Part shown: positions 1 through 64,000 of the stretch, in pieces
Layout: each line of letters begins with the position of its first letter
Numbering within the stretch: the first letter of the stretch is position 1
Assembly (NCBI RefSeq): GCF_016907925.1
Contig: NZ_JAFBCZ010000005.1
Location: forward strand, 124,001 to 188,000
Length of the DNA: 64,000 bases
Direction: 5' to 3'
From: Herpetosiphon giganteus
GTDB taxonomy: Bacteria > Chloroflexota > Chloroflexia > Chloroflexales > Herpetosiphonaceae
Position numbers and translations under genes: made by a program
The notes under the pieces: generated by a model
What the model was told of the DNA's origin: nothing
Database searches by the model: none
What the model saw: only the letters and a program-made list of their open reading frames with translations

Positions 1-48
1 ATCGCCCGCGTTTTCGTGGGAGAGGGGGTTTGGGGGTGAGGGAATGCT
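1..48. repeat. Partial copy of dispersed palindromic repeat
   Basis: This is the right-hand end of a roughly 110-145 bp palindromic repeat found in four further copies at 6328, 29384, 37329 and 58695. It shows the conserved tokens TCGCCCGCGTTTTCGTGGG and GGGGGTGAGGGAA. The left half lies outside the window. Confidence 0.7.
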
Positions 49-103
49 CAAATCGAGCGTGATTTGCGCTAGCCAAGCGGCCTAAAAATTCAAATCGCTG
101 TGG

Positions 104-132
104 TTGACAGCATCAAAGCTGTCTGTTATAAT
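104..132 (+). promoter_or_regulatory. Sigma-A-type promoter of rplU operon
   Basis: The -35 TTGACA (104-109) and -10 TATAAT (127-132) both match consensus exactly and are 17 bp apart. The predicted transcription start is near 139, giving a 5' leader of about 95 nt. The spacer holds the inverted repeat GACAGC/GCTGTC (106-123), which overlaps the -35 box and could be an operator or chance. Confidence 0.9.
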
Positions 133-167
133 TCGTCGCCGTATTGTAAAGAAAAAATATCATTAAA

Positions 168-197
168 AGAGGGCGGGCAGATGCCCCTCTCTTTTTT
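168..197 (+). promoter_or_regulatory. Attenuator-like hairpin in rplU leader
   Basis: A hairpin with inner stem GGGC-AGAT-GCCC and outer stem AGAG/CTCT (3-nt bulge) is followed directly by C and six T. It has the shape of an intrinsic terminator but sits between the promoter and the rplU start, about 38 nt upstream of the GTG. Leader autoregulation is known for ribosomal-protein operons, including L21 leaders. Assigning it that role here is inference. Confidence 0.5.
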
Positions 198-234
198 ATC
201 GGCGGCGGACCAAACCGCCAGAAGGAGCGGCATC

Positions 235-552
235 GTGTACGCCATTATTCGAGACCGTGGCCAACAGTATCGCGTTGAGCCAGGCCAAACATTACAAATT
301 GCCTTGACCGACGCTGAAGATGGAAGCACTATCGAATTTAATGAAGTCTTGATGGTTGGTGGAGCCGACACCTTTGTTGGCGCACCCTTGATCAGTGGCG
401 CAGTTGTGAAAGCAACCGTTGGCGAAGTTGTGAAGGGCGAAAAGATCGTCGTGTTCCGCTACAAAGCAAAAGCACGCTATCGCCGCCGCACCGGCCATCG
501 CCAAAAATACACTGAAATCACCATCAACGATATTGTAGTTCCCAACAAGTAA
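235..552 (+). CDS. rplU: 50S ribosomal protein L21
   Basis: L21 binds 23S rRNA in the large ribosomal subunit. The 105-residue product starts [17 protein letters not shown], the usual L21 N-terminus, and ends in the basic [13 protein letters not shown] stretch of the family. The start is GTG at 235, because AGAAGGAG lies 7-8 nt upstream and this gives the normal family length. An upstream in-frame extension would run through the leader hairpin. It is the first gene of a tight rplU-rpmA-rpmE run behind a consensus promoter. The rplU-rpmA pair is nearly universal in bacteria, and the identification is secure. Confidence 0.96.
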
Positions 553-593
553 TCTGACCGCGCGGTTGGCCCGCGTCTGAAAGGAGCCTGCAA

Positions 594-860
594 ATGGCAC
601 ATAAAAAAGGTGTAGGTAGCTCGCGAAACGGGCGCGACAGCAAGCCGCAAATGCGTGGTATCAAGCGCTTCGGTGGTGAGTTGGTTCAGCCTGGTTCAAT
701 CATCGTTCGCCAATGTGGCACCAAAGTACGCCCTGGCGCAAATGTTGGCCTTGGCCGCGATTACACCATCTACTCGATGATTGATGGTCATGTCAAATTC
801 GAAGATTACAGCCGCACCCAAAAAATGGTGAGCGTTGTACCTGCTGAAGCTGAAGCCTAA
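594..860 (+). CDS. rpmA: 50S ribosomal protein L27
   Basis: L27 lies at the peptidyl-transferase centre, where its flexible N-terminus reaches toward the P-site tRNA. The 88-residue product begins [16 protein letters not shown] and continues with [19 protein letters not shown], the standard L27 signature. There is no N-terminal cleavage extension of the Firmicutes type. AAAGGAG lies about 8 nt before the ATG. It follows rplU by 41 bp and is almost certainly co-transcribed with it. Confidence 0.97.
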
Positions 861-883
861 AGCATCACCATCGAGGAGTTATC

Positions 884-1201
884 ATGAAGAAGAACATTCA
901 CCCAAAATATTATCCCAATGCCAAAATTGTGGTGAACGGCGAAGAAGTCTTGATCACTGGCTCAACCAAGCCTGAATTGCGCTTGGACGTTTGGTCAGGC
1001 AACCACCCGTTCTACACCGGCGAACAACGCATCTTGGATACCGCTGGTCAAGTTGATCGCTTTATGAAGCGCTTGCAATCAAGCCAAGAAAAGCAATCAG
1101 ATGCCCAACGCCGCCGCGAAGCTCGCGCTCAACAAGCCCCCAAGAAGCGCAGCCTCTACGATGAAGTCTACGGCGAAGAACCAACTTCAACCGAAGAATA
1201 A
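884..1201 (+). CDS. rpmE: 50S ribosomal protein L31, zinc-free type
   Basis: L31 bridges the two ribosomal subunits. Residues 1-8 (MKKNIHPK), STKPELRLDV and HPFYTGEQRILDTAG identify the family. The four cysteines of the zinc-binding form are all replaced (for example VNGEE and WSGNHPF), so this is a C-minus L31 that needs no zinc. At 105 residues it carries a charged C-terminal extension of about 35 residues beyond the usual core. It sits 23 bp after rpmA with GAGGAG upstream, and a strong terminator follows. Confidence 0.95.
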   Translation: MKKNIHPKYYPNAKIVVNGEEVLITGSTKPELRLDVWSGNHPFYTGEQRILDTAGQVDRFMKRLQSSQEKQSDAQRRREARAQQAPKKRSLYDEVYGEEPTSTEE

Positions 1202-1225
1202 GGTTTCATCGTTGTTCTGAACTGG

Positions 1226-1267
1226 AAAGAGCCACGCGATACCACCAGGCTTCGCGTGGCTCTTTTG
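1226..1267 (+). terminator. Intrinsic terminator of the rplU operon
   Basis: The 13-bp stem AAAGAGCCACGCG (1226-1238) pairs with CGCGTGGCTCTTT (1253-1265) and runs into TTTTG. It lies just after the rpmE stop and separates the ribosomal genes from tdk. Confidence 0.9.
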
Positions 1268-1312
1268 TTGCCTTGCGGCCTGCACTTCCTCTTGATGCGA
1301 TAAGGAGTTCTC

Positions 1313-1921
1313 ATGCAACGTGGTGGGATTGAAGTTGTCTGCGGCAGTATGTTTAGCGGCAAAACCGAGGAACTGATTCGGCGTGTCAAGCGCGCGCAAA
1401 TCGCCCGGCAAAAAATCCAAGTGTTTAAGCCAGCCATCGATACTCGCTATTCCGATGAAGAAGTTGCTTCACATAATGGCGTGCGCGTGCTGGCAACCCC
1501 CGTGCAAACTGCTGCCGATATTGCGGCGGCGATTGTGCTTGAAACAACTGTCGTGGCGATCGATGAGGTTCAGTTTTTTGATCCTGCGGTGATCGATTTA
1601 TGCGATATTTTAGCCCAACGCGGCATTCGGGTCATTGTCGCTGGCTTAGATCAAGATTTTCGCGGTGAGCCATTTGGCCCATTGCCAACCTTGCTCGCCA
1701 AAGCCGAAGAAGTGACCAAGCTGCAAGCAATTTGTGTGATTTGTGGTCAAGCTGCTTCGCGCACGCAACGCTTGATCAACGGCATGCCTGCCTCGTATGA
1801 TGACCCAATTATTTTGGTTGGGGCGCAAGAAGCCTATGAAGCACGCTGTCGCCGTTGCCATGAAGTGCCACGCACCATCCGCAACGGCAATCACTATAGC
1901 GAATCGGCTGTGAATAGCTAA
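1313..1921 (+). CDS. tdk: Thymidine kinase, type II
   Basis: It phosphorylates thymidine to dTMP in nucleoside salvage. The 202-residue protein shows the P-loop GSMFSGKT (residues 11-18), the Walker B-like AIDEVQFFD (82-90), the lasso region [15 protein letters not shown] (111-125) and a zinc ribbon with C141, C144, C179 and C182. Length and motifs match the small bacterial/TK1 class. The ATG follows AAGGAG with 5 nt spacing. The next gene begins only 2 bp after the stop, so the two are probably co-transcribed. Confidence 0.96.
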
Positions 1922-1923
1922 AT

Positions 1924-2532
1924 ATGCCAGGCTTGCAGCAACAATCGCCGCTGGCCTCGCCAAGCCCCGATCTGGCGCTTGCCTTGATCTCGTTTGGCGG
2001 TTATTTTGCTGCAAGCCATGTTCCCGATCAGCCAGCCTACGTTGTGCCCGAAACCGCGCTTGATCGGCTGATTCCCCTGCTGCCTGCGAGTGTCTTCCCC
2101 TATCTTTCGCTCTACCCCTTTTTAGGCTTGAATGCTGCTTATTTTTGGCCCAAGCCCGCCCAAGCCCGGCGAGTTTTTTGGGCCATTAGCCTGCTCAATA
2201 GCCTAGGATCGATTATTTTTTGCAGTGTGCGCACCAGTGTGCCCCGCCCAGAACCAGCAACCAACCGCGTGCTTGCTTGGCTTTGGCGCGTTGATCCACC
2301 GTACAATGCCTTGCCCAGTTTGCACACAGCATATGCGATGGTGTTGGCGGAGGCCCATTGGCGTTTGCGCTCGCCGTGGCGTTGGCTCGTAGCGGCTTGG
2401 GCTGTGGCAATTATCATCAGCACCCTCACCACCAAACAACATCGCGTCTGGGATGTACTTGCTGGTATGCTGCTTGCTCGCATGGTTGCAAAGCGTTTAT
2501 TTGCCGATTTTTCAGCGAAACATCAGCTTTAA
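1924..2532 (+). CDS. PAP2-like membrane phosphatase/phosphotransferase
   Basis: This 202-residue protein has about five hydrophobic segments and the last two PAP2 superfamily motifs: PSLH (131-134, in place of the usual PSGH) and H173-x3-D177 in TTKQHRVWDVLAG. These residues form the phospho-histidine catalytic site in type 2 phosphatidic acid phosphatases and inositol-phosphorylceramide synthase-like enzymes. The first motif is degenerate. The substrate, a lipid phosphate or undecaprenyl pyrophosphate, cannot be told from sequence. It starts 2 bp after tdk and may be translationally coupled. Confidence 0.75.
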   Translation: MPGLQQQSPLASPSPDLALALISFGGYFAASHVPDQPAYVVPETALDRLIPLLPASVFPYLSLYPFLGLNAAYFWPKPAQARRVFWAISLLNSLGSIIFCSVRTSVPRPEPATNRVLAWLWRVDPPYNALPSLHTAYAMVLAEAHWRLRSPWRWLVAAWAVAIIISTLTTKQHRVWDVLAGMLLARMVAKRLFADFSAKHQL

Positions 2533-2596
2533 ATGGAACGACATAATACCTGAGCAATGGTATAATAGCCACAATGTTTAACTAGGAGAGTCCTCG

Positions 2597-2698
2597 GTGA
2601 ATAATCAGCAGCTTAAACAAATTTACCGAATTGTGTCCATCATTCTGGTGGTGGTTTTGGTATTTTCGTTAATTGCCAGTATTTTCATCAACATCTAA
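2597..2698 (+). CDS. Small single-pass membrane peptide (33 aa)
   Basis: A GTG-initiated 33-codon frame follows AGGAG (2584-2588) with 8 nt spacing, and a -10-like TATAAT occurs at 2561. The product has a short polar head (MNNQQLKQIYR) and one hydrophobic helix of about 20 residues with a few residues after it, so it would be an inner-membrane peptide. It lies between the PAP2-like gene and the VanW gene in the same direction. I do not recognise a family. Support comes from the ribosome-binding site, the coherent membrane helix and an otherwise empty 230-bp gap. Confidence 0.55.
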   Translation: MNNQQLKQIYRIVSIILVVVLVFSLIASIFINI

Positions 2699-2764
2699 GC
2701 ACATTAGGCTTGGTTTGTTAATTTATAAAACTATTGTGCTGTTTGGTCGCTAGGAGTGTTTGGC

Positions 2765-4819
2765 ATGGCAGATGAATTTTATCAAAAATATGGCCCCATG
2801 GAGCGTCGCCGTCAAAATGGCGATGTCGAGCAGTATGAAGCAACTGCGCCATTGGCCGACGATCTCCCCGTTCGATCGGCTGCGCCACCACAACGGAAAC
2901 GCAGCCGTCTGCGAACATTTATCTGGGGCGCTGGCATTACGTTGGGCTTGTTTGGCTTACTATTTGGCGTAGGGTTGTGGTATCTCAACCGCACCTTTGA
3001 AGGCCGCATTTATCCAAATGTGGCAATTCAGGGCATCGATATGAGCCAAAAAACGCCTGAAGAAGCCAAAGCCTTGCTCAACGAGCGCTATGCCGATTTG
3101 CTCAAGCGGCCTTTAGCACTCAGTTTCAATGGTCAAACCTGGGAGCCTTCAGCACAAGATGCAGGCATCAGTCTCTCGGTCGAGCAATCGGTCGATGAAG
3201 CCTATAAGCTCGGGCGTGGTGGTAATATCATCAATACTTTGCAAGCAGTTTCAGGCATTTGGCAAAATGGCTATGATATTCCGTTGCAAGTGACGATCGA
3301 TCAAGGCCAATTGGGCGAGTATCTGAGCACTGCAACCAACGATTTGATTGCTGCGCCAGTTAATGCCAACTTGATTGTGGCTGGTAATAACGCCACCATG
3401 ACTCCTGCCCGCGAAGGCCGTTTGATCTTGATTGATGAAACTGCACAGGATATTTTGACCCAGTTGCAAACGCTCTCGCCAGCTGAAGTTGTGTTGCGCA
3501 CCGAAATGGTTGTGCCAACCGTGCTTGATGATGGCGTTGCTGAAGCCAAACAAACGATTGATGCTGTCTTGCAATCACCGTTGACGTTGGTTGCAGGCGA
3601 GTTGCAATGGGAATTGAGCGTTGATGATTTGCGGGCTTTGATTCGGCTCGACACCCACACCGACGCGAACGGCAAAACCAAAATGGTGGCCTCGTTGAAC
3701 GAGCAAATGATTCGCCAACGGGTCGCAAGCTTCGCCGACGAAATTGGCCGTGGTTCGGTCAATCCGCGCGTGGCGTGGGATGGCGGTGCCCTAACAATTA
3801 CTCGCGAAGGCCGTACTGGTTTGCGCCTCGATGAAGAAGCCTCAGCGCTGCGCATTATCGAGCAAGCCACGATTGGCGAAACCCGCACTATCGAATTAGT
3901 GATCAAAGAAGTGCAGCCCGATGTAACCGCCGAAAACTTGCATAGCTTGGGGATTGTCGAAACGGTTGGGGTTGGCCAAAGTTCCTACAAAGGCTCAGCT
4001 TCATATCGGGTTACCAACATCAAAGCTGGCTCGTACTTGCTTGATGGCATCTTAATCAAACCTGGCGAGGAATTCTCGTTCAACAATGCGGTTGGCTCAA
4101 TCGACGAATCAAATGGCTTCGTCAAGGGCTATGCAATTGTTGGCAATCGCACTCAAGAAGAATGGGGCGGCGGGATTTGCCAAGATTCAACGACCTTGTT
4201 CCGGGCTGCGTTCCACGCTGGTTTGCCCATTACCGAGCGTCATACCCACTCCTTCCGCATTTCGTGGTATGAAGTGTACGAATCGTTTGGCATGGATGCG
4301 GCAATTTTCACTGGGGCATTGGACTTCCGCTTTGTCAATGATACTGGCAATTGGTTGTTGCTCAACACCTACGTCAACGATTCAACTGCTACCGTTACCT
4401 ATGCCTTGTATGGCACGGCTCCTGAGCGCGAAGTTGTGCTTGATGGCCCCTATGTAACCAAAGAATATCCTAAGCCAACCGAGCCAACCTTTATCGCTGA
4501 TGCCAAAGAGCCAGTCGGTGTCTTCAATCAGACTGATACCGCGCGCGATGGCATGGATATTACGGTTTATCGCATTATCCGCCAAAATGGCCAAGTGGTT
4601 GTGCGCGAGCCATTCTATACCCACTTCAAGCCATGGCCCGATATCTTTGTACACAATCCGGCAACGCCATTGCCACCAAAAGGCTGTCGTCCAACCGACC
4701 CGTGTGCGAAGCCGGCCACACCAACGCCGGAGCCAGAACCACCGCAACAGCCGGAGCCAACGCCTGAACCACAACCAGAGCCAACACCTGAACTTGTGGT
4801 TCCAACACCAAATCCCTAA
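2765..4819 (+). CDS. VanW family protein with putative peptidoglycan-binding repeats
   Basis: The 684-residue protein has a short cytoplasmic head, one membrane anchor (about residues 45-68), two repeated all-purpose binding regions (about 80-390) of the type found before VanW domains, a VanW domain (about 390-540, containing PGEEFSFNN and GGGICQDSTTLFRAAF) and a Pro/Glu/Thr-rich tail. VanW is named for vancomycin-resistance clusters, but its biochemical function is unknown and an envelope role is inferred. ATG 2765 was chosen over a GTG 9 bp upstream because AGGAG (2752-2756) overlaps that GTG and is correctly spaced for the ATG. Its stop overlaps the next start by one base. Confidence 0.85.
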   Translation: MADEFYQKYGPMERRRQNGDVEQYEATAPLADDLPVRSAAPPQRKRSRLRTFIWGAGITLGLFGLLFGVGLWYLNRTFEGRIYPNVAIQGIDMSQKTPEEAKALLNERYADLLKRPLALSFNGQTWEPSAQDAGISLSVEQSVDEAYKLGRGGNIINTLQAVSGIWQNGYDIPLQVTIDQGQLGEYLSTATNDLIAAPVNANLIVAGNNATMTPAREGRLILIDETAQDILTQLQTLSPAEVVLRTEMVVPTVLDDGVAEAKQTIDAVLQSPLTLVAGELQWELSVDDLRALIRLDTHTDANGKTKMVASLNEQMIRQRVASFADEIGRGSVNPRVAWDGGALTITREGRTGLRLDEEASALRIIEQATIGETRTIELVIKEVQPDVTAENLHSLGIVETVGVGQSSYKGSASYRVTNIKAGSYLLDGILIKPGEEFSFNNAVGSIDESNGFVKGYAIVGNRTQEEWGGGICQDSTTLFRAAFHAGLPITERHTHSFRISWYEVYESFGMDAAIFTGALDFRFVNDTGNWLLLNTYVNDSTATVTYALYGTAPEREVVLDGPYVTKEYPKPTEPTFIADAKEPVGVFNQTDTARDGMDITVYRIIRQNGQVVVREPFYTHFKPWPDIFVHNPATPLPPKGCRPTDPCAKPATPTPEPEPPQQPEPTPEPQPEPTPELVVPTPNP

Positions 4820-5916
4820 TGAAGAAATATCTGCTGATGTTAAGTATGGTCGCTGGATTGCTCTGCATTCCGGCGACCACGCTTGTCGCCCAAACGCCAA
4901 CCAACCAAGCAACGCCAAGCGCTAGCACTGTGCCAATTATCGATTTGACCTTTGGTACATCGCTGCAAGGGCGGGCAATTACTGGCACGCGCTTTGGCAC
5001 AGGCCCGCGCAAGCTGTTTCTGGTGTCGAATACCCACGGCGGCCCTGAAGCCAACACCTATCAATTGGCAATGGCGTTGCTTGAGCATTTTCGCCAACGA
5101 CCCAACGAAGTGCCAGCCGATGTGAGCTTGTATATCATTCCCACGGTCAATCCCGATGGCTTAGCAATTGGCACGCGCTTCAATAGCCGCAGCGTTGATC
5201 TCAACCGCAACATGGATACCAACTTCGATGCCTGCCCTGATAACGATTGGAATCAAACGGTCGAGGGCGCGTATGGCATCGTTTCGGATACCGGCGGAGC
5301 CTTTGTCGAATCGGAATTAGAGAGCCAGTTGGTGCGTGATTTGGTGCTCGATGCCTCGGCGGTGGTTTGGATTCATAGCGATGGCGGCGATGTGTTTCCT
5401 GCTTTTTGCGAACATGCACCATCAATTGCTTTGGCCCAAGTCTATGCTGAAGCCAGCGGCTATCGCTATGACCGCTATTGGGGCAATTATATGATTACTG
5501 GCGGGATGCACGATTGGGCAGGGGCGCTGGGCATTGCCTCGATCACGCCAGAATTATCAACTGGCGAATTGCCCGATTTTGAACAAAACTTGCGAGCTGT
5601 GCAAGCACTGATGACACGCTCAGAGGAATTATTGCCCTTAGTGACGACCACGGTTGAGGCAACCACGGGAATCACGATGCCAACGCTCTTGTGGCGCTAC
5701 TGGCGTGCTCATGGCGGCCCCGATATCTTTGGCCTGCCAATCTCGCCAGTGGTTGACTACGATGGTCGGCCAACGGTCTTTTTTGCTGAGCAACACTTGA
5801 GCCTTGTGCCCGATGGCGCTGATCGCATGCAGCCGGTGGCACGTGGCGAGGCTGGCCAAACGCTCTGGCAAGAGTATCTGCTTGATCAACGTTCAACTAG
5901 CTATCAAGTGCGCTAG
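4819..5916 (+). CDS. Secreted M14-family zinc carboxypeptidase-like protein
   Basis: A signal peptide (1-24) precedes an M14 metallopeptidase domain. The visible ligands are H73 and E77 in THGGPEAN, the substrate-site segments NPDG (111-114) and DLNRN (127-131), H186 in WIHSDGG and the probable catalytic E245 in ITPELSTG. After about residue 275 a separate module contains FGLPISPVVDYDGR and FFAEQHLSL, resembling the FG(L/Y)P-type C-terminal modules I associate with Chloroflexota secreted proteins. The ATG overlaps the vanW-like stop (TAATGA), so the two are coupled; a joint role in peptidoglycan is inferred. The 3' end overlaps convergent dgkA by 24 bp. Confidence 0.85.
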   Translation: MKKYLLMLSMVAGLLCIPATTLVAQTPTNQATPSASTVPIIDLTFGTSLQGRAITGTRFGTGPRKLFLVSNTHGGPEANTYQLAMALLEHFRQRPNEVPADVSLYIIPTVNPDGLAIGTRFNSRSVDLNRNMDTNFDACPDNDWNQTVEGAYGIVSDTGGAFVESELESQLVRDLVLDASAVVWIHSDGGDVFPAFCEHAPSIALAQVYAEASGYRYDRYWGNYMITGGMHDWAGALGIASITPELSTGELPDFEQNLRAVQALMTRSEELLPLVTTTVEATTGITMPTLLWRYWRAHGGPDIFGLPISPVVDYDGRPTVFFAEQHLSLVPDGADRMQPVARGEAGQTLWQEYLLDQRSTSYQVR

Positions 5917-6267
5917 GCGCGGCCAAACGATGATTGCGGCAATCAGCAAGGCCCCGATTGCTGCAATCAACACCGCTCCTGCCGCTACATCCTTGGCGCG
6001 GCCTGCGAGCGGATGATAGCTTGGCGAAACCAAATCGACCACGCTCTCAATCGCTGTGTTTACTGCTTCAAGTGCCAAAACGATCACGCTAATTAATATC
6101 ACTGCCAGCCATTCATTGGCACTGATCTCGAGCAACCAGCCTGCGATTGCCACAACAACTACTGCCAAACAATGAACTTGAGCGTTGCGCTGGCTGCGAA
6201 TTAAGATCCAAATGCCGCGAAAGGCATAGCCAAAGCCGCAGATAAATTTCCAAATCGCCTGAAACAT
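5893..6267 (-). CDS. dgkA: Diacylglycerol/undecaprenol kinase family protein
   Basis: A small integral-membrane lipid kinase with three hydrophobic helices. It has the family signature ALEAVNTAIESVVD (E67, N70 and E74 in the 124-residue form) and a conserved AKDVAAGAVL segment. Gram-positive-type members phosphorylate undecaprenol or diacylglycerol. The start is uncertain: ATG at 6267 gives the usual family N-terminus, while ATG at 6297 adds ten residues, and neither has a strong ribosome-binding site. It is the last gene of the rpsU-yqeY-pgpH-ybeY-dgkA neighbourhood and is separated from ybeY by 340 bp of repeats. Confidence 0.88.
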   Translation of the reverse strand: MFQAIWKFICGFGYAFRGIWILIRSQRNAQVHCLAVVVVAIAGWLLEISANEWLAVILISVIVLALEAVNTAIESVVDLVSPSYHPLAGRAKDVAAGAVLIAAIGALLIAAIIVWPRLAHLIAS

Positions 6268-6327
6268 CCACAAATTCTCATCAAGAGCATAGAACATAGC
6301 TGTACTGATTTATTGCGTTAACAACGA

Positions 6328-6440
6328 TTCCCCCTCACCTCCTAGCCCCCTCTCCCGCCAGCGAGGCGAGGGGGAACCACGAATCCAGTGCTCCCCTCGC
6401 CCGCGTTCAGTGGGAGCGGGGCCGGGGGTGAGGGCATGCT
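6328..6440. repeat. Dispersed palindromic repeat, copy 2
   Basis: Outer arms CCCCCTCACCTCC and GGGGGTGAGGGC are inverted. Internal stems include CCCCTCTCCC-type and CTCCCCTCGCCCGCG/GTGGGAGCGGGG pairings. It lies between ybeY and dgkA. Same family as the copies at 1, 29384, 37329 and 58695. Confidence 0.8.
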
Positions 6441-6537
6441 TCTGGTTGCCAACCCAATGAGCTAGTACACATAGAGCATAGAACATAATGGCGCTGGAGC
6501 TTGGTGGTTGGGGGCAGGGTTCGGGCTATTTGAATTT

Positions 6538-6602
6538 GAATACTTCGCGACCTTCGCGTGCTTCGCGGTTTCGAACTTCGTGCCCTTCTTGTCCTTTATG
6601 GA
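6538..6602. repeat. Degenerate CTTCG-type short-period repeat
   Basis: A run of near-9-bp units such as TTCGCGACC, TTCGCGTGC and TTCGCGGTT. Similar tracts recur at about 13680, 19770, 26200 and 30800. The rest of 6441-6637 has no recognisable gene. Confidence 0.6.
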
Positions 6603-6637
6603 TCAATTGCTAGTCCCTGACTCCTGACCCCTAGACC

Positions 6638-7162
6638 CTAAACATACGGCTCTGCTTCGCGGGTAATGCCAAGCGCTTGCAGGGCTTTTTCCTCGCGTTG
6701 GCGCATATCTTCGCGCTCCTCGTCGGTTTCGTGGTCGTAACCGAGCAGGTGCAAGCTGCCGTGGGCTACCAAATAGCATAATTCGCGGCGGCTCGAATGG
6801 GCATACTCTTGAGCTTGGGTCAGCACCCGCTCATACGAAATTGCCAAATCGCCAAGATAGGCAGCTTCATCAGCCTCAGGATCGTCAAATTCATCATCGT
6901 CGTACACGCCATCTGGCACAATAAAATCATCATCATCGTCTTCATACTCGCCAAACGAAAGCACATCGGTTGGGCGATCAATGCCACGATATTGGCGATT
7001 GAGTTCTTGTAATTCTTGATCGTTGGTGATGCGAATGCCAATTTCCCAGGTGCCAGTTTGGCCTTCATCACGTAACACTTGGGCTACGACCTGCTCTAGC
7101 AAACTGGTATCAAGCACCAAATCGGCAGGCACAACTTCAATATGGGCTGTTAGTTCTAACAT
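6638..7162 (-). CDS. ybeY: Endoribonuclease YbeY (16S rRNA maturation)
   Basis: YbeY is a zinc-dependent RNase acting in 16S rRNA 3' maturation and ribosome quality control. The HGSLHLLGYDH motif supplies three zinc-binding histidines (H134, H138 and H144), and RPTDVLSF is also conserved. Unusually, residues 73-100 are an insertion made almost entirely of Asp and Glu between DVLSFGEY and the GDLAIS strand, making the protein 174 residues. AAGGA lies upstream of the ATG. It belongs with pgpH and dgkA, but here pgpH is 1.8 kb away because of an insertion. Confidence 0.93.
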   Translation of the reverse strand: MLELTAHIEVVPADLVLDTSLLEQVVAQVLRDEGQTGTWEIGIRITNDQELQELNRQYRGIDRPTDVLSFGEYEDDDDDFIVPDGVYDDDEFDDPEADEAAYLGDLAISYERVLTQAQEYAHSSRRELCYLVAHGSLHLLGYDHETDEEREDMRQREEKALQALGITREAEPYV

Positions 7163-7473
7163 ACCGCGTTATTTCCTTATTGATAGGTTGGTTTATAGGC
7201 TTGCCGCAGAACACCCCGCCCCAAGACCCACGGTGTAGGTTCCCCGCGTGGGATGCATGCGTGCCAGTTCTGACGAAGAGCAATTAAAGAGAGAAATAGC
7301 AGGCTATCTTGTGAAGAGCAATCAAACGTGGTTCGGTTGTTTTTGACTGCGTACGACATACTCTATCCCATACAGTCAAAAAATGGCCATTATCGCGTAT
7401 ACTAATCGTCGCTCTGCCTTCCTTGGTTTGGTGTCGCCATGCCCTCGACTGTTCGTAGCAGTGCGAGGGCATA
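7163..7473. other. Intergenic region with inverted repeats, no gene seen
   Basis: No convincing gene is visible. It holds CCCACG/CGTGGG around 7230, perfect 10-bp arms TTTTTGACTG/CAGTCAAAAA (7340-7349 and 7373-7382), and a 13-bp bulged stem ATGCCCTCGACTG/CAGTGCGAGGGCAT (7439-7472) directly after the stop of the XRE gene. The last could act as its transcript end, although it lacks a T-run. Confidence 0.5.
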
Positions 7474-7695
7474 TCATTCTTCCGTCTCCCCAGGATCCTC
7501 GCCATTCCCGATCAGGTCTCGTGGATGAACGTTGAGTGCTGCTGCCAGTGTTGACAGGGTTTCCAGATCGGCGCGTTTGCTCTTCCCCGTCCAGATACCC
7601 CAAACCGTGTTATACGCCAAGCCTGTCGCTATAGCGAGTTTTCGGGCAGTCCATCGTTCTGGCTCCGCGATTTCCCGTAGTCGCCATCGTGCCAT
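7474..7695 (-). CDS. Small XRE/Cro-type DNA-binding regulator
   Basis: The 73-residue protein is essentially one helix-turn-helix domain: ARKLAIATGLAYNTVWGIW fits the XRE helix pair, and LETLSTLAAALNVHPRDLIG the following helices. CAGGAG lies 9 nt before the ATG, and a minus-strand -10 (TATAAT, 7729-7724) lies just upstream. It faces a strong rightward promoter (7760-7789), so it could repress its own gene and whatever that promoter drives. It is a foreign-looking insert between ybeY and pgpH. Confidence 0.75.
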   Translation of the reverse strand: MARWRLREIAEPERWTARKLAIATGLAYNTVWGIWTGKSKRADLETLSTLAAALNVHPRDLIGNGEDPGETEE

Positions 7696-7759
7696 GCTGT
7701 TAACTCCTGCCTACGTTGAGAGAATTATAGCGAATATACTCTATTTTTGCAATAGGTAG

Positions 7760-7789
7760 TTGACATTATACATTAGGATATGCTATAAT
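7760..7789 (+). promoter_or_regulatory. Rightward promoter upstream of the TnpB element
   Basis: TTGACA (7760-7765) and TATAAT (7784-7789) match consensus exactly with 18 bp spacing. The promoter points into the tnpB remnant, while the XRE gene is read away on the other strand with its own -10 only 31 bp off. Confidence 0.7.
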
Positions 7790-7911
7790 TATCGCATATT
7801 TAGTTGATGGTGTTGCTACTACGACACTCACCATTGAAAAGAACCAAGGCCATGACTACGCACACCAACGCAATCCGCCACGACCGCAGATAGCGCCAAT
7901 CAAAAGGAAGC

Positions 7912-8949
7912 TTGATCATGCGAACGCTGACCCGTTGTTACAAATATCGTCTTGCAACCCACCCTAACCCACGTCGAAACCTTGGTCCAGTGGGCTGGCT
8001 GCCGACGCTTTGTCTGGAATTGGGCATTGCACTGCAAGCAAACCCACTACCAAACACGGCCTTCAGCAACTTTTTTGCCAAACGCGCCAAATACCCACGT
8101 TTCAAATCACGCAAAGTTACGCTGCATAGCCTCCGCTTTCCGCAAGGCGTGGTTATGATTGATGAACGCACGATCAGCGTGCCAAAAATCGGACTGATGC
8201 AGGCGGTTATTCATCGCCCCTTGCAAGGCATAACGAAGGGCGCAACAATCAAGCAAGACGCAATGGGCGCATGGTGGGTGGTGTTTGTCTGTCATATCGA
8301 CCGCCCTGATGTTCAACCAACCGCTGATCGGCCTGTGGGGATTGATGTGGGACTGGAATCCTTCACCACGCTGTCAACAGGCGAAAAAACTGCACCACCA
8401 AAGTTCTACCGCCGCAACCAGAAGAAACTTGCCCGCGCTCAGCGCAAACTCTCACGCGCTCAAAAGGGGAGCAACAACCGATTAAAAGCAAAGAAGCGGG
8501 TTGCGAAAGTCCATCAAAAAATCCGTAACCAACGCGCCGATTGGCTGCATAAGCATGCGTTGGGGATTGTTCGACGATTCGACGTGGTGTGCATCGAAGA
8601 CCTGAATATTAAAGGCCTTGCGAGAACCAAGCTGGCCAAATCATTCAGTGATGCCGCCCTCAGTACCTTCATGCAAATGCTGCACCATAAAGCCGAATGG
8701 CACGGACAACAGATTGTTAAAGTTGGGCGGTTCTACGCCTCATCGAAAACCTGCCACCATTGCCAGACGAAAACCACTTTAACGCTGGCGGATCGCATGT
8801 GGACATGTCCCACCTGTGGCACGACCCATGATCGGGATGGCAACGCCGCGATCAACATGTTGCATGAAGGAATACGCCTGCTTGCGGTTGGGACGACGGA
8901 AAGCCAAAACGCTGCTGGAGATGGTGTAAACCCAGCGAAACGCTGGTAA
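7912..8949 (+). pseudogene. tnpB: TnpB-type RNA-guided nuclease, N-terminus disrupted
   Basis: The C-terminal two-thirds is a normal TnpB: RuvC residues D145 (GIDVGL), E229 (CIEDLN) and D309 (HDRDGNAAIN), and a zinc ribbon CHHC...CPTC. The N-terminus is damaged. RCYKYRL is in this frame, but the expected continuation QPTLTHVETLVQWAGCRRF is one frame over (7952-8060). The frame then returns at FSNFFAKRAKYPRFKSRK, with roughly 45 family residues missing in between. The single open frame of 345 residues therefore carries out-of-frame filler at about residues 15-50. A functional nuclease is unlikely. Confidence 0.75.
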
Positions 8950-8997
8950 CCGTCGTTGAAGGCAGAAGCCACGCCCCTCGTGGGCGTGATAGTTCAC
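8850..8997 (+). ncRNA. Possible omega RNA at the element's right end
   Basis: TnpB guide RNAs characteristically span the 3' end of tnpB and the right end, finishing in a hairpin with the guide taken from flanking DNA. The terminal hairpin is visible at 8970-8988. The 5' limit is a guess and no expression evidence can be read from sequence. Confidence 0.35.
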
Positions 8998-11147
8998 TTT
9001 GGCTGGGCTTCCCGAATCAACTTGGGATACTCAACCCGTGGATGATAGATCCCTTGCAGGGTTTTGACAAACGATTGGCGAATCGTATTCAGATCGTGTT
9101 GGGTCAGCGGCGATTGATCAAGCTGGCCGCTGGCAATTCGCATATCGATGCTTTGATTGACCACTTGGGCGATGCTCTGGCAGCCCTTCGGCGCTTGATG
9201 ATCATCATCGTCGTGGCGCTCAGCAACCAGCATGCCCGATTGCTCCTTGGAGCGCACGGTAGCTTCCACGCCATCTGCGAGCATCAAGATTGCGGTTTCT
9301 TTCGATTGAGGCTTGGGGCCGGGGTAGCGATAATTGTTAATATCAACGCTATCTTCTGCTTGCAAGGCTTGCTGATAGAAATAGCGAATGACATCGGTGC
9401 CATGATGTTCAACAATAAAATTAACAATTTGCTCAGGAATTTTATGCTGGCGCGCGATCTTCGCGCCTTCGATCACGTGGTCGGCGATTAATTTGGCACT
9501 GGTTTGCGGATCGAGATTATCGTGCACATTCGAGCGATCATATTGATTATCGGTGAAGAAGAAGGGGCGCAGCATTTTGCCAATATCGTGATAATAGGCT
9601 CCGACCCGCGTCAACAAGGTATCTGCGCCAATGCGTTCGGCGGCTTGTTCGGCCAAATTACTCACGACAACCGAGTGATGATAGGTACCTGGTGCTTCTT
9701 GCATCAAGCGCCGTAACAGTGGCTGGTTGGGGTGGGCCAATTCCAGCAATTGCATTGGCGTGACGATGCCAGCGACCCGTCCCAGCACGTTGTGCAAGGT
9801 CAGCGACATCATAGCGGTAATGCCGCCGTTGAGCACGCTAAAAATCAAGGTAAACATGGTTTGTTGCCATGTCACGCCTTGGGGCTGAATCAAGCGCCAA
9901 ACCATGGCCGTGGCAAATACGCCCAGCGCAATCCAAACGCCAGCCATCATAAAGGCCATGGCACGGTCGGCGCGGCGAATGGCGTAGATACCGCACAACG
10001 CTCCTGCAAAGCTAATCATGCCAACTTGCAGTGCGCCCTCGCCCAAAAACATAATTACAATCGACACCAAAGCCGAGACGATCAAGGCCAAATTATTGTT
10101 AAACAGCGCCGCCAGCGGAATCGCAATAATTGCCAAGGCGAAGGTTTCGGGGAAGTTCAACCATGTGCCAATAAATAACCGCCCAAATAAAATCGGGATG
10201 ACGGTCAAAATCATAATGACCAGCAAGGCGCGCGGCCACGTCAGCAGATTATGCTGATCGATATACAGCGCTATGCCAAGCCCCAAGGCGACCAAGAGCG
10301 CCAAAAGTAAGCGCCCCATAAAGCCGTCAATCCCCAATTCTGGCGTGATCAGGCCCATTTTGACCAGAGTTTCGTATTGTTCTGCTGAAACCGTATCGCC
10401 TTGGCGCACAATATTTTCGCCATTCACAACATCCTTCGAGACCGATTGGACGGCGTTGCGGGCGGTTTGTTGGCGGCGCGCAGTTTCTTCTTGGTTGAGG
10501 GTGCGATTAACATGCAGGGTTTGCTCGACCAAATAGAGCACAACGGCTCGCTGATCTTGGTCCAAGCTACTCGGCAAGTTGTAAGGCAAATAGCGAATTT
10601 TAATATCGGCGAGGGTTGTTTCATCCAGCGAATAATTATTTTCGCGCAGCGTGCGATCATACAAGGCATTGGTTTGATCTTTAATCCGTTGCCATGTATC
10701 GTCGTCGGCCTCAAGAATTGTAATTGCTAGCGTATCGGAAAGTGGCAGCGATGGCAATTCAGTCAGTTGGCCACGCTGCTGATCAAGATTGAGGCTGGGA
10801 TTATCGCGAATCGAATTGATTACGCTGAAGGTTGCTTGCAGTTGCTCGCGTTGCTGGCCATGAATTTGAGTATCTTCGTTATAAACCAAGTTACGCGGAT
10901 CGTTGGCGGCTTCGCGGCGTTTGGCCTCAGTTAGCAATTGGCTTTCAAAGGTCAAATCGCGATCAGCATTGATGGTGCGTGGGCTTGGCCGCCCGACCAT
11001 AATATCTTGGTTGACGGCTGAGCGCCACGTAAAAATCACGGTCAAGATCACGGTCAGCCCGATCCCGAAGAGCACCAACACCCAGTGGTGGTGATGCTCG
11101 ATCAGGGAGCGTAACAAGGTTTTTAAGCGATATGAACGAACTATCAT
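8994..11147 (-). CDS. pgpH: PgpH-like 7TM-HD phosphohydrolase (cyclic-di-AMP phosphodiesterase family)
   Basis: The 717-residue membrane protein has an N-terminal helix, an extracytoplasmic 7TMR-HDED domain (about 60-270), seven hydrophobic segments (about 275-480) and a cytoplasmic HD domain with YYHDIGK (about 520) and VEHHGTDV. PgpH/YqfF-type proteins hydrolyse c-di-AMP; the substrate here is inferred from architecture. It starts 3 bp after yqeY and is probably coupled to it. The TGA stop (8996-8994) lies in the right end of the neighbouring IS-like element, so the last codons may have been altered by that insertion. Confidence 0.92.
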   Translation of the reverse strand: MIVRSYRLKTLLRSLIEHHHHWVLVLFGIGLTVILTVIFTWRSAVNQDIMVGRPSPRTINADRDLTFESQLLTEAKRREAANDPRNLVYNEDTQIHGQQREQLQATFSVINSIRDNPSLNLDQQRGQLTELPSLPLSDTLAITILEADDDTWQRIKDQTNALYDRTLRENNYSLDETTLADIKIRYLPYNLPSSLDQDQRAVVLYLVEQTLHVNRTLNQEETARRQQTARNAVQSVSKDVVNGENIVRQGDTVSAEQYETLVKMGLITPELGIDGFMGRLLLALLVALGLGIALYIDQHNLLTWPRALLVIMILTVIPILFGRLFIGTWLNFPETFALAIIAIPLAALFNNNLALIVSALVSIVIMFLGEGALQVGMISFAGALCGIYAIRRADRAMAFMMAGVWIALGVFATAMVWRLIQPQGVTWQQTMFTLIFSVLNGGITAMMSLTLHNVLGRVAGIVTPMQLLELAHPNQPLLRRLMQEAPGTYHHSVVVSNLAEQAAERIGADTLLTRVGAYYHDIGKMLRPFFFTDNQYDRSNVHDNLDPQTSAKLIADHVIEGAKIARQHKIPEQIVNFIVEHHGTDVIRYFYQQALQAEDSVDINNYRYPGPKPQSKETAILMLADGVEATVRSKEQSGMLVAERHDDDDHQAPKGCQSIAQVVNQSIDMRIASGQLDQSPLTQHDLNTIRQSFVKTLQGIYHPRVEYPKLIREAQPK

Positions 11148-11150
11148 AGC

Positions 11151-11597
11151 TTAGGCACTAAGTAATGAGCGCACAACCTCGTTGATCACGCGGCCTTCTG
11201 CTTTGCCCTTGAAGCGCTGCATAGCCGCAGGCATTACTTTGGAAAGGTCGGCGATGCTGGTTGCGCCAAGCTCGGCAATAATTGCCGCAATTTCTGGCCG
11301 CAATTCATCGGCGCTGAGCATGGTGGGCAAATAGGCTTCGATCATCGCCAGTTCAACTTCTTCGCTGGCAGCCAAATCTGGGCGATTCGCTTTATTATAC
11401 TCGGCCATAGCATCGCGGCGACGCTTGGCTTCTTTTTGAATCACGCCAACTGCTTCAACTTCATCAAGCTCGCGCCGAAGATCAATTTGGGCATTTTTAA
11501 GCGATGCGAGCATCATGCGAATCGTATCGAGCCGTTGTTGCTCTTTGTTGCGCATGGCATTTTTCATATCTTCTTGCAGTTGTTGTTGAATCGACAT
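11151..11597 (-). CDS. yqeY: YqeY/GatB-domain protein
   Basis: A 148-residue protein with the full YqeY pattern: an N-terminal helix MSIQQQLQEDMKNAMRNK, IRMMLASLKNA, and the C-terminal GKAEGRVINEVVRSLL. The family resembles the tRNA-binding tail of the GatB amidotransferase subunit, and its exact role is unsettled. AGAGG precedes the ATG. It lies downstream of rpsU and directly upstream of pgpH, as in many Gram-positive genomes. Confidence 0.92.
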   Translation of the reverse strand: MSIQQQLQEDMKNAMRNKEQQRLDTIRMMLASLKNAQIDLRRELDEVEAVGVIQKEAKRRRDAMAEYNKANRPDLAASEEVELAMIEAYLPTMLSADELRPEIAAIIAELGATSIADLSKVMPAAMQRFKGKAEGRVINEVVRSLLSA

Positions 11598-11640
11598 TTT
11601 TGAACCTCTTTAATAATCTGCAACTCTCATGATACATGAA

Positions 11641-11679
11641 AATCGCCGCAGCGTGGTATTTCCACAAGCTGCGGCGATT
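11641..11679 (-). terminator. Hairpin terminator after rpsU
   Basis: The 12-bp stem AATCGCCGCAGC/GCTGCGGCGATT closes a 15-nt loop and, on the minus strand, runs into TTC. It lies between rpsU and yqeY. The T-run is short, so read-through into yqeY is likely. Confidence 0.6.
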
Positions 11680-11701
11680 CGGGGGGCGTCATGCGAATTG
11701 C

Positions 11702-11899
11702 TTAGTTGTTGGCCTCACGAGCCATCTTTTGCAACTTACGCAGACGAGCAGCTTCCTTGCGCTTGCGTTTAACGCTAGGCTTTTCATAATGCTCACGGCG
11801 ACGGGCTTCCGTCAAAATGCCATCAGCTTGCACGGCCTTGTTAAAACGGCGCAGTGCTTTGTCGATTGATTCATTTGAATCTACCGAAATGCTTGCCAC
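11702..11899 (-). CDS. rpsU: 30S ribosomal protein S21
   Basis: S21 acts in initiation on the small subunit. The 65-residue product contains [15 protein letters not shown] and a basic tail rich in Arg and Lys ([18 protein letters not shown]), as in S21. The start is GTG at 11899, preceded by AAAGGGGGTGA with 6-nt spacing, a near-perfect anti-Shine-Dalgarno match. It heads the rpsU-yqeY-pgpH-ybeY-dgkA group. Confidence 0.95.
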
Positions 11900-12026
11900 T
11901 AGAATTCACCCCCTTTTATTTGGCGTTTCGTACAATCATAAAAATTGACACGTAATGGCTATTATACAGCAAAAACCAAGATTGTGCTCAGCCGTTGGCC
12001 TTGCTAGCTCTCAGCCTTGAGTCGGG

Positions 12027-13283
12027 CTAGGCTTTGGCATTGACCAAATTGATTAATGTGATTTCTGGCGCTGCCCGAAAACGCAACGGCGGCCCGGTAA
12101 AGCCAAAGCCACTATTGACATAAACCTGCGATTTGCCAAGATCGTAATGGCCACGCACAAAATATTCAGCATTGCCAACCAACTGATCGGTCAGAATTGG
12201 CACTTGAAACTGGCCACCATGAGTATGGCCCGATAAAATCACATCAAGCTGATAGTTGGCCACGAAATGCGGCACAATTACTGGGTTATGCACCATCGCC
12301 AAGCGCGCCACATTCTTGGGCGTGCCTTTCAAGGCTGCCTCGGGATTGATGCTCTCTGGACTGAGCCGTGGCCCGCCGTTGCGATTATGGCGTGGATCAT
12401 CAAACCCAACCAGCACCAATTGATCAGCGCCGCGCCGCAAAACCGTATGTTGATTGACCAACAAGCCTAAATCGTGGCGTTGAATTGCTTGTTTGATTGT
12501 GTCAATCTTGCCGCTGTAGTAATCGTGATTGCCCAGCACTGAATAAATGCCCTCTGGCGCACGCAGCTGGCGAAACGGTTCGGTCGCCGCGTCAGCAAAG
12601 CGCGCATCCCAATCCACAAAATCGCCAGTCAAAAGCACCATATCAGGGTTAAGTTGGTTGATTTGGGCCACAGCACGGGCCAAATCGGCGCTGGTGGTGT
12701 AGGCATTGATGTGCAAATCGCTCATTTGGGCGATGCTCATGCCGCGAAAGCGTTCGGGCAAATTGGCAATTGGCAAGTTCACTTCGCGCACTTGAATTTG
12801 GTATGGCTCAACCAACATGGCATAGCCAACCACCCCGCCAACCAACCCCGATTCGACCAAAAAGCGGCGGCGAGAGAGCGGTTTGCTTGCAAGGCTGGGG
12901 CTTGTTGGCGCGATTTCGTTGGCAATTGGGGTTACGGGTTGCTCGCTAGATTGGTTGGTTTGCTTGCGCCGTAAGCCTTGAGCGAGCTTAATAATTTGGT
13001 CAATAATCCAACGCCGAGTACGCACAGGCCGCAGCATCAGCACGAGCAAGAGCGTACATGGCAGCGCCATCAACAACCGCATGCCAAATTCGGCCAGCAT
13101 GTGCGGTGTGCCTTGCAAATTGCTGAGCCATTCAGCAGCGCTGAAATAGCGAATCATAAAAAACATACTAGCAATACAGCTGAGCCAGAGCAGCAACCAA
13201 AGTACAGTATTGCCAGCCCAGCGTCCTGCTTGGTAAAGCCGCTTTGCCCAAGGATGAATCGGTTGCTTAATTGCTTGCGCCAT
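12027..13283 (-). CDS. Membrane-anchored calcineurin-like metallophosphoesterase
   Basis: The C-terminal half (about 185-410) shows all metallophosphoesterase motifs: SDLHINAY, LLTGDFVDWD, LGNHDYYSG and LSGHTHGGQF. These bind a dinuclear metal centre. The N-terminal 110 residues hold two hydrophobic helices, then a basic linker, then SRRRFL followed by a third hydrophobic stretch near residue 138. That last part resembles a twin-arginine signal as in YkuE-type phosphoesterases, here placed internally. The ATG at 13283 has AGGAG 10 nt upstream. The substrate is unknown. Confidence 0.87.
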   Translation of the reverse strand: MAQAIKQPIHPWAKRLYQAGRWAGNTVLWLLLWLSCIASMFFMIRYFSAAEWLSNLQGTPHMLAEFGMRLLMALPCTLLLVLMLRPVRTRRWIIDQIIKLAQGLRRKQTNQSSEQPVTPIANEIAPTSPSLASKPLSRRRFLVESGLVGGVVGYAMLVEPYQIQVREVNLPIANLPERFRGMSIAQMSDLHINAYTTSADLARAVAQINQLNPDMVLLTGDFVDWDARFADAATEPFRQLRAPEGIYSVLGNHDYYSGKIDTIKQAIQRHDLGLLVNQHTVLRRGADQLVLVGFDDPRHNRNGGPRLSPESINPEAALKGTPKNVARLAMVHNPVIVPHFVANYQLDVILSGHTHGGQFQVPILTDQLVGNAEYFVRGHYDLGKSQVYVNSGFGFTGPPLRFRAAPEITLINLVNAKA

Positions 13284-13379
13284 GCCCAAATAGCTCCTGA
13301 TAGCTTGTTTGAATCTAGCCTACCCTGAATTGATTAACAAATCTGCAAATTTGGTGTAAGCATTTGATGAGCAATTGTT

Positions 13380-13770
13380 AACAGGGCAAAAATCAAAAGT
13401 CAGAAGTATGAATTATGAGGGATGAAAGGCCAAAGGCAGAAATCAAAAGGCAAAAAAGGAGCAACGTTTTAACGCAGAGGCGCAGAGGTGCAGAGGGATG
13501 AGGCTATAGGCTGGTGGCTAGAGGCTATCGGAACATGCTTCGTGGAATTCGTGCAATTCGTGGCTAAAACAAGGTATGAATTATGAATTATGAGGGATGA
13601 AGCGAAATGATGGCTATAGGCTATAGGCTATTGGAAAATAATAATCTGCGCCAATCTGTGTCAATCTGTGGCGAAAAAACTTAACCTTCGCGATCTTCGT
13701 GCTCTTCGTGGATCGTTAATCGTAAAGAGCACGAAGGATCATCTTTCGTGCTCTTCGCGGTTACGTTCTT
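13380..13770. repeat. Repeat-rich intergenic region
   Basis: It consists of degenerate short motifs: AACGCAGAGGCGCAGAGG, ATCTGTGCCAATCTGTG-like units, GGCTATAGGCTATTGG, TTATGAGGGATGAA and CTTCGTGCTCTTCGTGG. It also holds the inverted repeat AAGAGCACGAA/TTCGTGCTCTT (about 13724-13755). No gene is seen between 13284 and 13839. Confidence 0.75.
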
Positions 13771-13773
13771 TGT

Positions 13774-13827
13774 GGATGGATGGCTATTGACATATCGATT
13801 GTTCCGATAGCCAATAGCCATCCATCC
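13774..13827. repeat. Perfect 16-bp inverted repeat after the SBP gene
   Basis: GGATGGATGGCTATTG (13774-13789) and CAATAGCCATCCATCC (13812-13827) are perfect arms around a 22-nt loop, 12 bp beyond the stop of the minus-strand binding-protein gene. There is no T-run. It could end or stabilise that transcript. Confidence 0.6.
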
Positions 13828-13839
13828 TATAGCCCTTCC

Positions 13840-15693
13840 CTATTGCGCCAATTCCCAGGTTTCGATGTTGTAGAAATCTTGTTGGCTGGTTGGGTCGAGT
13901 TTGAAGCCGCTGATTGTTTTGCGGGCAGCCCCAACATTAATCCGTTGATACAACGGCAAGGTTGGCAAATCGCGGTTGAAGATTTGTTGGGCTTGGCTGA
14001 GCAATGGCAAGCGGTTTGCCCGTTCGACGATGCTTTGGCTTTCGAGCGCCACTTTATCATAGTCTGGGTTACAGTAGCCAGTGTTGTTTTGACCAGCGTA
14101 GCCGTTTTCGGCGGTTGGCACTTGGCTGCACAAATACAATGGCGTTGATGGCTCAGGGCCGCTGACCCATGCATACAAGGCCAAATCGTAGCGCCGACCA
14201 GCTAAGATGCCTTCCGAACCATTTTTGAACAATGAATCGGTGCCAGGCACAAACTGCAATTCAGCATCGATGCCAACATCGCGCAAGTATTCTTGCACCA
14301 ATTGGGCGACTGCTTGGCGAGTATCGTTGCCTTCGGTGGTGAAGAATTCGATCTTGAATGGTTGGCCATCTTTGACCAAAATACCATCATCGCCAGCAAC
14401 CCATCCTGCTTCCTTCAGCAATTCGATTGCCTTGCTTGGATTAAAATCGTAGCTGTTGATGGCGCTTGCATCGCTGGGGTAAGCCCAGTGATCTTCAGGC
14501 ATGAAGCTGTTCATGGCCACAGTTTTGCCAAACAAAATCTGATCGATAATTTCTTGGCGATTGATAGCATAAGCAGCTGCTTGGCGCACTTTGGGGTCGG
14601 CAAACGGTGTTGCAATCCCATCGCCACGCTCAACTGCAAAGTCGATATGTTCCCAGACCGTGGCTGGCACATATTGAATATCAAATTCGTTGCCAGCTTG
14701 CAATTCATCAAGTGATGGTGCTTGGGCTAACGATAAGCCAATTTGGCCGACCACATCGATTTCGCCTGATTGCAATTGTTGCAAAATTTGATCTTCGTTG
14801 GTGACGAATTTATAAATAACATTAGCAATTTTGGGCAAGCCTTGTTTTGCGCCCCAATAATTTGGGTTCGCGCTCAGCACAACTCGCTCTTGGGGCACAT
14901 ATTCATCGATTTTGTATGCGCCATAGGCCAATGGTTTGCTTGCATAATCGCTGCCACCAATGGTTGCTGCATCAACACTGCCAAGGACGTGCTTTGGCTC
15001 AGGGCCAAGCGCGCCGCCTGCATAATTCAAGAAATAGGTTGAATCTTGATAGCCAGGCAAACCATACCACGAGAAGGTTTGATCATCGACCTTTTCGTAT
15101 TTAGCGGTGTGCTCGATGGTGAAGCGGCTGGCGACCTTGGTGCCTGGGTTGGCATACAACTCAGCGGCAAACAAGAAGTCGTCGGCGGTTACTGGCGTGC
15201 CATCTTCCCATGCGATGCCATCGACCAACTTCCAGGTTACTTTGACTTGGGGCAATTCGATTGGCCCAGTCAAAATGCTGGTATCGGTTACGATTTCATT
15301 ATTGATCACGAATGGGCCTGTATAGCTTTCGTCGATGGTGACGGTTTCTTCAACTGCGCCGCCATTTTCGAAGGTTGGCAATTCGCTAAAACAAACTGGT
15401 TGATAATCGTAGCTCAAGGTCGTAATACAGACCGGTTGCACCGAGTTTAACACTTGGGTGGTGGCGCTTGATTGCGATTCCATCCCAAACAGCGTATCAG
15501 GTGATTGGCTCATGCCAATAATCACCGTGCCATCGCTGCTGGGTTGCGCCCCAGTATCTGTGCCTGGCTCGACCACCGCCGTTGCGTTGGTGCTGCCAGT
15601 AGTTGGTTGCGTGGTGCTGGTGCCGCTTCCGCAGGCTGCCAAGATCGCGCCCGTAAGCACGATGGCGGCTAAGCGTTTGCTTCGTTCGAACAT
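13840..15693 (-). CDS. Peptide/nickel-type ABC transporter substrate-binding lipoprotein
   Basis: The 617-residue protein starts MFERSKRLAAIVLTGAILAACG, a lipoprotein signal with lipobox LAAC. It then follows the SBP_bac_5 pattern: WEDGTPVTADDFLFAAELY, PLAYGAYKIDEYVP, VRQAAAYAINRQEIIDQ and a C-terminal lobe. It would deliver peptides or similar solutes to an ABC permease. No permease or ATPase gene is adjacent, so it is an orphan binding protein. ATG 15693 was chosen because it gives the signal peptide and has AGAGG upstream. A possible terminator-like structure with T6 lies in its leader (about 15745-15790). Confidence 0.9.
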   Translation of the reverse strand: MFERSKRLAAIVLTGAILAACGSGTSTTQPTTGSTNATAVVEPGTDTGAQPSSDGTVIIGMSQSPDTLFGMESQSSATTQVLNSVQPVCITTLSYDYQPVCFSELPTFENGGAVEETVTIDESYTGPFVINNEIVTDTSILTGPIELPQVKVTWKLVDGIAWEDGTPVTADDFLFAAELYANPGTKVASRFTIEHTAKYEKVDDQTFSWYGLPGYQDSTYFLNYAGGALGPEPKHVLGSVDAATIGGSDYASKPLAYGAYKIDEYVPQERVVLSANPNYWGAKQGLPKIANVIYKFVTNEDQILQQLQSGEIDVVGQIGLSLAQAPSLDELQAGNEFDIQYVPATVWEHIDFAVERGDGIATPFADPKVRQAAAYAINRQEIIDQILFGKTVAMNSFMPEDHWAYPSDASAINSYDFNPSKAIELLKEAGWVAGDDGILVKDGQPFKIEFFTTEGNDTRQAVAQLVQEYLRDVGIDAELQFVPGTDSLFKNGSEGILAGRRYDLALYAWVSGPEPSTPLYLCSQVPTAENGYAGQNNTGYCNPDYDKVALESQSIVERANRLPLLSQAQQIFNRDLPTLPLYQRINVGAARKTISGFKLDPTSQQDFYNIETWELAQ

Positions 15694-15977
15694 GACTGGA
15701 ATCCTCTTTCCTGTATCCAAAAACGAGCAGGCTAAAAACGAAAAAAGCTGCGCTTGCGTCTTCCCGGAACGCATGCCTCGCTTTTTTTCGCTGTGGCCTG
15801 TTTTGTTGAGCAGGTATTGCTACCTGACCACGAATGCAAGTTGGTTGTGCAAGCTCAAGACGTTGCATTCCCCAAAACTATAGCAGATTCCATGGTTTTA
15901 TGCAAATATGCAGTTTCTGTGATATTTATAGCCTAAAAGCTCAAAATTTCATTAATGTGTATGCTTAATTAAGCATA

Positions 15978-18900
15978 TCAATTGCTAATTTTATTTAATG
16001 CCTCAAGCAACTGGCGCAAAACGACTTCCCAATCGTCGCGCAGCACCCGCCGATCAAGCCGTGCCAATTGTGGGCCAATCACCACGCCGCGCGGCGATTC
16101 ACGCTGAAGTTGCTCGCGATCAAGATAAACGCTCTTGGGCAGCCGCACCGTAATTTCGTTATCATCGGAGATAATCGAAACCACGCCCGCTTGTAAAGCC
16201 AAAACTTTGAGCGTCAATAAATCAAGCAGGCGCGCTGCTGGCTCAGGCACTGGCCCAAAGCGATCTTCTAGCTCTTGGCGGAGCATGCGAATGTCGCGGG
16301 TCGAGCGGGCTTCGGCGATATGCTGGTAAACCCGCAAACGCAGCGGCTCATCGTCAACATAATTTTGCGGCAGATAGGCATTAATCGGCAGGTCGATGCT
16401 GACCATTGCATCGGGCAAAACGGGATCTTCAGCATCGCTGCTAAAACCACTGCGCGCCGAAACCACCGCCGCGCGGCGCAGCGCTTCGACGGCACGCGCC
16501 CGTTGGGCTTTTTGTTCGCCAGCCTTTTGGGTTTGGCCACGTTTGCGCTCCTCTCGCACTCGCTCGACCGCCTGCGAAAGTAAGCGTGAGTAGAGATCAA
16601 AACCAATCGTGGTGATATTGCCCGATTGCTCAGCGCCTAACAAATTACCAGTGCCACGAATTTCAAGGTCGCGCATGGCGATGCGAAAGCCAGCGCCCAA
16701 CTCGGTGGCCTCTTGAATTGCCTCAAGCCGCTTTTGCGCTTCTTCGCCCATCGCTTTGGTTGGGTTATAGAACATATAGGCATAGCCACGTTGGGTTGAA
16801 CGGCCAACTCGCCCGCGCAGTTGATACAATTGCGCCAAGCCGTAGGTCGTTGCATCGTCGATAATCATCGTATTGGCGCTGGGTACGTCGATGCCACTTT
16901 CGATAATTGTGGTACAAACAAACACATCGAACATACCCTCGAAAAATTGCAGAATGACTTTTTCCAGCGCTTTTTCGGGCATCTGGCCATGGCCAACGCC
17001 AATGCGAGCTTCGGGCACTAATTTTTGAATGCGATTAGCGACGGTGTAAATCGATTGGACGCGATTATGCACAAAGTAGGCTTGGCCATTGCGCCCTAAC
17101 TCGCGCAGAATCGCATCGCGCACCAACATTTCGTTGTAGGGCTGCACATAGGTTTTGATCGGCATACGATCGTCGGGCGGCGTATCGATAACGCTGAGAT
17201 CGCGAATACCCGACAACGCCATGTGCATCGTGCGTGGAATTGGCGTTGCAGTCAGCGTCAGCACATCAATTTCATGGCGCAGGCGTTTCAACATTTCTTT
17301 ATGCTTGACCCCAAAGCGCTGCTCTTCGTCGATAATCACCAAACCAAGCTGCTTAAAATGCAAATCGTTGGATAAAATCCGATGCGTGCCAACCACAATA
17401 TCGACTTCGCCCTTGGCGATGCGTTCGATAATCGCTTTTTGCTGGGTTGGCGAGCGAAAGCGCGAAAGCATTTCGATCCGCACTGGAAACATCTGCATGC
17501 GCCGTGAGAAGGTTTCGAAATGTTGTTGGGCCAGCACCGTCGTTGGCACCAGCACGGCCACTTGGCGGCCATCTTGCACCGCTTTGAAGGCGGCGCGGAG
17601 CGCAACTTCGGTTTTGCCAAAGCCCACATCACCACAGATCAGCCGATCCATGGGACGGGTGTTTTCCATATCGCTCTTGACATCTTCGATTGCCCGCAAT
17701 TGATCATCGGTTTCGGTGTAGGGAAAACTATCTTCCAGTTCGCGTTGCCACGAGGTGTCGCTGCTGTAGGCAAAGCCTTCGACCAACTGGCGCGCGGCGT
17801 AGAGATCAAGTAATTCGGTGGCGAGTTCTTCGACATCAGCCCGCACTTTGCGCTTGGCTCGCTCCCAATCCGACGTGCCCAAGCGGGTGAGGGTTGGCTT
17901 GCCTTCGCCAGCGCCAATGTAGCGCGAAACCCGATCAACTTGATCGACTGGCACATACAATTTATCGCCAGAAGCGTAGCGCAACACCAAAAACTCACGT
18001 TCAGCGCCGCTGGCCTCGATGCGCGATAAACCCTCGTATTGGGCGATGCCATGCTCGATATGCACCACATAATCGCCAACCTTGAGCGATTGCAAAAACG
18101 CCGTGCGATCGCTTTCGCTGCGCTGTTTGCGGGCACGCGTTGAGATTGCGCGCCGTGGTTGCCAGCCAAACATCTCACTATCGCTGAGCAAGATCAGGCG
18201 CAAGGGATCGCTGCTAAAGCCACCAGATAGGTTGCCATGGCGAATAATAATCGTGCCGCTTTGGAAAGCTGGATCATCAACATCGGGGCCATCTTCTTCG
18301 CCGATGAGGGCCAAATTGTGCTCGCTGGCCAATTCGCGCAAGCGGCTGGCTTGGGGCGAAACCAATACAACTCGTTCGCCACCAACCAAGCGTTCGCGCA
18401 AATCTTCAAACAACCGATCAGTTTGGCCGCCATATGCTGGCGCTTGGCTGAAGCTATTAATTTCGCGCACAAAGGCATCGTTTTGATCATCGGCGATTGG
18501 CTGATTGCTCAGGTTGAGGCAACTCCAACGTTGAATTGCTTTGCGAATAAATGTCCAGGCAATTAATGGAAAGGGAAAATCTGCTGGTAATTCGTTATTT
18601 TCAACTTGAGTGTTGCGCACAAGGTCGGCATGGCTTTGCAGTTCGATGCCTTGGGCATTCAATTCATGTTCTTCGGAGAGAATCACCATCGCTGAGCTTG
18701 GCAAATGTTGCCATAAACCAGCTTCAACCGCTTCGTGGGGCGTGCGGAAGAACGGTGCATAAAACGCCCGACCTTCAAAGCGCTGGCCTGTTTCGAGATG
18801 TTCGCGGGCGGTGGCCCATTCGTGTTGCACTTCGCGACGCAAGCTAGCAATTTGCAACTGATCGATGCGTTTGATCGCTTCGTTACGTCGCCAAAACGGA

Positions 18901-19601
18901 ATCTCGTGGGCTGGGCTGATTTGAATTTGGCGCACACGTTTGTCTGAGCGTTGCGAAATTGGGTCGTAAATGCGCAAACTTTCAAGCTGATCATCCCAAA
19001 ATTCAAGCCGAATTGGGCGCTCGCTGGTTGGCGGAAAAATATCGATAATCCCGCCACGCTGGCTGAGATCGCCTGGTTGTTCGGCGGTTGGGCCGACGCG
19101 ATAGCCCAAACTGACCCAGTGGGCCAATAATTTACGTGGATCATGCTGGTCGCCTTGGCGCAACACGCGGGTGGCAAAATCAAACTCCTCGGGAGTCATG
19201 GTTGGTTGCATCAAGGCCTTAACCGAAGCTACTACACAGACGGTTTCGCCTGCATGTAAACGCCCCAGCACTGCCAAGCGTTGAGCAACAATCCCAATAT
19301 CCGCCGACATATGCTCGTAGGGCAAGGTATCGGTTGGCGGAAAGAGCATCACGCTTTCGCCGAGCCAAGCGGTGAGATCGGCGTGCATGCGCACTGCTGC
19401 ATCGGGCGTGGCGGCAATTAAGAGGCTACTGCGCGCCTGAAGCGTGGCGATGGCTGCCACAACCCGCCGCGCTGCGCTTGGCACAGGCGTGATCGTGAGG
19501 GTTGTATTGGGTTTGGCTGCTGCCAGAGCCGCTTTAAGCTGTGGCTCGTTTGCCAGAAGCCCCTGAATATCTGCTAATAAACTCTCTGCATGATCTGTCA
19601 T
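15978..19601 (-). CDS. mfd: Transcription-repair coupling factor
   Basis: Mfd removes stalled RNA polymerase from DNA lesions and recruits UvrA. The 1207-residue length is typical. Visible parts are the UvrB-like N-terminal modules, the RNA-polymerase-interaction domain beginning near GDYVVHIEHGIAQYEG, the RecG-like ATPase with GDVGFGKTEVALRAAF, the DEEQ box (IIDEEQRFGVKHKE) and LTATPIPRT, the translocation motif region GRVGRSTQRGYAY, and the TRCF C-terminal domain. ATG 19601 is preferred over GTG 19613 because GGTGG is better spaced. It is transcribed alone. Confidence 0.97.
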   Translation of the reverse strand: MTDHAESLLADIQGLLANEPQLKAALAAAKPNTTLTITPVPSAARRVVAAIATLQARSSLLIAATPDAAVRMHADLTAWLGESVMLFPPTDTLPYEHMSADIGIVAQRLAVLGRLHAGETVCVVASVKALMQPTMTPEEFDFATRVLRQGDQHDPRKLLAHWVSLGYRVGPTAEQPGDLSQRGGIIDIFPPTSERPIRLEFWDDQLESLRIYDPISQRSDKRVRQIQISPAHEIPFWRRNEAIKRIDQLQIASLRREVQHEWATAREHLETGQRFEGRAFYAPFFRTPHEAVEAGLWQHLPSSAMVILSEEHELNAQGIELQSHADLVRNTQVENNELPADFPFPLIAWTFIRKAIQRWSCLNLSNQPIADDQNDAFVREINSFSQAPAYGGQTDRLFEDLRERLVGGERVVLVSPQASRLRELASEHNLALIGEEDGPDVDDPAFQSGTIIIRHGNLSGGFSSDPLRLILLSDSEMFGWQPRRAISTRARKQRSESDRTAFLQSLKVGDYVVHIEHGIAQYEGLSRIEASGAEREFLVLRYASGDKLYVPVDQVDRVSRYIGAGEGKPTLTRLGTSDWERAKRKVRADVEELATELLDLYAARQLVEGFAYSSDTSWQRELEDSFPYTETDDQLRAIEDVKSDMENTRPMDRLICGDVGFGKTEVALRAAFKAVQDGRQVAVLVPTTVLAQQHFETFSRRMQMFPVRIEMLSRFRSPTQQKAIIERIAKGEVDIVVGTHRILSNDLHFKQLGLVIIDEEQRFGVKHKEMLKRLRHEIDVLTLTATPIPRTMHMALSGIRDLSVIDTPPDDRMPIKTYVQPYNEMLVRDAILRELGRNGQAYFVHNRVQSIYTVANRIQKLVPEARIGVGHGQMPEKALEKVILQFFEGMFDVFVCTTIIESGIDVPSANTMIIDDATTYGLAQLYQLRGRVGRSTQRGYAYMFYNPTKAMGEEAQKRLEAIQEATELGAGFRIAMRDLEIRGTGNLLGAEQSGNITTIGFDLYSRLLSQAVERVREERKRGQTQKAGEQKAQRARAVEALRRAAVVSARSGFSSDAEDPVLPDAMVSIDLPINAYLPQNYVDDEPLRLRVYQHIAEARSTRDIRMLRQELEDRFGPVPEPAARLLDLLTLKVLALQAGVVSIISDDNEITVRLPKSVYLDREQLQRESPRGVVIGPQLARLDRRVLRDDWEVVLRQLLEALNKISN

Positions 19602-19639
19602 TATGTAGGCCACCGCTTAAACAATTCAAATATTGCTAT

Positions 19640-19970
19640 TGTACCTTAGGCAAAAGCCAAAATCAAAAGTCAAAAGGCAAAAATCAGAAGTCAAAAAGAA
19701 CATAGAACAGAGAGCATAGAACATAGGGGTAAAGTTAAAAGTCAAAAGCCCATAGCCTATAGCCCATAGCCTCATCTTCGTGTCCTTCGTGGATTAATTT
19801 TTTAACGCAGAGGCGCAGAGGAACGATGGCTTTTGGCTGTAGGCTATGGGCTGGCGGACGTTTATTGGTGGAATTCAAGCATATGTGGCATAGCAGAATA
19901 TAATCACGCTAATCTGTGGCAAAAAAATTAATCTTCGCGACCTTCGTGTTTTTCGTGGTTAAAAAACCGC
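19640..19970. repeat. Repeat-rich intergenic region
   Basis: It contains CAAAAGTCAAAAGGCAAAAATCAGAAGTC, ATAGAACATAG, AGCCCATAGCCTATAGCC, TTCGTGTCCTTCGTGG, AACGCAGAGGCGCAGAGG and ATCTGTGGC units. It is the same mix as at 13380 and 26160. No gene is seen between mfd and the Crp-type gene. Confidence 0.7.
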
Positions 19971-19980
19971 TAGGAGTTGA

Positions 19981-20574
19981 ATGATGCCGATAGATGACTA
20001 TGAACTAATGGCTCGCACGTTTCAGCAGCTTGCGCCGATCCCGACTGAGCAGATGCAAGCATGTTTGCGCTTATTCAAGCCGCGTTTTTTGGATGCAGAG
20101 CAGGTTTGGTTGCATGCTGGTGAGGCGACCGACCAAGTGGGATTTTTGGTCGATGGCTTGCTGCGTTTCTACTATTTAACCGCCGATGGCGTGGAATGGA
20201 CAAAATCGTTTTGCCTGCCTGGCGATTTGATCGGTGGCTATCGAGCCTTGTTGTTGAACGAGCCATGTCAATTTACGATTGAAACGCTGTTACCAAGCCA
20301 CTATTTAGTTGCCAAGTATGTAGATTTTGCTGGCTTGATCAACCAGCACCCATGTTGGGATCGCCTCTTGCGGCGGGTGGCCGAATTGCTGTTTATCAAA
20401 AAAGAACAACGTGAAAGTAGCCTATTGCTCGATGATGCGACGACCCGTTATCAACGCTTTTTGGTCGATTTTTCGGCGGTGGCTGACGTAATTAAGCAAT
20501 ATCATATTGCCTCGTATTTGGGCATTACACCAGTCAGTTTAAGCCGCATTCGTCGCCAATTGCGCCCCGATTAA
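19981..20574 (+). CDS. Crp/Fnr-type cyclic-nucleotide-binding-domain protein
   Basis: The 197-residue protein has a cNMP-binding-like beta barrel (about 20-130: WLHAGEATDQVGFLVDGLLRF, then the CLPGDLIGGY turn) and a C-terminal helical segment ending HIASYLGITPVSLSRIRRQL, which matches the Crp-family recognition helix. It is probably a transcription regulator; no phosphate-binding cassette is clear, so the ligand is unknown. AGGAG precedes two successive ATGs (19981 and 19984). It lies 71 bp before an SDR gene that it may control. Confidence 0.85.
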   Translation: MMPIDDYELMARTFQQLAPIPTEQMQACLRLFKPRFLDAEQVWLHAGEATDQVGFLVDGLLRFYYLTADGVEWTKSFCLPGDLIGGYRALLLNEPCQFTIETLLPSHYLVAKYVDFAGLINQHPCWDRLLRRVAELLFIKKEQRESSLLLDDATTRYQRFLVDFSAVADVIKQYHIASYLGITPVSLSRIRRQLRPD

Positions 20575-20645
20575 CCTATGATAATGCAGCATGCTGCTGT
20601 GCTTGCTAGAGTAGCCGCAGGAATTTAGCTAGCGAGGTAGCTTCG

Positions 20646-21371
20646 ATGCAAACCACAGGACACACAGTGTTGATTACCGGCGGCGCAGCAGGCATTGGGC
20701 GGGCGTTGGCCTTACGCTTTGCCCAAGCAGGCAATCAGGTGATTGCGGTTGGTCGTGATGCGCAAAAATTGGCCCAACTTAGGGCCTTGCAGCCAACGAT
20801 TAGCACCATTCAGGCCGATTTGGCGCAAGCCAGCGAGCGTCAGCGCTTAGCCGATCAGGTTCCTGCCATATCAATCCTGATCAACAATGCAGGCGTGCAA
20901 TATCATGGCGATTTAGTTGAGCAACAATCGGCCCACGTTGATCGTGATCAGGAAATTGCGATTAATTTAACTGCGCCGATTGATTTGATTCAGCGTTTTT
21001 TACCCAAGCTCCAGCAGCAGCCCGAAGCAGCGATTATCAATGTTTCATCGGGCTTGGCTTTGGTTCCAAAACAACAAGCGCCGATCTATTGCGCTACCAA
21101 AGCTGGAATTCATATTTTTACCAAGGCCTTACGTTGGCAACTAGAACAAACGCAGGTGCGGGTATTTGAAATTATTCCACCGCTGGTTGATACGGCGATG
21201 ACGGCGGGGCGCGGTAAGGGCAAAATCAGTCCAGAGGCCTTGGTTGAGGAGTTCTGGCGCGGTTTTGTCAATAATAAATATCAGTTGGCGATTGGCAAAG
21301 TTAAGCTTTTAATCCAAGTCCAACGCTTTTTACCCCGCGTGGCCGATCGATTAATGCGCTATGGGCGCTAA
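20646..21371 (+). CDS. Short-chain dehydrogenase (DltE-like SDR)
   Basis: The 241-residue classical SDR has TGGAAGIGRALALRFA (NAD(P)-binding TGxxxGIG), NNAGVQ, a catalytic Ser in INVSSGLAL and the catalytic YCATKAG (YxxxK). The C-terminal part with KISPEALVEEFWRGF resembles DltE/YqjQ-type oxidoreductases of unknown substrate. GAGG lies upstream. It follows the Crp-type regulator in the same direction. Confidence 0.88.
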   Translation: MQTTGHTVLITGGAAGIGRALALRFAQAGNQVIAVGRDAQKLAQLRALQPTISTIQADLAQASERQRLADQVPAISILINNAGVQYHGDLVEQQSAHVDRDQEIAINLTAPIDLIQRFLPKLQQQPEAAIINVSSGLALVPKQQAPIYCATKAGIHIFTKALRWQLEQTQVRVFEIIPPLVDTAMTAGRGKGKISPEALVEEFWRGFVNNKYQLAIGKVKLLIQVQRFLPRVADRLMRYGR

Positions 21372-21382
21372 TTAAACTGTAA

Positions 21383-21410
21383 GGGCTGATCGAAAAACAT
21401 CGATCAGCCC
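21383..21410. terminator. Hairpin between convergent SDR and DAHP synthase genes
   Basis: The perfect 11-bp stem GGGCTGATCGA/TCGATCAGCCC has a 6-nt loop. It lies in the 48-bp gap between two gene ends and could serve both strands, although T-runs are weak. Confidence 0.6.
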
Positions 21411-21419
21411 TCACGATAG

Positions 21420-22463
21420 CTAAACCGCTGCCGCCTTCGTTCGGCCTTGAATTGGCCGATCCATAGCATCGGCGATGCGCTCGACTTGCTCCATCAATTC
21501 AACAAAGCGTTCTGGCAAGAGCGATTGCTCGCCATCCGACCAAGCTTCGGCAGGATTAGGATGGACTTCGATCATCAAGCCATCAGCGCCAGAGGCGATG
21601 CCAGCCCGTGACATTGGCAAAATGCTCTGCCAGCGGCCTGTGGCATGGCTGGGGTCAACAATAATTGGTAAGTGGGTCAGCTCGCGCAAGACTGGAACCA
21701 CGCTCAGATCAAAAGTTCCGCGTGAGTGGTCGTCGAAGGTGCGGATGCCGCGCTCGCACAAAATGACCGCCTGATTGCCTTCGGCCATAATATATTCGGC
21801 GGAAAGCAGCCAATCTTTGACGGTTGATGAAAGCCCGCGCTTGAGCATAACTGGGCGACGGGTGCGGCCAACGCGCTTGAGCAAAGCGAAATTTTGCATA
21901 TTGCGAGCGCCAAGCTGCAAAATATCGGCGTATTCGGCCACCAAATCGACTTGCTCGGTATCCATCACTTCGGTGATGACTGGCATGCCGGTGAGTTCGC
22001 GGGCTTCGGCCAAGAGTTTTAGCCCATCTTCGCCCATGCCTTGGAAGCTGTAGGGCGAGGTGCGTGGCTTGAATGCGCCACCGCGCAAAATCGTTGCGCC
22101 AGCAGCTTTGACGGCTTCGGCAGTGCTGAGCAATTGCTCGCGACCTTCGATCGAACATGGCCCAGCCATAACAACCAACGAAGGGCCACCGATTTGCACG
22201 CCATTAATTTCAATAATTGTGTCGGCTTCGCGATACTCGCGGCTGACCAATTTATAGGGCGCGGTGACGCGAATCACATCGCGTACCCCGGGCATCAACT
22301 TAAGTCGGGCAGCTTCGGCAATCGCCCCTTGATTGCCAGTGATTCCGATCGCGGTGCGGGTTGGGCCGGGCATGGTGTTAGCCTGCAAACCCATATCCTC
22401 AATCACCGTACAAACAGCTTGAATATCCTCAGGTGTAGCGTGTGCATCCATGACGACTAACAT
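21420..22463 (-). CDS. aroF: 3-deoxy-7-phosphoheptulonate (DAHP) synthase, type I-beta
   Basis: It condenses phosphoenolpyruvate and erythrose-4-phosphate, the first step of the shikimate pathway. The 347-residue protein has an N-terminal ferredoxin-like regulatory domain (about 1-75), as in the feedback-inhibited Thermotoga enzyme. The barrel contains [54 protein letters not shown] and IEVHPNP, which carry the metal and substrate ligands. ATG 22463 gives the normal family N-terminus [11 protein letters not shown] strong leader hairpin lies just upstream. No other aro gene is adjacent. Confidence 0.95.
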
Positions 22464-22498
22464 ACAACCTCGCATTGGGGTAACGCATGGCATACGAT

Positions 22499-22525
22499 AA
22501 GAGCTACGATACACTCGTAGCTCTT
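22499..22525 (-). promoter_or_regulatory. Perfect hairpin in the DAHP synthase leader
   Basis: The 11-bp perfect stem AAGAGCTACGA/TCGTAGCTCTT has a 5-nt loop, about 36 bp before the start codon. There is no T-run for a terminator. It could be a leader control element or the end of the upstream transcript. Confidence 0.45.
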
Positions 22526-22589
22526 AGTAGAAATCGTTACTAGTTTAATATTCCGCCTATTGGGATTCTAACACCCAGATAGGTAAGGG

Positions 22590-23138
22590 TCAAATTTGGC
22601 GCGACGTTAATACATCGTTGCGTTCGATGGCGATTGCGCCAGGCAAATCGGCCAAGGTTTGCAAATTGAGGCCAGTTGGCAATTCTTCGAGTGGTTGCTC
22701 AAAGAAAATCACGCGCACGATGGCTTCATCGTTGAGCATCTGCCAAATCATATTTTCGCGGCTAATCGAGCGCACGCGGGGCGTTTCGCCGATGCGAATG
22801 CGTTGGGCAAACGAAAGTGCGTCGTCGGGCGTGCGAAACAGCACAACATGACGGGGTTTGCTTGGCGCAGTGGTGTTCTCATCAAGCTCATCATCAAACT
22901 GTGGCTTGGGCCGCGCCAAATAATGGTAGTAGTGGCTTTGCGCCAGTTGGGCCACCGAGCCATGGACTAATTCGTCGAGTTCAGCGCGTGGCATGCCAAA
23001 ACGATCAGCCACTCGATCGCTATTGTGTTCAGTCATCGCAGCCCACCCTGTAAATATATCGTTTAATGGTTGATCAAGCATGTTTTGGATACCTCGCGAT
23101 TGCATGTTTGCTCTAGCCATAGCATCGTGGTTCGACAT
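22590..23138 (-). CDS. Protein of unknown function (182 aa)
   Basis: I do not recognise a family. The product is soluble and has no signal peptide or membrane segment. Two parts stand out: a helical N-terminal half containing RVADRFGMPRAELDELVHG and a C-terminal half with HVVLFRTPDDALSFAQRIRI that alternates like a small alpha/beta domain. The start is uncertain: ATG 23138 and ATG 23081 (LDQPLNDIFTGWAAMTEHN) both have weak purine runs upstream. It lies 26 bp after a lipoprotein gene in the same direction and may be co-transcribed with it. Confidence 0.65.
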   Translation of the reverse strand: MSNHDAMARANMQSRGIQNMLDQPLNDIFTGWAAMTEHNSDRVADRFGMPRAELDELVHGSVAQLAQSHYYHYLARPKPQFDDELDENTTAPSKPRHVVLFRTPDDALSFAQRIRIGETPRVRSISRENMIWQMLNDEAIVRVIFFEQPLEELPTGLNLQTLADLPGAIAIERNDVLTSRQI

Positions 23139-23164
23139 AACGAACCAGCCTACGAAATGCTGGG

Positions 23165-23851
23165 CTATTGTGGTGGAGTGATCGTAATCGATTGGTTGAA
23201 TTGCGAAACGACCAAGGTGCGCTTGATGGTTTCTTTTTCGCTGCTGACCAAACGGCCAACCGCAACGAGTTGACGTAATAATTTATCGTCTTTGCCAATC
23301 CAAAGATCGAGTTTAATTGTGCCAGCTTCGGCAACGCCACCAGTCAGGGCCGAGACGCTTTGGGCATCAACTTCGCCGCTGATATGATAGGTCGCCACGC
23401 CGTCGATCTCTGCCTCTTCGACAAAGCTTGGGTTTTTCAGGCCGCGTAGCACATCGCTAATGCCTTTGGCTGGCGAAAAGGTTTCAAGCCCGCCAGTATC
23501 GGCCAATTTTTCATAGGTCGTTGCATTAAATGGGTTTGGCGTAATCCAAGCATCGGCTCCAATAATGATGCCATTGATATTGACGGCGATTGGTGCGCCA
23601 GCCAATTTGGCTTTGATTTTGGCCTGAATTTTATTGGGCCGAATGCTATCGCCATCAGCATCGATGATGATAATATCGCCCAATGGTGCGGCTTCGCCGT
23701 CGCTGACCGTCAGTTTAAAATGAAAGTTATTGACACTTTCAAAGGCGGTTGCACCGTCGCTCGCCACTTTGGCAGCATCGACATCGGCGTTGCCACAGGC
23801 CACCAAAGCCATTGCCAGCACCAATAAGCTTAGTTTTTTCCACCAGCGCAT
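23165..23851 (-). CDS. LppX/LprG-like lipoprotein
   Basis: The lipoprotein signal (MRWWKKLSLLVLAMALVACG, lipobox LVAC) is followed by about 205 residues with alternating beta-strand pattern, for example FHFKLTVSDGEAAPLGDIII and ATYHISGEVDAQSVSALTGG. This resembles the LppX_LprAFG family, whose members carry lipids in a half-barrel in Mycobacterium. The family call is from pattern and is moderate. GGAGG precedes the ATG. It sits between an MBL hydrolase and a protein of unknown function, all in one direction. Confidence 0.7.
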   Translation of the reverse strand: MRWWKKLSLLVLAMALVACGNADVDAAKVASDGATAFESVNNFHFKLTVSDGEAAPLGDIIIIDADGDSIRPNKIQAKIKAKLAGAPIAVNINGIIIGADAWITPNPFNATTYEKLADTGGLETFSPAKGISDVLRGLKNPSFVEEAEIDGVATYHISGEVDAQSVSALTGGVAEAGTIKLDLWIGKDDKLLRQLVAVGRLVSSEKETIKRTLVVSQFNQSITITPPQ

Positions 23852-23881
23852 ACACCCTCCAAAAAACGTTGCGAATCGGCG

Positions 23882-24856
23882 TTAGTGTTGATCAAGAAAG
23901 ATAATCTGTCTAGCCCGTTGTTCGCGGCGCAAGCGGCCTTGGCCTTCGAGATAGACCAAATGGGCCAAGGTTTCGGTGATGGCAAAACGCAACTGATGCG
24001 CCGAAAGCGTGCTGACCCCAAAGGCAAATTCGCAAACTTCAAAGGCGGTTTTGCCAGTACGCGCATATTCCTGCATCAAATCGAGCCGCTGATCGTGATG
24101 CTGGGCGATTTCGTGGCAGCGTTCGCGAAAGGCCACGATTGGCTTGCGATGCCCAGCCAAGGCCAAACGCACATCGAGCGCCGCAAATTCGTTTAATGAT
24201 CCCAAATAATCGGCCAATGGGTCACGTTTGGCTTCAGGCCACAGGCTGATGTTGGGCGTAATATCGGCCAACACATGGTCAGCCACAATCAATAATTGAT
24301 CTGCTGGATCGTATAAACATAATTGACCATCTGCATGGCCAGGTGCGTGCAGCAATTGCCACGAGCGTTGCCCAAGCTGCAATGGCTGATCCATCGTGAG
24401 TGGGTGCAGCACAGGCTTGGGATCAACATACTGGCTGGCATCCATCGTGTGTTGCCAAATCTGGCGATTGAGATCGTTGGGCATGCCATGCAGTTCGAAA
24501 AAATCGACCAAATGATCGGCGGCATCGGGCAAGGGTTGATACCACGCTCGTTGCACGCTCTGAATTTCGGTTGGCGACATCCAGACGCTGGCTCCGCTGC
24601 GTTCGGCCATCCAGCCTGCCATCCCATAATGGTCGGGATGATAGTGGGTCACGATAATCTGCTTAATCTGTGACCATTCGATGCCCAAGCGTTCGAATGT
24701 TTCGAGCCACGTTTGCTCTGCTGGCCCATAACGCATGCCCGTGTCGATCACGACCCAGCCATGATCGGCGCGCAACAAATAGCAATTAACATATTTGAGT
24801 GGCAAGGGAACGGGAATCGGGATACGATAAAGATCAGCGGTGATCGGTTCAAACAT
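23882..24856 (-). CDS. Metallo-beta-lactamase-fold hydrolase
   Basis: The 324-residue cytosolic protein has the MBL metal motif HYHPDHYG (HxHxDH type), HAPGHADGQL for the third histidine, and LIVADHVL for the bridging Asp. A C-terminal helical region (about 250-324) follows, resembling the LACTB2-type winged domain. It may be a glyoxalase-II-like or nuclease-like hydrolase; the substrate is not evident. It ends 30 bp before the lipoprotein gene downstream. Confidence 0.87.
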   Translation of the reverse strand: MFEPITADLYRIPIPVPLPLKYVNCYLLRADHGWVVIDTGMRYGPAEQTWLETFERLGIEWSQIKQIIVTHYHPDHYGMAGWMAERSGASVWMSPTEIQSVQRAWYQPLPDAADHLVDFFELHGMPNDLNRQIWQHTMDASQYVDPKPVLHPLTMDQPLQLGQRSWQLLHAPGHADGQLCLYDPADQLLIVADHVLADITPNISLWPEAKRDPLADYLGSLNEFAALDVRLALAGHRKPIVAFRERCHEIAQHHDQRLDLMQEYARTGKTAFEVCEFAFGVSTLSAHQLRFAITETLAHLVYLEGQGRLRREQRARQIIFLDQH

Positions 24857-25020
24857 GCGGCTATCTCGATATATAATCTAGGAGTATTATCCGTTACTTT
24901 TAGCTTGGCATATGTTAGCAGAATGTTAGATCGTGCTCACCAAGGCTTGTTCGAGTGCAGCTATTGATTGGGCTGTGCAATAGAGCGTTAGCTTGTTGCC
25001 GATTATTATGCCTAAACAAA

Positions 25021-25057
25021 GAAAGCTCCTGCGGATAGCTACACCACAGGAGCTTTC
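25021..25057 (-). terminator. Terminator of the LPMO gene
   Basis: Stem AAAGCTCCTG (25022-25031) pairs with CAGGAGCTTT (25047-25056), and the minus-strand transcript continues TCTTTG. It lies just after the LPMO stop. Confidence 0.75.
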
Positions 25058-25068
25058 GGTTGCTAGAT

Positions 25069-26013
25069 TTAATTAATCAATTGCCATAATGCTGGCACCG
25101 CCGCTGGCTCCCAGCCAGGCAACGAGGTATGGGCTTGGCGGCAAATGTAGGTGTGGCCAGCGTAGGTCACGCCTGCGCCAGTGGCATAGCTCGTATAGGC
25201 TTGCCAAGCTGGGGTGCTTGGGTTGGGGGTGGCGGTTGGCACATTGGTCGGGCGCGGGGTTGCAACTGGCGTGTTGGTTGGCACGGCGGTTATCGTTGGG
25301 ACGTTGGTGCTGGTTGGGCGGGGCGTAGCGCTTGGCTGGCTAGTCGGACGGGGCGTAGCCGTTGGTACAGTGGTTTGGTTGCTGCCACCGAAGGTCACAT
25401 CAGAGCAGCTATAAAACGCTTCGGGGCTATCCGAGCGCTGCCAAATCGAATAAATCAGATGTCGCCCAGTTTTGCCGCTTGGCAAGGTTGCATTGATCAC
25501 ATACGATCCATTGACCAACGCTGGATTGGTAACCGATGCGAATGGCGTAGCCTCAAGATCCGACCATTTTAGCGGTTGGTTGGGGTCATAGCCAGTGCGC
25601 GTGAGATAAAAATCAAATGTGCCACGATGCGGTGCGGTTGCTTTATACAAAAAGCTCAGCGAACTGCCCGAATTGAGTGGTGTTGCTGGCCAATCGGCGC
25701 GGGCGAGATCAAAGCCAGCGTATTTTTCGCGACCTGCGCTGCACAACTTGCCATCGGGAATAATGCTGCGATGGCGGCCAGCAGCATCGCCAATATTGAC
25801 CTCGTTCCAATCGTAGAGCGCTTGAGTGCCGCCGCGCTCGATTGCCGCGCGACATGCGGCGGTAGCAGGCGTTTCTGGCCCTTCGAGAAAACAAGCGTAG
25901 GTTCGGCTCATTGGCGTTTGCAACGAACCATGGGCATGGACGTGATTCAATCCAACCAACCCTACCACCAACGAACAACAACCAACTGCGAAACGAAGGA
26001 TACGACGTTGTAC
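25069..26013 (-). CDS. AA10 lytic polysaccharide monooxygenase with CBM5/12
   Basis: A copper enzyme that oxidatively cleaves chitin or cellulose. The signal peptide ends VHA, so the mature protein would start with H29 (HGSLQTP), the first ligand of the copper histidine brace; the second is H130 in TAPHRGTFDFYLT. The AA10 domain runs to about residue 215. A Thr/Pro linker follows, then a CBM5/12 chitin/cellulose-binding module (AWQAYTSYATGAGVTY...). ATG 26013 has AGGGGG upstream and gives the correct signal. It is divergent from the GH9 glucanase gene. Confidence 0.93.
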   Translation of the reverse strand, partial: VQRRILRFAVGCCSLVVGLVGLNHVHAHGSLQTPMSRTYACFLEGPETPATAACRAAIERGGTQALYDWNEVNIGDAAGRHRSIIPDGKLCSAGREKYAGFDLARADWPATPLNSGSSLSFLYKATAPHRGTFDFYLTRTGYDPNQPLKWSDLEATPFASVTNPALVNGSYVINATLPSGKTGRHLIYSIWQRSDSPEAFYSCSDVTFGGSNQTTVPTATPRPTSQPSATPRPTSTNVPTITAVPTNTPVATPRPTNVPTATPNPSTPAWQAYTSYATGAGVTYAGHTYICRQAHTSLPGWEPAAVPALWQLIN

Positions 26014-26159
26014 CATGGGATTTTCCCCCTTATACGTATGCGGAGCAGCGTGGCTCCATTTCAATGGGTCTCCCGTTCCGTTCATCCACCAAGTTAATTT
26101 CTTTGTAATTCCAGTGAAATTATAAAGAAATGTTTATAAAAGTCAATGATTTTTAAGAA

Positions 26160-26720
26160 ACCAAAAGAATTAGACCAAAACCGCGAAGGCTTGTTTTTGA
26201 TCCACGAAGGACACGAAGGGCCGAAACCGCGAAGGACGCGAAGATCACGAAGGATACATTTTTAGCCACGAATTGCACGAATTCCACGAAGAGCAGAAAC
26301 CGCGAAGGACGCGAAGATCACGAAGACGAGCACTGGGGGGACTCGTATCAATCAAAACAATCCACGGAGAAACATTAGGGGGTGCTGGGGGATGAAAACC
26401 CCCGGCGTTTCCCTCCGGCGGAGGGACGGAAGGGAGGCGAAACGAATGTTAAACAATCAGCGATGAGTAAAAACGAAACCGCAAAGATTTTTCGCCACGA
26501 ATTACACGAAGCACGCGAAGGTTACGTTTTTTTGCCACAGATTGGCACAGATTATTGTGATTATTGTTCCTATCTCTTATAGCTCTGAGCCAAAATCCCT
26601 ATATTCTCTGCGCCGCTTCGTTAAACGAACAGGTATTTAACGCAGAGTTGAATTTCCGATCCCCAGTTCCCAACAACCGATCCCCTTACCCCTCTGTTCT
26701 TTTTTACTTCTAGCATGAAT
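26160..26720. repeat. Repeat-rich region between LPMO and GH9 genes
   Basis: It contains several tracts of near-9-bp units (CACGAAGGA, CGCGAAGGA, CGCGAAGAT), ACGAATTGCACGAATTCCACGAA, CCACAGATTGGCACAGATTATTG and AACGCAGAG. It also holds a GC-rich palindromic patch CCCCCGGCG...CTCCGGCGGAGG near 26400. The whole 930-bp gap (26014-26943) contains no credible gene. Confidence 0.75.
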
Positions 26721-26943
26721 TAACTATTGTAGCGCTAGAACATTGACAGGATTGTAAAAATCATTTAATCTTTGCCTCAATAAATTTGGGAACGCTCTCA
26801 AATACTAGGCATAATCAATCAGCTAGCGATAGACCTTAGCTCTTTGATTTAGTGAGACCGATCCCAGATGCTGCTCTGATTGCTTACGTTGCACTATTGC
26901 AGCAGCTATGTGTGTTGCAATAGCCCAAAAAAGGATCGACCAA

Positions 26944-29376
26944 ATGAAGCTTCATTTCCAACGGCGGAAACGATCGCGCACGCTGATAGCGGCTTGTAGC
27001 ACCGTTGCCCTGACTGCTAGCGTGGCTTTTGGTAATATTTCCTCGGTGTTTGGCGTTGTTCAGCACGAATCCTCAAATACCACTCCCGCAAATCTGCCTT
27101 CAGCTGCCCTAGCGGCTTCCTCGCTGATTCGGGTTAATCAACATGGCTATTTGCCGAATGCAGTTAAGCGTGCCAGCCTTGTCAATAGCAGCAACTCGCC
27201 AGTAGCTTGGCAATTGCGCAATAGCTCAGGCGCGACGGTGCTTTCGGGCACTACTACGGTTTTTGGCTATGATGCTAGTTCCGGCGATACGCTGCACATT
27301 ATCGATTTTTCGGGCTACACTGGCACTGGCAGTAACTTTACGTTGGCTGCCGCAGGTAATACCAGCCATCAATTTGATATTAGCTCAACGGTTTATCGCC
27401 AATTAAAATACGATGCACTGGCCTATTTCTACCATAACCGCAGCGGGATTGCGATTACCATGCCTTATGCTGGGCGCAACGATCTGACGCGTCCCGCTGG
27501 CCATATTGGCATCGCTCCCAATCGTGGCGATACGAATGTGCCATGTGCTGGCGGCACTGGCTGTAATTATTCGCTGAATGTGGTTGGCGGCTGGTACGAT
27601 GCTGGCGATCATGGCAAGTATGTCGTTAATGGTGGAATTTCCGTCTGGACATTGCTCAATCAATATGAGCGCAACCAATATTTTGGTTCGTCAGCAGCCG
27701 ATTTTGGCGATGGCCGCATGAATATTCCTGAAAATGGCAATGGCGTGGCCGATTTGCTCGACGAAGCACGCTGGGAATTGGATTTTATGCTGCGTATGCA
27801 AGTGCCTGCTGGTCAGCCCCGCGCTGGCATGGTGCACCACAAAATGCACGATGCCAACTGGACGGGCATTCCATTGCGGCCTGATCAAGATTCGCAAGAG
27901 CGGGTGTTGCGGCCACCAAGCACCGCTGCAACCTTGAACTTGGCTGCAACCGCCGCCCAAGGCTCACGGATCTGGCGCTCGATTGATCCAGCTTATTCGG
28001 CGCGTTTGTTGAGCGCCGCCGAAACCGCTTGGGCAGCTGCCCGCGCCAACCCCAACGTGATTGCGTTGGATAGCGATGGCACTGGCGGCGGTTCATATGG
28101 CGATCCGCAAGTTGGCGACGAATTTTATTGGGCCGCCAGCGAGCTATACATCACCACTGGCAAAGCTGAATACAAGAGCTATTTGCAAAGCTCAAGCTAC
28201 TATCAAGATGTGCCGAGCGACTATAGCAGCCGTGAACCAGCCATGACTTGGGGCACAACCGAAGCGCTGGGCACGATTTCGTTAGCCGTTGTACCCAATG
28301 GTTTCAACAGTAGCGAATTGGCTGGCGTGCGCAACGCAATCACCAGCGCTGCTACGGTCTTTGCGAATAATGTTTCAACCCAAGGCTATGGCACGCCGTT
28401 GAGTGCGCCAAGCACTGGCTATCCGTGGGGTTCCAACTCGTTTGTCTTGAATAATGGGATTATTTTGGGCTTGGCCCACGATTTCACTGGCAATGCGAGC
28501 TATCTGAATGCCATGAGCCAAGGCATGGATTATCTGCTTGGACGCAACGCGATGGATAAATCGTATGTGACTGGCTATGGCGAAAACCCGCTGCAAAATC
28601 CGCATCACCGTTTCTGGGCGTTTCAAGCCAATGGCAGTTTTCCACGTCCGCCAGCAGGGGCAGTTTCTGGTGGCCCAAATTCGGCCTTGCAAGACCCGTA
28701 TGCTCAAAGCATTGGCCTGCCTGGCTGCAAAGCCCAAAAATGTTTTGTCGATCATATTGAATCGTGGTCAACCAACGAAATTACAATCAACTGGAATGCG
28801 CCGTTGGCTTGGGTTGCAGCCTATCTTGATGAAAAAGCTGGCGCGGTAACGCCACCAACGCCAATTCCAGCGACGGCAACGCCAATTCCGGCGACGGCCA
28901 CGCCACGACCAGCGACGGCAACGCCAATTCCGGCAACCGCTACCCCGATTGGCCCAACCGCGACGGCTACGCCGATCGTGCCAACTGCCACGCCACGGCC
29001 AGCAACCGCCACGCCTGTGCCAAGCAACACGCCGGTTGTGCCAACCCAAACCAATGGCAGCTGCCAAGTGACTTACACTGTTTCTAATCAGTGGCCAACG
29101 GGCTTTACCGCCGATGTGACAATTAAAAACAATGGTGCGGCGATCAACGGCTGGAATTTAGCTTGGGCATTTGCTGGCAATCAGCAAATTGGCAATTTGT
29201 GGAATGGCAATCTGAGCCAAGTTGGCCAAGCAGTGAATGTGACCAACGTCAACTGGAACGGCTATTTGGCAACTGGCGGCACGGCGAGCTTTGGTATGCA
29301 AGCCAGCTTTAGCGGCACGAATGCCAAACCAAGCAGCTTCAGCTTGAACGGCGTTGCCTGTAGCGTTGCTCCATAA
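26944..29376 (+). CDS. Glycoside hydrolase family 9 endoglucanase with CBM2
   Basis: A secreted cellulase. In order: a basic signal peptide (1-about 32), an Ig-like CelD_N domain (about 60-140, IRVNQHGYLPNAVKRA), a GH9 catalytic domain (about 145-625) with WYDAGDHGKY (D219 and D222), NPHHRFWAF (about 552) and a probable acid E near 612 in STNEITINWNAPLAW, a PATATPIPATATP-type linker (about 635-700), and a C-terminal cellulose-binding CBM2 (SCQVTYTVSNQWPTGF...). ATG 26944 has AAAGGA upstream and gives the signal peptide. It is divergent from the LPMO gene, a likely functional partner. Confidence 0.94.
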   Translation: MKLHFQRRKRSRTLIAACSTVALTASVAFGNISSVFGVVQHESSNTTPANLPSAALAASSLIRVNQHGYLPNAVKRASLVNSSNSPVAWQLRNSSGATVLSGTTTVFGYDASSGDTLHIIDFSGYTGTGSNFTLAAAGNTSHQFDISSTVYRQLKYDALAYFYHNRSGIAITMPYAGRNDLTRPAGHIGIAPNRGDTNVPCAGGTGCNYSLNVVGGWYDAGDHGKYVVNGGISVWTLLNQYERNQYFGSSAADFGDGRMNIPENGNGVADLLDEARWELDFMLRMQVPAGQPRAGMVHHKMHDANWTGIPLRPDQDSQERVLRPPSTAATLNLAATAAQGSRIWRSIDPAYSARLLSAAETAWAAARANPNVIALDSDGTGGGSYGDPQVGDEFYWAASELYITTGKAEYKSYLQSSSYYQDVPSDYSSREPAMTWGTTEALGTISLAVVPNGFNSSELAGVRNAITSAATVFANNVSTQGYGTPLSAPSTGYPWGSNSFVLNNGIILGLAHDFTGNASYLNAMSQGMDYLLGRNAMDKSYVTGYGENPLQNPHHRFWAFQANGSFPRPPAGAVSGGPNSALQDPYAQSIGLPGCKAQKCFVDHIESWSTNEITINWNAPLAWVAAYLDEKAGAVTPPTPIPATATPIPATATPRPATATPIPATATPIGPTATATPIVPTATPRPATATPVPSNTPVVPTQTNGSCQVTYTVSNQWPTGFTADVTIKNNGAAINGWNLAWAFAGNQQIGNLWNGNLSQVGQAVNVTNVNWNGYLATGGTASFGMQASFSGTNAKPSSFSLNGVACSVAP

Positions 29377-29383
29377 GCAATGA

Positions 29384-29526
29384 TCCCCTCACCCCAACCC
29401 CTCTCCCGCCTAGCGAGAGAGGGGCTTCATATATTGGATTGTCGATGAATCGTGATGGAAACTCCGATTTTGGTGGCTCCTCCTCGCCCGCGTTTCAGTG
29501 GGCGAGGAGGCTGGGATGTGAGGGAA
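29384..29526. repeat. Dispersed palindromic repeat, copy 3
   Basis: Outer arms are CCCCTCACCCCAACCCC on the left and a mutated GGATGTGAGGG on the right. Internal stems are CCCCTCTC.../GAGAGAGGGG and CCTCCTCGCCC/GGGCGAGGAGG. It begins 8 bp after the GH9 stop, where it could also act as the 3' end of the transcript. Confidence 0.8.
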
Positions 29527-29590
29527 GTCGCTACCGCAGGACTTTTTTAACCACGAAAAATGGATAGGCCAAGATGCAGACGGAATGCAA

Positions 29591-30692
29591 TTAAATGATA
29601 AACTTTTCATTGACATAACATAATTCGTCGTTGGCATATACTTCTGCGTGGTGCAAATCGCAGACTAAATCCCAGTGCAATGTTGATTGATTTGTGCCGC
29701 CGCATTCAGGATAGGCGTTGCCCAGCGCGAGATGCATAGTGCCAGCCATCTTTTCATCAAAAATGGTTTGGCCCGTTGGCTGCGTAATGCCTGGGTTGAG
29801 GCCGAAGGCAACTTCACCAATGAAGCGCGCGCCTGCATCAAGCTCCAACATCGCGTGCGGAAAATCTTGGCCTTGTTCAGCGCTAGCTTGGGTTACTTTG
29901 CCTGCTTCGATCACTAGTTGAATGCCACTCACCAAATTACCCAGATAGAGGCTCGGGTGGCTGATGCTTAATCGGCCATTGACTGAATCTTCAATTGGTG
30001 CGGTAAAAACTTCGCCATCAGGCAAATTGCGCTTGCCAGCACAATTAATCCAGATGCGATCGTCGCAGCGATAGCTCAAATCGACCCCTGGGCCTTGCAT
30101 GCGAATTGTGCGACATGTGTTGAGAAAATCAGTAATTTTTTGCTGTTGCTGATAGATTGTTTGCCATGCTTTGACCGGATCAGGCTGATCGAGCAGACAG
30201 GCTTTAACCACTAAATCCTCAAAATCCCACAGCGACATGCCTGCATCTTGGGCAAAGGCCTGAGTTGGATAGATCACATCGCACCAGCGTAAGTGGTTTT
30301 GCGCCGCTTTGGCGTTGAATAAGGCTTGGACTGAACTCGCAGCTTGGCTTCTCAATTGTTGGCGTTGTTGATCAACGTGATTGAATTGTTTGGTATTAAT
30401 TTCACTGTAAATATCGCACCAAGCGCTCATCGTTTCGATTTCGTGGGTTAGCGTACTAGGGCTAAATTGCAGCTGAGCGTCGTTGCCCTCTTTAAAACAA
30501 AATTTCGCTAAATACAGGGTCGATAATTCTGGGAATAATCTTGGCTCCTGCGTGCAGCGCCTAGCGATAGAGCGCATACAACAATGGTTTAGCGATAGCC
30601 TCGCCTTGAATTCGCAGCAAATCGTTTGGTTGCAGTTCTAAGGAATGCTGCACAATAATTTTTGCCAACTGCTGCCAACGCTGATCAAACAC
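29591..30692 (-). pseudogene. M29-family aminopeptidase, disrupted near the N-terminus
   Basis: M29 (AmpS/AmpT-like) metallo-aminopeptidases have about 370-410 residues. The N-terminal part FDQRWQQLAKIIVQHSLELQPNDLL...ALYR (30692-30562, GTG start after GGAGG) ends at a TAG where family members have Glu (ALYREALHAGA). The same frame continues ALHAGAKII after the stop. The rest, PRLFPELSTLYLAKF to the end, lies in another frame (to 29591). So there is one nonsense change and one nearby frameshift. All expected metal-site regions remain in the C-terminal part (DGEVFTAP, GEVAFG, HLALGNAYPECGG, HWDLV). Confidence 0.75.
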
Positions 30693-30880
30693 ACCCGCCT
30701 CCAAATCCACAAAACAAGATTCAACTGAGTATAGCGAGGTTGTCAAAGAGGGATCGGGGATTAGGGGCTAGGGATCAGGGGCGAGATATAGCGGAGAGAA
30801 CTGTTCATTCTTCGTGCTCTTCGTGTCCTTCGTGGTTTCAACTTGTAAGCACACGCATTAGGCTACTTGTTGCATCAAAT

Positions 30881-30909
30881 TTGACAGCCAAAACAGTCTG
30901 TGCTATAAT
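30881..30909 (+). promoter_or_regulatory. Sigma-A-type promoter of tRNA-Ala
   Basis: TTGACA (30881-30886) and TATAAT (30904-30909) are exact consensus with 17 bp spacing. The predicted start is about 30 nt before the mature tRNA. Confidence 0.9.
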
Positions 30910-30946
30910 CGCCCGCGTTGTGAACAAACACACAACACCAACAAAT

Positions 30947-31022
30947 GGGGGTGTAGCTCACTTGGTAGAGCGTCGCAATGGCATTGCGAAGGTAAGGGGT
31001 TCGATCCCCCTCACCTCCACCA
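30947..31022 (+). tRNA. tRNA-Ala(GGC)
   Basis: The 76-nt cloverleaf folds fully: acceptor GGGGGTG/CACCTCC with one G-U pair, D arm GCTC...GAGC, anticodon stem TCGCA/TGCGA with loop ATGGCAT, and T arm AGGGG-TTCGATC-CCCCT. The anticodon is GGC, reading GCC/GCU alanine codons. The 3' CCA is encoded. It is a single-gene unit with its own consensus promoter and terminator. Confidence 0.97.
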
Positions 31023-31026
31023 AACT

Positions 31027-31056
31027 AACTCAAGGCTAATCCCTTGAGTTTTTTGT
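31027..31056 (+). terminator. Terminator of tRNA-Ala
   Basis: The 9-bp stem AACTCAAGG/CCTTGAGTT has a 6-nt loop and is followed by a T-run (TTTTTTG). It lies 5 bp after the tRNA. Confidence 0.9.
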
Positions 31057-31139
31057 TTTAGCGCTGCAAAAGCGCCTGCTGCTGCGGGTATAATAGGCCT
31101 CTGTCACGACCACCAGCCCGTTGCATTAAGGATTATTCG

Positions 31140-31619
31140 ATGCAGATTCGTGAAGCTCGCTTTGATGAACATAGCCAAGCGTTGGAGCTTATTCGCCAAG
31201 CCTTTGTTGAATATGCAACGCTGCTTGACCCGCCATCCAGCGTTGGTTGGGAAACAGTTGAGAGCTTTCGGGCACGCATGGGCGATGGCGGCGTGTTGGT
31301 GCTTGAATCCAACCAGCAATTAATTGGCTGTGTGCTCTACGAACGGCGGGGCAACGATACGCTGTATCTTGGGCGTTTATCAGTCTTGCCAGCCTATCGC
31401 GGCCAAGGCTTGGCCAAACAGTTGGTGGCGGCGGTCGAAGCAATTGCCCAGGCAGAAGCGCGCCGGATCATTCAGATTGGCGTGCGCCTAGCCTTGCCAA
31501 AGCTGATCGCCATGTATCAACAATTAGGCTATACAATTACCGAATATCATAGCCACCAAGGCTACACCGAGCCAACCTATGTCACCATGCAGCATCATTT
31601 AGCTCCAACCACAGCCTAA
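31140..31619 (+). CDS. GNAT-family N-acetyltransferase
   Basis: The 159-residue single-domain GNAT has the acetyl-CoA pyrophosphate-binding motif near LPAYRGQGLAKQL (Q/RxxGxG/A), preceded by the strand TLYLGRLSVL and followed by QIGVRLALPKLIAMYQQLGYTI. The substrate is unknown. AAGGA precedes the ATG. It stops 15 bp before smc and is probably co-transcribed with it. Confidence 0.9.
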   Translation: MQIREARFDEHSQALELIRQAFVEYATLLDPPSSVGWETVESFRARMGDGGVLVLESNQQLIGCVLYERRGNDTLYLGRLSVLPAYRGQGLAKQLVAAVEAIAQAEARRIIQIGVRLALPKLIAMYQQLGYTITEYHSHQGYTEPTYVTMQHHLAPTTA

Positions 31620-31634
31620 AAAGTAGGGTTTTGC

Positions 31635-34600
31635 ATGTATCTCAAACGACTTGAAATTCAGGGATTTAAGACTTTTGCCAATCGCACAGTGATTGAGTTT
31701 CCCTTGGGCGTGACCGCGATTGTCGGCCCAAATGGCAGCGGCAAATCCAACGTCACCGATGCAATTCGCTGGGTGCTGGGCGAGCAAAGTTTCTCGGCCT
31801 TGCGCTGTCGCCGCACCGAAGATTTGATTTATAGTGGCGGTGGCAAGCGCGCGGCCCAAGGCATGGCCGAAGTAGCTTTGACGATCGACAATACTGATCG
31901 TACCTTGCCACTCGATTTCAACGAAGTGACGATTATGCGCCGCTCGTTTCGGTCTGGCGAGAACGAATATTTCTTGAATAAAAATAAAGTTCGTTTGCGC
32001 GACATTCAAGAAGCCACCTCGCCCTTGGCTTCAAGTTATACCCTGATTAATCAAGGACTCGTTGATGCAGCCCTGACCTTACGCCCAGAAGAGCGCCGCA
32101 GCTTATTTGAAGATGCGGCCTCGATTAGCCTTTCGGTCAGCAAACGCGCCGAGGCCGAACGGCGGCTCAAACAAACCGAAGAAAATTTGGGCCGAATCTT
32201 GGACACTTTGGCCGAAATCGAGCCACGTTTGAAGGTGCTGCGCCGCCAAGCCCGCGAAGCAGAGCAAGTGCATGAAATTGAAACAGCCTTGCAACAAGCC
32301 TTGCTCGTGGCCTATCGTCGCCAGTGGCAAGCAGCCCAAAGCCTGGTTGCCCAAGCAGAAACAACCTTTGCCGCTGCCGAACAAGCCTTGGCCCACGCCC
32401 AAACTGAACATTCGCAAAGCGAACATCAGCTTGGCGAACTTCGCCAGCAGCGTGATTCCCAGCAGCAGATTGTCGAACAGCAACAGCAGCAATTAGCCCA
32501 ATTTGAGCGTGAATGGGAAACCATCGAGCGTGAATGGGCGGTCTTGAGCGAGCGCCAACAAGCGCTGATTACGCGCCGCGATGAAGCCAACGAGCGCCAA
32601 CAAACCTTTGAGCACGAGCAAAATCAAGCCCACGCTCGCGCCCTTGAGTTGGCCGAACAAGCAGCCCAAGCGCAGGCTGCCTTGCTGGCTCAACGCCAAG
32701 CGCTGAGTACGATTGAAGCTGGCGAACAAGCCACAATTGCTGCCCGCCGCGAAGCAGAGCAGGCGCTGAAACAGGCTGAAGCAGCAGCCTTGCAAGCCAG
32801 CAAAGCCTTGAATGAAGCCGAGCAGCGCGCCAAGATCCAGCACGAGCGCTGGCAAGCCTTAGCCAACGAGTTAGCTGCTAATCAACAAAAACTTGCCGCG
32901 AGCCAAGAGCGCATTCAGCAGGCCCAAACTCAGCACGAGCAAGCCCAAGCGCTGTATCAACAAGCAGAGCTTGAATTTAATCAAGCCCAAACTAATGAAG
33001 AAGCAGCCCAAAAAAGCTTGCTCGAAGCCCGCAATCTGCGTCGTGAGCACGAAGAAGCGGTAGCCTACGCCCGCCGCGAAGCCGATGCCTTGCATAGCCG
33101 CTTGGATGCATTGCGGCGAACTGCCGCTGCTGGCGCTGGCATGTTTACTGGGGTGCGCGCCGCGTTGCAGTGGGCCGAAAAACAGCAACGCCAATTTGCC
33201 GTGGTTGCTAGCGTTATCGAAGTGCCTGCCGAGCTAGAAACCGCCTTGGAAGTGGCTTTGGGCGCACGCTTGCAAAATATTATTGTGCCCCAATGGGACG
33301 ATGCCGAAGCTGCGATTGCCGAACTCAAACGCAGCGATGCAGGCCGCGCGACCTTCTTGCCCTTGGATAGCCTGCGCTCGCCGCGCCCAAGCCGCATTCC
33401 CCAAGCCAAGGGCGTTTTGGGGGTGGCTAGCGAGTTAGTCAACTATGCCGAAAACTATGAGCGCGCAGTTCAGCACCTACTTGGCCGCACAATTGTGGTT
33501 GAAGATTTAGCTACAGCGCGTCGTATTTTGGCCGAATTGGATGGTGGTTGGACGATTGTGACGCTTGGCGGCGAGCAAGTTGGCTCATCGGGGGCCATGA
33601 CTGGCGGGGCCAAAACCCGTGAAGCTGGCACACTGCGCCGCGAACGTGAATTGCGCGAGTTGCCAACCCAACTTGCCAACGCTCAACAGCAACTTGCCAG
33701 CAATGAACAAATCCTCAAACAAGCGATTGACACGATTGGTGCTGCTGAAAAAGCTGTCCGCGAGGCAGACCACGTGCGGCGCACCAATCGCAGTGCCATG
33801 GAAAAAGCCCGCGATAGCCTTGCCCAACGCCAACGTGGCCTGCAACAAATTGAGCAAGAGCACCAATGGCAAGCGCTGCGCAGCACCAATGTGCAACAAG
33901 AGCAAGCGAGCCTTAGCGAGCAAATCGCTGCCAGCCAAGCAGAAATTGAGCGCCATCAAACGTTTGTTGCTGAGCATGAACGCTTGGTTGCTGCCGCGCG
34001 CAATCAGGCCGAAACGGCTGCTGATGCCAGTCGGGCCAGCGAAGAGCGGGTTGCTGCTGCCCGCGCCGCGATTGTGTCGAGCGATGCAACCTTGCAAGCA
34101 ACCCAACGCGCGCAACGCGATCAACAGCAGCTGATCGATGGATTGGTTCGGCGCAGCCGCGATGATCAACAACGCCAACACGAATTGGCCGAGCAATTGG
34201 CCTTGACTGAGGCCCAGAGCGTCGTTTTAGCTGAGCGTCGCCAGCAAGCCAGCGCCCAACGTGAAGCCGCCAATGCCGAACAAGCGCCATTGCTTGAAGC
34301 GCTCAATCGCATTAATGGAGCATTGCAGCAAGCAGAGCAGCATGAACGAGTAGCAGCGCAAGCGTTTGTTCAAGCTCAAGCCAGCCTCAGCCGCGCCGAA
34401 AGCCAAGTTGCTAGCGCCAATACCCGCCGCGACCATGTGTGGGAACGTTGCGCCGAAGAAAATATCGATATTGAGCAGCTGGATTTGAGCCAAACTGCTG
34501 AATTTGAGCAAGCTGAACTTTCGGCTCAAGCCCTCAACGAGCACATCGATCAATTGCGCAATAAATTGCGGCGGATGGGCACGATTAACCCGCTTGCACC

Positions 34601-35213
34601 GCAAGAATACACCGAACTTGGCGAACGCCATCAATTTCTAACCGAGCAAGTGCGGGATATTCGCCACGCTGCTGATGGCTTGCGCGAGTTGATTAACGAG
34701 CTTGAAACGGCCATGAACAGCCGTTTTGCCCAAACATTTAGCGCGGTAGCCGAGGAATTTAGCCAAGCCTTTACCCGTTTGTTTGGCGGTGGGACGGCGC
34801 AGTTAATTTTGAACGATCCAAATAGTAGCGAAAGTGGGATTGATATTATCGCTCAGCCGCCAGGCAAGCGCCGCCAACCGCTATCGTTGCTCTCTGGCGG
34901 CGAGCGTTCGTTGACCGCAGTGGCTTTGCTGGTTGCCTTGTTGAAAGTTAATCCCACGCCGTTTTGCGTGATGGACGAAGTTGACGCAGCCTTGGATGAA
35001 GCCAATGTTGTGCGACTTCGTGAACAATTACTTGAGATGAGCCAACATACCCAATTTGTGTTGGTGACGCATAATCGTGGTACTGTAGAAGCGGCTTCAA
35101 CTCTTTATGGCGTTACAATGAATCCTGATGGAGCCTCGAAAATTTTATCGATTCGCTTGGATCAGTTGGTCGATGATGGTGGAGCAGTGCGCATTGTTGA
35201 GACTGTTGGTTAA
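31635..35213 (+). CDS. smc: Chromosome segregation protein SMC
   Basis: SMC is the ATPase of the bacterial condensin and forms a long coiled-coil dimer that organises the chromosome. The 1192 residues include the Walker A GPNGSGKS (31-38), a long Gln/Ala/Glu-rich coiled coil, the hinge (about 500-660, from [12 protein letters not shown]), a second coiled coil, the signature [14 protein letters not shown] (about 1088) and Walker [13 protein letters not shown] (about 1110). The gene is complete. ScpA/ScpB genes are not adjacent. A small secreted-protein gene begins 29 bp downstream. Confidence 0.97.
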
Positions 35214-35242
35214 GAAACTACCACACTATCCGGCCAAAGATT

Positions 35243-35803
35243 GTGATACACTCTATGCTGAAACGCCTAGGTTTGGTGGTTTGTTGGGTGGTGTTGGCTA
35301 GTTTGTGGTGGACAAATCTAGCAGCGGCCCATGGCGGCAATTACGTCATTAGTGAAACTCGCGATCAATATTTTGTCGTCGTTTCGTTGGCTCCTGGGCC
35401 GATGAGCGTTGGCCGTGGCGATGCAAGCATTGCCGTGCGTAATAGCAGCGATTTTGCAGCCTTGCCTGTCGATACAATCAGCGTGGTCTTAATTGACCCC
35501 GATGGCGAGGAATTTGGCTATACGCCAGCGCCCGAAAGCCGCCCAGAAGATGCAATTTATGGCTCGCACGATCTTGATTTTTCGAGCAGCGGCGAGTGGC
35601 AATTTTTGCTCCGTTTGACTGAGGCTGGCCAAACCCAAGAATTTCGCACAACGGTTAATGTTGCTGGTGGCATCATGCGCTGGCTCAACGTCATTCTGTA
35701 CATGGTACCAATCATTGTGCTCGCAATTTTAATTACCTTGGCTGCGTTACGCAATCGGATGTTGCGCAAGGCAGCGCTGGAGTCGGATTCCCATGCAACC
35801 TAA
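35243..35803 (+). CDS. Secreted, membrane-anchored protein with predicted N-terminal histidine
   Basis: The 186-residue product has a signal peptide ending AAA, leaving HGGNYVISE at the predicted mature N-terminus, a beta-rich domain of about 110 residues (AVRNSSDFAALPVDTISVVL, EWQFLLRLTEAGQTQEFRT) and a C-terminal membrane helix (about 155-177). I do not recognise a named family; the fold pattern resembles YtkA/FixH-like domains. Its place before a cytochrome c gene and copC, and the His-first mature end, suggest copper binding (inference). The start could be ATG 35255. It overlaps the next gene by 11 bp. Confidence 0.75.
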   Translation: MIHSMLKRLGLVVCWVVLASLWWTNLAAAHGGNYVISETRDQYFVVVSLAPGPMSVGRGDASIAVRNSSDFAALPVDTISVVLIDPDGEEFGYTPAPESRPEDAIYGSHDLDFSSSGEWQFLLRLTEAGQTQEFRTTVNVAGGIMRWLNVILYMVPIIVLAILITLAALRNRMLRKAALESDSHAT

Positions 35804-36251
35804 ATTTAAGCGCTGGCGACTAATTGGTTTGTTGTTGAGCATTGCAATTCCAGGCTTGATTGCTTGTGGCGAGGTAGCCCAACAAGCAACTCTCATCACA
35901 GGTGAGCCAGCCGTGCCCTATATTGAGCCAGCTTTTGGCGAGAAATTAGCCAGCGGTCAAGCTTTATTTGGCCAATATTGCGCCAATTGTCATGGCCAAA
36001 GTGGCGAGGGCATGGGGCCGTTTCCTGCGCTCAACGATGGCATGCATGCCTATTCCCACCCCGATTGGGAATTAATTTCGTTGATTCGCGATGGCAAAAA
36101 TTCAATGCCTGCCTTTGGCTCGCAACTCAGCGAAGACGAAATTATTACAATTATCGCCCGCGTCAAGGCATGGTGGGGGCCTGGCAAGCTTTCCGAGCAA
36201 CGCCAATTGTGTTTGATCTCACCGGGGCCAACTCCCACCTTGATGCGCTAA
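35793..36251 (+). CDS. Mono-haem cytochrome c lipoprotein
   Basis: A lipoprotein signal with lipobox LIAC (C25) is followed by a class I cytochrome c domain. The haem site is CANCH (C63, C66 and H67) and the likely axial Met is M105 in NSMPAFGSQLSEDEI. It would be an electron carrier anchored outside the cytoplasmic membrane. It overlaps the preceding gene and is followed 4 bp later by a His-rich membrane protein, so the three look like one transcription unit. Confidence 0.92.
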   Translation: MQPKFKRWRLIGLLLSIAIPGLIACGEVAQQATLITGEPAVPYIEPAFGEKLASGQALFGQYCANCHGQSGEGMGPFPALNDGMHAYSHPDWELISLIRDGKNSMPAFGSQLSEDEIITIIARVKAWWGPGKLSEQRQLCLISPGPTPTLMR

Positions 36252-36255
36252 ATTC

Positions 36256-36654
36256 ATGAAGCAACACTGGCACAAATTAACCAATAAACAGGCGTGGTTG
36301 CCGATTGTCGGCAGCGTGGTTGGCTTGATCCTCACTCATGGAATTGCGCTGGCTTGTATTGTGTATTGTGCAGTAATACAATCTGATACCGCATTAATCG
36401 CCCACCATGGGCATCATCACCAACAGCCAATTCAGTTAATTATTGATGATTTTCAACATCTCCAACCAGCGCCGTTCACTTCGGGCGTGCTTGAGCAAGG
36501 CCATGAAGTGCCGCTTGCTTTAGCAACGATGCTGCTTGTGCTCGTTTCAATGCGGATTGCGCGTTGGGTGTACCGCAATTTAGGCATGATTGGCCGCTCG
36601 TGGATTGAACGTCCGCTTGCTCCGCCACCACGCTACCTTGGTTGCAATGCTTAA
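36256..36654 (+). CDS. Two-helix membrane protein with His-rich loop
   Basis: The 132-residue product has two hydrophobic helices (about 15-40 and 85-105). Between them lies a non-cytoplasmic-looking loop with HHGHHHQQ and further His and Glu residues (QGHEVP). C33 and C37 lie in the first helix (ACIVYCA). I do not recognise a family. Its position between cytochrome c and copC and the histidine cluster suggest metal (copper) binding, which is inference. Confidence 0.7.
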   Translation: MKQHWHKLTNKQAWLPIVGSVVGLILTHGIALACIVYCAVIQSDTALIAHHGHHHQQPIQLIIDDFQHLQPAPFTSGVLEQGHEVPLALATMLLVLVSMRIARWVYRNLGMIGRSWIERPLAPPPRYLGCNA

Positions 36655-36727
36655 TACAGGTTCCGTTTGATCGGTTTAGCATTTTTTGGCAGATCGCTGT
36701 GATCTGCTGCAACTAAGGATTTACATA

Positions 36728-37249
36728 ATGAAACGTTTAATTGCTTTGTTGGCGTTGGTGATTATTTTTGCTCAGCCTGGGGTCAGTTCAGCGCACTCCA
36801 AATTGGTCAGTTCAACTCCTGCCGATGGCTCGAAATTGGCAGCTGCGCCAAGCGAAGTGGTTTTGACCTTCAATGATGAGTTAGAATCGGAAGGCGTGAA
36901 ATTAAGCGTCACCGATGCTAATGGCACAGTCGTTGATACTGGCGATGGTCGGGTTGATTTGGCTGATCTTGAGCGCAAAACCATGCGCGTTTCGTTGAAA
37001 TCGGGCTTGAGCACTGGCAGCTACACGGTTAGCTGGTCGGTTACCGGCAGCGATGGCCACGAAGTAACTGGCGCAATTGACTTTGCCGTGGGCGATGCAG
37101 CCGTGCCAACTCCTGCTCAACCAGATCATCACACCCCAGGCTTGCCAGCAACTGGCAGCAATGGCTTCAACGTCGGCATTCTGCTGGCCGCAATCATCAT
37201 TTTCATGGCTGCTGGCGTGGCTTTGCGCCGCCGCTCAGTCCGTGCCTAA
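36728..37249 (+). CDS. copC: CopC-family copper-binding protein, membrane-tethered
   Basis: CopC binds Cu(II) outside the cytoplasm. The 173-residue protein has a signal peptide ending SSA, so the mature protein starts with H23 (HSKLVSSTPADGS), the first CopC copper ligand. The others are Asp and His in GSDGHEVTGAIDF. A Pro-rich stretch (PTPAQPDHHTPGLPATG) leads to a C-terminal membrane helix with an RRRS tail, like a wall-anchor without LPxTG. ATG 36728 follows AAGGA. A strong terminator follows. Confidence 0.92.
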   Translation: MKRLIALLALVIIFAQPGVSSAHSKLVSSTPADGSKLAAAPSEVVLTFNDELESEGVKLSVTDANGTVVDTGDGRVDLADLERKTMRVSLKSGLSTGSYTVSWSVTGSDGHEVTGAIDFAVGDAAVPTPAQPDHHTPGLPATGSNGFNVGILLAAIIIFMAAGVALRRRSVRA

Positions 37250-37271
37250 ACGAGTATTTTCGATGCTCCAG

Positions 37272-37302
37272 CGTGCTAGGTTTAGGCCTAGCACGTTTTT
37301 TT
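37272..37302 (+). terminator. Terminator after copC
   Basis: Stem CGTGCTAGG/CCTAGCACG has a 6-nt loop and runs into TTTTTTT. It ends the 35243-37249 transcription unit. Confidence 0.9.
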
Positions 37303-37328
37303 ACTATTGGGGGTTGGTAACCAGTGGC

Positions 37329-37467
37329 ATGCTCTCACCTCCCAACCCCCTCTCCCACGAAAACACGGGCGAGGGGGAGCCGCCGTTTTCAATGAAGAAT
37401 TGCGGTAGAACCAGAGCGTTAAAGCCCCTCGCCCGCGCCACGGGAGAGGGGTTGGGGTGAGGGAACT
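37329..37467. repeat. Dispersed palindromic repeat, copy 4
   Basis: Outer arms CTCACCTCCCAACCCCCTCTCCC and GGGAGAGGGGTTGGGGTGAG are clear inverted repeats. Inner parts CGGGCGAGGGGGAGCCGCC and GCCCCTCGCCCGCG also pair. It lies between the copC terminator and the CopC-CopD fusion gene. Confidence 0.85.
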
Positions 37468-37560
37468 GAACGACTGAACGTACACCTAAGCCATACTTAT
37501 GATACAACCCATAATTGAACTCTACGATTCAGTTTGTGCAACCGATAAGGAACGATAGAT

Positions 37561-39276
37561 ATGAAGCGGATTTTAGTTTTAGCTGTTTTTTTGCTCTGTT
37601 TATGGCCAAGCGTGGCGGCGGCGCATGCCTTGGTTATCGAGAGCAGCATTGTTGATGGCGCGGCGCTCGATGTTGCGCCAGCCGAGGTTGTGCTGCGATT
37701 TAGCGAGCCGCTTGACCAAAGTTATAGTTCGCTGACGCTCTACAATGAGCAATCGCAGCCAATTGGGCTTGAGCAAACCACCTTTCCCGCCGCCGATAGT
37801 ATGCAGGTGGCTTTGCCTGCCGAGCTGCGCCCAGGCGAATACACCTTAATTTACAAGGTGCTTTCGACTGCCGATGGCCACCGTTCGGCTGGCTCGTTGC
37901 TGTTTAGCATCGGCACAGGAACCGTGCCAACCGCGCCTTCGGTCGAAGTTAGTGCAACTGCTGATGCTGGCCTCAGTTGGGGCGTGGTCAGTGGCCGCTC
38001 AATCGCCTTAACTGGTGGTTTAGGGGCAATCGGCGGCTTGGCTTGGTTGTTGATTTTGCTCTTGCCAGCGATTCAGCACAATCCTGAATCACGCTTGCCA
38101 TTGCTGCTGCGGCCAACGATTTGGCTCACGCAATTCAGCTTGGTCTTATTGCTGATTGGCTCAATTTGGGAATTTGTGGTGCGCGCCAGCGATTTTGGCG
38201 ATGGCAGCTTGGCCTCAATTCAATATGCTGATGTGCTGTCGTCGATGGCAATGAGCCGTTGGGGCATTTTGGCGTTGATTCGCTTGGTTGCGATTACGCT
38301 CTTGATTCCGTTGACCTTCTTGGCTGCCTATCGCAAGCCAATGGGCTATCTGGCCTTGGGCTTGGCCTGTTTGAGCCTCTTGACGTTTAGCATGAGCGGC
38401 CATGCTGCGGCCAATATCGATGACCCCATCACGCCAGTTGCCTCAGATTGGCTGCATATGCTGACGGCGGCGGTTTGGTTTGGCGGCTTGATTGGCATGG
38501 CTTTGAGTGCTTGGGTCTTGCGCAAAACCGAAGCTGCCGCCCGCAACAGCGCTTTGGCGTGGCTAATTGCCCGCTTTAGCCCGTTGGCTTTGTTTAGCAT
38601 TGCCTTGGTGGTGCTGACGGGTACGATGCGCACCTTCGACCAACTGCCAACTTTGGCTGGTTTGTGGGAATCGCGCTACGGCCAAACCTTGTTGATCAAG
38701 CTGGCAGTGATGGTTGCCACGCTGTTGCTCGGTTTTTGGCATTGGCGCAAGCTTAATCCGCGCTTGCAAGCTGCCAAAGATCAAGCAACCGTGGTTAAAA
38801 TTGGCCTGACCTTGGGCTTAGAAAGCACATTGGCCATTGGCGTGATTTTGGTCGCCAGCGCCTTGACCCAAACGCCACATCCGGTTAAAGCCGCTCCCAG
38901 CGCAGGTGGAACCGCCCAACCAACCTTGCCCACGCCAACCCCGCGTGTAGCTCAGCCCTTCAATCTGACTGCTCAGCAAGAAGGCTTGACCATGACACTC
39001 TCTATTGATGATAACCGCCCAGGTGAGCGTCGATTTAGTGCTGGCGTTCGCGATACGAATGGCGTAATTCAGCCAGATCGGGTACGCTTACGCTTTGAAT
39101 CGCTTGATCTCGAAGCTGGTCAACAGGTGGCAATTCTCGAAGCCGATGCTGATGGACTCTACAGCGCAACTTCGGGAGCGCTAAGCTTGGTTGGGCGCTG
39201 GAAGATCGAAATGCAAGTGCGGCGGGTTAATCTGCCCGATGTCACTGCTGAATGGACTGTGGAGATAACGCGCTAA
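37561..39276 (+). CDS. CopC-CopD fusion copper protein
   Basis: Residues 1-21 are a signal peptide. The mature protein starts H22 (HALVIESS), and the CopC domain continues to about 120 with the copper motif TADGHRSAGSLLF. Eight or so membrane helices (about 150-440) form a CopD/PcoD-like domain with conserved His in GHAAANIDD and WLHMLTAAVWFGG. A C-terminal extracytoplasmic beta domain (about 470-571) resembles YtkA-like modules. It probably takes up or handles copper for secreted or respiratory enzymes. Its stop overlaps the hisG start by one base. Confidence 0.92.
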   Translation: MKRILVLAVFLLCLWPSVAAAHALVIESSIVDGAALDVAPAEVVLRFSEPLDQSYSSLTLYNEQSQPIGLEQTTFPAADSMQVALPAELRPGEYTLIYKVLSTADGHRSAGSLLFSIGTGTVPTAPSVEVSATADAGLSWGVVSGRSIALTGGLGAIGGLAWLLILLLPAIQHNPESRLPLLLRPTIWLTQFSLVLLLIGSIWEFVVRASDFGDGSLASIQYADVLSSMAMSRWGILALIRLVAITLLIPLTFLAAYRKPMGYLALGLACLSLLTFSMSGHAAANIDDPITPVASDWLHMLTAAVWFGGLIGMALSAWVLRKTEAAARNSALAWLIARFSPLALFSIALVVLTGTMRTFDQLPTLAGLWESRYGQTLLIKLAVMVATLLLGFWHWRKLNPRLQAAKDQATVVKIGLTLGLESTLAIGVILVASALTQTPHPVKAAPSAGGTAQPTLPTPTPRVAQPFNLTAQQEGLTMTLSIDDNRPGERRFSAGVRDTNGVIQPDRVRLRFESLDLEAGQQVAILEADADGLYSATSGALSLVGRWKIEMQVRRVNLPDVTAEWTVEITR

Positions 39277-40277
39277 TGCTACGTTTTGCTGTGCCTTCCA
39301 AAGGTGCTCTTGCTGATGATACGTTTCGCTTTTTCGAAAGCTGTGGCCTGAAAATCTCGCGGCCAAATCCTCGTCGCTACACTGCTTCGATTAAAGCCTT
39401 GCCCGAGGTTGAGGTTTTGTTGAATCGCGTGCCCGATATTGTCGAGAAGGTCGCCGAAGGCTCGATCGATTTGGGCGTAAGCGGCTACGATCTGGTCGAG
39501 GAACTTGGCGGCGAAAGCGATGATCTGGTGGTGGTCTACAAAGATTTGGGCTTTGGCTATTGCGATTTGGTGCTGGCCGTGCCTGATCACTGGATTGACG
39601 TAACGTCATGGCGCGATGTGGCCGACTTGGCAGCAGAGTATGCGCGCTCTGGCCGCCAACTGCGAATTGCGACCAAGTTTCCCAATTTGGTGCGCCAATG
39701 GTGCCACCAACAAGGCATCAACGTCTTTGCCTTGATCGACTCGCAAGGGGCTACCGAAGCCGCGCCATCGTTGGGATATGCAGACATCATTGCCGATTTG
39801 ACAGCCACTGGGACAACCCTCCGCGATAATCATCTCAAGATGATTCAAGGAGGCACGATTCTGCAAGCGCAAGCTGCATTAATTGCCAATCGGCGCTCAC
39901 TCCGCGAAAGTTCGCAAAAACAACGAGTTGTGCAATCGATTTTAGAGCTGATCGAAGCCCGCCATCGCGCCAAAACCTATGTTTCGCTAATTGCCAATGT
40001 GCCAGGCGCTGATGTCGCCGATGTTGGCGCGCGGGTGGTCGCGCATCCAGCGTTGGCGGGATTGCAAGGCCCAACGGTTTCGCCAGTGTGGAGCCGCGAT
40101 GGTGGCGACGGTTGGTACGCAGTATCGTTGGTCGTCGATAGCGCCAACATTCTGCCAGCCATCGATCACCTGCGCTCGATCGGCTCAAGTGGGATCACGG
40201 TTTTGCCGGTGCACTATGTTTTTGCTGAACGATCGCAAAGTTTTGCCGCATTGAACGAATTAATGCACAAAAGCTAG
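39276..40277 (+). CDS. hisG: ATP phosphoribosyltransferase, long form
   Basis: It catalyses the first step of histidine synthesis, ATP plus PRPP to phosphoribosyl-ATP. The 333-residue protein starts MLRFAVPSKGALADDTF and contains the periplasmic-binding-type catalytic core (DLGVSGYDLVEE, IADLTATGTTLRDN for the PRPP site) and a C-terminal regulatory domain (about 255-333), so it is the long form that does not need HisZ. ATG overlaps the copCD stop (TAATG), implying coupling to an unrelated copper gene. No other his genes are nearby, and rvt follows 29 bp later. Confidence 0.94.
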   Translation: MLRFAVPSKGALADDTFRFFESCGLKISRPNPRRYTASIKALPEVEVLLNRVPDIVEKVAEGSIDLGVSGYDLVEELGGESDDLVVVYKDLGFGYCDLVLAVPDHWIDVTSWRDVADLAAEYARSGRQLRIATKFPNLVRQWCHQQGINVFALIDSQGATEAAPSLGYADIIADLTATGTTLRDNHLKMIQGGTILQAQAALIANRRSLRESSQKQRVVQSILELIEARHRAKTYVSLIANVPGADVADVGARVVAHPALAGLQGPTVSPVWSRDGGDGWYAVSLVVDSANILPAIDHLRSIGSSGITVLPVHYVFAERSQSFAALNELMHKS

Positions 40278-40306
40278 CAGAATGTGGCTCCTTGCTGGAG
40301 GCACTG

Positions 40307-42667
40307 ATGTTAACTGCAACTGAACAATTGGTAACTGCAATTAAATTGCGCGAGTTGGGCTTGCAACGTGAGCAAGCCCTTGCAACCTATGCTGAAATTA
40401 GCCAACAATTAGCCACACTTGAAGAACCCCATGCCCGCATTAAGCTCCTGCAGGAGCAATTGCAGCAATTAACCTTTGCCAAACAGCCGCTGCACCCGAG
40501 CATTAGCAACATGCGTTTATTAAGCGATCCGGCTACGCCTGCTAGCCCTGAATTAACCGCTTGGTGGTCGGCTGAGCTTGAGCGTGAATTGGCCAGTGGT
40601 CAGCTGCGCGCCGAATTGGTTTCGATATTTGGCGCAGTCTTCCAAGAGTGGCTTGATCATGCCGAAGTTAACGCGCCCCATGCTGAGCAAGCCCAGCGCT
40701 TGGTCGAACACATTAATCAGCCTGGGATGGCAACCAAGCACGGGCCAGTCCTCGATCGTATCTTTCACGATCAGCTTGATCCTGAAAGCCGCGCCGAATT
40801 AACCACCATGCTGCATGCTGAGCCAGCGTTGCTTGATGATGATTTGCGTGCTGCGATGTTGCGGCGTATTGCCAACGATAGCTTTTATAGCGCTGCCACG
40901 CGGGCCGAGGCCCGCCAAATCGTGGGCGATCCGATTATGCTCAAAGAATTGGCCGATGCTTTGTTGTTGCTGCGTGAGCATTTGGGCAGTTGGCGCTGGC
41001 CCAAGGCTGGTGTTGCCGCAGTAGCGCAATATGCACGGACCAAATGGCGCTTGTTTTTGCAAGAAGATTTGGTGACCGCGTGTTTGCATTACTTGGTTGC
41101 CGAGCAGTGGCAAGCCTATTTTGCCAAATTTTGCCAGCTCAATGGTACGTTTCCCTTGAAAAAACTCAAGCGCATCGCCCAAGATCGCGGCTACGATCGC
41201 GATTTGAACAAGCTAATTGCCGAAAGCTACACGCTGGCTAAAAGTGTCAATTTGTGGCATAGCCTGCGCCGCCCGCTTGCCCACGATGCTGCTGAACACC
41301 TTGAGTTGTATGGCAATTCCAGTTCGATTTTTGCCAGTCGGGCTAGCGAAATTCAGCGCTTGCAACAATGGAGCCAATTGGCCGAATACGATGCGCAATA
41401 TGAACATAATCTTGAAATTGCGCTGCGTTTGATCAACGCCGAAATTCAGCTTGGCCTGCATGCCACACCTGATCAACCAATCTATGTGCTCAAAACTGAT
41501 TTCCGTGATTATTATCCTTCGCTCAATCAGCAATTTGTGCTGGATATTTTGCAGCGGATGGGACTGAACGAGCAGCAACTTGGCTTTTTTGCCGAATATA
41601 TGGCTGTGCCGTTGCAGGTCAATCAGCAAGCAACCAAGCAGCAGGTTGGCCTGCCCAATCATCGGCCAATTTCAGACATTTTGGGCGAATTGGTCCTGCG
41701 TTTGTTGGAACAGTATCTTGAATTGCATGCTCATGTGCAAATCGTGCGTTTCGTTGATGACCTGACGATTATTGCCACCGATCCCGAGGAACTTGTGAAA
41801 GCTTGGCGGGCCTTGCAAACATGGTGTGCGAGCTGTGGCTTGGCTTTGAATCAGCAAAAAACTGGCGCAATTGCGATTAATGGCCAATTGCCAAGCGAAT
41901 TGCCGCAGCAAACGCCACATTGGCTCTTTCTGACCCTAGATCAGCGCGGCGTATGGCAACTTGATCAACATTTGATTCGCGAATATATTAACCAAACCAC
42001 TCAAGCGATCACGAATACACCTGCAATTCTTAATAAAATTGAGGTGTATAATGGGGCTTGCAGCTACCTATGCCAAGCGATTGGCCTACGGGTCAACCTT
42101 GGAGCCAGTCATAGGGAGCAGCTGCGCACAACCTTATGGCGTTATGGCCAACAAGTTATTCAACAAGGCAGCATGGTGGCCTATGTTGGCGATTTGATTC
42201 GTCAGCGTTTGCAGAGTCGTGTGCAATTGCCAGAGGCTTGGTTTCATTGGCCAATGACGGCTGGTGGTTTGGGCATTCAACAACCGTTGATCATCGCTCA
42301 TAGCTACCAAGAAACGTGGCAAACACTATCAGCACCAACCGTGCCATCAGAACGCTCAGCTTGGTGGCAACAAAACGATAATCCATGGGCTAGTTTTTAT
42401 CGCCATTGGTTGCAAACAATTGAGCCAAGCGAACCAGAAGCCAACAGTGTCCTAACATCATTAACCACTGATTTTATTGCGCGGGGCGGCGAAGTGCGCG
42501 CAAGCGAACAAGCTGGTTTATCGGCCTACTGGCGCTGGATATTGGCATTGTATGGGCCGCAAATTCTCGAACGTTGTGGAAGTTTTCGGTTTCTGTTTAC
42601 AGAACTTGTGCCACTTCAATTAATTGCGCGTAAATCTGCCAATAGATTGCATGGGACGCTCGAATAA
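40307..42667 (+). CDS. rvt: RVT: reverse-transcriptase-related cellular protein
   Basis: The 786-residue protein has an N-terminal coiled coil (about 1-70), a large helical N-terminal region, a palm domain and a long C-terminal domain. RT motif A is LKTDFRDYYPSLN (D398), motif B is around GLPNHRPISDIL, and motif C is IVRFVDDLTII (D484 and D485), followed by CGLALNQQKTG. The coiled coil, long extensions and C-terminal tyrosines (Y741 and Y749) fit the rvt class, single-copy RT-like genes of fungi and rare bacteria. From memory, the Herpetosiphon protein multimerises, uses Mn and may self-prime. No maturase, retron, DGR or CRISPR partner is visible. ATG follows GGAGG by 5 nt; hisG is 29 bp upstream. 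The cellular role is unknown. Confidence 0.88.
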   Translation: MLTATEQLVTAIKLRELGLQREQALATYAEISQQLATLEEPHARIKLLQEQLQQLTFAKQPLHPSISNMRLLSDPATPASPELTAWWSAELERELASGQLRAELVSIFGAVFQEWLDHAEVNAPHAEQAQRLVEHINQPGMATKHGPVLDRIFHDQLDPESRAELTTMLHAEPALLDDDLRAAMLRRIANDSFYSAATRAEARQIVGDPIMLKELADALLLLREHLGSWRWPKAGVAAVAQYARTKWRLFLQEDLVTACLHYLVAEQWQAYFAKFCQLNGTFPLKKLKRIAQDRGYDRDLNKLIAESYTLAKSVNLWHSLRRPLAHDAAEHLELYGNSSSIFASRASEIQRLQQWSQLAEYDAQYEHNLEIALRLINAEIQLGLHATPDQPIYVLKTDFRDYYPSLNQQFVLDILQRMGLNEQQLGFFAEYMAVPLQVNQQATKQQVGLPNHRPISDILGELVLRLLEQYLELHAHVQIVRFVDDLTIIATDPEELVKAWRALQTWCASCGLALNQQKTGAIAINGQLPSELPQQTPHWLFLTLDQRGVWQLDQHLIREYINQTTQAITNTPAILNKIEVYNGACSYLCQAIGLRVNLGASHREQLRTTLWRYGQQVIQQGSMVAYVGDLIRQRLQSRVQLPEAWFHWPMTAGGLGIQQPLIIAHSYQETWQTLSAPTVPSERSAWWQQNDNPWASFYRHWLQTIEPSEPEANSVLTSLTTDFIARGGEVRASEQAGLSAYWRWILALYGPQILERCGSFRFLFTELVPLQLIARKSANRLHGTLE

Positions 42668-42747
42668 AATTCCACGTGGGCAAAATCTCCATTCATTACC
42701 CGATAGTACTTTAAGGGTTGCTTTTTTAATATTAATCAAAGCCAAGC

Positions 42748-42836
42748 GAGGTGATTAATAACTCCTACAGGGGATAGTTAATCACCTCTGAATAGCAGGC
42801 TTAATCACCTTTTTCTACTCCCTTGACTGTGATTAA
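42748..42836. promoter_or_regulatory. Array of four inverted GTGATTAA elements
   Basis: GTGATTAA or its complement occurs at 42751, 42778, 42801 and 42829 in the order plus, minus, minus, plus, about 27, 23 and 28 bp apart. The first pair extends to perfect 11-bp arms GAGGTGATTAA/TTAATCACCTC around a loop with CTCC/GGGG. It could be an operator set for the downstream gene or structured RNA in the rvt 3' region. Confidence 0.5.
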
Positions 42837-42862
42837 CAACGCTAGCTAGCTATGTTAGTATT

Positions 42863-42876
42863 TGTAAACGTTTACA
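42863..42876. promoter_or_regulatory. LacI/CcpA-type operator palindrome
   Basis: TGTAAACGTTTACA is a perfect 14-bp palindrome and fits the catabolite-responsive element pattern TGWAANCGNTNWCA bound by LacI/GalR-family regulators. It lies 188 bp before the APH-like kinase gene, downstream of a TTGACT-type -35 (42823). No LacI-type regulator is encoded in the window. Confidence 0.6.
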
Positions 42877-43063
42877 CATATTAAAAAGCCCTAACTATAC
42901 TGTGAGCAAGCAGCATCTATTCAACCATTGCTCAAGAGGCTATCAATCGTAAAGTCGTGTGAAAGTTAGGCGCTGTACATTCTAGCCATTCCCCACTGCG
43001 CGGCAATGTGAGCCGCATAACCAATGGTGGTGGAACTCGTATAAAGGAAGGAGCGGGCGAACG

Positions 43064-44074
43064 ATGACGATCATGCTGCTCTCAGATCATCGCGCATTTC
43101 CTGCGCTACGTGATCAAGCTCTGCCAAGTTTAGGGATTTTCACGTTACACCCAACGTTCAATGTCGAACCAATTATGAATACTCCCAGTGTGCAGCGGGT
43201 GCACGAGGCGCATAGCGGAGTCCATGTGGTTATTAAATCGTTTGAGCATAAAACCGGCTTAGATGGTCGGCGCTTTTTGCCAGCCTATTCGCGGGCCTTA
43301 TTGAATCGCGAAGCCACCACCTTGGCTCAGTTGCACGCGCTTGGTTTTGCCCAAGCACCCTATCTTGTGCCCCGCCCACTCGCCACCGACCCTGAGCGCC
43401 TGTTGCTAATTACCGAATGGTTGCCAGGCCAAAGTTGGGGGTCGATTCTCGAAACCACTTTGCAAACCCGCAATTTAGGCCCCTTGATGGCCTATGTCGA
43501 TACGATCACTGGCTGGCTGGCCACCTTGCATCGTCGTACTGCCACCACCGATAGTATTGATTCAACCAATGCATGGGAATATTGGGAAAAATTGCTGCGC
43601 CAATTGCGTGGTCAAGGCTTGCTCAACCATGCTGCCTTAGCCAATTTGCGCATGCTCCAAGCTCATTGGGCAAACAGCGGCGAGCTGGAACAAGGCTTGC
43701 GCTCGATGATTCATGGCGATGCAACGCCAGCCAATATGCTGTTTACCGCTCCCGCTGAGCTTGCATTGATCGATTGGGAGCGATCCCGCCACGATGATCC
43801 AGCGATTGATATTGGCTGTATGGTGGCTGAATTGAAGCATGCCTTCTTCAACATGCTTGGTGATGCAACCGCTGCCGAGTGGCTGATTCGGCGGGTCTAT
43901 GATCGTTATGGCTTGTTGAACGATTTTGATCAGGCCGAATTTGCCTCATTTACCCAGCGCGGCCAATTTTATATGGGCTGCTATTTGCTGCGGATTGCGC
44001 GCAACGAATGGTTTAGCTGGGACTATCGCCAACGCTTAGTGGCGGAGGCGCAGGCATGTCTGGTCGTCCGCTAG
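43064..44074 (+). CDS. Aminoglycoside phosphotransferase-like (choline-kinase-fold) kinase
   Basis: The 336-residue protein has the APH catalytic loop MIHGDATPANMLF (about 215-227) and the metal-binding ALIDWERSRHDDPAIDIG (about 233-250). The N-lobe shows VHVVIKSFEHK with the likely ATP-binding Lys. The family includes antibiotic, homoserine, choline and sugar kinases; nothing shows that this is a resistance gene. GAAGGAG precedes the ATG. It overlaps the next gene by 19 bp, so the kinase and HAD hydrolase are coupled, and a possible catabolite operator lies upstream. Confidence 0.85.
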   Translation: MTIMLLSDHRAFPALRDQALPSLGIFTLHPTFNVEPIMNTPSVQRVHEAHSGVHVVIKSFEHKTGLDGRRFLPAYSRALLNREATTLAQLHALGFAQAPYLVPRPLATDPERLLLITEWLPGQSWGSILETTLQTRNLGPLMAYVDTITGWLATLHRRTATTDSIDSTNAWEYWEKLLRQLRGQGLLNHAALANLRMLQAHWANSGELEQGLRSMIHGDATPANMLFTAPAELALIDWERSRHDDPAIDIGCMVAELKHAFFNMLGDATAAEWLIRRVYDRYGLLNDFDQAEFASFTQRGQFYMGCYLLRIARNEWFSWDYRQRLVAEAQACLVVR

Positions 44075-44763
44075 TCTTGTTTGATGTCTATGGCACGCTG
44101 GTTGATGTGCACACCGATGAGCATCAACCAGCGCTGTGGCAGCATTTGGCCCAGTGGTTGCGCTATCGGGGCGTGGCTTGTACTGCGGAAAGTTTACATA
44201 AGCGTTATTTTGTGGCGATGCAAGCCAATCTGCCTGCCCACGAACGCTATCCCGAATGGCAAACTGAGCAGGTTTGGGCTAGTTTGCTGGCCGAGTTTGG
44301 GCTTGATCCTGCTGAGGCTGTGAGCATGAGCCAATTATTGCGGGTGCTGAGCATCAAACATTTGCGGCTTTTCCCCGAAACCAAGCAAGCCCTAGAACTT
44401 TTGCGCCAGCACTACCAGCTTGGCATTGTTTCCGATGCTCAACGAGTAATTGTGCTGGCCGAATTGGCTGAACTAGGCATAGGCGAATATTTTGCGCCAA
44501 TTATCATTTCTTCGGATTATGCCTATCGCAAGCCCGACCCTCGTTTGTTTGGCCATGCCTTGGCGCACGTGCCAACCTCAGCAACCAAAACTTGGTATAT
44601 TGGCGATAATTTGTTGCGCGATGTTCAAGGTGCGCAGCTCGCTGGGTTGCATGCAGCTTGGGTTAAGCGCCCCCAAGCCACGACTGAAGCCTCGCAGCAC
44701 AGCCCCGATTTGATTGTGCCCGATTTGCTGAGCTTTGCCCGCCATCTCATCGAGCAGCGCTAA
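44056..44763 (+). CDS. HAD-superfamily hydrolase (haloacid dehalogenase-like)
   Basis: The 235-residue HAD protein has the nucleophile motif LFDVYGTLVD (D10). The DxYGT form is typical of haloacid-dehalogenase-like subfamily IA members. It also has GIVSDAQ (motif II), the Lys in AYRKPDPRLFG (motif III) and WYIGDNLLRDVQGAQLAG (motif IV). A helical cap occupies about 20-90. It is probably a small-molecule phosphatase; the pairing with the overlapping APH-like kinase suggests a shared phosphorylated metabolite (inference). Confidence 0.9.
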   Translation: MSGRPLVLFDVYGTLVDVHTDEHQPALWQHLAQWLRYRGVACTAESLHKRYFVAMQANLPAHERYPEWQTEQVWASLLAEFGLDPAEAVSMSQLLRVLSIKHLRLFPETKQALELLRQHYQLGIVSDAQRVIVLAELAELGIGEYFAPIIISSDYAYRKPDPRLFGHALAHVPTSATKTWYIGDNLLRDVQGAQLAGLHAAWVKRPQATTEASQHSPDLIVPDLLSFARHLIEQR

Positions 44764-44770
44764 ACATAAA

Positions 44771-44800
44771 ACGAACGCAGCTGCTCACAACTGCGCTCGT
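44771..44800. terminator. Weak hairpin between convergent genes
   Basis: ACGAACGCAG and CTGCGCTCGT pair with one mismatch around a 10-nt loop. It lies between the HAD gene and the convergent secreted M23-like gene. No T-run is present. Confidence 0.35.
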
Positions 44801-44825
44801 CAAAGCTAGCGATTAACCTTTGCGC

Positions 44826-46724
44826 TTAGGGGCACATAGGCGTTGCCTGCTCGCGAACAGCTACCGCATCGAAATTGTAATCGCCACCCATTGATTTGAG
44901 ATAGAACTCGGCCCGAAATGTTGAATGATTAGTTTTTGGCTGAAAAACCGCTTCGACACACTGCCAACCTGAGCCGCTGGTAGTGAAATTTTTAGTGCCA
45001 TTCTCATTAGCTGAAATACCAAGTCCCCACAAGGCCAGCGTGCCACTCAACGGTACACCGTTTGGCGAACGCACCCAAACCGCAATTCGATACGTACGGT
45101 TTCCTAGGACTCCATAGGTCAGATCTTGGGAGACTGAATGGCAGTTTTCTGAACCATTGCGATTGGCCTCCAGATAGCGATTGCCATCAACCGCAGAACC
45201 AGAGCCTGCTCCAATGTAGCATGGAGCTGAGCTTGACCAGCCCTGGGTTCCTTGCTCAAACGATGGGTTATGCAGCGCCATGGTGCTGCAAATTGGAGTT
45301 GTTTGTTCGCGCAAGGTTACATTATCGAGATGATAGTCGCCATTCATCGATTTTAGGTAGAACTGCGCTCTTAGTTTGGGATAATTTATTGTTGGTTTGA
45401 ACACAGTTTCGAGACATAGCCAGTTTGTGCCTACTGTAGTGACATTGGTATTGCCATTATCATTCGACGCTGTGCCAAGCCCCCACAAGGCCAGCGTGCC
45501 ACTCAACTGATTGCCATTAGACGAACGAACCATGAGCGCTAGGCGATAGGTGTGATTTGCTTGGACGGGATAAAGCGTGTCTTGGAAAATCGAGCCACAA
45601 CTTTCGGTATTGCTCCGATTGGTTACCAGATAGAGGTTACCATCAATCGGTGAATCGGAATAAGTTACTGCATTGCATGGGCCATCGCGAAACCAACCTT
45701 CAAACCCATATTCAAACGAAGGATTAGCCAACTCCAATTGCACATTGGTATTTGATGAATCGAACGAAGCGCCAGCCCCACGGTGCTCGCCATTACGCTC
45801 AAAATAATTAATCGGATATTGAATTGTCCAGCCATCAACGATGTTCACGCCTTCTGGTAAAACCCAGTGGAGATGACCATAGGTAGCTGATTGATAAGCA
45901 CTCGCAGTACTACCGCAACTGGGAAAGCTATCATTCAGGTAGCCCTTCCAGACGCTGCCAAGCACATAGCCTTGCGGCAACTGCTGGCCAACATTGATGA
46001 TACTGCTATCAACGCTCGCTTTATCAAGGTGAAGATAGCCAAAGGTTTTGCCATCGTTGTAGCGAATATTGAGATTGACGCTGATTGAACCATAACAGAC
46101 TTGGGTTACAACTCCATTGGCGGGGTTAAGCACTCGCAGGTCACCGCCATTGCGCCCAACATCCACGGCACGACCATTGTGCCAAATGGTAGGCCGCGCA
46201 GGCGATAACTGCCATCCATTACTTGCTGCCCAAGGAAAGCGATAATTAACAGCTTGAACAGCTTTTTGTTGGACTGACAACAGACTCGTTTTAGCAGCGG
46301 GCGAGAGTAAGCTATCGGGTGCATTGCTCACCTGTTGATAAAATGCTGCTTGCGGTTCGATGGCAATCGTCCAGCCCTTATCGTGATCATTGACCGCGAT
46401 AGCCAATGAGCTTGCATCTAAGCTTGTAGCAGGATCGATTTTGCTTCCATCAGCACTGAGTGGCGTAATGCTGAAGAAGATCCATTCTTCGCTACTTCGG
46501 CTATCAGCAACGCTGATCGATTTTGCGCTGGCTAGCTTGGGAATATCGTTAAGCGGAATGGTTTCTAACTGATTAACCAACGTTTTTGGAAATCCAGCGG
46601 GTGCGATTGTTAGCTGGCGTAATTTTCGATTTTGCGCACTCGTTGAACTTAATGGCATGCCAATTAGATTGAACATTAATGCCAACAACCCCACCATGCC
46701 GAAGATTCTTCCTCCACCATGCAT
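44826..46724 (-). CDS. Secreted M23-like metallopeptidase with duplicated C-terminal domain
   Basis: After a signal peptide (about 1-30) and an N-terminal region comes an M23/LytM-like part with HNGRAVDVGRNGGD (H...D) and YGHLHWVLPEG (HxH), the usual zinc ligands. The C-terminal half is two tandem copies of a roughly 150-residue beta domain (about 328-480 and 482-632). Each copy opens NPSFE-G-GW, carries SGTLALWGLG, and ends FYLKSM-GDY, resembling CBM4/9-like jelly rolls. It may degrade other cells' peptidoglycan, fitting a predatory lifestyle (inference). ATG 46724 follows GGAGG by 8 nt. Confidence 0.82.
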   Translation of the reverse strand: MHGGGRIFGMVGLLALMFNLIGMPLSSTSAQNRKLRQLTIAPAGFPKTLVNQLETIPLNDIPKLASAKSISVADSRSSEEWIFFSITPLSADGSKIDPATSLDASSLAIAVNDHDKGWTIAIEPQAAFYQQVSNAPDSLLSPAAKTSLLSVQQKAVQAVNYRFPWAASNGWQLSPARPTIWHNGRAVDVGRNGGDLRVLNPANGVVTQVCYGSISVNLNIRYNDGKTFGYLHLDKASVDSSIINVGQQLPQGYVLGSVWKGYLNDSFPSCGSTASAYQSATYGHLHWVLPEGVNIVDGWTIQYPINYFERNGEHRGAGASFDSSNTNVQLELANPSFEYGFEGWFRDGPCNAVTYSDSPIDGNLYLVTNRSNTESCGSIFQDTLYPVQANHTYRLALMVRSSNGNQLSGTLALWGLGTASNDNGNTNVTTVGTNWLCLETVFKPTINYPKLRAQFYLKSMNGDYHLDNVTLREQTTPICSTMALHNPSFEQGTQGWSSSAPCYIGAGSGSAVDGNRYLEANRNGSENCHSVSQDLTYGVLGNRTYRIAVWVRSPNGVPLSGTLALWGLGISANENGTKNFTTSGSGWQCVEAVFQPKTNHSTFRAEFYLKSMGGDYNFDAVAVREQATPMCP

Positions 46725-46803
46725 ACAGAGATCCTCCAAACAAGAAAGCTAAAGATTCGCTTGGCTGCAATGTGGTAGTAAGGTTTCGATAGGTTTAGTG
46801 TAG

Positions 46804-47034
46804 CTAGTGCGAAAGATCTTGTATACTATGGGAACCCATACATTCTTGCTGCATGCCGCGTAATTTTAGCACTGCTTCGACCCGATTGCGAACCGCCAAC
46901 TTGCGATAAATCCTAGTCAAATGCTGTTCAATTGCTACTTCACTGACACAGAGTTGGGCGGCAATTTCACGATTTAATTGGCCTTGGCTCAATAACTCGG
47001 CAACCTCGAATTCACGTTTGGTTAATTGGTTCAT
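46804..47034 (-). CDS. Stand-alone LuxR/GerE-type HTH regulator
   Basis: The 76-residue protein is only a GerE domain: LTKREFEVAELLSQGQLNREIAAQL then VSEVAIEQHLTRIYRKL, the LuxR scaffold and recognition helices, with a short tail. There is no receiver or ligand domain, as in GerE itself. ATG 47034 is preferred over 47049 because GGAG is about 9 nt upstream. It lies 80 bp before the M23-like gene in the same direction and may regulate it. Confidence 0.85.
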   Translation of the reverse strand: MNQLTKREFEVAELLSQGQLNREIAAQLCVSEVAIEQHLTRIYRKLAVRNRVEAVLKLRGMQQECMGSHSIQDLSH

Positions 47035-47183
47035 GACACGATACTCCAATACAGTGTTAGCTAATCAATACCAACTAAGTCGAATTCGATAGATCTATCG
47101 GTGAATTGAGCTCGCTAGAAACTGTAGCACTACGCCAACGCTGCCACTTGTGTATTTTTCAAAGTCAATGAAAGGTCGTATAA

Positions 47184-48136
47184 ATGTCGCGCCATTCGTT
47201 TGCCGAGTTGTTGCGGGCTTTTTTTATGTTGCATCGTGATGAAACACTAACCCAAGCCCGTCTTGCTGAGCAGGTTGGAGTTTCGCTGACCACCATGAAT
47301 AACTGGTTTACAGGTAAATTTCGCCCACGGTATATTCACCAAATTGAGAAAATTGCTGCTACGCTCTATTTAACGGCCTTTGAAGCTGATGTCTTGTTTT
47401 ACGGTATCAACCCTGCGTGGGTGCGTTATCAAACCCCGGTTAGTGTCATTGAAGAATTTGAACTAAACAAAGTTTGGGAACATGTTGTCACACCTTCAGC
47501 AGCAGTTAAATCACAATCGATCGATTTGCGCACGATCAAGGCGACGTGGCAGCCTTATTTTTACGATGATTTTACGCAGAATGGGCATTATTGGGGGCTT
47601 GGTTGGCGCGATGATGGGGTTTGTCGCTTGGAACGCGCATTTGTCGACAAGAGCTATCAATTGACTGCCTATAGCCATTTTCACACAAATGTCTATCTTG
47701 GTGCGATTCGCCATGTTTTACGCCCGAAAATTATTATGTTTCGCTGATTGCAGAACGATTAACGCCTGCAAATAATGAAGAAGATGGATATTGTATCTTT
47801 TTTGAAGAAATATGTGATTTGAGCCATGGGATGTTTCGCATTCGCGATGATATAGGCATGGTTTCTATTTGCGAAACCCGTAATGGCGGCGATCATTGGG
47901 CGGTCTATTGTGATCGCAGTCTTCATCCAGCAATTAACATTCGTCAACCAAACTCGTTATCGATGGTTGTATTGGGGGAAGAGCACCATTTTTTTATTAA
48001 TGATCAATTCGTATGGCACGGAAAGATACCGCGTTTGAGCCATTCGCGAATTGATGTGGGGATTGTAACTGGTGGTAAATTACCAGTGCAATGTCGTTTT
48101 CGCGAATTTAACGTGCTCGTACCACCCAAAAAATAA
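47184..48136 (+). pseudogene. HTH-plus-sensor regulator, frameshifted
   Basis: The first frame (to 47747) encodes an XRE-like HTH (TQARLAEQVGVSLTTMNNWFTG, about 22-44) and the start of a beta domain (YFYDDFTQNGHYWGLGW). Near 47725 the coding sense moves to the -1 frame: ENYYVSLIAERLTPA follows directly and leads without a stop into MFRIRDDIG...FREFNVLVPPKK ending at 48136. Joined, the protein has about 317 residues, a DNA-binding domain plus a concanavalin-like domain resembling DUF1080. I see no canonical slippery heptamer, so a mutation or sequencing error is more likely than programmed frameshifting. Confidence 0.7.
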
Positions 48137-48176
48137 AGCAACACCTTTTAAATTAATCCAAAGGTATTGCTTTATT
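48132..48176. terminator. Bidirectional terminator
   Basis: AATAAAGCAA-CACCTTT and AAAGGTA-TTGCTTTATT pair as a long interrupted stem, with A/T-rich ends usable on both strands. It lies between the frameshifted regulator and the convergent carboxylase gene. Confidence 0.75.
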
Positions 48177-48186
48177 TGACTATTGG

Positions 48187-50148
48187 CTATTCGGCGCTGA
48201 TTTCGGCCAAGGCTACGCCACCGCTGACTTGTTGGCCTTGACGATAGGGCAATTTGGCGACGATGCCAGCATGGGGCGCGGTCACGGTATGCTCCATTTT
48301 CATGGCTTCCATAATTAATAATGGCTGTCCAGCGCTGACGTGCTCGCCTTCGGCGACGAGGAGTTTGATAATCGTGCCGGGCATGGGCGCTTCAAGGCTG
48401 GCATCGCCTTTGTGGCCACGCTGTTGCTCAAGGCTGGGTGCTGGCGCAGGCGCAATCTGATAGCCAACGCCTTGCCAAACCAAACTTTGCTGCTCAAGCT
48501 GGGCTTGATAAATTTGGTCGGCAACCCGCACAACCATACGATTGAGATGGCGACGCAGGACGACGATTTCAAATTGCTCGTCGCCGATTGTCATCAGCCA
48601 TTGTTGGGGAGCTTGCGGCTGCGCCTTGAGCACAAGCGTTTGTTCGGCGCTTTGGTAACGCAAATGATGGGGCATCTGCGCAGCGCGCCATGGCACATTC
48701 CATGGGTCAGCAACTAAAGCAGCGGCAGGATCAGGCTCCAAATCAAACAAGGCGCGGGCTGCTAAGGCCAAATTGGGTGGTAATTGCCGCTGTTGCAATT
48801 GCTCGCCAATTGCGTGGGTTTGCAGAAAATCGGTGGTAGTTGCGCCTTCGTGGTAGGCTGGCGTGTTGATAATTGCTTGCAGCAGGGGAATATTGGTGGT
48901 AACTCCCGCTACCTCGAAATGTTGCAACGCATAGCGCAAACGGGCAATTGCTTGTTGGCGCTGCTCGCCCCAAACGATCAATTTTGCCAGCATTGGGTCA
49001 TAATTAATCGTCACATGATCGTCGACCGTTACCCCAGTATCAAGCCGAATACCAGGGCCTTCTGGCGGCGTGTAGCTGGTTAATTGGCCAATTGAGGGCA
49101 ACATTTGCACTGGATCTTCAGCATACAGCCGCACTTCAATCGCATGGCCATTTTGCTGAATTGCCGCTTGATCAAAGGGCAAACGTTCGCCAGCGGCGAT
49201 TGCAATTTGCAATTGCACCAAATCCAAGCCCGTTACCAATTCGGTCACGGGATGCTCAACTTGCAGGCGGGTATTCATTTCGAGGAAATAAAATTTGCCA
49301 TCTGCATCGAGCATAAACTCTTGCGTACCAGCATTGGAATAATTGACAGCTTGGGCTAAGCGCACTGCTGCTGCGCCCATCGTGGCGCGTAATTCAGGGG
49401 TTAAGGCGATTGATGGCGATTCTTCGAGCACCTTTTGATGGCGACGCTGAATCGAGCATTCACGTTCGCCAAGATGCAGCATTGTGCCATGCTGATCGCC
49501 GAGAATTTGAAACTCGATATGGCGTGGGCGTTCGATCAGCTTTTCCAATAAAACATGCTGATCGCCAAAGGCTGCGAGGGCTTCGCGTTGGGCCGCTGCC
49601 AAGGCTGGCAAAAATTCAGCCACACTATGCACGCTGCGCATGCCTTTGCCACCGCCGCCTGCTGAGGCCTTGATTAGCAAGGGAAAGCCAATCCGTTCGG
49701 CTTCGGCGAGCAAGCGTTGTTCGCTTTGATCATCGCCGTTGTAGCCTGGAACCGTGGGCACGCCAACCGATTCGGCCAGCCGTTTGGCGGCGCTTTTCGA
49801 ACCCATAGCCTCAATTGCGGCGGCGGGCGGCCCAACAAAGGCGATGCCTGCGGCGCTACAGGCGCGGGCAAAATTGGCATTTTCTGAAAGAAAGCCATAG
49901 CCTGGGTGAATTGCTTGCGCCCCAGTTTGTTGGGCAGCGGCCAGCACCGCCTCGATATTCAAATACGATTGAGCAGCGGCGGCTGGGCCAATTCGAATCG
50001 CGCGATCGGCCTCGCGAACATGCAAGGCGCGCGCGTCGGCATCGGAATACACGGCGATTGCCTCGATGCCCAATGAGCGACAAGCCCGAATCACCCGCAC
50101 CGCGATTTCGCCTCGATTGGCAATTAACAAAGAGTCGAAGTAGGTCAC
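48187..50148 (-). CDS. Acyl-CoA carboxylase alpha subunit (biotin carboxylase + BCCP)
   Basis: It carboxylates its own biotin with bicarbonate and ATP for an acetyl-, propionyl- or methylcrotonyl-CoA carboxylase. It starts LLIANRGEIAVRVIRACRSLG (biotin carboxylase) and has ASAGGGGKGMR (Gly-rich ATP loop), EMNTRLQVEHPVTE and, at the C-terminus, the biotinyl Lys in EAMKMEH. About 653 residues in one chain is the alpha-subunit architecture. GTG 50148 is preferred over GTG 50157 because GCGGAG is well spaced only for the former. No carboxyltransferase beta gene is adjacent, so the acyl-CoA specificity is open. Confidence 0.93.
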   Translation of the reverse strand: MTYFDSLLIANRGEIAVRVIRACRSLGIEAIAVYSDADARALHVREADRAIRIGPAAAAQSYLNIEAVLAAAQQTGAQAIHPGYGFLSENANFARACSAAGIAFVGPPAAAIEAMGSKSAAKRLAESVGVPTVPGYNGDDQSEQRLLAEAERIGFPLLIKASAGGGGKGMRSVHSVAEFLPALAAAQREALAAFGDQHVLLEKLIERPRHIEFQILGDQHGTMLHLGERECSIQRRHQKVLEESPSIALTPELRATMGAAAVRLAQAVNYSNAGTQEFMLDADGKFYFLEMNTRLQVEHPVTELVTGLDLVQLQIAIAAGERLPFDQAAIQQNGHAIEVRLYAEDPVQMLPSIGQLTSYTPPEGPGIRLDTGVTVDDHVTINYDPMLAKLIVWGEQRQQAIARLRYALQHFEVAGVTTNIPLLQAIINTPAYHEGATTTDFLQTHAIGEQLQQRQLPPNLALAARALFDLEPDPAAALVADPWNVPWRAAQMPHHLRYQSAEQTLVLKAQPQAPQQWLMTIGDEQFEIVVLRRHLNRMVVRVADQIYQAQLEQQSLVWQGVGYQIAPAPAPSLEQQRGHKGDASLEAPMPGTIIKLLVAEGEHVSAGQPLLIMEAMKMEHTVTAPHAGIVAKLPYRQGQQVSGGVALAEISAE

Positions 50149-50315
50149 CGTTGACACTCCGCACTAGCGATGCAGGCAGTTGCTTGCATCGTTCACGACA
50201 AATGCAGCCATTGATAGCGTTGATCAGTGGTTGGCTCCATTATACCGCCCTTACTGCTTGTGCGGTGTGTCGCGAACCTCGGTTAAAATAGGCTTGTTAA
50301 TATTGAGGAAGCAGT

Positions 50316-51299
50316 ATGACCGAACAATCAATTGATGAACTCTTGCGCTCGGCCAAAGCAGCAGCGAATCAAGGCCAGATTGAGCAAGCGCGAAAATTAT
50401 TAAGCAGTATTGTGCAACGCGATCCCAACCATGAGCAAGCGTGGCTTTGGCTCAGCGGCGTGGTCGATTCCGCCGATAAAATGCGCTATTGTTTGGATCG
50501 CGTGCTGGCAATTAACCCAGATAATCAGCTGGCGCTTTCGGCGCTAGAAGATTTTGATGATCTCGCCGAGCAGCGCTTTCGCAACCAAACCCAACCTTTG
50601 GAAAGCAAAACCGTGCCACTTCCTAGTGAAACTGTGCGGCTTCCCAGCGAAACTGTGCGGCTTGAAGATCAAGCGCCGCCAACCCCAAAAGCACCCAAGC
50701 CAAAACCACGTGCCCGCACGGCTGCTATGCCGCGCCCACGCCCAGAATCGATGATCGAATCGGGTGCGGTGCATGGGGTGTTGCAAGGCCACCAGCGGGT
50801 AACGTGGGGCTATATTGGGCTTTGGGCTGGGCTAATTGCTGTGCATATGCTTTTGTTGCGTGCACCAAATTTGGCCGAACAAAGCGTTGTTCAGGCGGTT
50901 GGCGTTGTATTACAACTTGGGCTAATTATTGCCATTATTCAATTGCCAGCATGGTGGCTGTTACTCAATAACCAAAGCCGCATTCAGCACGAAACCTTGG
51001 GCCGCACCAGCTATTTGGCTTTGCTAAGCGCCATGCTTTGGCGTAGTAGTTTGCTGTTGATTGCAGGCATTGGCGTGGGATTAATTGGCGTTTGGTGGGG
51101 CGAGCCATGGTTGGCGGTGTTGCGCTTGGCCCAATTATTGATTGTGGCTTGGAGCGTGTTTAATTTGATGACCCAACTCTTGCGACCAGCCATCCCTGGC
51201 CTCGACCTTGATCGGATTGCGACGGCCAAAATGACCCAAGCCACCTTGATTTGGTTTTGCGTCTGGGCAGTCAGTTTAATTGGGGCATGGCTTTGGTAG
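50316..51299 (+). CDS. TPR-like N-terminal domain fused to Yip1-like membrane domain
   Basis: Residues 1-90 form two to three TPR-like helix pairs (ARKLLSSIVQRDPNHEQAWLWLSGV, CLDRVLAINPDNQLALSAL). A low-complexity linker with repeated PSETVRL units follows (about 95-150), then about five membrane helices (about 165-327) in Yip1/DUF1282-like fashion. The function is unknown; it may be an envelope assembly scaffold. GAGGA precedes the ATG. The same N-terminal domain occurs in the gene at 55408. Confidence 0.75.
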   Translation: MTEQSIDELLRSAKAAANQGQIEQARKLLSSIVQRDPNHEQAWLWLSGVVDSADKMRYCLDRVLAINPDNQLALSALEDFDDLAEQRFRNQTQPLESKTVPLPSETVRLPSETVRLEDQAPPTPKAPKPKPRARTAAMPRPRPESMIESGAVHGVLQGHQRVTWGYIGLWAGLIAVHMLLLRAPNLAEQSVVQAVGVVLQLGLIIAIIQLPAWWLLLNNQSRIQHETLGRTSYLALLSAMLWRSSLLLIAGIGVGLIGVWWGEPWLAVLRLAQLLIVAWSVFNLMTQLLRPAIPGLDLDRIATAKMTQATLIWFCVWAVSLIGAWLW

Positions 51300-51394
51300 T
51301 TAATAGCTGTTCATCAATTTATTACATCGCTGACCTAGTTTGTACCCAAGGGCCGTGCTACTATAAAACCGTTCAATACTGCTAGGAGGACCCA

Positions 51395-52570
51395 ATGTTC
51401 AAGCGAATGTGGAGCTTGATGCTCGCGTTAACAGTGGTGTTAGCAGGCTGTGGTCAAGAAGCCATCACTGCTGAAAACATCGTTACCAAAATTCGAGAAG
51501 GCCAAGCCAATACCAACGATGTTCATGCGGTAATGCGCGTCGACTACACCTCGGATCAAGCGACCGGCTTTATGAAGGCCGAAGTTTGGTCGAGCAAAAC
51601 TGGCAACAAGGATGCTGATGGCAATGAAATCAAAGCCTTCCGCGCCAAAATCCTCGATGCCAACGATGCCAAAATGGTTGGCGTTGAAGTCGTCAGCGAT
51701 GGCACCCAAGGCTGGTTATACGAGCCTGCTGAAAATAAAGTGTATGTTGGTACCGCTGCTGAGTTGAGCCAATCGCAAATGGGCCAACCAGATCAAGAGC
51801 AAGGCCAAGGCGGTCGCGGTCGCATGGACCAAACCGCAATGCTTGGTCAATTGCAAAGTGTGGTTGAAAAAGGCTTGGATGCCTTGACGATCACCATCTT
51901 GGGCGAAGAAAAAGTTGCTGGCTTTGATACCTATAAAGTAAGCATTGCGCCAAAGGCAGATACCCAACAACAATTGCCAATTGATCTTTTGGTTGATATT
52001 AACGTATGGCTCGAAGATACCAATTGGATGCCTGTCAAGTTTGTGCTTGATGCCAAAGATATGGGCAATGTGAGCTTTGCTGCCGAAACCCTCGAAATCA
52101 ACAAGGGCATCGACAAAGCGGTATTCAGTGCTCAGCCACCAGCCGGTGCTGAAGTCGTCAAAATTGCCGATATGATCAAGGAAATGGAACAAGCTGCACC
52201 AACCACCGATTTGACCTTGGATCAAGCCAAGGCGCAAGCAGGCTTCAACCTGTTGGCTCCTAGCGAAACCTTGGGCACAAACTTGAGCGATGTTCAACTG
52301 CTGAACCTTGCCAAAGCCACCACGGTGATCCAAACCTACGCTGGCGCAGACCTCGAATGGACCTTGGTTCAAGCCAAAGGCGATGATCCAGATGCCAAGA
52401 TCGAACGTGGCGGCACGGCAGTAACCGTTCGTGGCGTTCAAGGCACCTTGATTGAAGGCCGTGGCAATGTTGGGGTTGTCTTGACTTGGCAAGAAGCCGA
52501 TGTAACCTTTGTAATCACTGGCAATATCGATGGCGAACAAGCCACTAAGATTGCTGAAAGCCTCAAGTAA
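51395..52570 (+). CDS. LolA/RseB-like lipoprotein
   Basis: The lipoprotein signal (MFKRMWSLMLALTVVLAGCG, lipobox LAGC) is followed by a beta-rich domain of about 230 residues. Repeated strands such as VMRVDYTSDQATGFMKAEVW and GTQGWLYEPAENKVYVG match the half-barrel LolA/MucB-type lipid-binding fold used by outer-membrane lipoprotein-sorting relatives. A second region (about 270-391) resembles a DUF4367-like anti-sigma-linked domain (TAVTVRGVQGTLIEGRGNVG). The substrate is unknown. AGGAGG lies upstream, a modest promoter (TATAAA at 51362) precedes it and a clear terminator follows, so it is monocistronic. Confidence 0.8.
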   Translation: MFKRMWSLMLALTVVLAGCGQEAITAENIVTKIREGQANTNDVHAVMRVDYTSDQATGFMKAEVWSSKTGNKDADGNEIKAFRAKILDANDAKMVGVEVVSDGTQGWLYEPAENKVYVGTAAELSQSQMGQPDQEQGQGGRGRMDQTAMLGQLQSVVEKGLDALTITILGEEKVAGFDTYKVSIAPKADTQQQLPIDLLVDINVWLEDTNWMPVKFVLDAKDMGNVSFAAETLEINKGIDKAVFSAQPPAGAEVVKIADMIKEMEQAAPTTDLTLDQAKAQAGFNLLAPSETLGTNLSDVQLLNLAKATTVIQTYAGADLEWTLVQAKGDDPDAKIERGGTAVTVRGVQGTLIEGRGNVGVVLTWQEADVTFVITGNIDGEQATKIAESLK

Positions 52571-52594
52571 GCTTCGATTACTCTAAAACCGAAT

Positions 52595-52628
52595 GCGTGC
52601 CTAACCATGTGTTGGGCACGCCTTTTTT
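52595..52628 (+). terminator. Terminator of the LolA-like gene
   Basis: The 11-bp stem GCGTGCCTAAC/GTTGGGCACGC (one G-T pair) has a 5-nt loop and is followed by CTTTTTT. Confidence 0.9.
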
Positions 52629-52676
52629 GATCGTTGGCTGAATTTGGTTAATCCTAACATCCAATACACGTTGAAA

Positions 52677-53468
52677 TTAGGCTAAGCCGCGATAAGCTCC
52701 GCCATCAATCAACAATGTTTGGCCCGTGATATAGCCAGCGCGAGTTGAGGCGATGAAGGCGATCAAGGCTCCAATCTCGTCGGGCTGGCCCATGCGACCA
52801 ACTGGGGTGTTGTTGGTAATGCCCGCCGCTTCTTGCTCGAAGCTTGTGCCTTTGCTAGCCGAGCGCGCGGCAAAAATTTCGCTTACCCGTTCGGTCAAGG
52901 TAAAGCCTGGGGCAAGGTTGTTGACCGTAATCCCGCTTGGCCCAAGCTGGGTTGCCAACGAGCGCACGAGTCCCACCACGCCAGGCCGAATCGCACTGGA
53001 GATCAGCAGATCATCCATTGGTTGCTTGACGGTAGCACTGGTGATGGTGATAATTCGGCCCCAACCAGCAGCTTTTAAATGCGGTAAGGCTGCCCGAATC
53101 AATCGTACAACGCTCATAAAGCTCAAATTCCAGCCCTGTTCCCACGCTGCATCATCGAGATTATCAAAGTAGCCTGGTGGCGGGCCGCCTGCATTGGTCA
53201 CTAAAATGTGCAAGCCGCCAAAATGGGCTACGGTTTGCGCGATTGCGTTTTGAATTGCTGCTGGATCAGTTACATCGGCGACAACTGCGAGCACCTCGCT
53301 GTTGGTTTCGGCCTGAATTGCAGCGGCAGTTTGCTGTAATGTGGCCTGATTGCGTCCGCAAATCGCAACTTTTGCTCCTTCGCGGGCCAATTCCAAGGCT
53401 GCTGCATGGCCCAAGCCTTGGCTACCAGCCGCTACGAATGCCACTTTATCGGCTAAACCTAAATCCAT
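52677..53468 (-). CDS. SDR-family oxidoreductase with atypical active site
   Basis: The 263-residue protein has the Rossmann start KVAFVAAGSQGLGHAAALELA (AxxxxGLG), NAGGPPPG, and the C-terminal GQTLLIDGGAYRG typical of FabG-like SDRs. The canonical YxxxK is not present: where YSASKAG is expected the sequence reads ISSAIRPGVVG, while a Ser (TITSATVKQ) remains. This matches the BKR-like SDR subgroup with an altered tetrad. Activity and substrate are unknown. An AGGGGG run precedes the ATG. Confidence 0.85.
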   Translation of the reverse strand: MDLGLADKVAFVAAGSQGLGHAAALELAREGAKVAICGRNQATLQQTAAAIQAETNSEVLAVVADVTDPAAIQNAIAQTVAHFGGLHILVTNAGGPPPGYFDNLDDAAWEQGWNLSFMSVVRLIRAALPHLKAAGWGRIITITSATVKQPMDDLLISSAIRPGVVGLVRSLATQLGPSGITVNNLAPGFTLTERVSEIFAARSASKGTSFEQEAAGITNNTPVGRMGQPDEIGALIAFIASTRAGYITGQTLLIDGGAYRGLA

Positions 53469-53479
53469 AGATAACCCCC

Positions 53480-53820
53480 TTGAATAAGGATGAAGTATGA
53501 GGGATGAAGGATGAACACTTTATTGGCTAGCGATAGCTATTTTTATCGATAGAAGCGAATCATAGCATCTAAGTTCCAACCCTCTGAAAAGGATGAAGGA
53601 TGAAAGCACGATACAAAGGATGAAGGATGAGGAATGAAGGATGAAAATACTATCTGAAAAGGATGAGGGATAAAAAGCAAAAAGCGATAGCTAATGGCCG
53701 AAAGCCAATAGTTCAATCCCAATAATTGGTGACAATCGGTGGCGAAAATAAGGAATGAAGGATGAATCGTTATTAAAGGAAATGGCTTCCTCATAATTCA
53801 TCCTTCATCCTTCATAATTA
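53480..53820. repeat. GGATGAA-rich degenerate repeat region
   Basis: At least ten copies of GGATGAA/GGATGAGG-like 7-8-bp units occur (AAGGATGAAGGATGAA, GAATGAAGGATGAA), with TTCATCCTTCATAATT in the opposite sense at 53800. Fragments such as AAAAAGCGATAGC and CCAATAGTTC are also present. There is no gene between the SDR start and the gnd stop. Confidence 0.75.
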
Positions 53821-53821
53821 T

Positions 53822-55273
53822 TTATGCTTGGTACGTGCCGGCAGTGGTTGTGCCGCCTTTACCAGTCCAGTTGGTGTGGAAGAACTTGCCTCGTTCTGCA
53901 TCAACTCGTTCGTAAGTGTGAGCGCCGAAGTAATCGCGTTGGGCTTGCAACAAGTTGGCTGGCAAGTTGCCAGTGCGATAGCCATCGAAGAAGGCTAAGG
54001 CGCTCGACAAGGCTGGAACTGGAATGCCAGCAGTGACCGCGTGAGCAATCACTCGTCGCCATGCTGCCTGCGATTGCTGCACTTCGTTGCTGAAATAGGT
54101 GTCGAGCAACAAATTCACCAATTCAGGATTATTGCGATAGGCTTCTTCGATTTTGCCCAAGAAGGCTGAGCGAATGATACAGCCACCACGCCACATCAGC
54201 GCAATCCCGCCATAATTCAGGTTCCAGCTTTGTTCATTGGCGGCAGCACGCATCAGCATATAGCCTTGGGTATACGAAACGATTTTGGCTGCATACAAGG
54301 CTTCGCGCAGATCGTTGACCAAGGCCGTGCGATCGGCAGTTGGTTGTTCGGCTGGCCCGCTGAGCACCTTGGCTGCCTCGACTCGTTCGGCTTTGAGCGC
54401 CGACAAGAAGCGACTAAACACGGCTTCGCCAATTAACGTTAATGGAATGCCATTATCTAAAGCTGAAACGACCGTCCATTTGCCGGTGCCTTTTTGGCCT
54501 GCGCTATCCAAAATTTTATCGACCAGCGGCGCGCCATCAGTATCGCGGAAGGCCAAAATATCGCGGGTAATTTCGATCAGATATGAATCGAGCTTGCCTT
54601 CATTCCATTCGCCAAAAACTGTGCTCATCTCATCGGCGCTGAGGCCTAACGAGCGCATAACGTCGTAGGTTTCGCCGATTAATTGCATATCGCCATATTC
54701 GATGCCATTGTGCACCATTTTGACGAAGTGGCCTGCGCCGCCTTCGCCAACCCAATCGCAACATGGCGAGCCATCATCAACTTTGGCAGCGATAGCTTGG
54801 AAAATAGGTTTGACATGCGGCCATGCTGCTGGCGAACCACCAGGCATAATCGAAGGCCCATGGCGCGCACCCTCTTCGCCGCCAGAAACCCCAGTGCCAA
54901 TGAACAACAAGCCTTTGGCTTCGAGGTCGGCGGTGCGGCGGTTGCTATCGCTAAACAACGAGTTGCCGCCATCGATGATAATATCGCCTGGTTCGAGCAA
55001 TGGCACCAACTGATCGATGGTGGCATCGACCGCGCTCCCAGCCTGAATCATCAACATAACCCGGCGTGGGCGTTTGAGCTTGGAAACCAACTCTTGCAAC
55101 GAGTGTGCTCCAACCACGTTCGTGCCTTGAGCCTCGTTGGCCAGGAACTGGTCGACCTTGCTGGTGGTACGATTATAGACAGCGACCACAAAGCCGTGAT
55201 CGTTCATGTTCAAGACCAAATTTTGGCCCATGACGGCCAATCCGATTAAGCCAATATCGGCTGTTGCATCCAT
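53822..55273 (-). CDS. gnd: 6-phosphogluconate dehydrogenase, decarboxylating
   Basis: It converts 6-phosphogluconate to ribulose-5-phosphate in the oxidative pentose phosphate pathway, producing NADPH. The 483-residue long form starts ADIGLIGLAVMGQNLVLNM (dinucleotide-binding fold), then GTGVSGGEEGARHGPSIMPGG (substrate site), HFVKMVHNGIEYGDMQ and GTGKWTVVSALD, all near-invariant in Gnd. ATG 55273 follows GGAGG by 10 nt. It is monocistronic and flanked by repeats. Confidence 0.97.
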   Translation of the reverse strand: MDATADIGLIGLAVMGQNLVLNMNDHGFVVAVYNRTTSKVDQFLANEAQGTNVVGAHSLQELVSKLKRPRRVMLMIQAGSAVDATIDQLVPLLEPGDIIIDGGNSLFSDSNRRTADLEAKGLLFIGTGVSGGEEGARHGPSIMPGGSPAAWPHVKPIFQAIAAKVDDGSPCCDWVGEGGAGHFVKMVHNGIEYGDMQLIGETYDVMRSLGLSADEMSTVFGEWNEGKLDSYLIEITRDILAFRDTDGAPLVDKILDSAGQKGTGKWTVVSALDNGIPLTLIGEAVFSRFLSALKAERVEAAKVLSGPAEQPTADRTALVNDLREALYAAKIVSYTQGYMLMRAAANEQSWNLNYGGIALMWRGGCIIRSAFLGKIEEAYRNNPELVNLLLDTYFSNEVQQSQAAWRRVIAHAVTAGIPVPALSSALAFFDGYRTGNLPANLLQAQRDYFGAHTYERVDAERGKFFHTNWTGKGGTTTAGTYQA

Positions 55274-55407
55274 GAGTTCTAAGCCTCCGCACAAAGAATG
55301 GCCTTCGACTCTCTCGCTTAACTATACCAGCCACAGCATTGGGGCGGAGTAACAGCTTATTCTATTCTATACCAATATTTCTGAGATAAATAACCTAATC
55401 AGCGATT

Positions 55408-56550
55408 TTATGGCTCAGTTGTTGCAGCAAGATACCAGATGCCATCGCGATTGACCCACGTAAATGTATCAAAACTCTTTGTGAGTGCTGAAGTACGAAA
55501 TTTGCCATTATGATAGACAATTACTGCATCCCCACTCAGCAATTTTAGCGTAACTTTTTCGTTGGTTTGCGAAACTACTTGATATTGAATTGGGGTGACA
55601 TACGTTTCCTTAATAAAAGGTAAGGCTTCAAGCAGATCGTTGCTCCCATCACTATTATTATACTTATTGAGTAGTCCATGGCCCATTCTACCGTCATTGA
55701 GGCGTTCCTCTTCAACAAAGTAGTTATTTAGAAAAGGCTCAACTAATGGTTTCTGTTTGCTTCGATTATAAAAATCCGGATTGATTAAGAAATTAATTGT
55801 CTCATTTATGAATGCCGTGGTGCGATCTTGGGCGCTGACCTTTGGCGTTGGTGGTGGTTCTTTGGTTAAATCAAAAAAAGCATTGACCGCAAAACAAAAC
55901 ATGAACAAGCCTATAACGGTAAACACTAGCGATTTTAATAACGTAGCATTGTAGCTTGGCTTGATGTGTGGATAAACTACTTGGCCTGATTGTGATTGAA
56001 CTTGATGATGATTATTTACTGGTACGGTGGCTTGATTCGGTTGGCTATAGTTCGTTTGCGGGTAGCCAGCTTGGATTGGCTGAGCGTAGTTTGGCGCAGC
56101 AGGCATGCTGGCTGGCAGATTGCTCAATTCTGCTAACGATGGCGTTGATGCTTGAGCCAATGGCCGAATGCCTGTGCTCGACGCACTGGTCGGGAGTGGT
56201 GGCGTGGCGATAGTGCTGCTGGTTGGCTGTGATGCAGCCGCTTGATTGCCAAACCACGCCGATTTTGGCAATTCAACGCTCGCAACTGCGGGCGGTGCTG
56301 CTGGGGCAGTTGGTGCATCAAGCAACTGCAAGCCTTGTTTGGCCGCAGCATTGGTCGGATTGAACGCTAAAACCCGTTGGAAACAATCGCGTTTTTGCTC
56401 GCTCGCTTCGACAACCTCAGCCAAGAACAGCCATGTTTCAACGTGTTTGCTATCAAGGCGTAAGGCTTGCGAAGCCAATTGCTTGGCTTTGGCGCGATCT
56501 CCTGCACGCAAGGCGTTGCCAGCCTCGCTTAATAATGCGGCGATTTGCAT
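55408..56550 (-). CDS. TPR-like domain, Pro/Ala-rich linker and membrane-anchored C-terminal domain
   Basis: Residues 1-75 resemble the TPR-like head of the protein at 50316 (AKQLASQALRLDSKHVETWLFLAEV, CFQRVLAFNPTNAAAKQGLQLL). A long Ala/Pro/Ser/Gln linker with repeated NYAQPIQ/NYSQPNQ units follows, then one membrane helix (about 210-232) and an extracytoplasmic domain of about 145 residues with a beta-rich SnoaL-like pattern (VTLKLLSGDAVIVYHNGKF). The function is unknown. ATG 56550 follows GAGGGA. It is probably a membrane-tethered scaffold. Confidence 0.7.
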   Translation of the reverse strand: MQIAALLSEAGNALRAGDRAKAKQLASQALRLDSKHVETWLFLAEVVEASEQKRDCFQRVLAFNPTNAAAKQGLQLLDAPTAPAAPPAVASVELPKSAWFGNQAAASQPTSSTIATPPLPTSASSTGIRPLAQASTPSLAELSNLPASMPAAPNYAQPIQAGYPQTNYSQPNQATVPVNNHHQVQSQSGQVVYPHIKPSYNATLLKSLVFTVIGLFMFCFAVNAFFDLTKEPPPTPKVSAQDRTTAFINETINFLINPDFYNRSKQKPLVEPFLNNYFVEEERLNDGRMGHGLLNKYNNSDGSNDLLEALPFIKETYVTPIQYQVVSQTNEKVTLKLLSGDAVIVYHNGKFRTSALTKSFDTFTWVNRDGIWYLAATTEP

Positions 56551-56642
56551 TGTTCTTCCCTCGTTGATTGTTGGGTTTGCTTCGTGCCCTAGTATAGCAT
56601 TGCTTTTATGCTTCGTTAAGCGACTTTTGATTGAATAGTTAA

Positions 56643-57023
56643 TTACCATATGCTGCGAAATAAGAGCCACGCTGCGCCAAGCCATAGCCCAATAATCAAG
56701 CTCGCAGCAAGATAACTCACGGGCTTCGTTTGGGCTTGGCTTTGTTGAACGTTGAGGCTATATTCGTGCCAAACTTCTGCTGGAATAAGTTTGATTGTTA
56801 ACATAATCCCAAGCGGCAGGAGCAACAAATCATCCAAATAGCCCAAAACTGGAATAAAATCGGGTATCAAATCGATGGGGCTGAATGCGTAGCCCAGCGT
56901 GCAAAGCGCCAAGGCTTTGGCATACCACGGCACTCGTGGATCGCGCCATGCAAGCAGCAAGACACTTATTTGTTGTTTGAGGTGACGCGCTTGCTGTTGC
57001 CAGCGAGCAAACTGTTGCTTCAT
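56643..57023 (-). CDS. YkvA/DUF1232-family membrane protein
   Basis: The 126-residue protein has the DUF1232 core: DPRVPWYAKALALCTLGYAFSPIDLIPDFIP followed by LGYLDDLLLLPLGIM. It ends with a further hydrophobic segment (LIIGLWLGAAWLLF). The family's biochemical role is unknown. Its ATG overlaps the glpA stop (ATGA), so translation is coupled. Confidence 0.88.
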   Translation of the reverse strand: MKQQFARWQQQARHLKQQISVLLLAWRDPRVPWYAKALALCTLGYAFSPIDLIPDFIPVLGYLDDLLLLPLGIMLTIKLIPAEVWHEYSLNVQQSQAQTKPVSYLAASLIIGLWLGAAWLLFRSIW

Positions 57024-58567
57024 GCTTGGCCTGCCTCAGGCTGCACATTCAGCAAATTGAGGTAAATCTGTTCATCAAGCCGTGCTTGGCGCAACTGATC
57101 GCCCCAGAGAATTGGCTGAATGCCTCGCCAGCGCTCCTGCAGAAAATCTTCAATGGCCGCAACACTCTGTTGTGGCTCGGCAACTTCGGCTTCGTAGGCC
57201 AACGCAGCAGTGCGCATGGTGCAAAATCCGCCTTGGCATGGCCCCATGCCGATGCGTGTATCGCGGCGCAAATCGTCGATGCTGGTTGCCCCTGCTTGCC
57301 ATGCATCGAGCAGCCGTTGGCGCGTCACCAATTCACATTCACAAATCAAATCGCCATAGCTTTGTTCGGCTTCGATGCTTGCGAGTGGTGCGCCAACCGT
57401 AAACAAGCGGCGCTGATCGGGCGCTGGAATTGATTCATCGGCGCTACGACATGGCTTGCTATTGCCAAGTTGCTTGGCAACCACATCAACCGTGCGTTCG
57501 GCCATCATGCGATAGGTCGTGTATTTGCCGCCGACGATTGAGACGAAGCCAGCCACGCCGTCGCGTTGGACGTGATCAAGCACCTTGAAGTCGCGACTTA
57601 GTTCGCGATCGTCGGTCGTAACTTGTTCGCGATAGAGTGGGCGCACGCCAGCCCATGCGCGCAACATGCGGGCCTGAGCCAAGCCAGGAATCAAAATCTC
57701 GCCTTCATCTAAAACGGTGGCAATTTCATGGGCCAGCATCGAGCGATCATCGGGGTCGGGCACGCTTTCATCGGTGGTGCCAGCAACGCACACTGTGCGC
57801 ACTGGCACAATAATATCGCCATCGCCAGGCTGCTTGCAGCGATTGATGACGCTATTGACGAGGCGATGATTGAAGGCCACCATCACGCCCTTGCCGGCCA
57901 CAATATCGACTGCAACTCCAGCCATTGCGGCAATTTTTCCAGCCCAAGCCCCAGCAGCATTAATCACTGCGCTGCAAGCTAGATTAAATTCCTCGCCAGT
58001 TAAATTGTTGCGCAAGCGAGCGCCAACTACCGTGCCTGCCTCGACGATTAAATCAACAACTTCGTGATAGAGTAAGGTCTGCCCGCCATACTCACGCGCT
58101 GAACGCACATTGGCCTCGACGGTCAAAAAGGCATCAGCTGAACCGTCGGCAACCTCGAATGCGTGCGAAATGCCGCGATTGAGCGCTGGTTCACGTTGCA
58201 AGAGCGTGCTGACCCGCACTTGTTGAGCGGGCACGCCTGCGGCAAAACACAAGCCCAAAAATTCCTCAGCATAGCGTTTGGGATCGTGCGGGGTTGACAC
58301 AAAATAGCCACTGGTATCTTCGATGCAATGCGGAATAATGCGGCGCAAAATCTGGTTTTCGATTGCGCAATCGCGGGCGGCTTCGCGGTCGCGGCCAATA
58401 TAGCGTGCCCCAGAGTGGAGTAAGCCGTGGTAGCGTCCGGTTGTGCCATCGGCCAAATCGCGGCGTTCGACCAAGATGCAGCGCAATCCACGCATTGCCA
58501 AATCGCGCAAAACTCCAGTGCCAGTTGCGCCGCCGCCAATCACTAAAACATCAGTTGAACTAGCCAT
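57020..58567 (-). CDS. glpA: FAD-dependent glycerol-3-phosphate dehydrogenase, anaerobic type
   Basis: It oxidises glycerol-3-phosphate to dihydroxyacetone phosphate. The 515-residue protein starts with the FAD motif DVLVIGGGATGTGVLRDLA and the DAO-fold region TTGRYHGLLHSGARY. At its C-terminus it has a BFD-like [2Fe-2S] domain (CECELVTRQRLL, GMGPCQGGFC). This long form with Fe-S domain is GlpA rather than GlpD. glpB and glpC are not adjacent. ATG 58567 follows AAGGA by 9 nt. The stop overlaps ykvA-like by 4 bp. Confidence 0.93.
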   Translation of the reverse strand: MASSTDVLVIGGGATGTGVLRDLAMRGLRCILVERRDLADGTTGRYHGLLHSGARYIGRDREAARDCAIENQILRRIIPHCIEDTSGYFVSTPHDPKRYAEEFLGLCFAAGVPAQQVRVSTLLQREPALNRGISHAFEVADGSADAFLTVEANVRSAREYGGQTLLYHEVVDLIVEAGTVVGARLRNNLTGEEFNLACSAVINAAGAWAGKIAAMAGVAVDIVAGKGVMVAFNHRLVNSVINRCKQPGDGDIIVPVRTVCVAGTTDESVPDPDDRSMLAHEIATVLDEGEILIPGLAQARMLRAWAGVRPLYREQVTTDDRELSRDFKVLDHVQRDGVAGFVSIVGGKYTTYRMMAERTVDVVAKQLGNSKPCRSADESIPAPDQRRLFTVGAPLASIEAEQSYGDLICECELVTRQRLLDAWQAGATSIDDLRRDTRIGMGPCQGGFCTMRTAALAYEAEVAEPQQSVAAIEDFLQERWRGIQPILWGDQLRQARLDEQIYLNLLNVQPEAGQA

Positions 58568-58694
58568 GATCGAACATCCTTGTACCAGTTTAAACACCAC
58601 GAAGATTTAAAGCAGCAAGCGCGTTAAATCTTCGTGCGAAGCAGATTAATTGGCTAATTAAGTGTAATGGTACATCAGGTTAACCACCGCCTGA

Positions 58695-58823
58695 TTCCCT
58701 CACCCCAACCCCTCTCCCACGTGGCGAGCGAGGGGCTTTAATCCCGTGGTTCTGCCGCACGGCGTGGTGAAAACGGGCGCTCCCCCGCGCCCGCGTTTTC
58801 GTGGGCGCGGGGGTGAGGGAACA
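58695..58823. repeat. Dispersed palindromic repeat, copy 5
   Basis: Outer arms TTCCCTCACCCC and GGGGTGAGGGAA are perfect inverted repeats. Inside are CCCCTCTCCCACG...CGAGCGAGGGG and CCCCCGCGCCCGCG/CGTGGGCGCGGGG. It lies upstream of glpA and downstream of prs. The rest of 58568-58858 has only CACGAAGATTTAA/TTAAATCTTCGTG, another inverted pair. Confidence 0.85.
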
Positions 58824-58858
58824 CGGTTGCCAAGCTAATGAACCATTACACTTAAGTC

Positions 58859-59833
58859 TTACCAGCGGCCAATTTGTGGGCCAGCAGGGAACATAGCGCC
58901 AACCGAAATCCCAGTGTGAATCCGTTGAATGACTTCGCCCAAGAGCGGTGCAACCGACTTAACCACCAAGGCGGGCCAGCGTTTTTCTGGTGGCAAGGTG
59001 ATGGTATCGGTGGTGACGAAGCGCTCGATTGGGCTATTTTTGAGCCGCTCAACTGAATCGCCATAGAGCAATGGATGGATACAGCAGGCGCGGACTGAAC
59101 GTGCGCCGCGTTCCATCAACAGCTCCGAAACTCGAATCATAGTATGGCCGGTCGCAACTTCATCATCGACGATCACACAATCGTGGCCAGCAACATCGCC
59201 TAAAATTGCCAAATGGCCAACCGAACCATCTTGATGATTGATCCGGCGTTTTTCGACCAAGGCAAGGGGCATATTGACAGCTTCGGCAAAGTTGCGGGCT
59301 TTTTTGGCAAAGCCCAAGCCTGGAGAAACGATGATGCCATTTTCCAAGCCCCACGATTTGACTTCGTTGGTCAGCAAGTGCATGGTGCTCATTTCATCGA
59401 CTGGAACGCTGAAGAAGCCTTGAACCTGGCCTGCATGCAAATCGAGGGTTAGGACGCGTTGTGCGCCAGCGGCCACAATCAAATCGGCCAATAAACGGGC
59501 GGTAATTGGCACGCGCGGTTGGTCTTTTTTATCGGTACGGCTATAGGCGAGGTAGGGAATGACAGCGGTAATGCGACCAGCAGAAGCCCGTTTGAAGGCA
59601 TCGAGCATAATCAACATTTCCATAATCAGGTGGTTAAGCGGAGAACCTAACGATTGCACCACGAACACATCTTGTTCGCGGACACTCTCTTCAATTTTGA
59701 CAAAAATATTTTCATTAGGAAAAGTATGGATGCTCAGTTCACCGTGGCGGATGCCAATGTACGAGCTGATCGCCTGCGCCAGGGTTGGGTTGCCCGACCC
59801 ACTAAAAATGCGCATTTCATCAAAACGGCTCAC
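58859..59833 (-). CDS. prs: Ribose-phosphate pyrophosphokinase
   Basis: It makes PRPP from ribose-5-phosphate and ATP for nucleotide, histidine and tryptophan synthesis. The 324-residue protein has the PRS markers FSGSGNPTLAQAI, IPYLAYSRTDKKDQPRVPIT, TLDLHAGQVQGFF and the PRPP-binding loop CVIVDDEVATGHTM. GTG 59833 follows AAGGAG by 8 nt. It stands alone, downstream of the M16 peptidase in the same direction with a 71-bp gap. Confidence 0.96.
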   Translation of the reverse strand: MSRFDEMRIFSGSGNPTLAQAISSYIGIRHGELSIHTFPNENIFVKIEESVREQDVFVVQSLGSPLNHLIMEMLIMLDAFKRASAGRITAVIPYLAYSRTDKKDQPRVPITARLLADLIVAAGAQRVLTLDLHAGQVQGFFSVPVDEMSTMHLLTNEVKSWGLENGIIVSPGLGFAKKARNFAEAVNMPLALVEKRRINHQDGSVGHLAILGDVAGHDCVIVDDEVATGHTMIRVSELLMERGARSVRACCIHPLLYGDSVERLKNSPIERFVTTDTITLPPEKRWPALVVKSVAPLLGEVIQRIHTGISVGAMFPAGPQIGRW

Positions 59834-59904
59834 GCGGTGTTCTCCTTATGCTTACAATCCAGGCTGGCTGGCAGCATTGCCAACCAGCGACTTGCGGCGA
59901 TGTG

Positions 59905-61173
59905 CTATAACGTAATAGCGTGTTCAAACTCAGCGGCCTCGGCATGCGGGCCAATGATTGCTAAGTATAAGTTATCTGGGCGAATTAGGCGCTGCGCCAC
60001 TCGTTGAATGTCTTCCAAGGTTACGGCTTCGATCCAAGCAACAATTTGCTCAACGGGAATAACTTCGCCGTAGCGTAGCTCATGGCGGGCATTGCGATTG
60101 GCAACCGACCATGTATCCTCAAGCCCAAGCAACATGCCACCTTTAACTTGCTCTTTGATGCGGTGCAATTCTGCTGGTGTCACCCCGTTATCGCGTAATT
60201 TGCGCAACTCTTCGACGACCGCGCTAATTGCATCGACGGCCTTGCTGACCTCCACGCCGCCATAGATAATCCACTTGCCAGCGTCGTCGTATTCGGCGGT
60301 GTAGGAGCCGACGCTATAGGCCAAACCACGTTCTTCGCGAATTTCTTGGAACAAGCGTGACGACATGCCGCCGCCAAGGATACTATCGAGCACACTCAAG
60401 GCCCAGCGGTCGCTATCGCCATAGCCAAACGACTTCAACCCGAGCACAAAATTGGTTTGTTCGGTCGGTTTATTCAGCAAATGCACAACCGGAGCATTAC
60501 CAAAACTATTGGTTGCAATTGGCTTGGGCACTTCAAGGCTGCGATAGCTGCCAAAGAGGCTGGTTAAGCGATCGACAATTTCGGTGCTATTAAAGTTGCC
60601 AGCCAAGGAGATGACCGTGTTGCCAGCGACATAATGTTGATCGCGATAGGCTAAAAGATCCTCGCGGGTAAATGACCCAACGCTTTCGAGCGTGCCAGCA
60701 ATATCGCGGCCAATTGGCTGATCGCCCCACATTAATTCATCGAGCAACTGATGCACCCATTGGGCGGGCACATCGAGCGACATTTTAATTTCCTCTTGAA
60801 TCACCCCGCGTTCTTTTTCGATTTCTTTGGGTTCGAATAAGGCGGCGTTGAGCATATCAGTTAATACATCGATGCCACGTTCGGTATGAATATTGGCAAC
60901 TTTACAGTAATAACAGGTTGTGTCGTAGGATGTGGAGGCGTTGATATAGCCGCCAATGCCTTCGATGGCATCGCTTAAATCTTTGGCAGTGGGATATTTG
61001 GCGGTGCCTTTAAAAAACATATGCTCTAAAAAATGCGAAATCCCAGTTAGGCGGGCATTTTCGTAGCGCGAACCAACTTGGGTAAAAATACCCATCGAAA
61101 CCGAATGGGTATGAGGCATTTCATCGGTATAAATCCGCAGACCATTTGGCAAAACTACTTTTACAGGGGCCAT
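59905..61173 (-). CDS. M16-family zinc peptidase (processing-protease-like)
   Basis: The 422-residue protein has the inverted zinc motif HFLEH (H47, E50 and H51) with the downstream acidic ligand region ERGVIQEEIKMSLD (about 125). It also has a two-lobe M16 pattern with GGGMSSRLFQEIREERGLAYSVGSY in the C-terminal lobe. This resembles mitochondrial processing peptidase beta/YmxG and is probably cytoplasmic. The substrate is unknown. AGGAG precedes the ATG. Confidence 0.94.
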   Translation of the reverse strand: MAPVKVVLPNGLRIYTDEMPHTHSVSMGIFTQVGSRYENARLTGISHFLEHMFFKGTAKYPTAKDLSDAIEGIGGYINASTSYDTTCYYCKVANIHTERGIDVLTDMLNAALFEPKEIEKERGVIQEEIKMSLDVPAQWVHQLLDELMWGDQPIGRDIAGTLESVGSFTREDLLAYRDQHYVAGNTVISLAGNFNSTEIVDRLTSLFGSYRSLEVPKPIATNSFGNAPVVHLLNKPTEQTNFVLGLKSFGYGDSDRWALSVLDSILGGGMSSRLFQEIREERGLAYSVGSYTAEYDDAGKWIIYGGVEVSKAVDAISAVVEELRKLRDNGVTPAELHRIKEQVKGGMLLGLEDTWSVANRNARHELRYGEVIPVEQIVAWIEAVTLEDIQRVAQRLIRPDNLYLAIIGPHAEAAEFEHAITL

Positions 61174-61624
61174 GGCGTACTCCTAAAACCTGGTTAAATC
61201 ATCACATTTCGCAATGGTTTAGGTTAATCATAACACGGCATTTTGTGCCAAGAAACAGCTCTTTTGGTGGGTTAGGCTAGGGGTTACTGGTAATGGCTGA
61301 TTGGGTGCATGACCTTGCACCTGATGCCTATCTCTAGAAGTTCAGGGCATAACCTCCCCTCGATAAAGCGCACAACGAGATTGTATAATCGTCGTTGAGA
61401 TGGAAGAGCAGCTGCGCAATTTCCCTTTTTGCATTAATCCCTCCTTCGCAAAAATGCTTTCTCCTCTCAAACACACCGTTATTGTTATGGGTGAAAGAGA
61501 GTAATCGCTGTGCTCATCAATTAATCCATAGCGCAATTCGTTCAGGCTGAATTAGCGTGTGCAAAGCGCATTGCTCGATGGCGATATTTGGCGGCTTGCT
61601 GAGATTTGGCTAAAGGGGGTTGGT
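61174..61624. other. Intergenic region without a clear gene
   Basis: A 450-bp gap between divergently oriented genes. Short open frames exist on both strands but lack good ribosome-binding sites and family features. GTTGTCAC-free, mostly unstructured sequence; the inverted pair ACGAGATTGTATAATCGTCGTT near 61370 includes a TATAAT-like hexamer. Confidence 0.4.
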
Positions 61625-62125
61625 ATGAAACGTTATCTGTGCTTAGTTCTTTGCGGGTTGGTGCTGATTTTGGCGGCGTGCGCACCACACCAACCTGATC
61701 CAACCATTGGGCCAATAACGTATTACCTTAACGATGTAGGGAATTATTTTGGTGATGCCGCAAAAGTCTATCTTGCAAAGAACTGTTTCGATTTGCATGA
61801 ATCAATCACCCTTCAGATTACCTTGCAAGCAGGCAACATCGATCTTGATGTTGCGCAGCGCTCATTCATTGTGCAAGGTCCGCTGTATACCGATAAGCCA
61901 CCACAACGGTTTGTCTGGAATCCTCCCACAGCGGCTGTGCTTCGAGTCAGCGATCCCGCACAGCAGTACGACTGGACACTTCCCGACCTCGAACCGGGTA
62001 TGTATATGCTCGTGATTGGCAATCCAACCAGTGAAAAAATCACACGGATGGAGGAGTTTGGTGTCACCTATCTGCGGAATTTCTATGATGTTAACATTCC
62101 GTGTGCGCAACTCGAAGCAGAATAA
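61625..62125 (+). CDS. Small lipoprotein of unknown function
   Basis: The 166-residue product has a lipoprotein signal (MKRYLCLVLCGLVLILAACA, lipobox LAAC). The mature domain of about 145 residues is beta-rich (ESITLQITLQAGNIDLDVAQ, PGMYMLVIGNPTSEKI). It resembles the general pre-peptidase C-terminal or CARDB-like sandwich pattern, but I cannot name a family. ATG 61625 follows AAAGGGGG by 6 nt. It is monocistronic. Confidence 0.75.
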   Translation: MKRYLCLVLCGLVLILAACAPHQPDPTIGPITYYLNDVGNYFGDAAKVYLAKNCFDLHESITLQITLQAGNIDLDVAQRSFIVQGPLYTDKPPQRFVWNPPTAAVLRVSDPAQQYDWTLPDLEPGMYMLVIGNPTSEKITRMEEFGVTYLRNFYDVNIPCAQLEAE

Positions 62126-62582
62126 CGATAGCAGGTCGTCGTGAGCAGGCATACTCATTTTGATAGCCAAGTGCAGTTGTACAGGGCTGCATAGGTGTCA
62201 TGTCCGATCGATGGTTGATTGGTCATCCAAATGGATACACTACGATTAACCCAATAATCACCCCTTAATCAGTTCTTCATCAAAGAGAGAGTGTGTTATA
62301 ATACAGCGCATCATATCGACAATCACCAATTAGTCCCGCTTTTTTAGTCCCAATCAGCGCCATATAGGCGTGAAATTTCAAGCTCTCCCCACATCGGTTG
62401 TACTATTTTCAGCCACGGGGTTCTCTCTGCAATCATCTGCCAAACTCTGTTTTAGATGGGTTTGGTTCAGGCTATAGATTGATATGCGAATTAAGGCACT
62501 GTCGATAAGGAGGTTGATTTTCGTCGTTGTATTCCCAACTCGCCCAGGTCTGAATTCGATATAGCTGAAGGAGTAACTGGTA
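62126..62582. other. Long leader/intergenic region before the subtilase gene
   Basis: A -10-like TATAAT (62297-62302) with a weak -35 suggests transcription starts about 280 nt before the protease start codon. I see no recognisable riboswitch. AAGGAGG at 62511 is followed by TTG too closely to act as a start. Confidence 0.4.
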
Positions 62583-64000
62583 GTGAAACATCGTTACACT
62601 CGTTTAGCAACGGTCTTAGCGTTGTTAACCATGTTAGCGGGCAATTTAAGCGCTAACAACGTCACGCGGGCAGCAGAACCCCTCAAGCCCAGTGTCGAAA
62701 CGGCAACTGATTCGCTGCAAGTGAATCAAAGCACTGCTAACCGTTCAAACAAACCCACTCTTGCCCCATTGTATGGTGAATTTGCCAAGTCTGGCTCGGT
62801 TAAAGTTATTGTTCAGTTCCATGAAGCTCCGTTGGCAACCTATGCTGGCGACGTTAATGGTTTGAAGGCCACTGCCAATGCGCAAACTGGCCGTAACAAA
62901 CTCGATGTCAAGACGGCTGATTCCCAAGCCTACTTGAAGTATCTCGATGGCAAGCATGCAAGCTTCCTGAAAGATGTCCAAGCCAAATCAAACCAAATCA
63001 AGCAACTTGCCGATTATCAAGTAGCCTTGAACGGGATGTTCTTGGAAGTTGATGTTTCAGCAATTACCGTATTGCGCAATCACCCTGAAGTTGCTTCGGT
63101 TGAAGTTGCTCCAGTCGAAAAGCTCGATACCGATAGCAGCAACCAATTTATTGGCACTGTTAGCTTTTGGCAAAATCTTGGCGGTGGCAACACTGGCACC
63201 AATGCTGGTGAAAACATTGTGATTGGGGTTATCGATAGCGGTATCTACAACCCTTCAAGCACCTTTACCACTACTGGTATCCACCCATCATTGCGCGACC
63301 CATCACCAGTTGGTGGCGATTACAGCGCATGGCCAGGTGGCTACAAAGGGATTTGTGCTACCAATCCTCCTGCGAATCAAGTATCACCAGACAACAGCTT
63401 TGGCGCTTGTAACGACAAGCTGATTGGGGCTTGGTGGTACAACGGCGGTGGGATTGCTAACCCTGGTGAAGCGAAATCACCAATGGACCAAAGCGGTCAC
63501 GGCACCCACACCGCTACAACTGCTGGCGGTAACGGTGGCACCGTTTCACCATTCGGCACCGTTTCAGGTGTTGCACCTCGCGCCCGCATTATCGCCTACA
63601 AAGTCTGTTGGGAAGAAGATCCAACCGATACTGAAGACGGCGGTTGTAACGGTGGCGACTCAGTTTCAGCTATCAACCAAGCCTTGATCGACGGCGTTGA
63701 TGTGTTGAACTACTCGATCAGCGGCGGCAACTCACCATGGACTGATGGCGTTGAAGTTGCGTTCCGTAACGCCAACGCTGCTGGCGTGGTTGTTAGCGCC
63801 TCAGCTGGTAACGCTGGTACCGTTGGTAGTGTTGCTCACAACTCACCATGGTTGATCACCGTTGCTGCTAGCACCCAAGCTCGCGAATTCAAAGGCTATA
63901 TTAGCAACTTAAGCGGTGGCACTGGTGCTGCTCCAACCCCATTGGTTGGTGCGTCACTCTACCCAGGCTCAGTTACTGGCCAAATCAAATTGGCTCCACC
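62583..64000 (+). CDS. Subtilisin-like S8 serine protease, 3' end beyond window
   Basis: A secreted protease, 472 codons visible and open to the window end. A signal peptide (about 1-31) precedes an I9-type propeptide (about 65-175, SVKVIVQFHEAPLATYAG...LEVDVSAITVLRNHPEVASV) and the S8 catalytic domain: D218 in VIGVIDSGIY and H306 in SGHGTHTATTAGG, then VLNYSISGG and SASAGNAG. The catalytic Ser lies beyond 64000. GTG 62583 follows GAAGGAG by 9 nt. An insert between Asp and His (about 225-295) suggests the PA-domain-containing, cucumisin-like group. Confidence 0.93.
   Translation, partial: MKHRYTRLATVLALLTMLAGNLSANNVTRAAEPLKPSVETATDSLQVNQSTANRSNKPTLAPLYGEFAKSGSVKVIVQFHEAPLATYAGDVNGLKATANAQTGRNKLDVKTADSQAYLKYLDGKHASFLKDVQAKSNQIKQLADYQVALNGMFLEVDVSAITVLRNHPEVASVEVAPVEKLDTDSSNQFIGTVSFWQNLGGGNTGTNAGENIVIGVIDSGIYNPSSTFTTTGIHPSLRDPSPVGGDYSAWPGGYKGICATNPPANQVSPDNSFGACNDKLIGAWWYNGGGIANPGEAKSPMDQSGHGTHTATTAGGNGGTVSPFGTVSGVAPRARIIAYKVCWEEDPTDTEDGGCNGGDSVSAINQALIDGVDVLNYSISGGNSPWTDGVEVAFRNANAAGVVVSASAGNAGTVGSVAHNSPWLITVAASTQAREFKGYISNLSGGTGAAPTPLVGASLYPGSVTGQIKLAP

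Follow-up and report, generated by a model that had tools for sequence, protein, structure and literature searches.

What kind of reverse transcriptase (RT) is encoded by a gene that lies among housekeeping genes of Herpetosiphon giganteus, and what might the cell use it for? We analyzed a stretch of 64,000 nucleotides, hereafter the window, from the genome of this bacterium (6.16 Mb in 85 contigs). The open reading frame, the Pfam RVT_1 and PADLOC RT_UG37 (UG37) profiles and alignment identify an RT-related gene of 786 codons at positions 40307..42667, on the + strand like the other annotated features of this locus. An earlier note on this DNA had assigned the gene to the rvt class, reportedly defined by Gladyshev and Arkhipova in 2011. 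The frame is intact, running without frameshift from ATG 40307 to a stop codon at 42665-42667, and its product matches RVT_1 over residues 388-522 (E = 3.8e-13). A ribosome-binding site, GGAGG, is located 5 nt 5′ of the ATG (40297..40301) and is kept in 6/6 Herpetosiphon genomes. The ORF finder also listed a TTG at 40292, which would yield a protein of 791 residues and is the less likely start.

The palm residues named in the earlier note, D398, D484 and D485, were found at the positions given there. Together with Y741 and Y749 of the long C-terminal domain, which it had also singled out, they are invariant in 15 homologues with identities down to about 31%, as judged from a 13-row alignment and an 11-row alignment adding two more divergent homologues. 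D398 belongs to motif A (RT3; 41480..41521), placed by the translated frame, the alignment and the predicted structure. In the alignment, motif B (RT4; 41648..41698) reads GLPNHRPISDILGELVL, replacing the usual PQG...LLAN, and motif C (RT5; 41744..41779) surrounds VRFVDDLTII, with the catalytic D484 and D485. Most UG37 members have a motif B of the form G-x-P-x-x-x-x-[SG]-D-x-L-x-E, without the usual PQG, that is nearer to that of RTs retrieved by the Drt6 model than to that of group II RTs. The C-terminal domain, delimited by alignment and predicted structure, spans residues ~546-786 (41942..42664); its two invariant tyrosines are candidate priming residues in light of published work.

The structure of the protein was predicted with AlphaFold at medium confidence (pLDDT 77.7, pTM 0.79). 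A long helix (residues 4-37) opens the model, which then shows a hairpin (residues 238-251), a palm that starts at residue 392 and a helical C-terminal domain. The model is poor at residues 728-734 and 770-786, which flank Y741 and Y749 on both sides. The N-terminal helix (40316..40417) shows a heptad pattern around residues 13-40 that scored shuffle p values of 0.00-0.034 in 12 of 13 homologues, in a general heptad test rather than a dedicated coiled-coil predictor; this is compatible with a putative coiled coil. We infer that the predicted β-hairpin (41018..41059), in the RT1/RT2 region of the fingers according to model and alignment, corresponds to RT2; its R248 is invariant, and K246 is present in at least 90% of the rows. 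The fingers-palm segment that follows (residues 252-391; 41060..41479) has about 85-90 extra residues relative to group II and CRISPR-type RTs. With the predicted hairpin as anchor, about 147 residues separate it from the motif A Asp, compared with about 60 in 23 other RTs, in a pattern-based comparison from which one further value was set aside as a pattern mis-hit. For RVT, PMC5718144 describes a "big insertion loop 2a" as well as a "very long branch", and the enlarged segment in the predicted structure, a candidate loop 2a, matches that description.

Exactly one copy of the gene was found in each of the six Herpetosiphon genomes searched, and the protein is 83% identical to its orthologue in H. 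aurantiacus DSM 785 (CP000875.1:3377948-3380284). The gene order copCD-hisG-RT-APH-HAD is conserved in H. aurantiacus, H. geysericola and H. llansteffanensis. Over 15 pairs, dN/dS ranged from 0.07 to 0.15, so that the gene is clearly under purifying selection; the values for hisG were lower (0.01-0.025). Full-length relatives (31-40% identical) were seen in a MAG of the Herpetosiphonaceae, in a further family of that order, in Ktedonobacterales and Dictyobacter, in a MAG of the Anaerolineae, and in Catellatospora and Virgisporangium. UG37 family genes were detected in 15 of 400 sampled Chloroflexota genomes, in three of the 15 only as fragments or stop-containing copies. The family is therefore rare and patchy outside Herpetosiphon, in keeping with the note, which had called the class very rare in bacteria.

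Outside Herpetosiphon the neighboring genes differ in every lineage, and a comparison of the neighbors of homologues revealed no conserved partner gene. Scans of viral contigs with two family members returned no relatives, and tblastn returned no phage or plasmid copies. With the single copy and the stable synteny, these results uphold the claim that the gene has no mobile-element context. One genome of a Dictyobacter-like genus (g95) contains a UG37 remnant (L063, G445:C1:634898-635839) with four stop codons, covering only the first 309 profile positions, which suggests decay of the gene in that genome. Besides the window gene, the H. giganteus genome has just one clear RT-like sequence, an AbiA-like RT frame on another contig (L023, G000:C4:266257-266652) that is broken by a TGA.

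Upstream, hisG (39273..40277; annotation and synteny) points in the same direction as the RT gene and ends 29 nt before its ATG. Among the Herpetosiphon genomes that we compared, this gap is 28-29 nt long, which suggests that the RT gene, although endowed with its own ribosome-binding site, may be co-transcribed with this histidine-biosynthesis gene. The linkage is confined to Herpetosiphon and absent in other lineages, and it therefore lends little weight to a role in starvation, attractive as that would be.

As the earlier note had claimed, no maturase domain, retron RNA or CRISPR neighbor accompanies the gene: we found no Rfam RNA near it and no CRISPR or retron genes among its neighbors. 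The flanks of other homologues had no DNA in common and no flanking RNA common to the family. An intergenic block downstream, 42740-42900, is single-copy, near-invariant in 6/6 Herpetosiphon genomes and confined to that genus. It contains inverted GTGATTAA/TTAATCAC repeats, a promoter-like TTAACA-17-TAGTAT and a LacI-family-like palindrome, TGTAAACGTTTACA. The last two elements (42833..42876) read as a probable promoter and operator of the downstream APH/HAD genes, which the block probably regulates. Its covariation term was +0.73, a value that its near-invariance makes uninformative for base pairing. We considered the block as a cognate noncoding RNA of the RT and rejected it on the grounds of its restriction to Herpetosiphon and its promoter/operator-like content.

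A search with RT profiles returned one full-length match. PADLOC RT_UG37 aligned end to end over residues 1-778 with 1205.6 bits, far beyond chance; all other RT models (Pfam, NCBIfam, PADLOC and PHROGs) matched the palm region only, with at most 57 bits. The best NCBIfam profile was that of group II introns (TIGR04416), and this match could be taken to mean that the RT of a group II intron or retron was captured recently or is in decay. Its 56.9 bits, however, fall short of the cut-off of 300, as do those of the retron St85 model (30.3 versus 235 bits), AbiA (10.3 of 250), Drt3a (45.7 of 200), Drt4 (19.5 of 450) and Drt5 (27.8 of 550). The AbiP2 profile gave 40.9 bits and Drt9 gave 54 bits, the latter in the palm only. 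A fold search retrieved only generic RTs (R2, LINE-1, group II and DRT9), with TM scores on the query of at most 0.41, and no solved RVT structure came up.

We inferred a palm tree of 54 rows and 190 columns (LG+C20 PMSF), without DGR, AbiK and AbiP2 rows and with the non-UG37 rows labeled by retrieval and by profile scans of a few rather than one by one. In this tree, UG37 formed an isolated lineage (support 100/99) whose stem measured 2.54 changes per column, apart from the group II and CRISPR-type rows and one retron row (89/91). It also lay apart from eight RTs retrieved by the Drt6 model, in a split (63/73) that the tree leaves unresolved. Of the placements that the earlier note had named as contrary to its assignment, inside group II intron, retron, DGR or Abi clades, the tree covered the first two, the second with a single row; UG37 fell inside neither of these, nor inside the CRISPR-type rows. 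The gene is moreover intact in six species with low dN/dS, has no maturase or endonuclease domain, and shows no Rfam intron and no Rfam msr/msd match at its locus, where all six genomes are devoid of such elements. A group II or retron origin by recent capture or decay is thus extremely improbable.

Is this gene, then, the bacterial rvt of the literature? Yushenova and Arkhipova reportedly performed biochemistry on the recombinant RVT of H. aurantiacus in 2018. Our RVT_1 survey of H. aurantiacus DSM 785 yielded several group II-type/HNH ORFs, one retron RT, one 431-residue CRISPR-type RT and, lastly, the window gene's orthologue. As this orthologue is the only RT that fits, we treated it as the published bacterial rvt. 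A 608-residue retron-type RT on a smaller H. aurantiacus replicon (L054, G001:C2) is best matched by RT-Toprim (type I-C) retron models. The rvt assignment made in the earlier note agrees with every trait open to a check, namely the single copy, synteny, the lack of mobile-element context, the Asp residues, dN/dS, the enlarged fingers-palm segment, the tyrosines and the isolated branch, and the N-terminal heptad helix is compatible with it. The RT gene is very probably orthologous to the bacterial rvt already published, and thus a domesticated, vertically inherited, single-copy gene, the match being made by RT inventory and not by accession. It could be argued that UG37 is separate from rvt and that the RVT_1 and UG37 searches missed a different gene, the actual rvt published from Herpetosiphon, since RVT_1 could overlook a divergent RT and our comparison was made without a fungal sequence or the accession of the published protein. 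Against this, H. aurantiacus DSM 785 has a single RT whose size and architecture fit, and all checkable rvt hallmarks are present, which makes a second, overlooked gene very unlikely.

From these sequence comparisons, rvt and PADLOC UG37 look like one family under two names. The gene thus almost certainly represents a known family, in the very genus in which bacterial rvt was characterized, and not a new discovery. The earlier note is silent both on this previous description in Herpetosiphon and on the equivalence with UG37. Our literature searches, of partial coverage, returned no primary paper on UG37 or on Herpetosiphon rvt; as far as they reached, the equation of rvt with UG37, the occurrence of relatives in two genera of actinomycetes and the link with hisG are new. 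We consider it conceivable, though on balance doubtful, that bacterial rvt and UG37 form one family, so that eukaryotic rvt genes would have descended from, or would share ancestry with, the radiation of bacterial protein-primed UG/Abi/DRT RTs. An origin of telomerase from DRT10 is said to have been proposed earlier. Among RTs, rvt is described as the one type that occurs in both bacteria and eukaryotes (PMC5718144).

By analogy with published rvt proteins, the window protein is most likely an oligomeric, Mn-dependent, tyrosine-primed polymerase, weakly templated or non-templated, that would be used in stress. The N-terminal coiled coil would drive assembly of the oligomer, as published rvt work suggests. 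The palm residues D398, D484 and D485, with Mn2+, would then add nucleotides to a tyrosine hydroxyl, that of Y741 and/or Y749, the conserved tyrosines of the C-terminal domain. The products would be short chains, weakly templated or non-templated, covalently bound to the protein, and this activity may aid the cell in stress, e.g., translation inhibition or amino-acid starvation. The protein sequence is compatible with each of these steps and proves none; oligomerization, priming, non-templated synthesis and the stress role are carried over from the published proteins. Two articles cite bacterial rvt as tyrosine-primed (PMC12632851, its ref. 24; PMC12483538). According to a meeting report, rvt relieves stress and polymerizes without a template (PMC10680173). 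Inhibition of translation induces the RVT of Neurospora crassa, a protein with terminal transferase activity (PMC3520738).

Tyrosine priming is also known from Abi RTs and DRT9 (PMC12483538), and the window protein might instead be an antiphage defense RT in which infection triggers protein-primed DNA synthesis, as in AbiK or DRT9. The S-D-x-L-x-E motif B resembles that of Drt6-model RTs, and the patchy occurrence outside Herpetosiphon (15/400 Chloroflexota genomes, with different neighbors each time) would suit such a role. PADLOC lists RT_UG37 under DRT, but such a label is not a demonstrated function, and the cut-offs of Drt3a, Drt4, Drt5 and AbiA were not reached. The locus context argues against defense: the neighbors in the window are housekeeping genes (SMC, cytochrome c, CopC/CopD, HisG, APH and HAD), synteny is fixed within Herpetosiphon, and the 34 neighbor proteins are almost free of matches to defense models, an SMC ATPase and one TIR protein being the exceptions. 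The lack of phage or plasmid copies and of a flanking RNA common to the family points the same way. We therefore regard a defense function as unlikely and favor the domesticated rvt with a probable stress role. The fixed Herpetosiphon locus offers a clean deletion target for rvt. If others have not noted it, the equation of rvt with UG37 joins two literatures and makes the choice between defense and stress directly testable.

Among known systems, AbiK, Abi-P2 and DRT9 are comparable as published oligomeric, tyrosine-primed RTs (PMC12483538), but the Drt9 match is limited to 54 bits in the palm, the family has no flanking noncoding RNA in common, and the N- and C-terminal parts are different. 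PADLOC RT_UG37 matches over the full length (1205 bits), yet it is filed under defense RTs whereas the window locus has no defense context. The fungal RVT of N. crassa, set beside our protein by description only, has loop 2a, a single copy and no mobile context in published accounts; terminal transferase activity was reported there, whereas the window protein is known from its sequence. As to H. aurantiacus rvt, the biochemistry belongs to the published protein of that other species, but the two proteins come from the same genus and from orthologous loci, are 83% identical, and have in common the N-terminal heptad helix, the RT core with its catalytic Asp residues and the C-terminal tyrosines.
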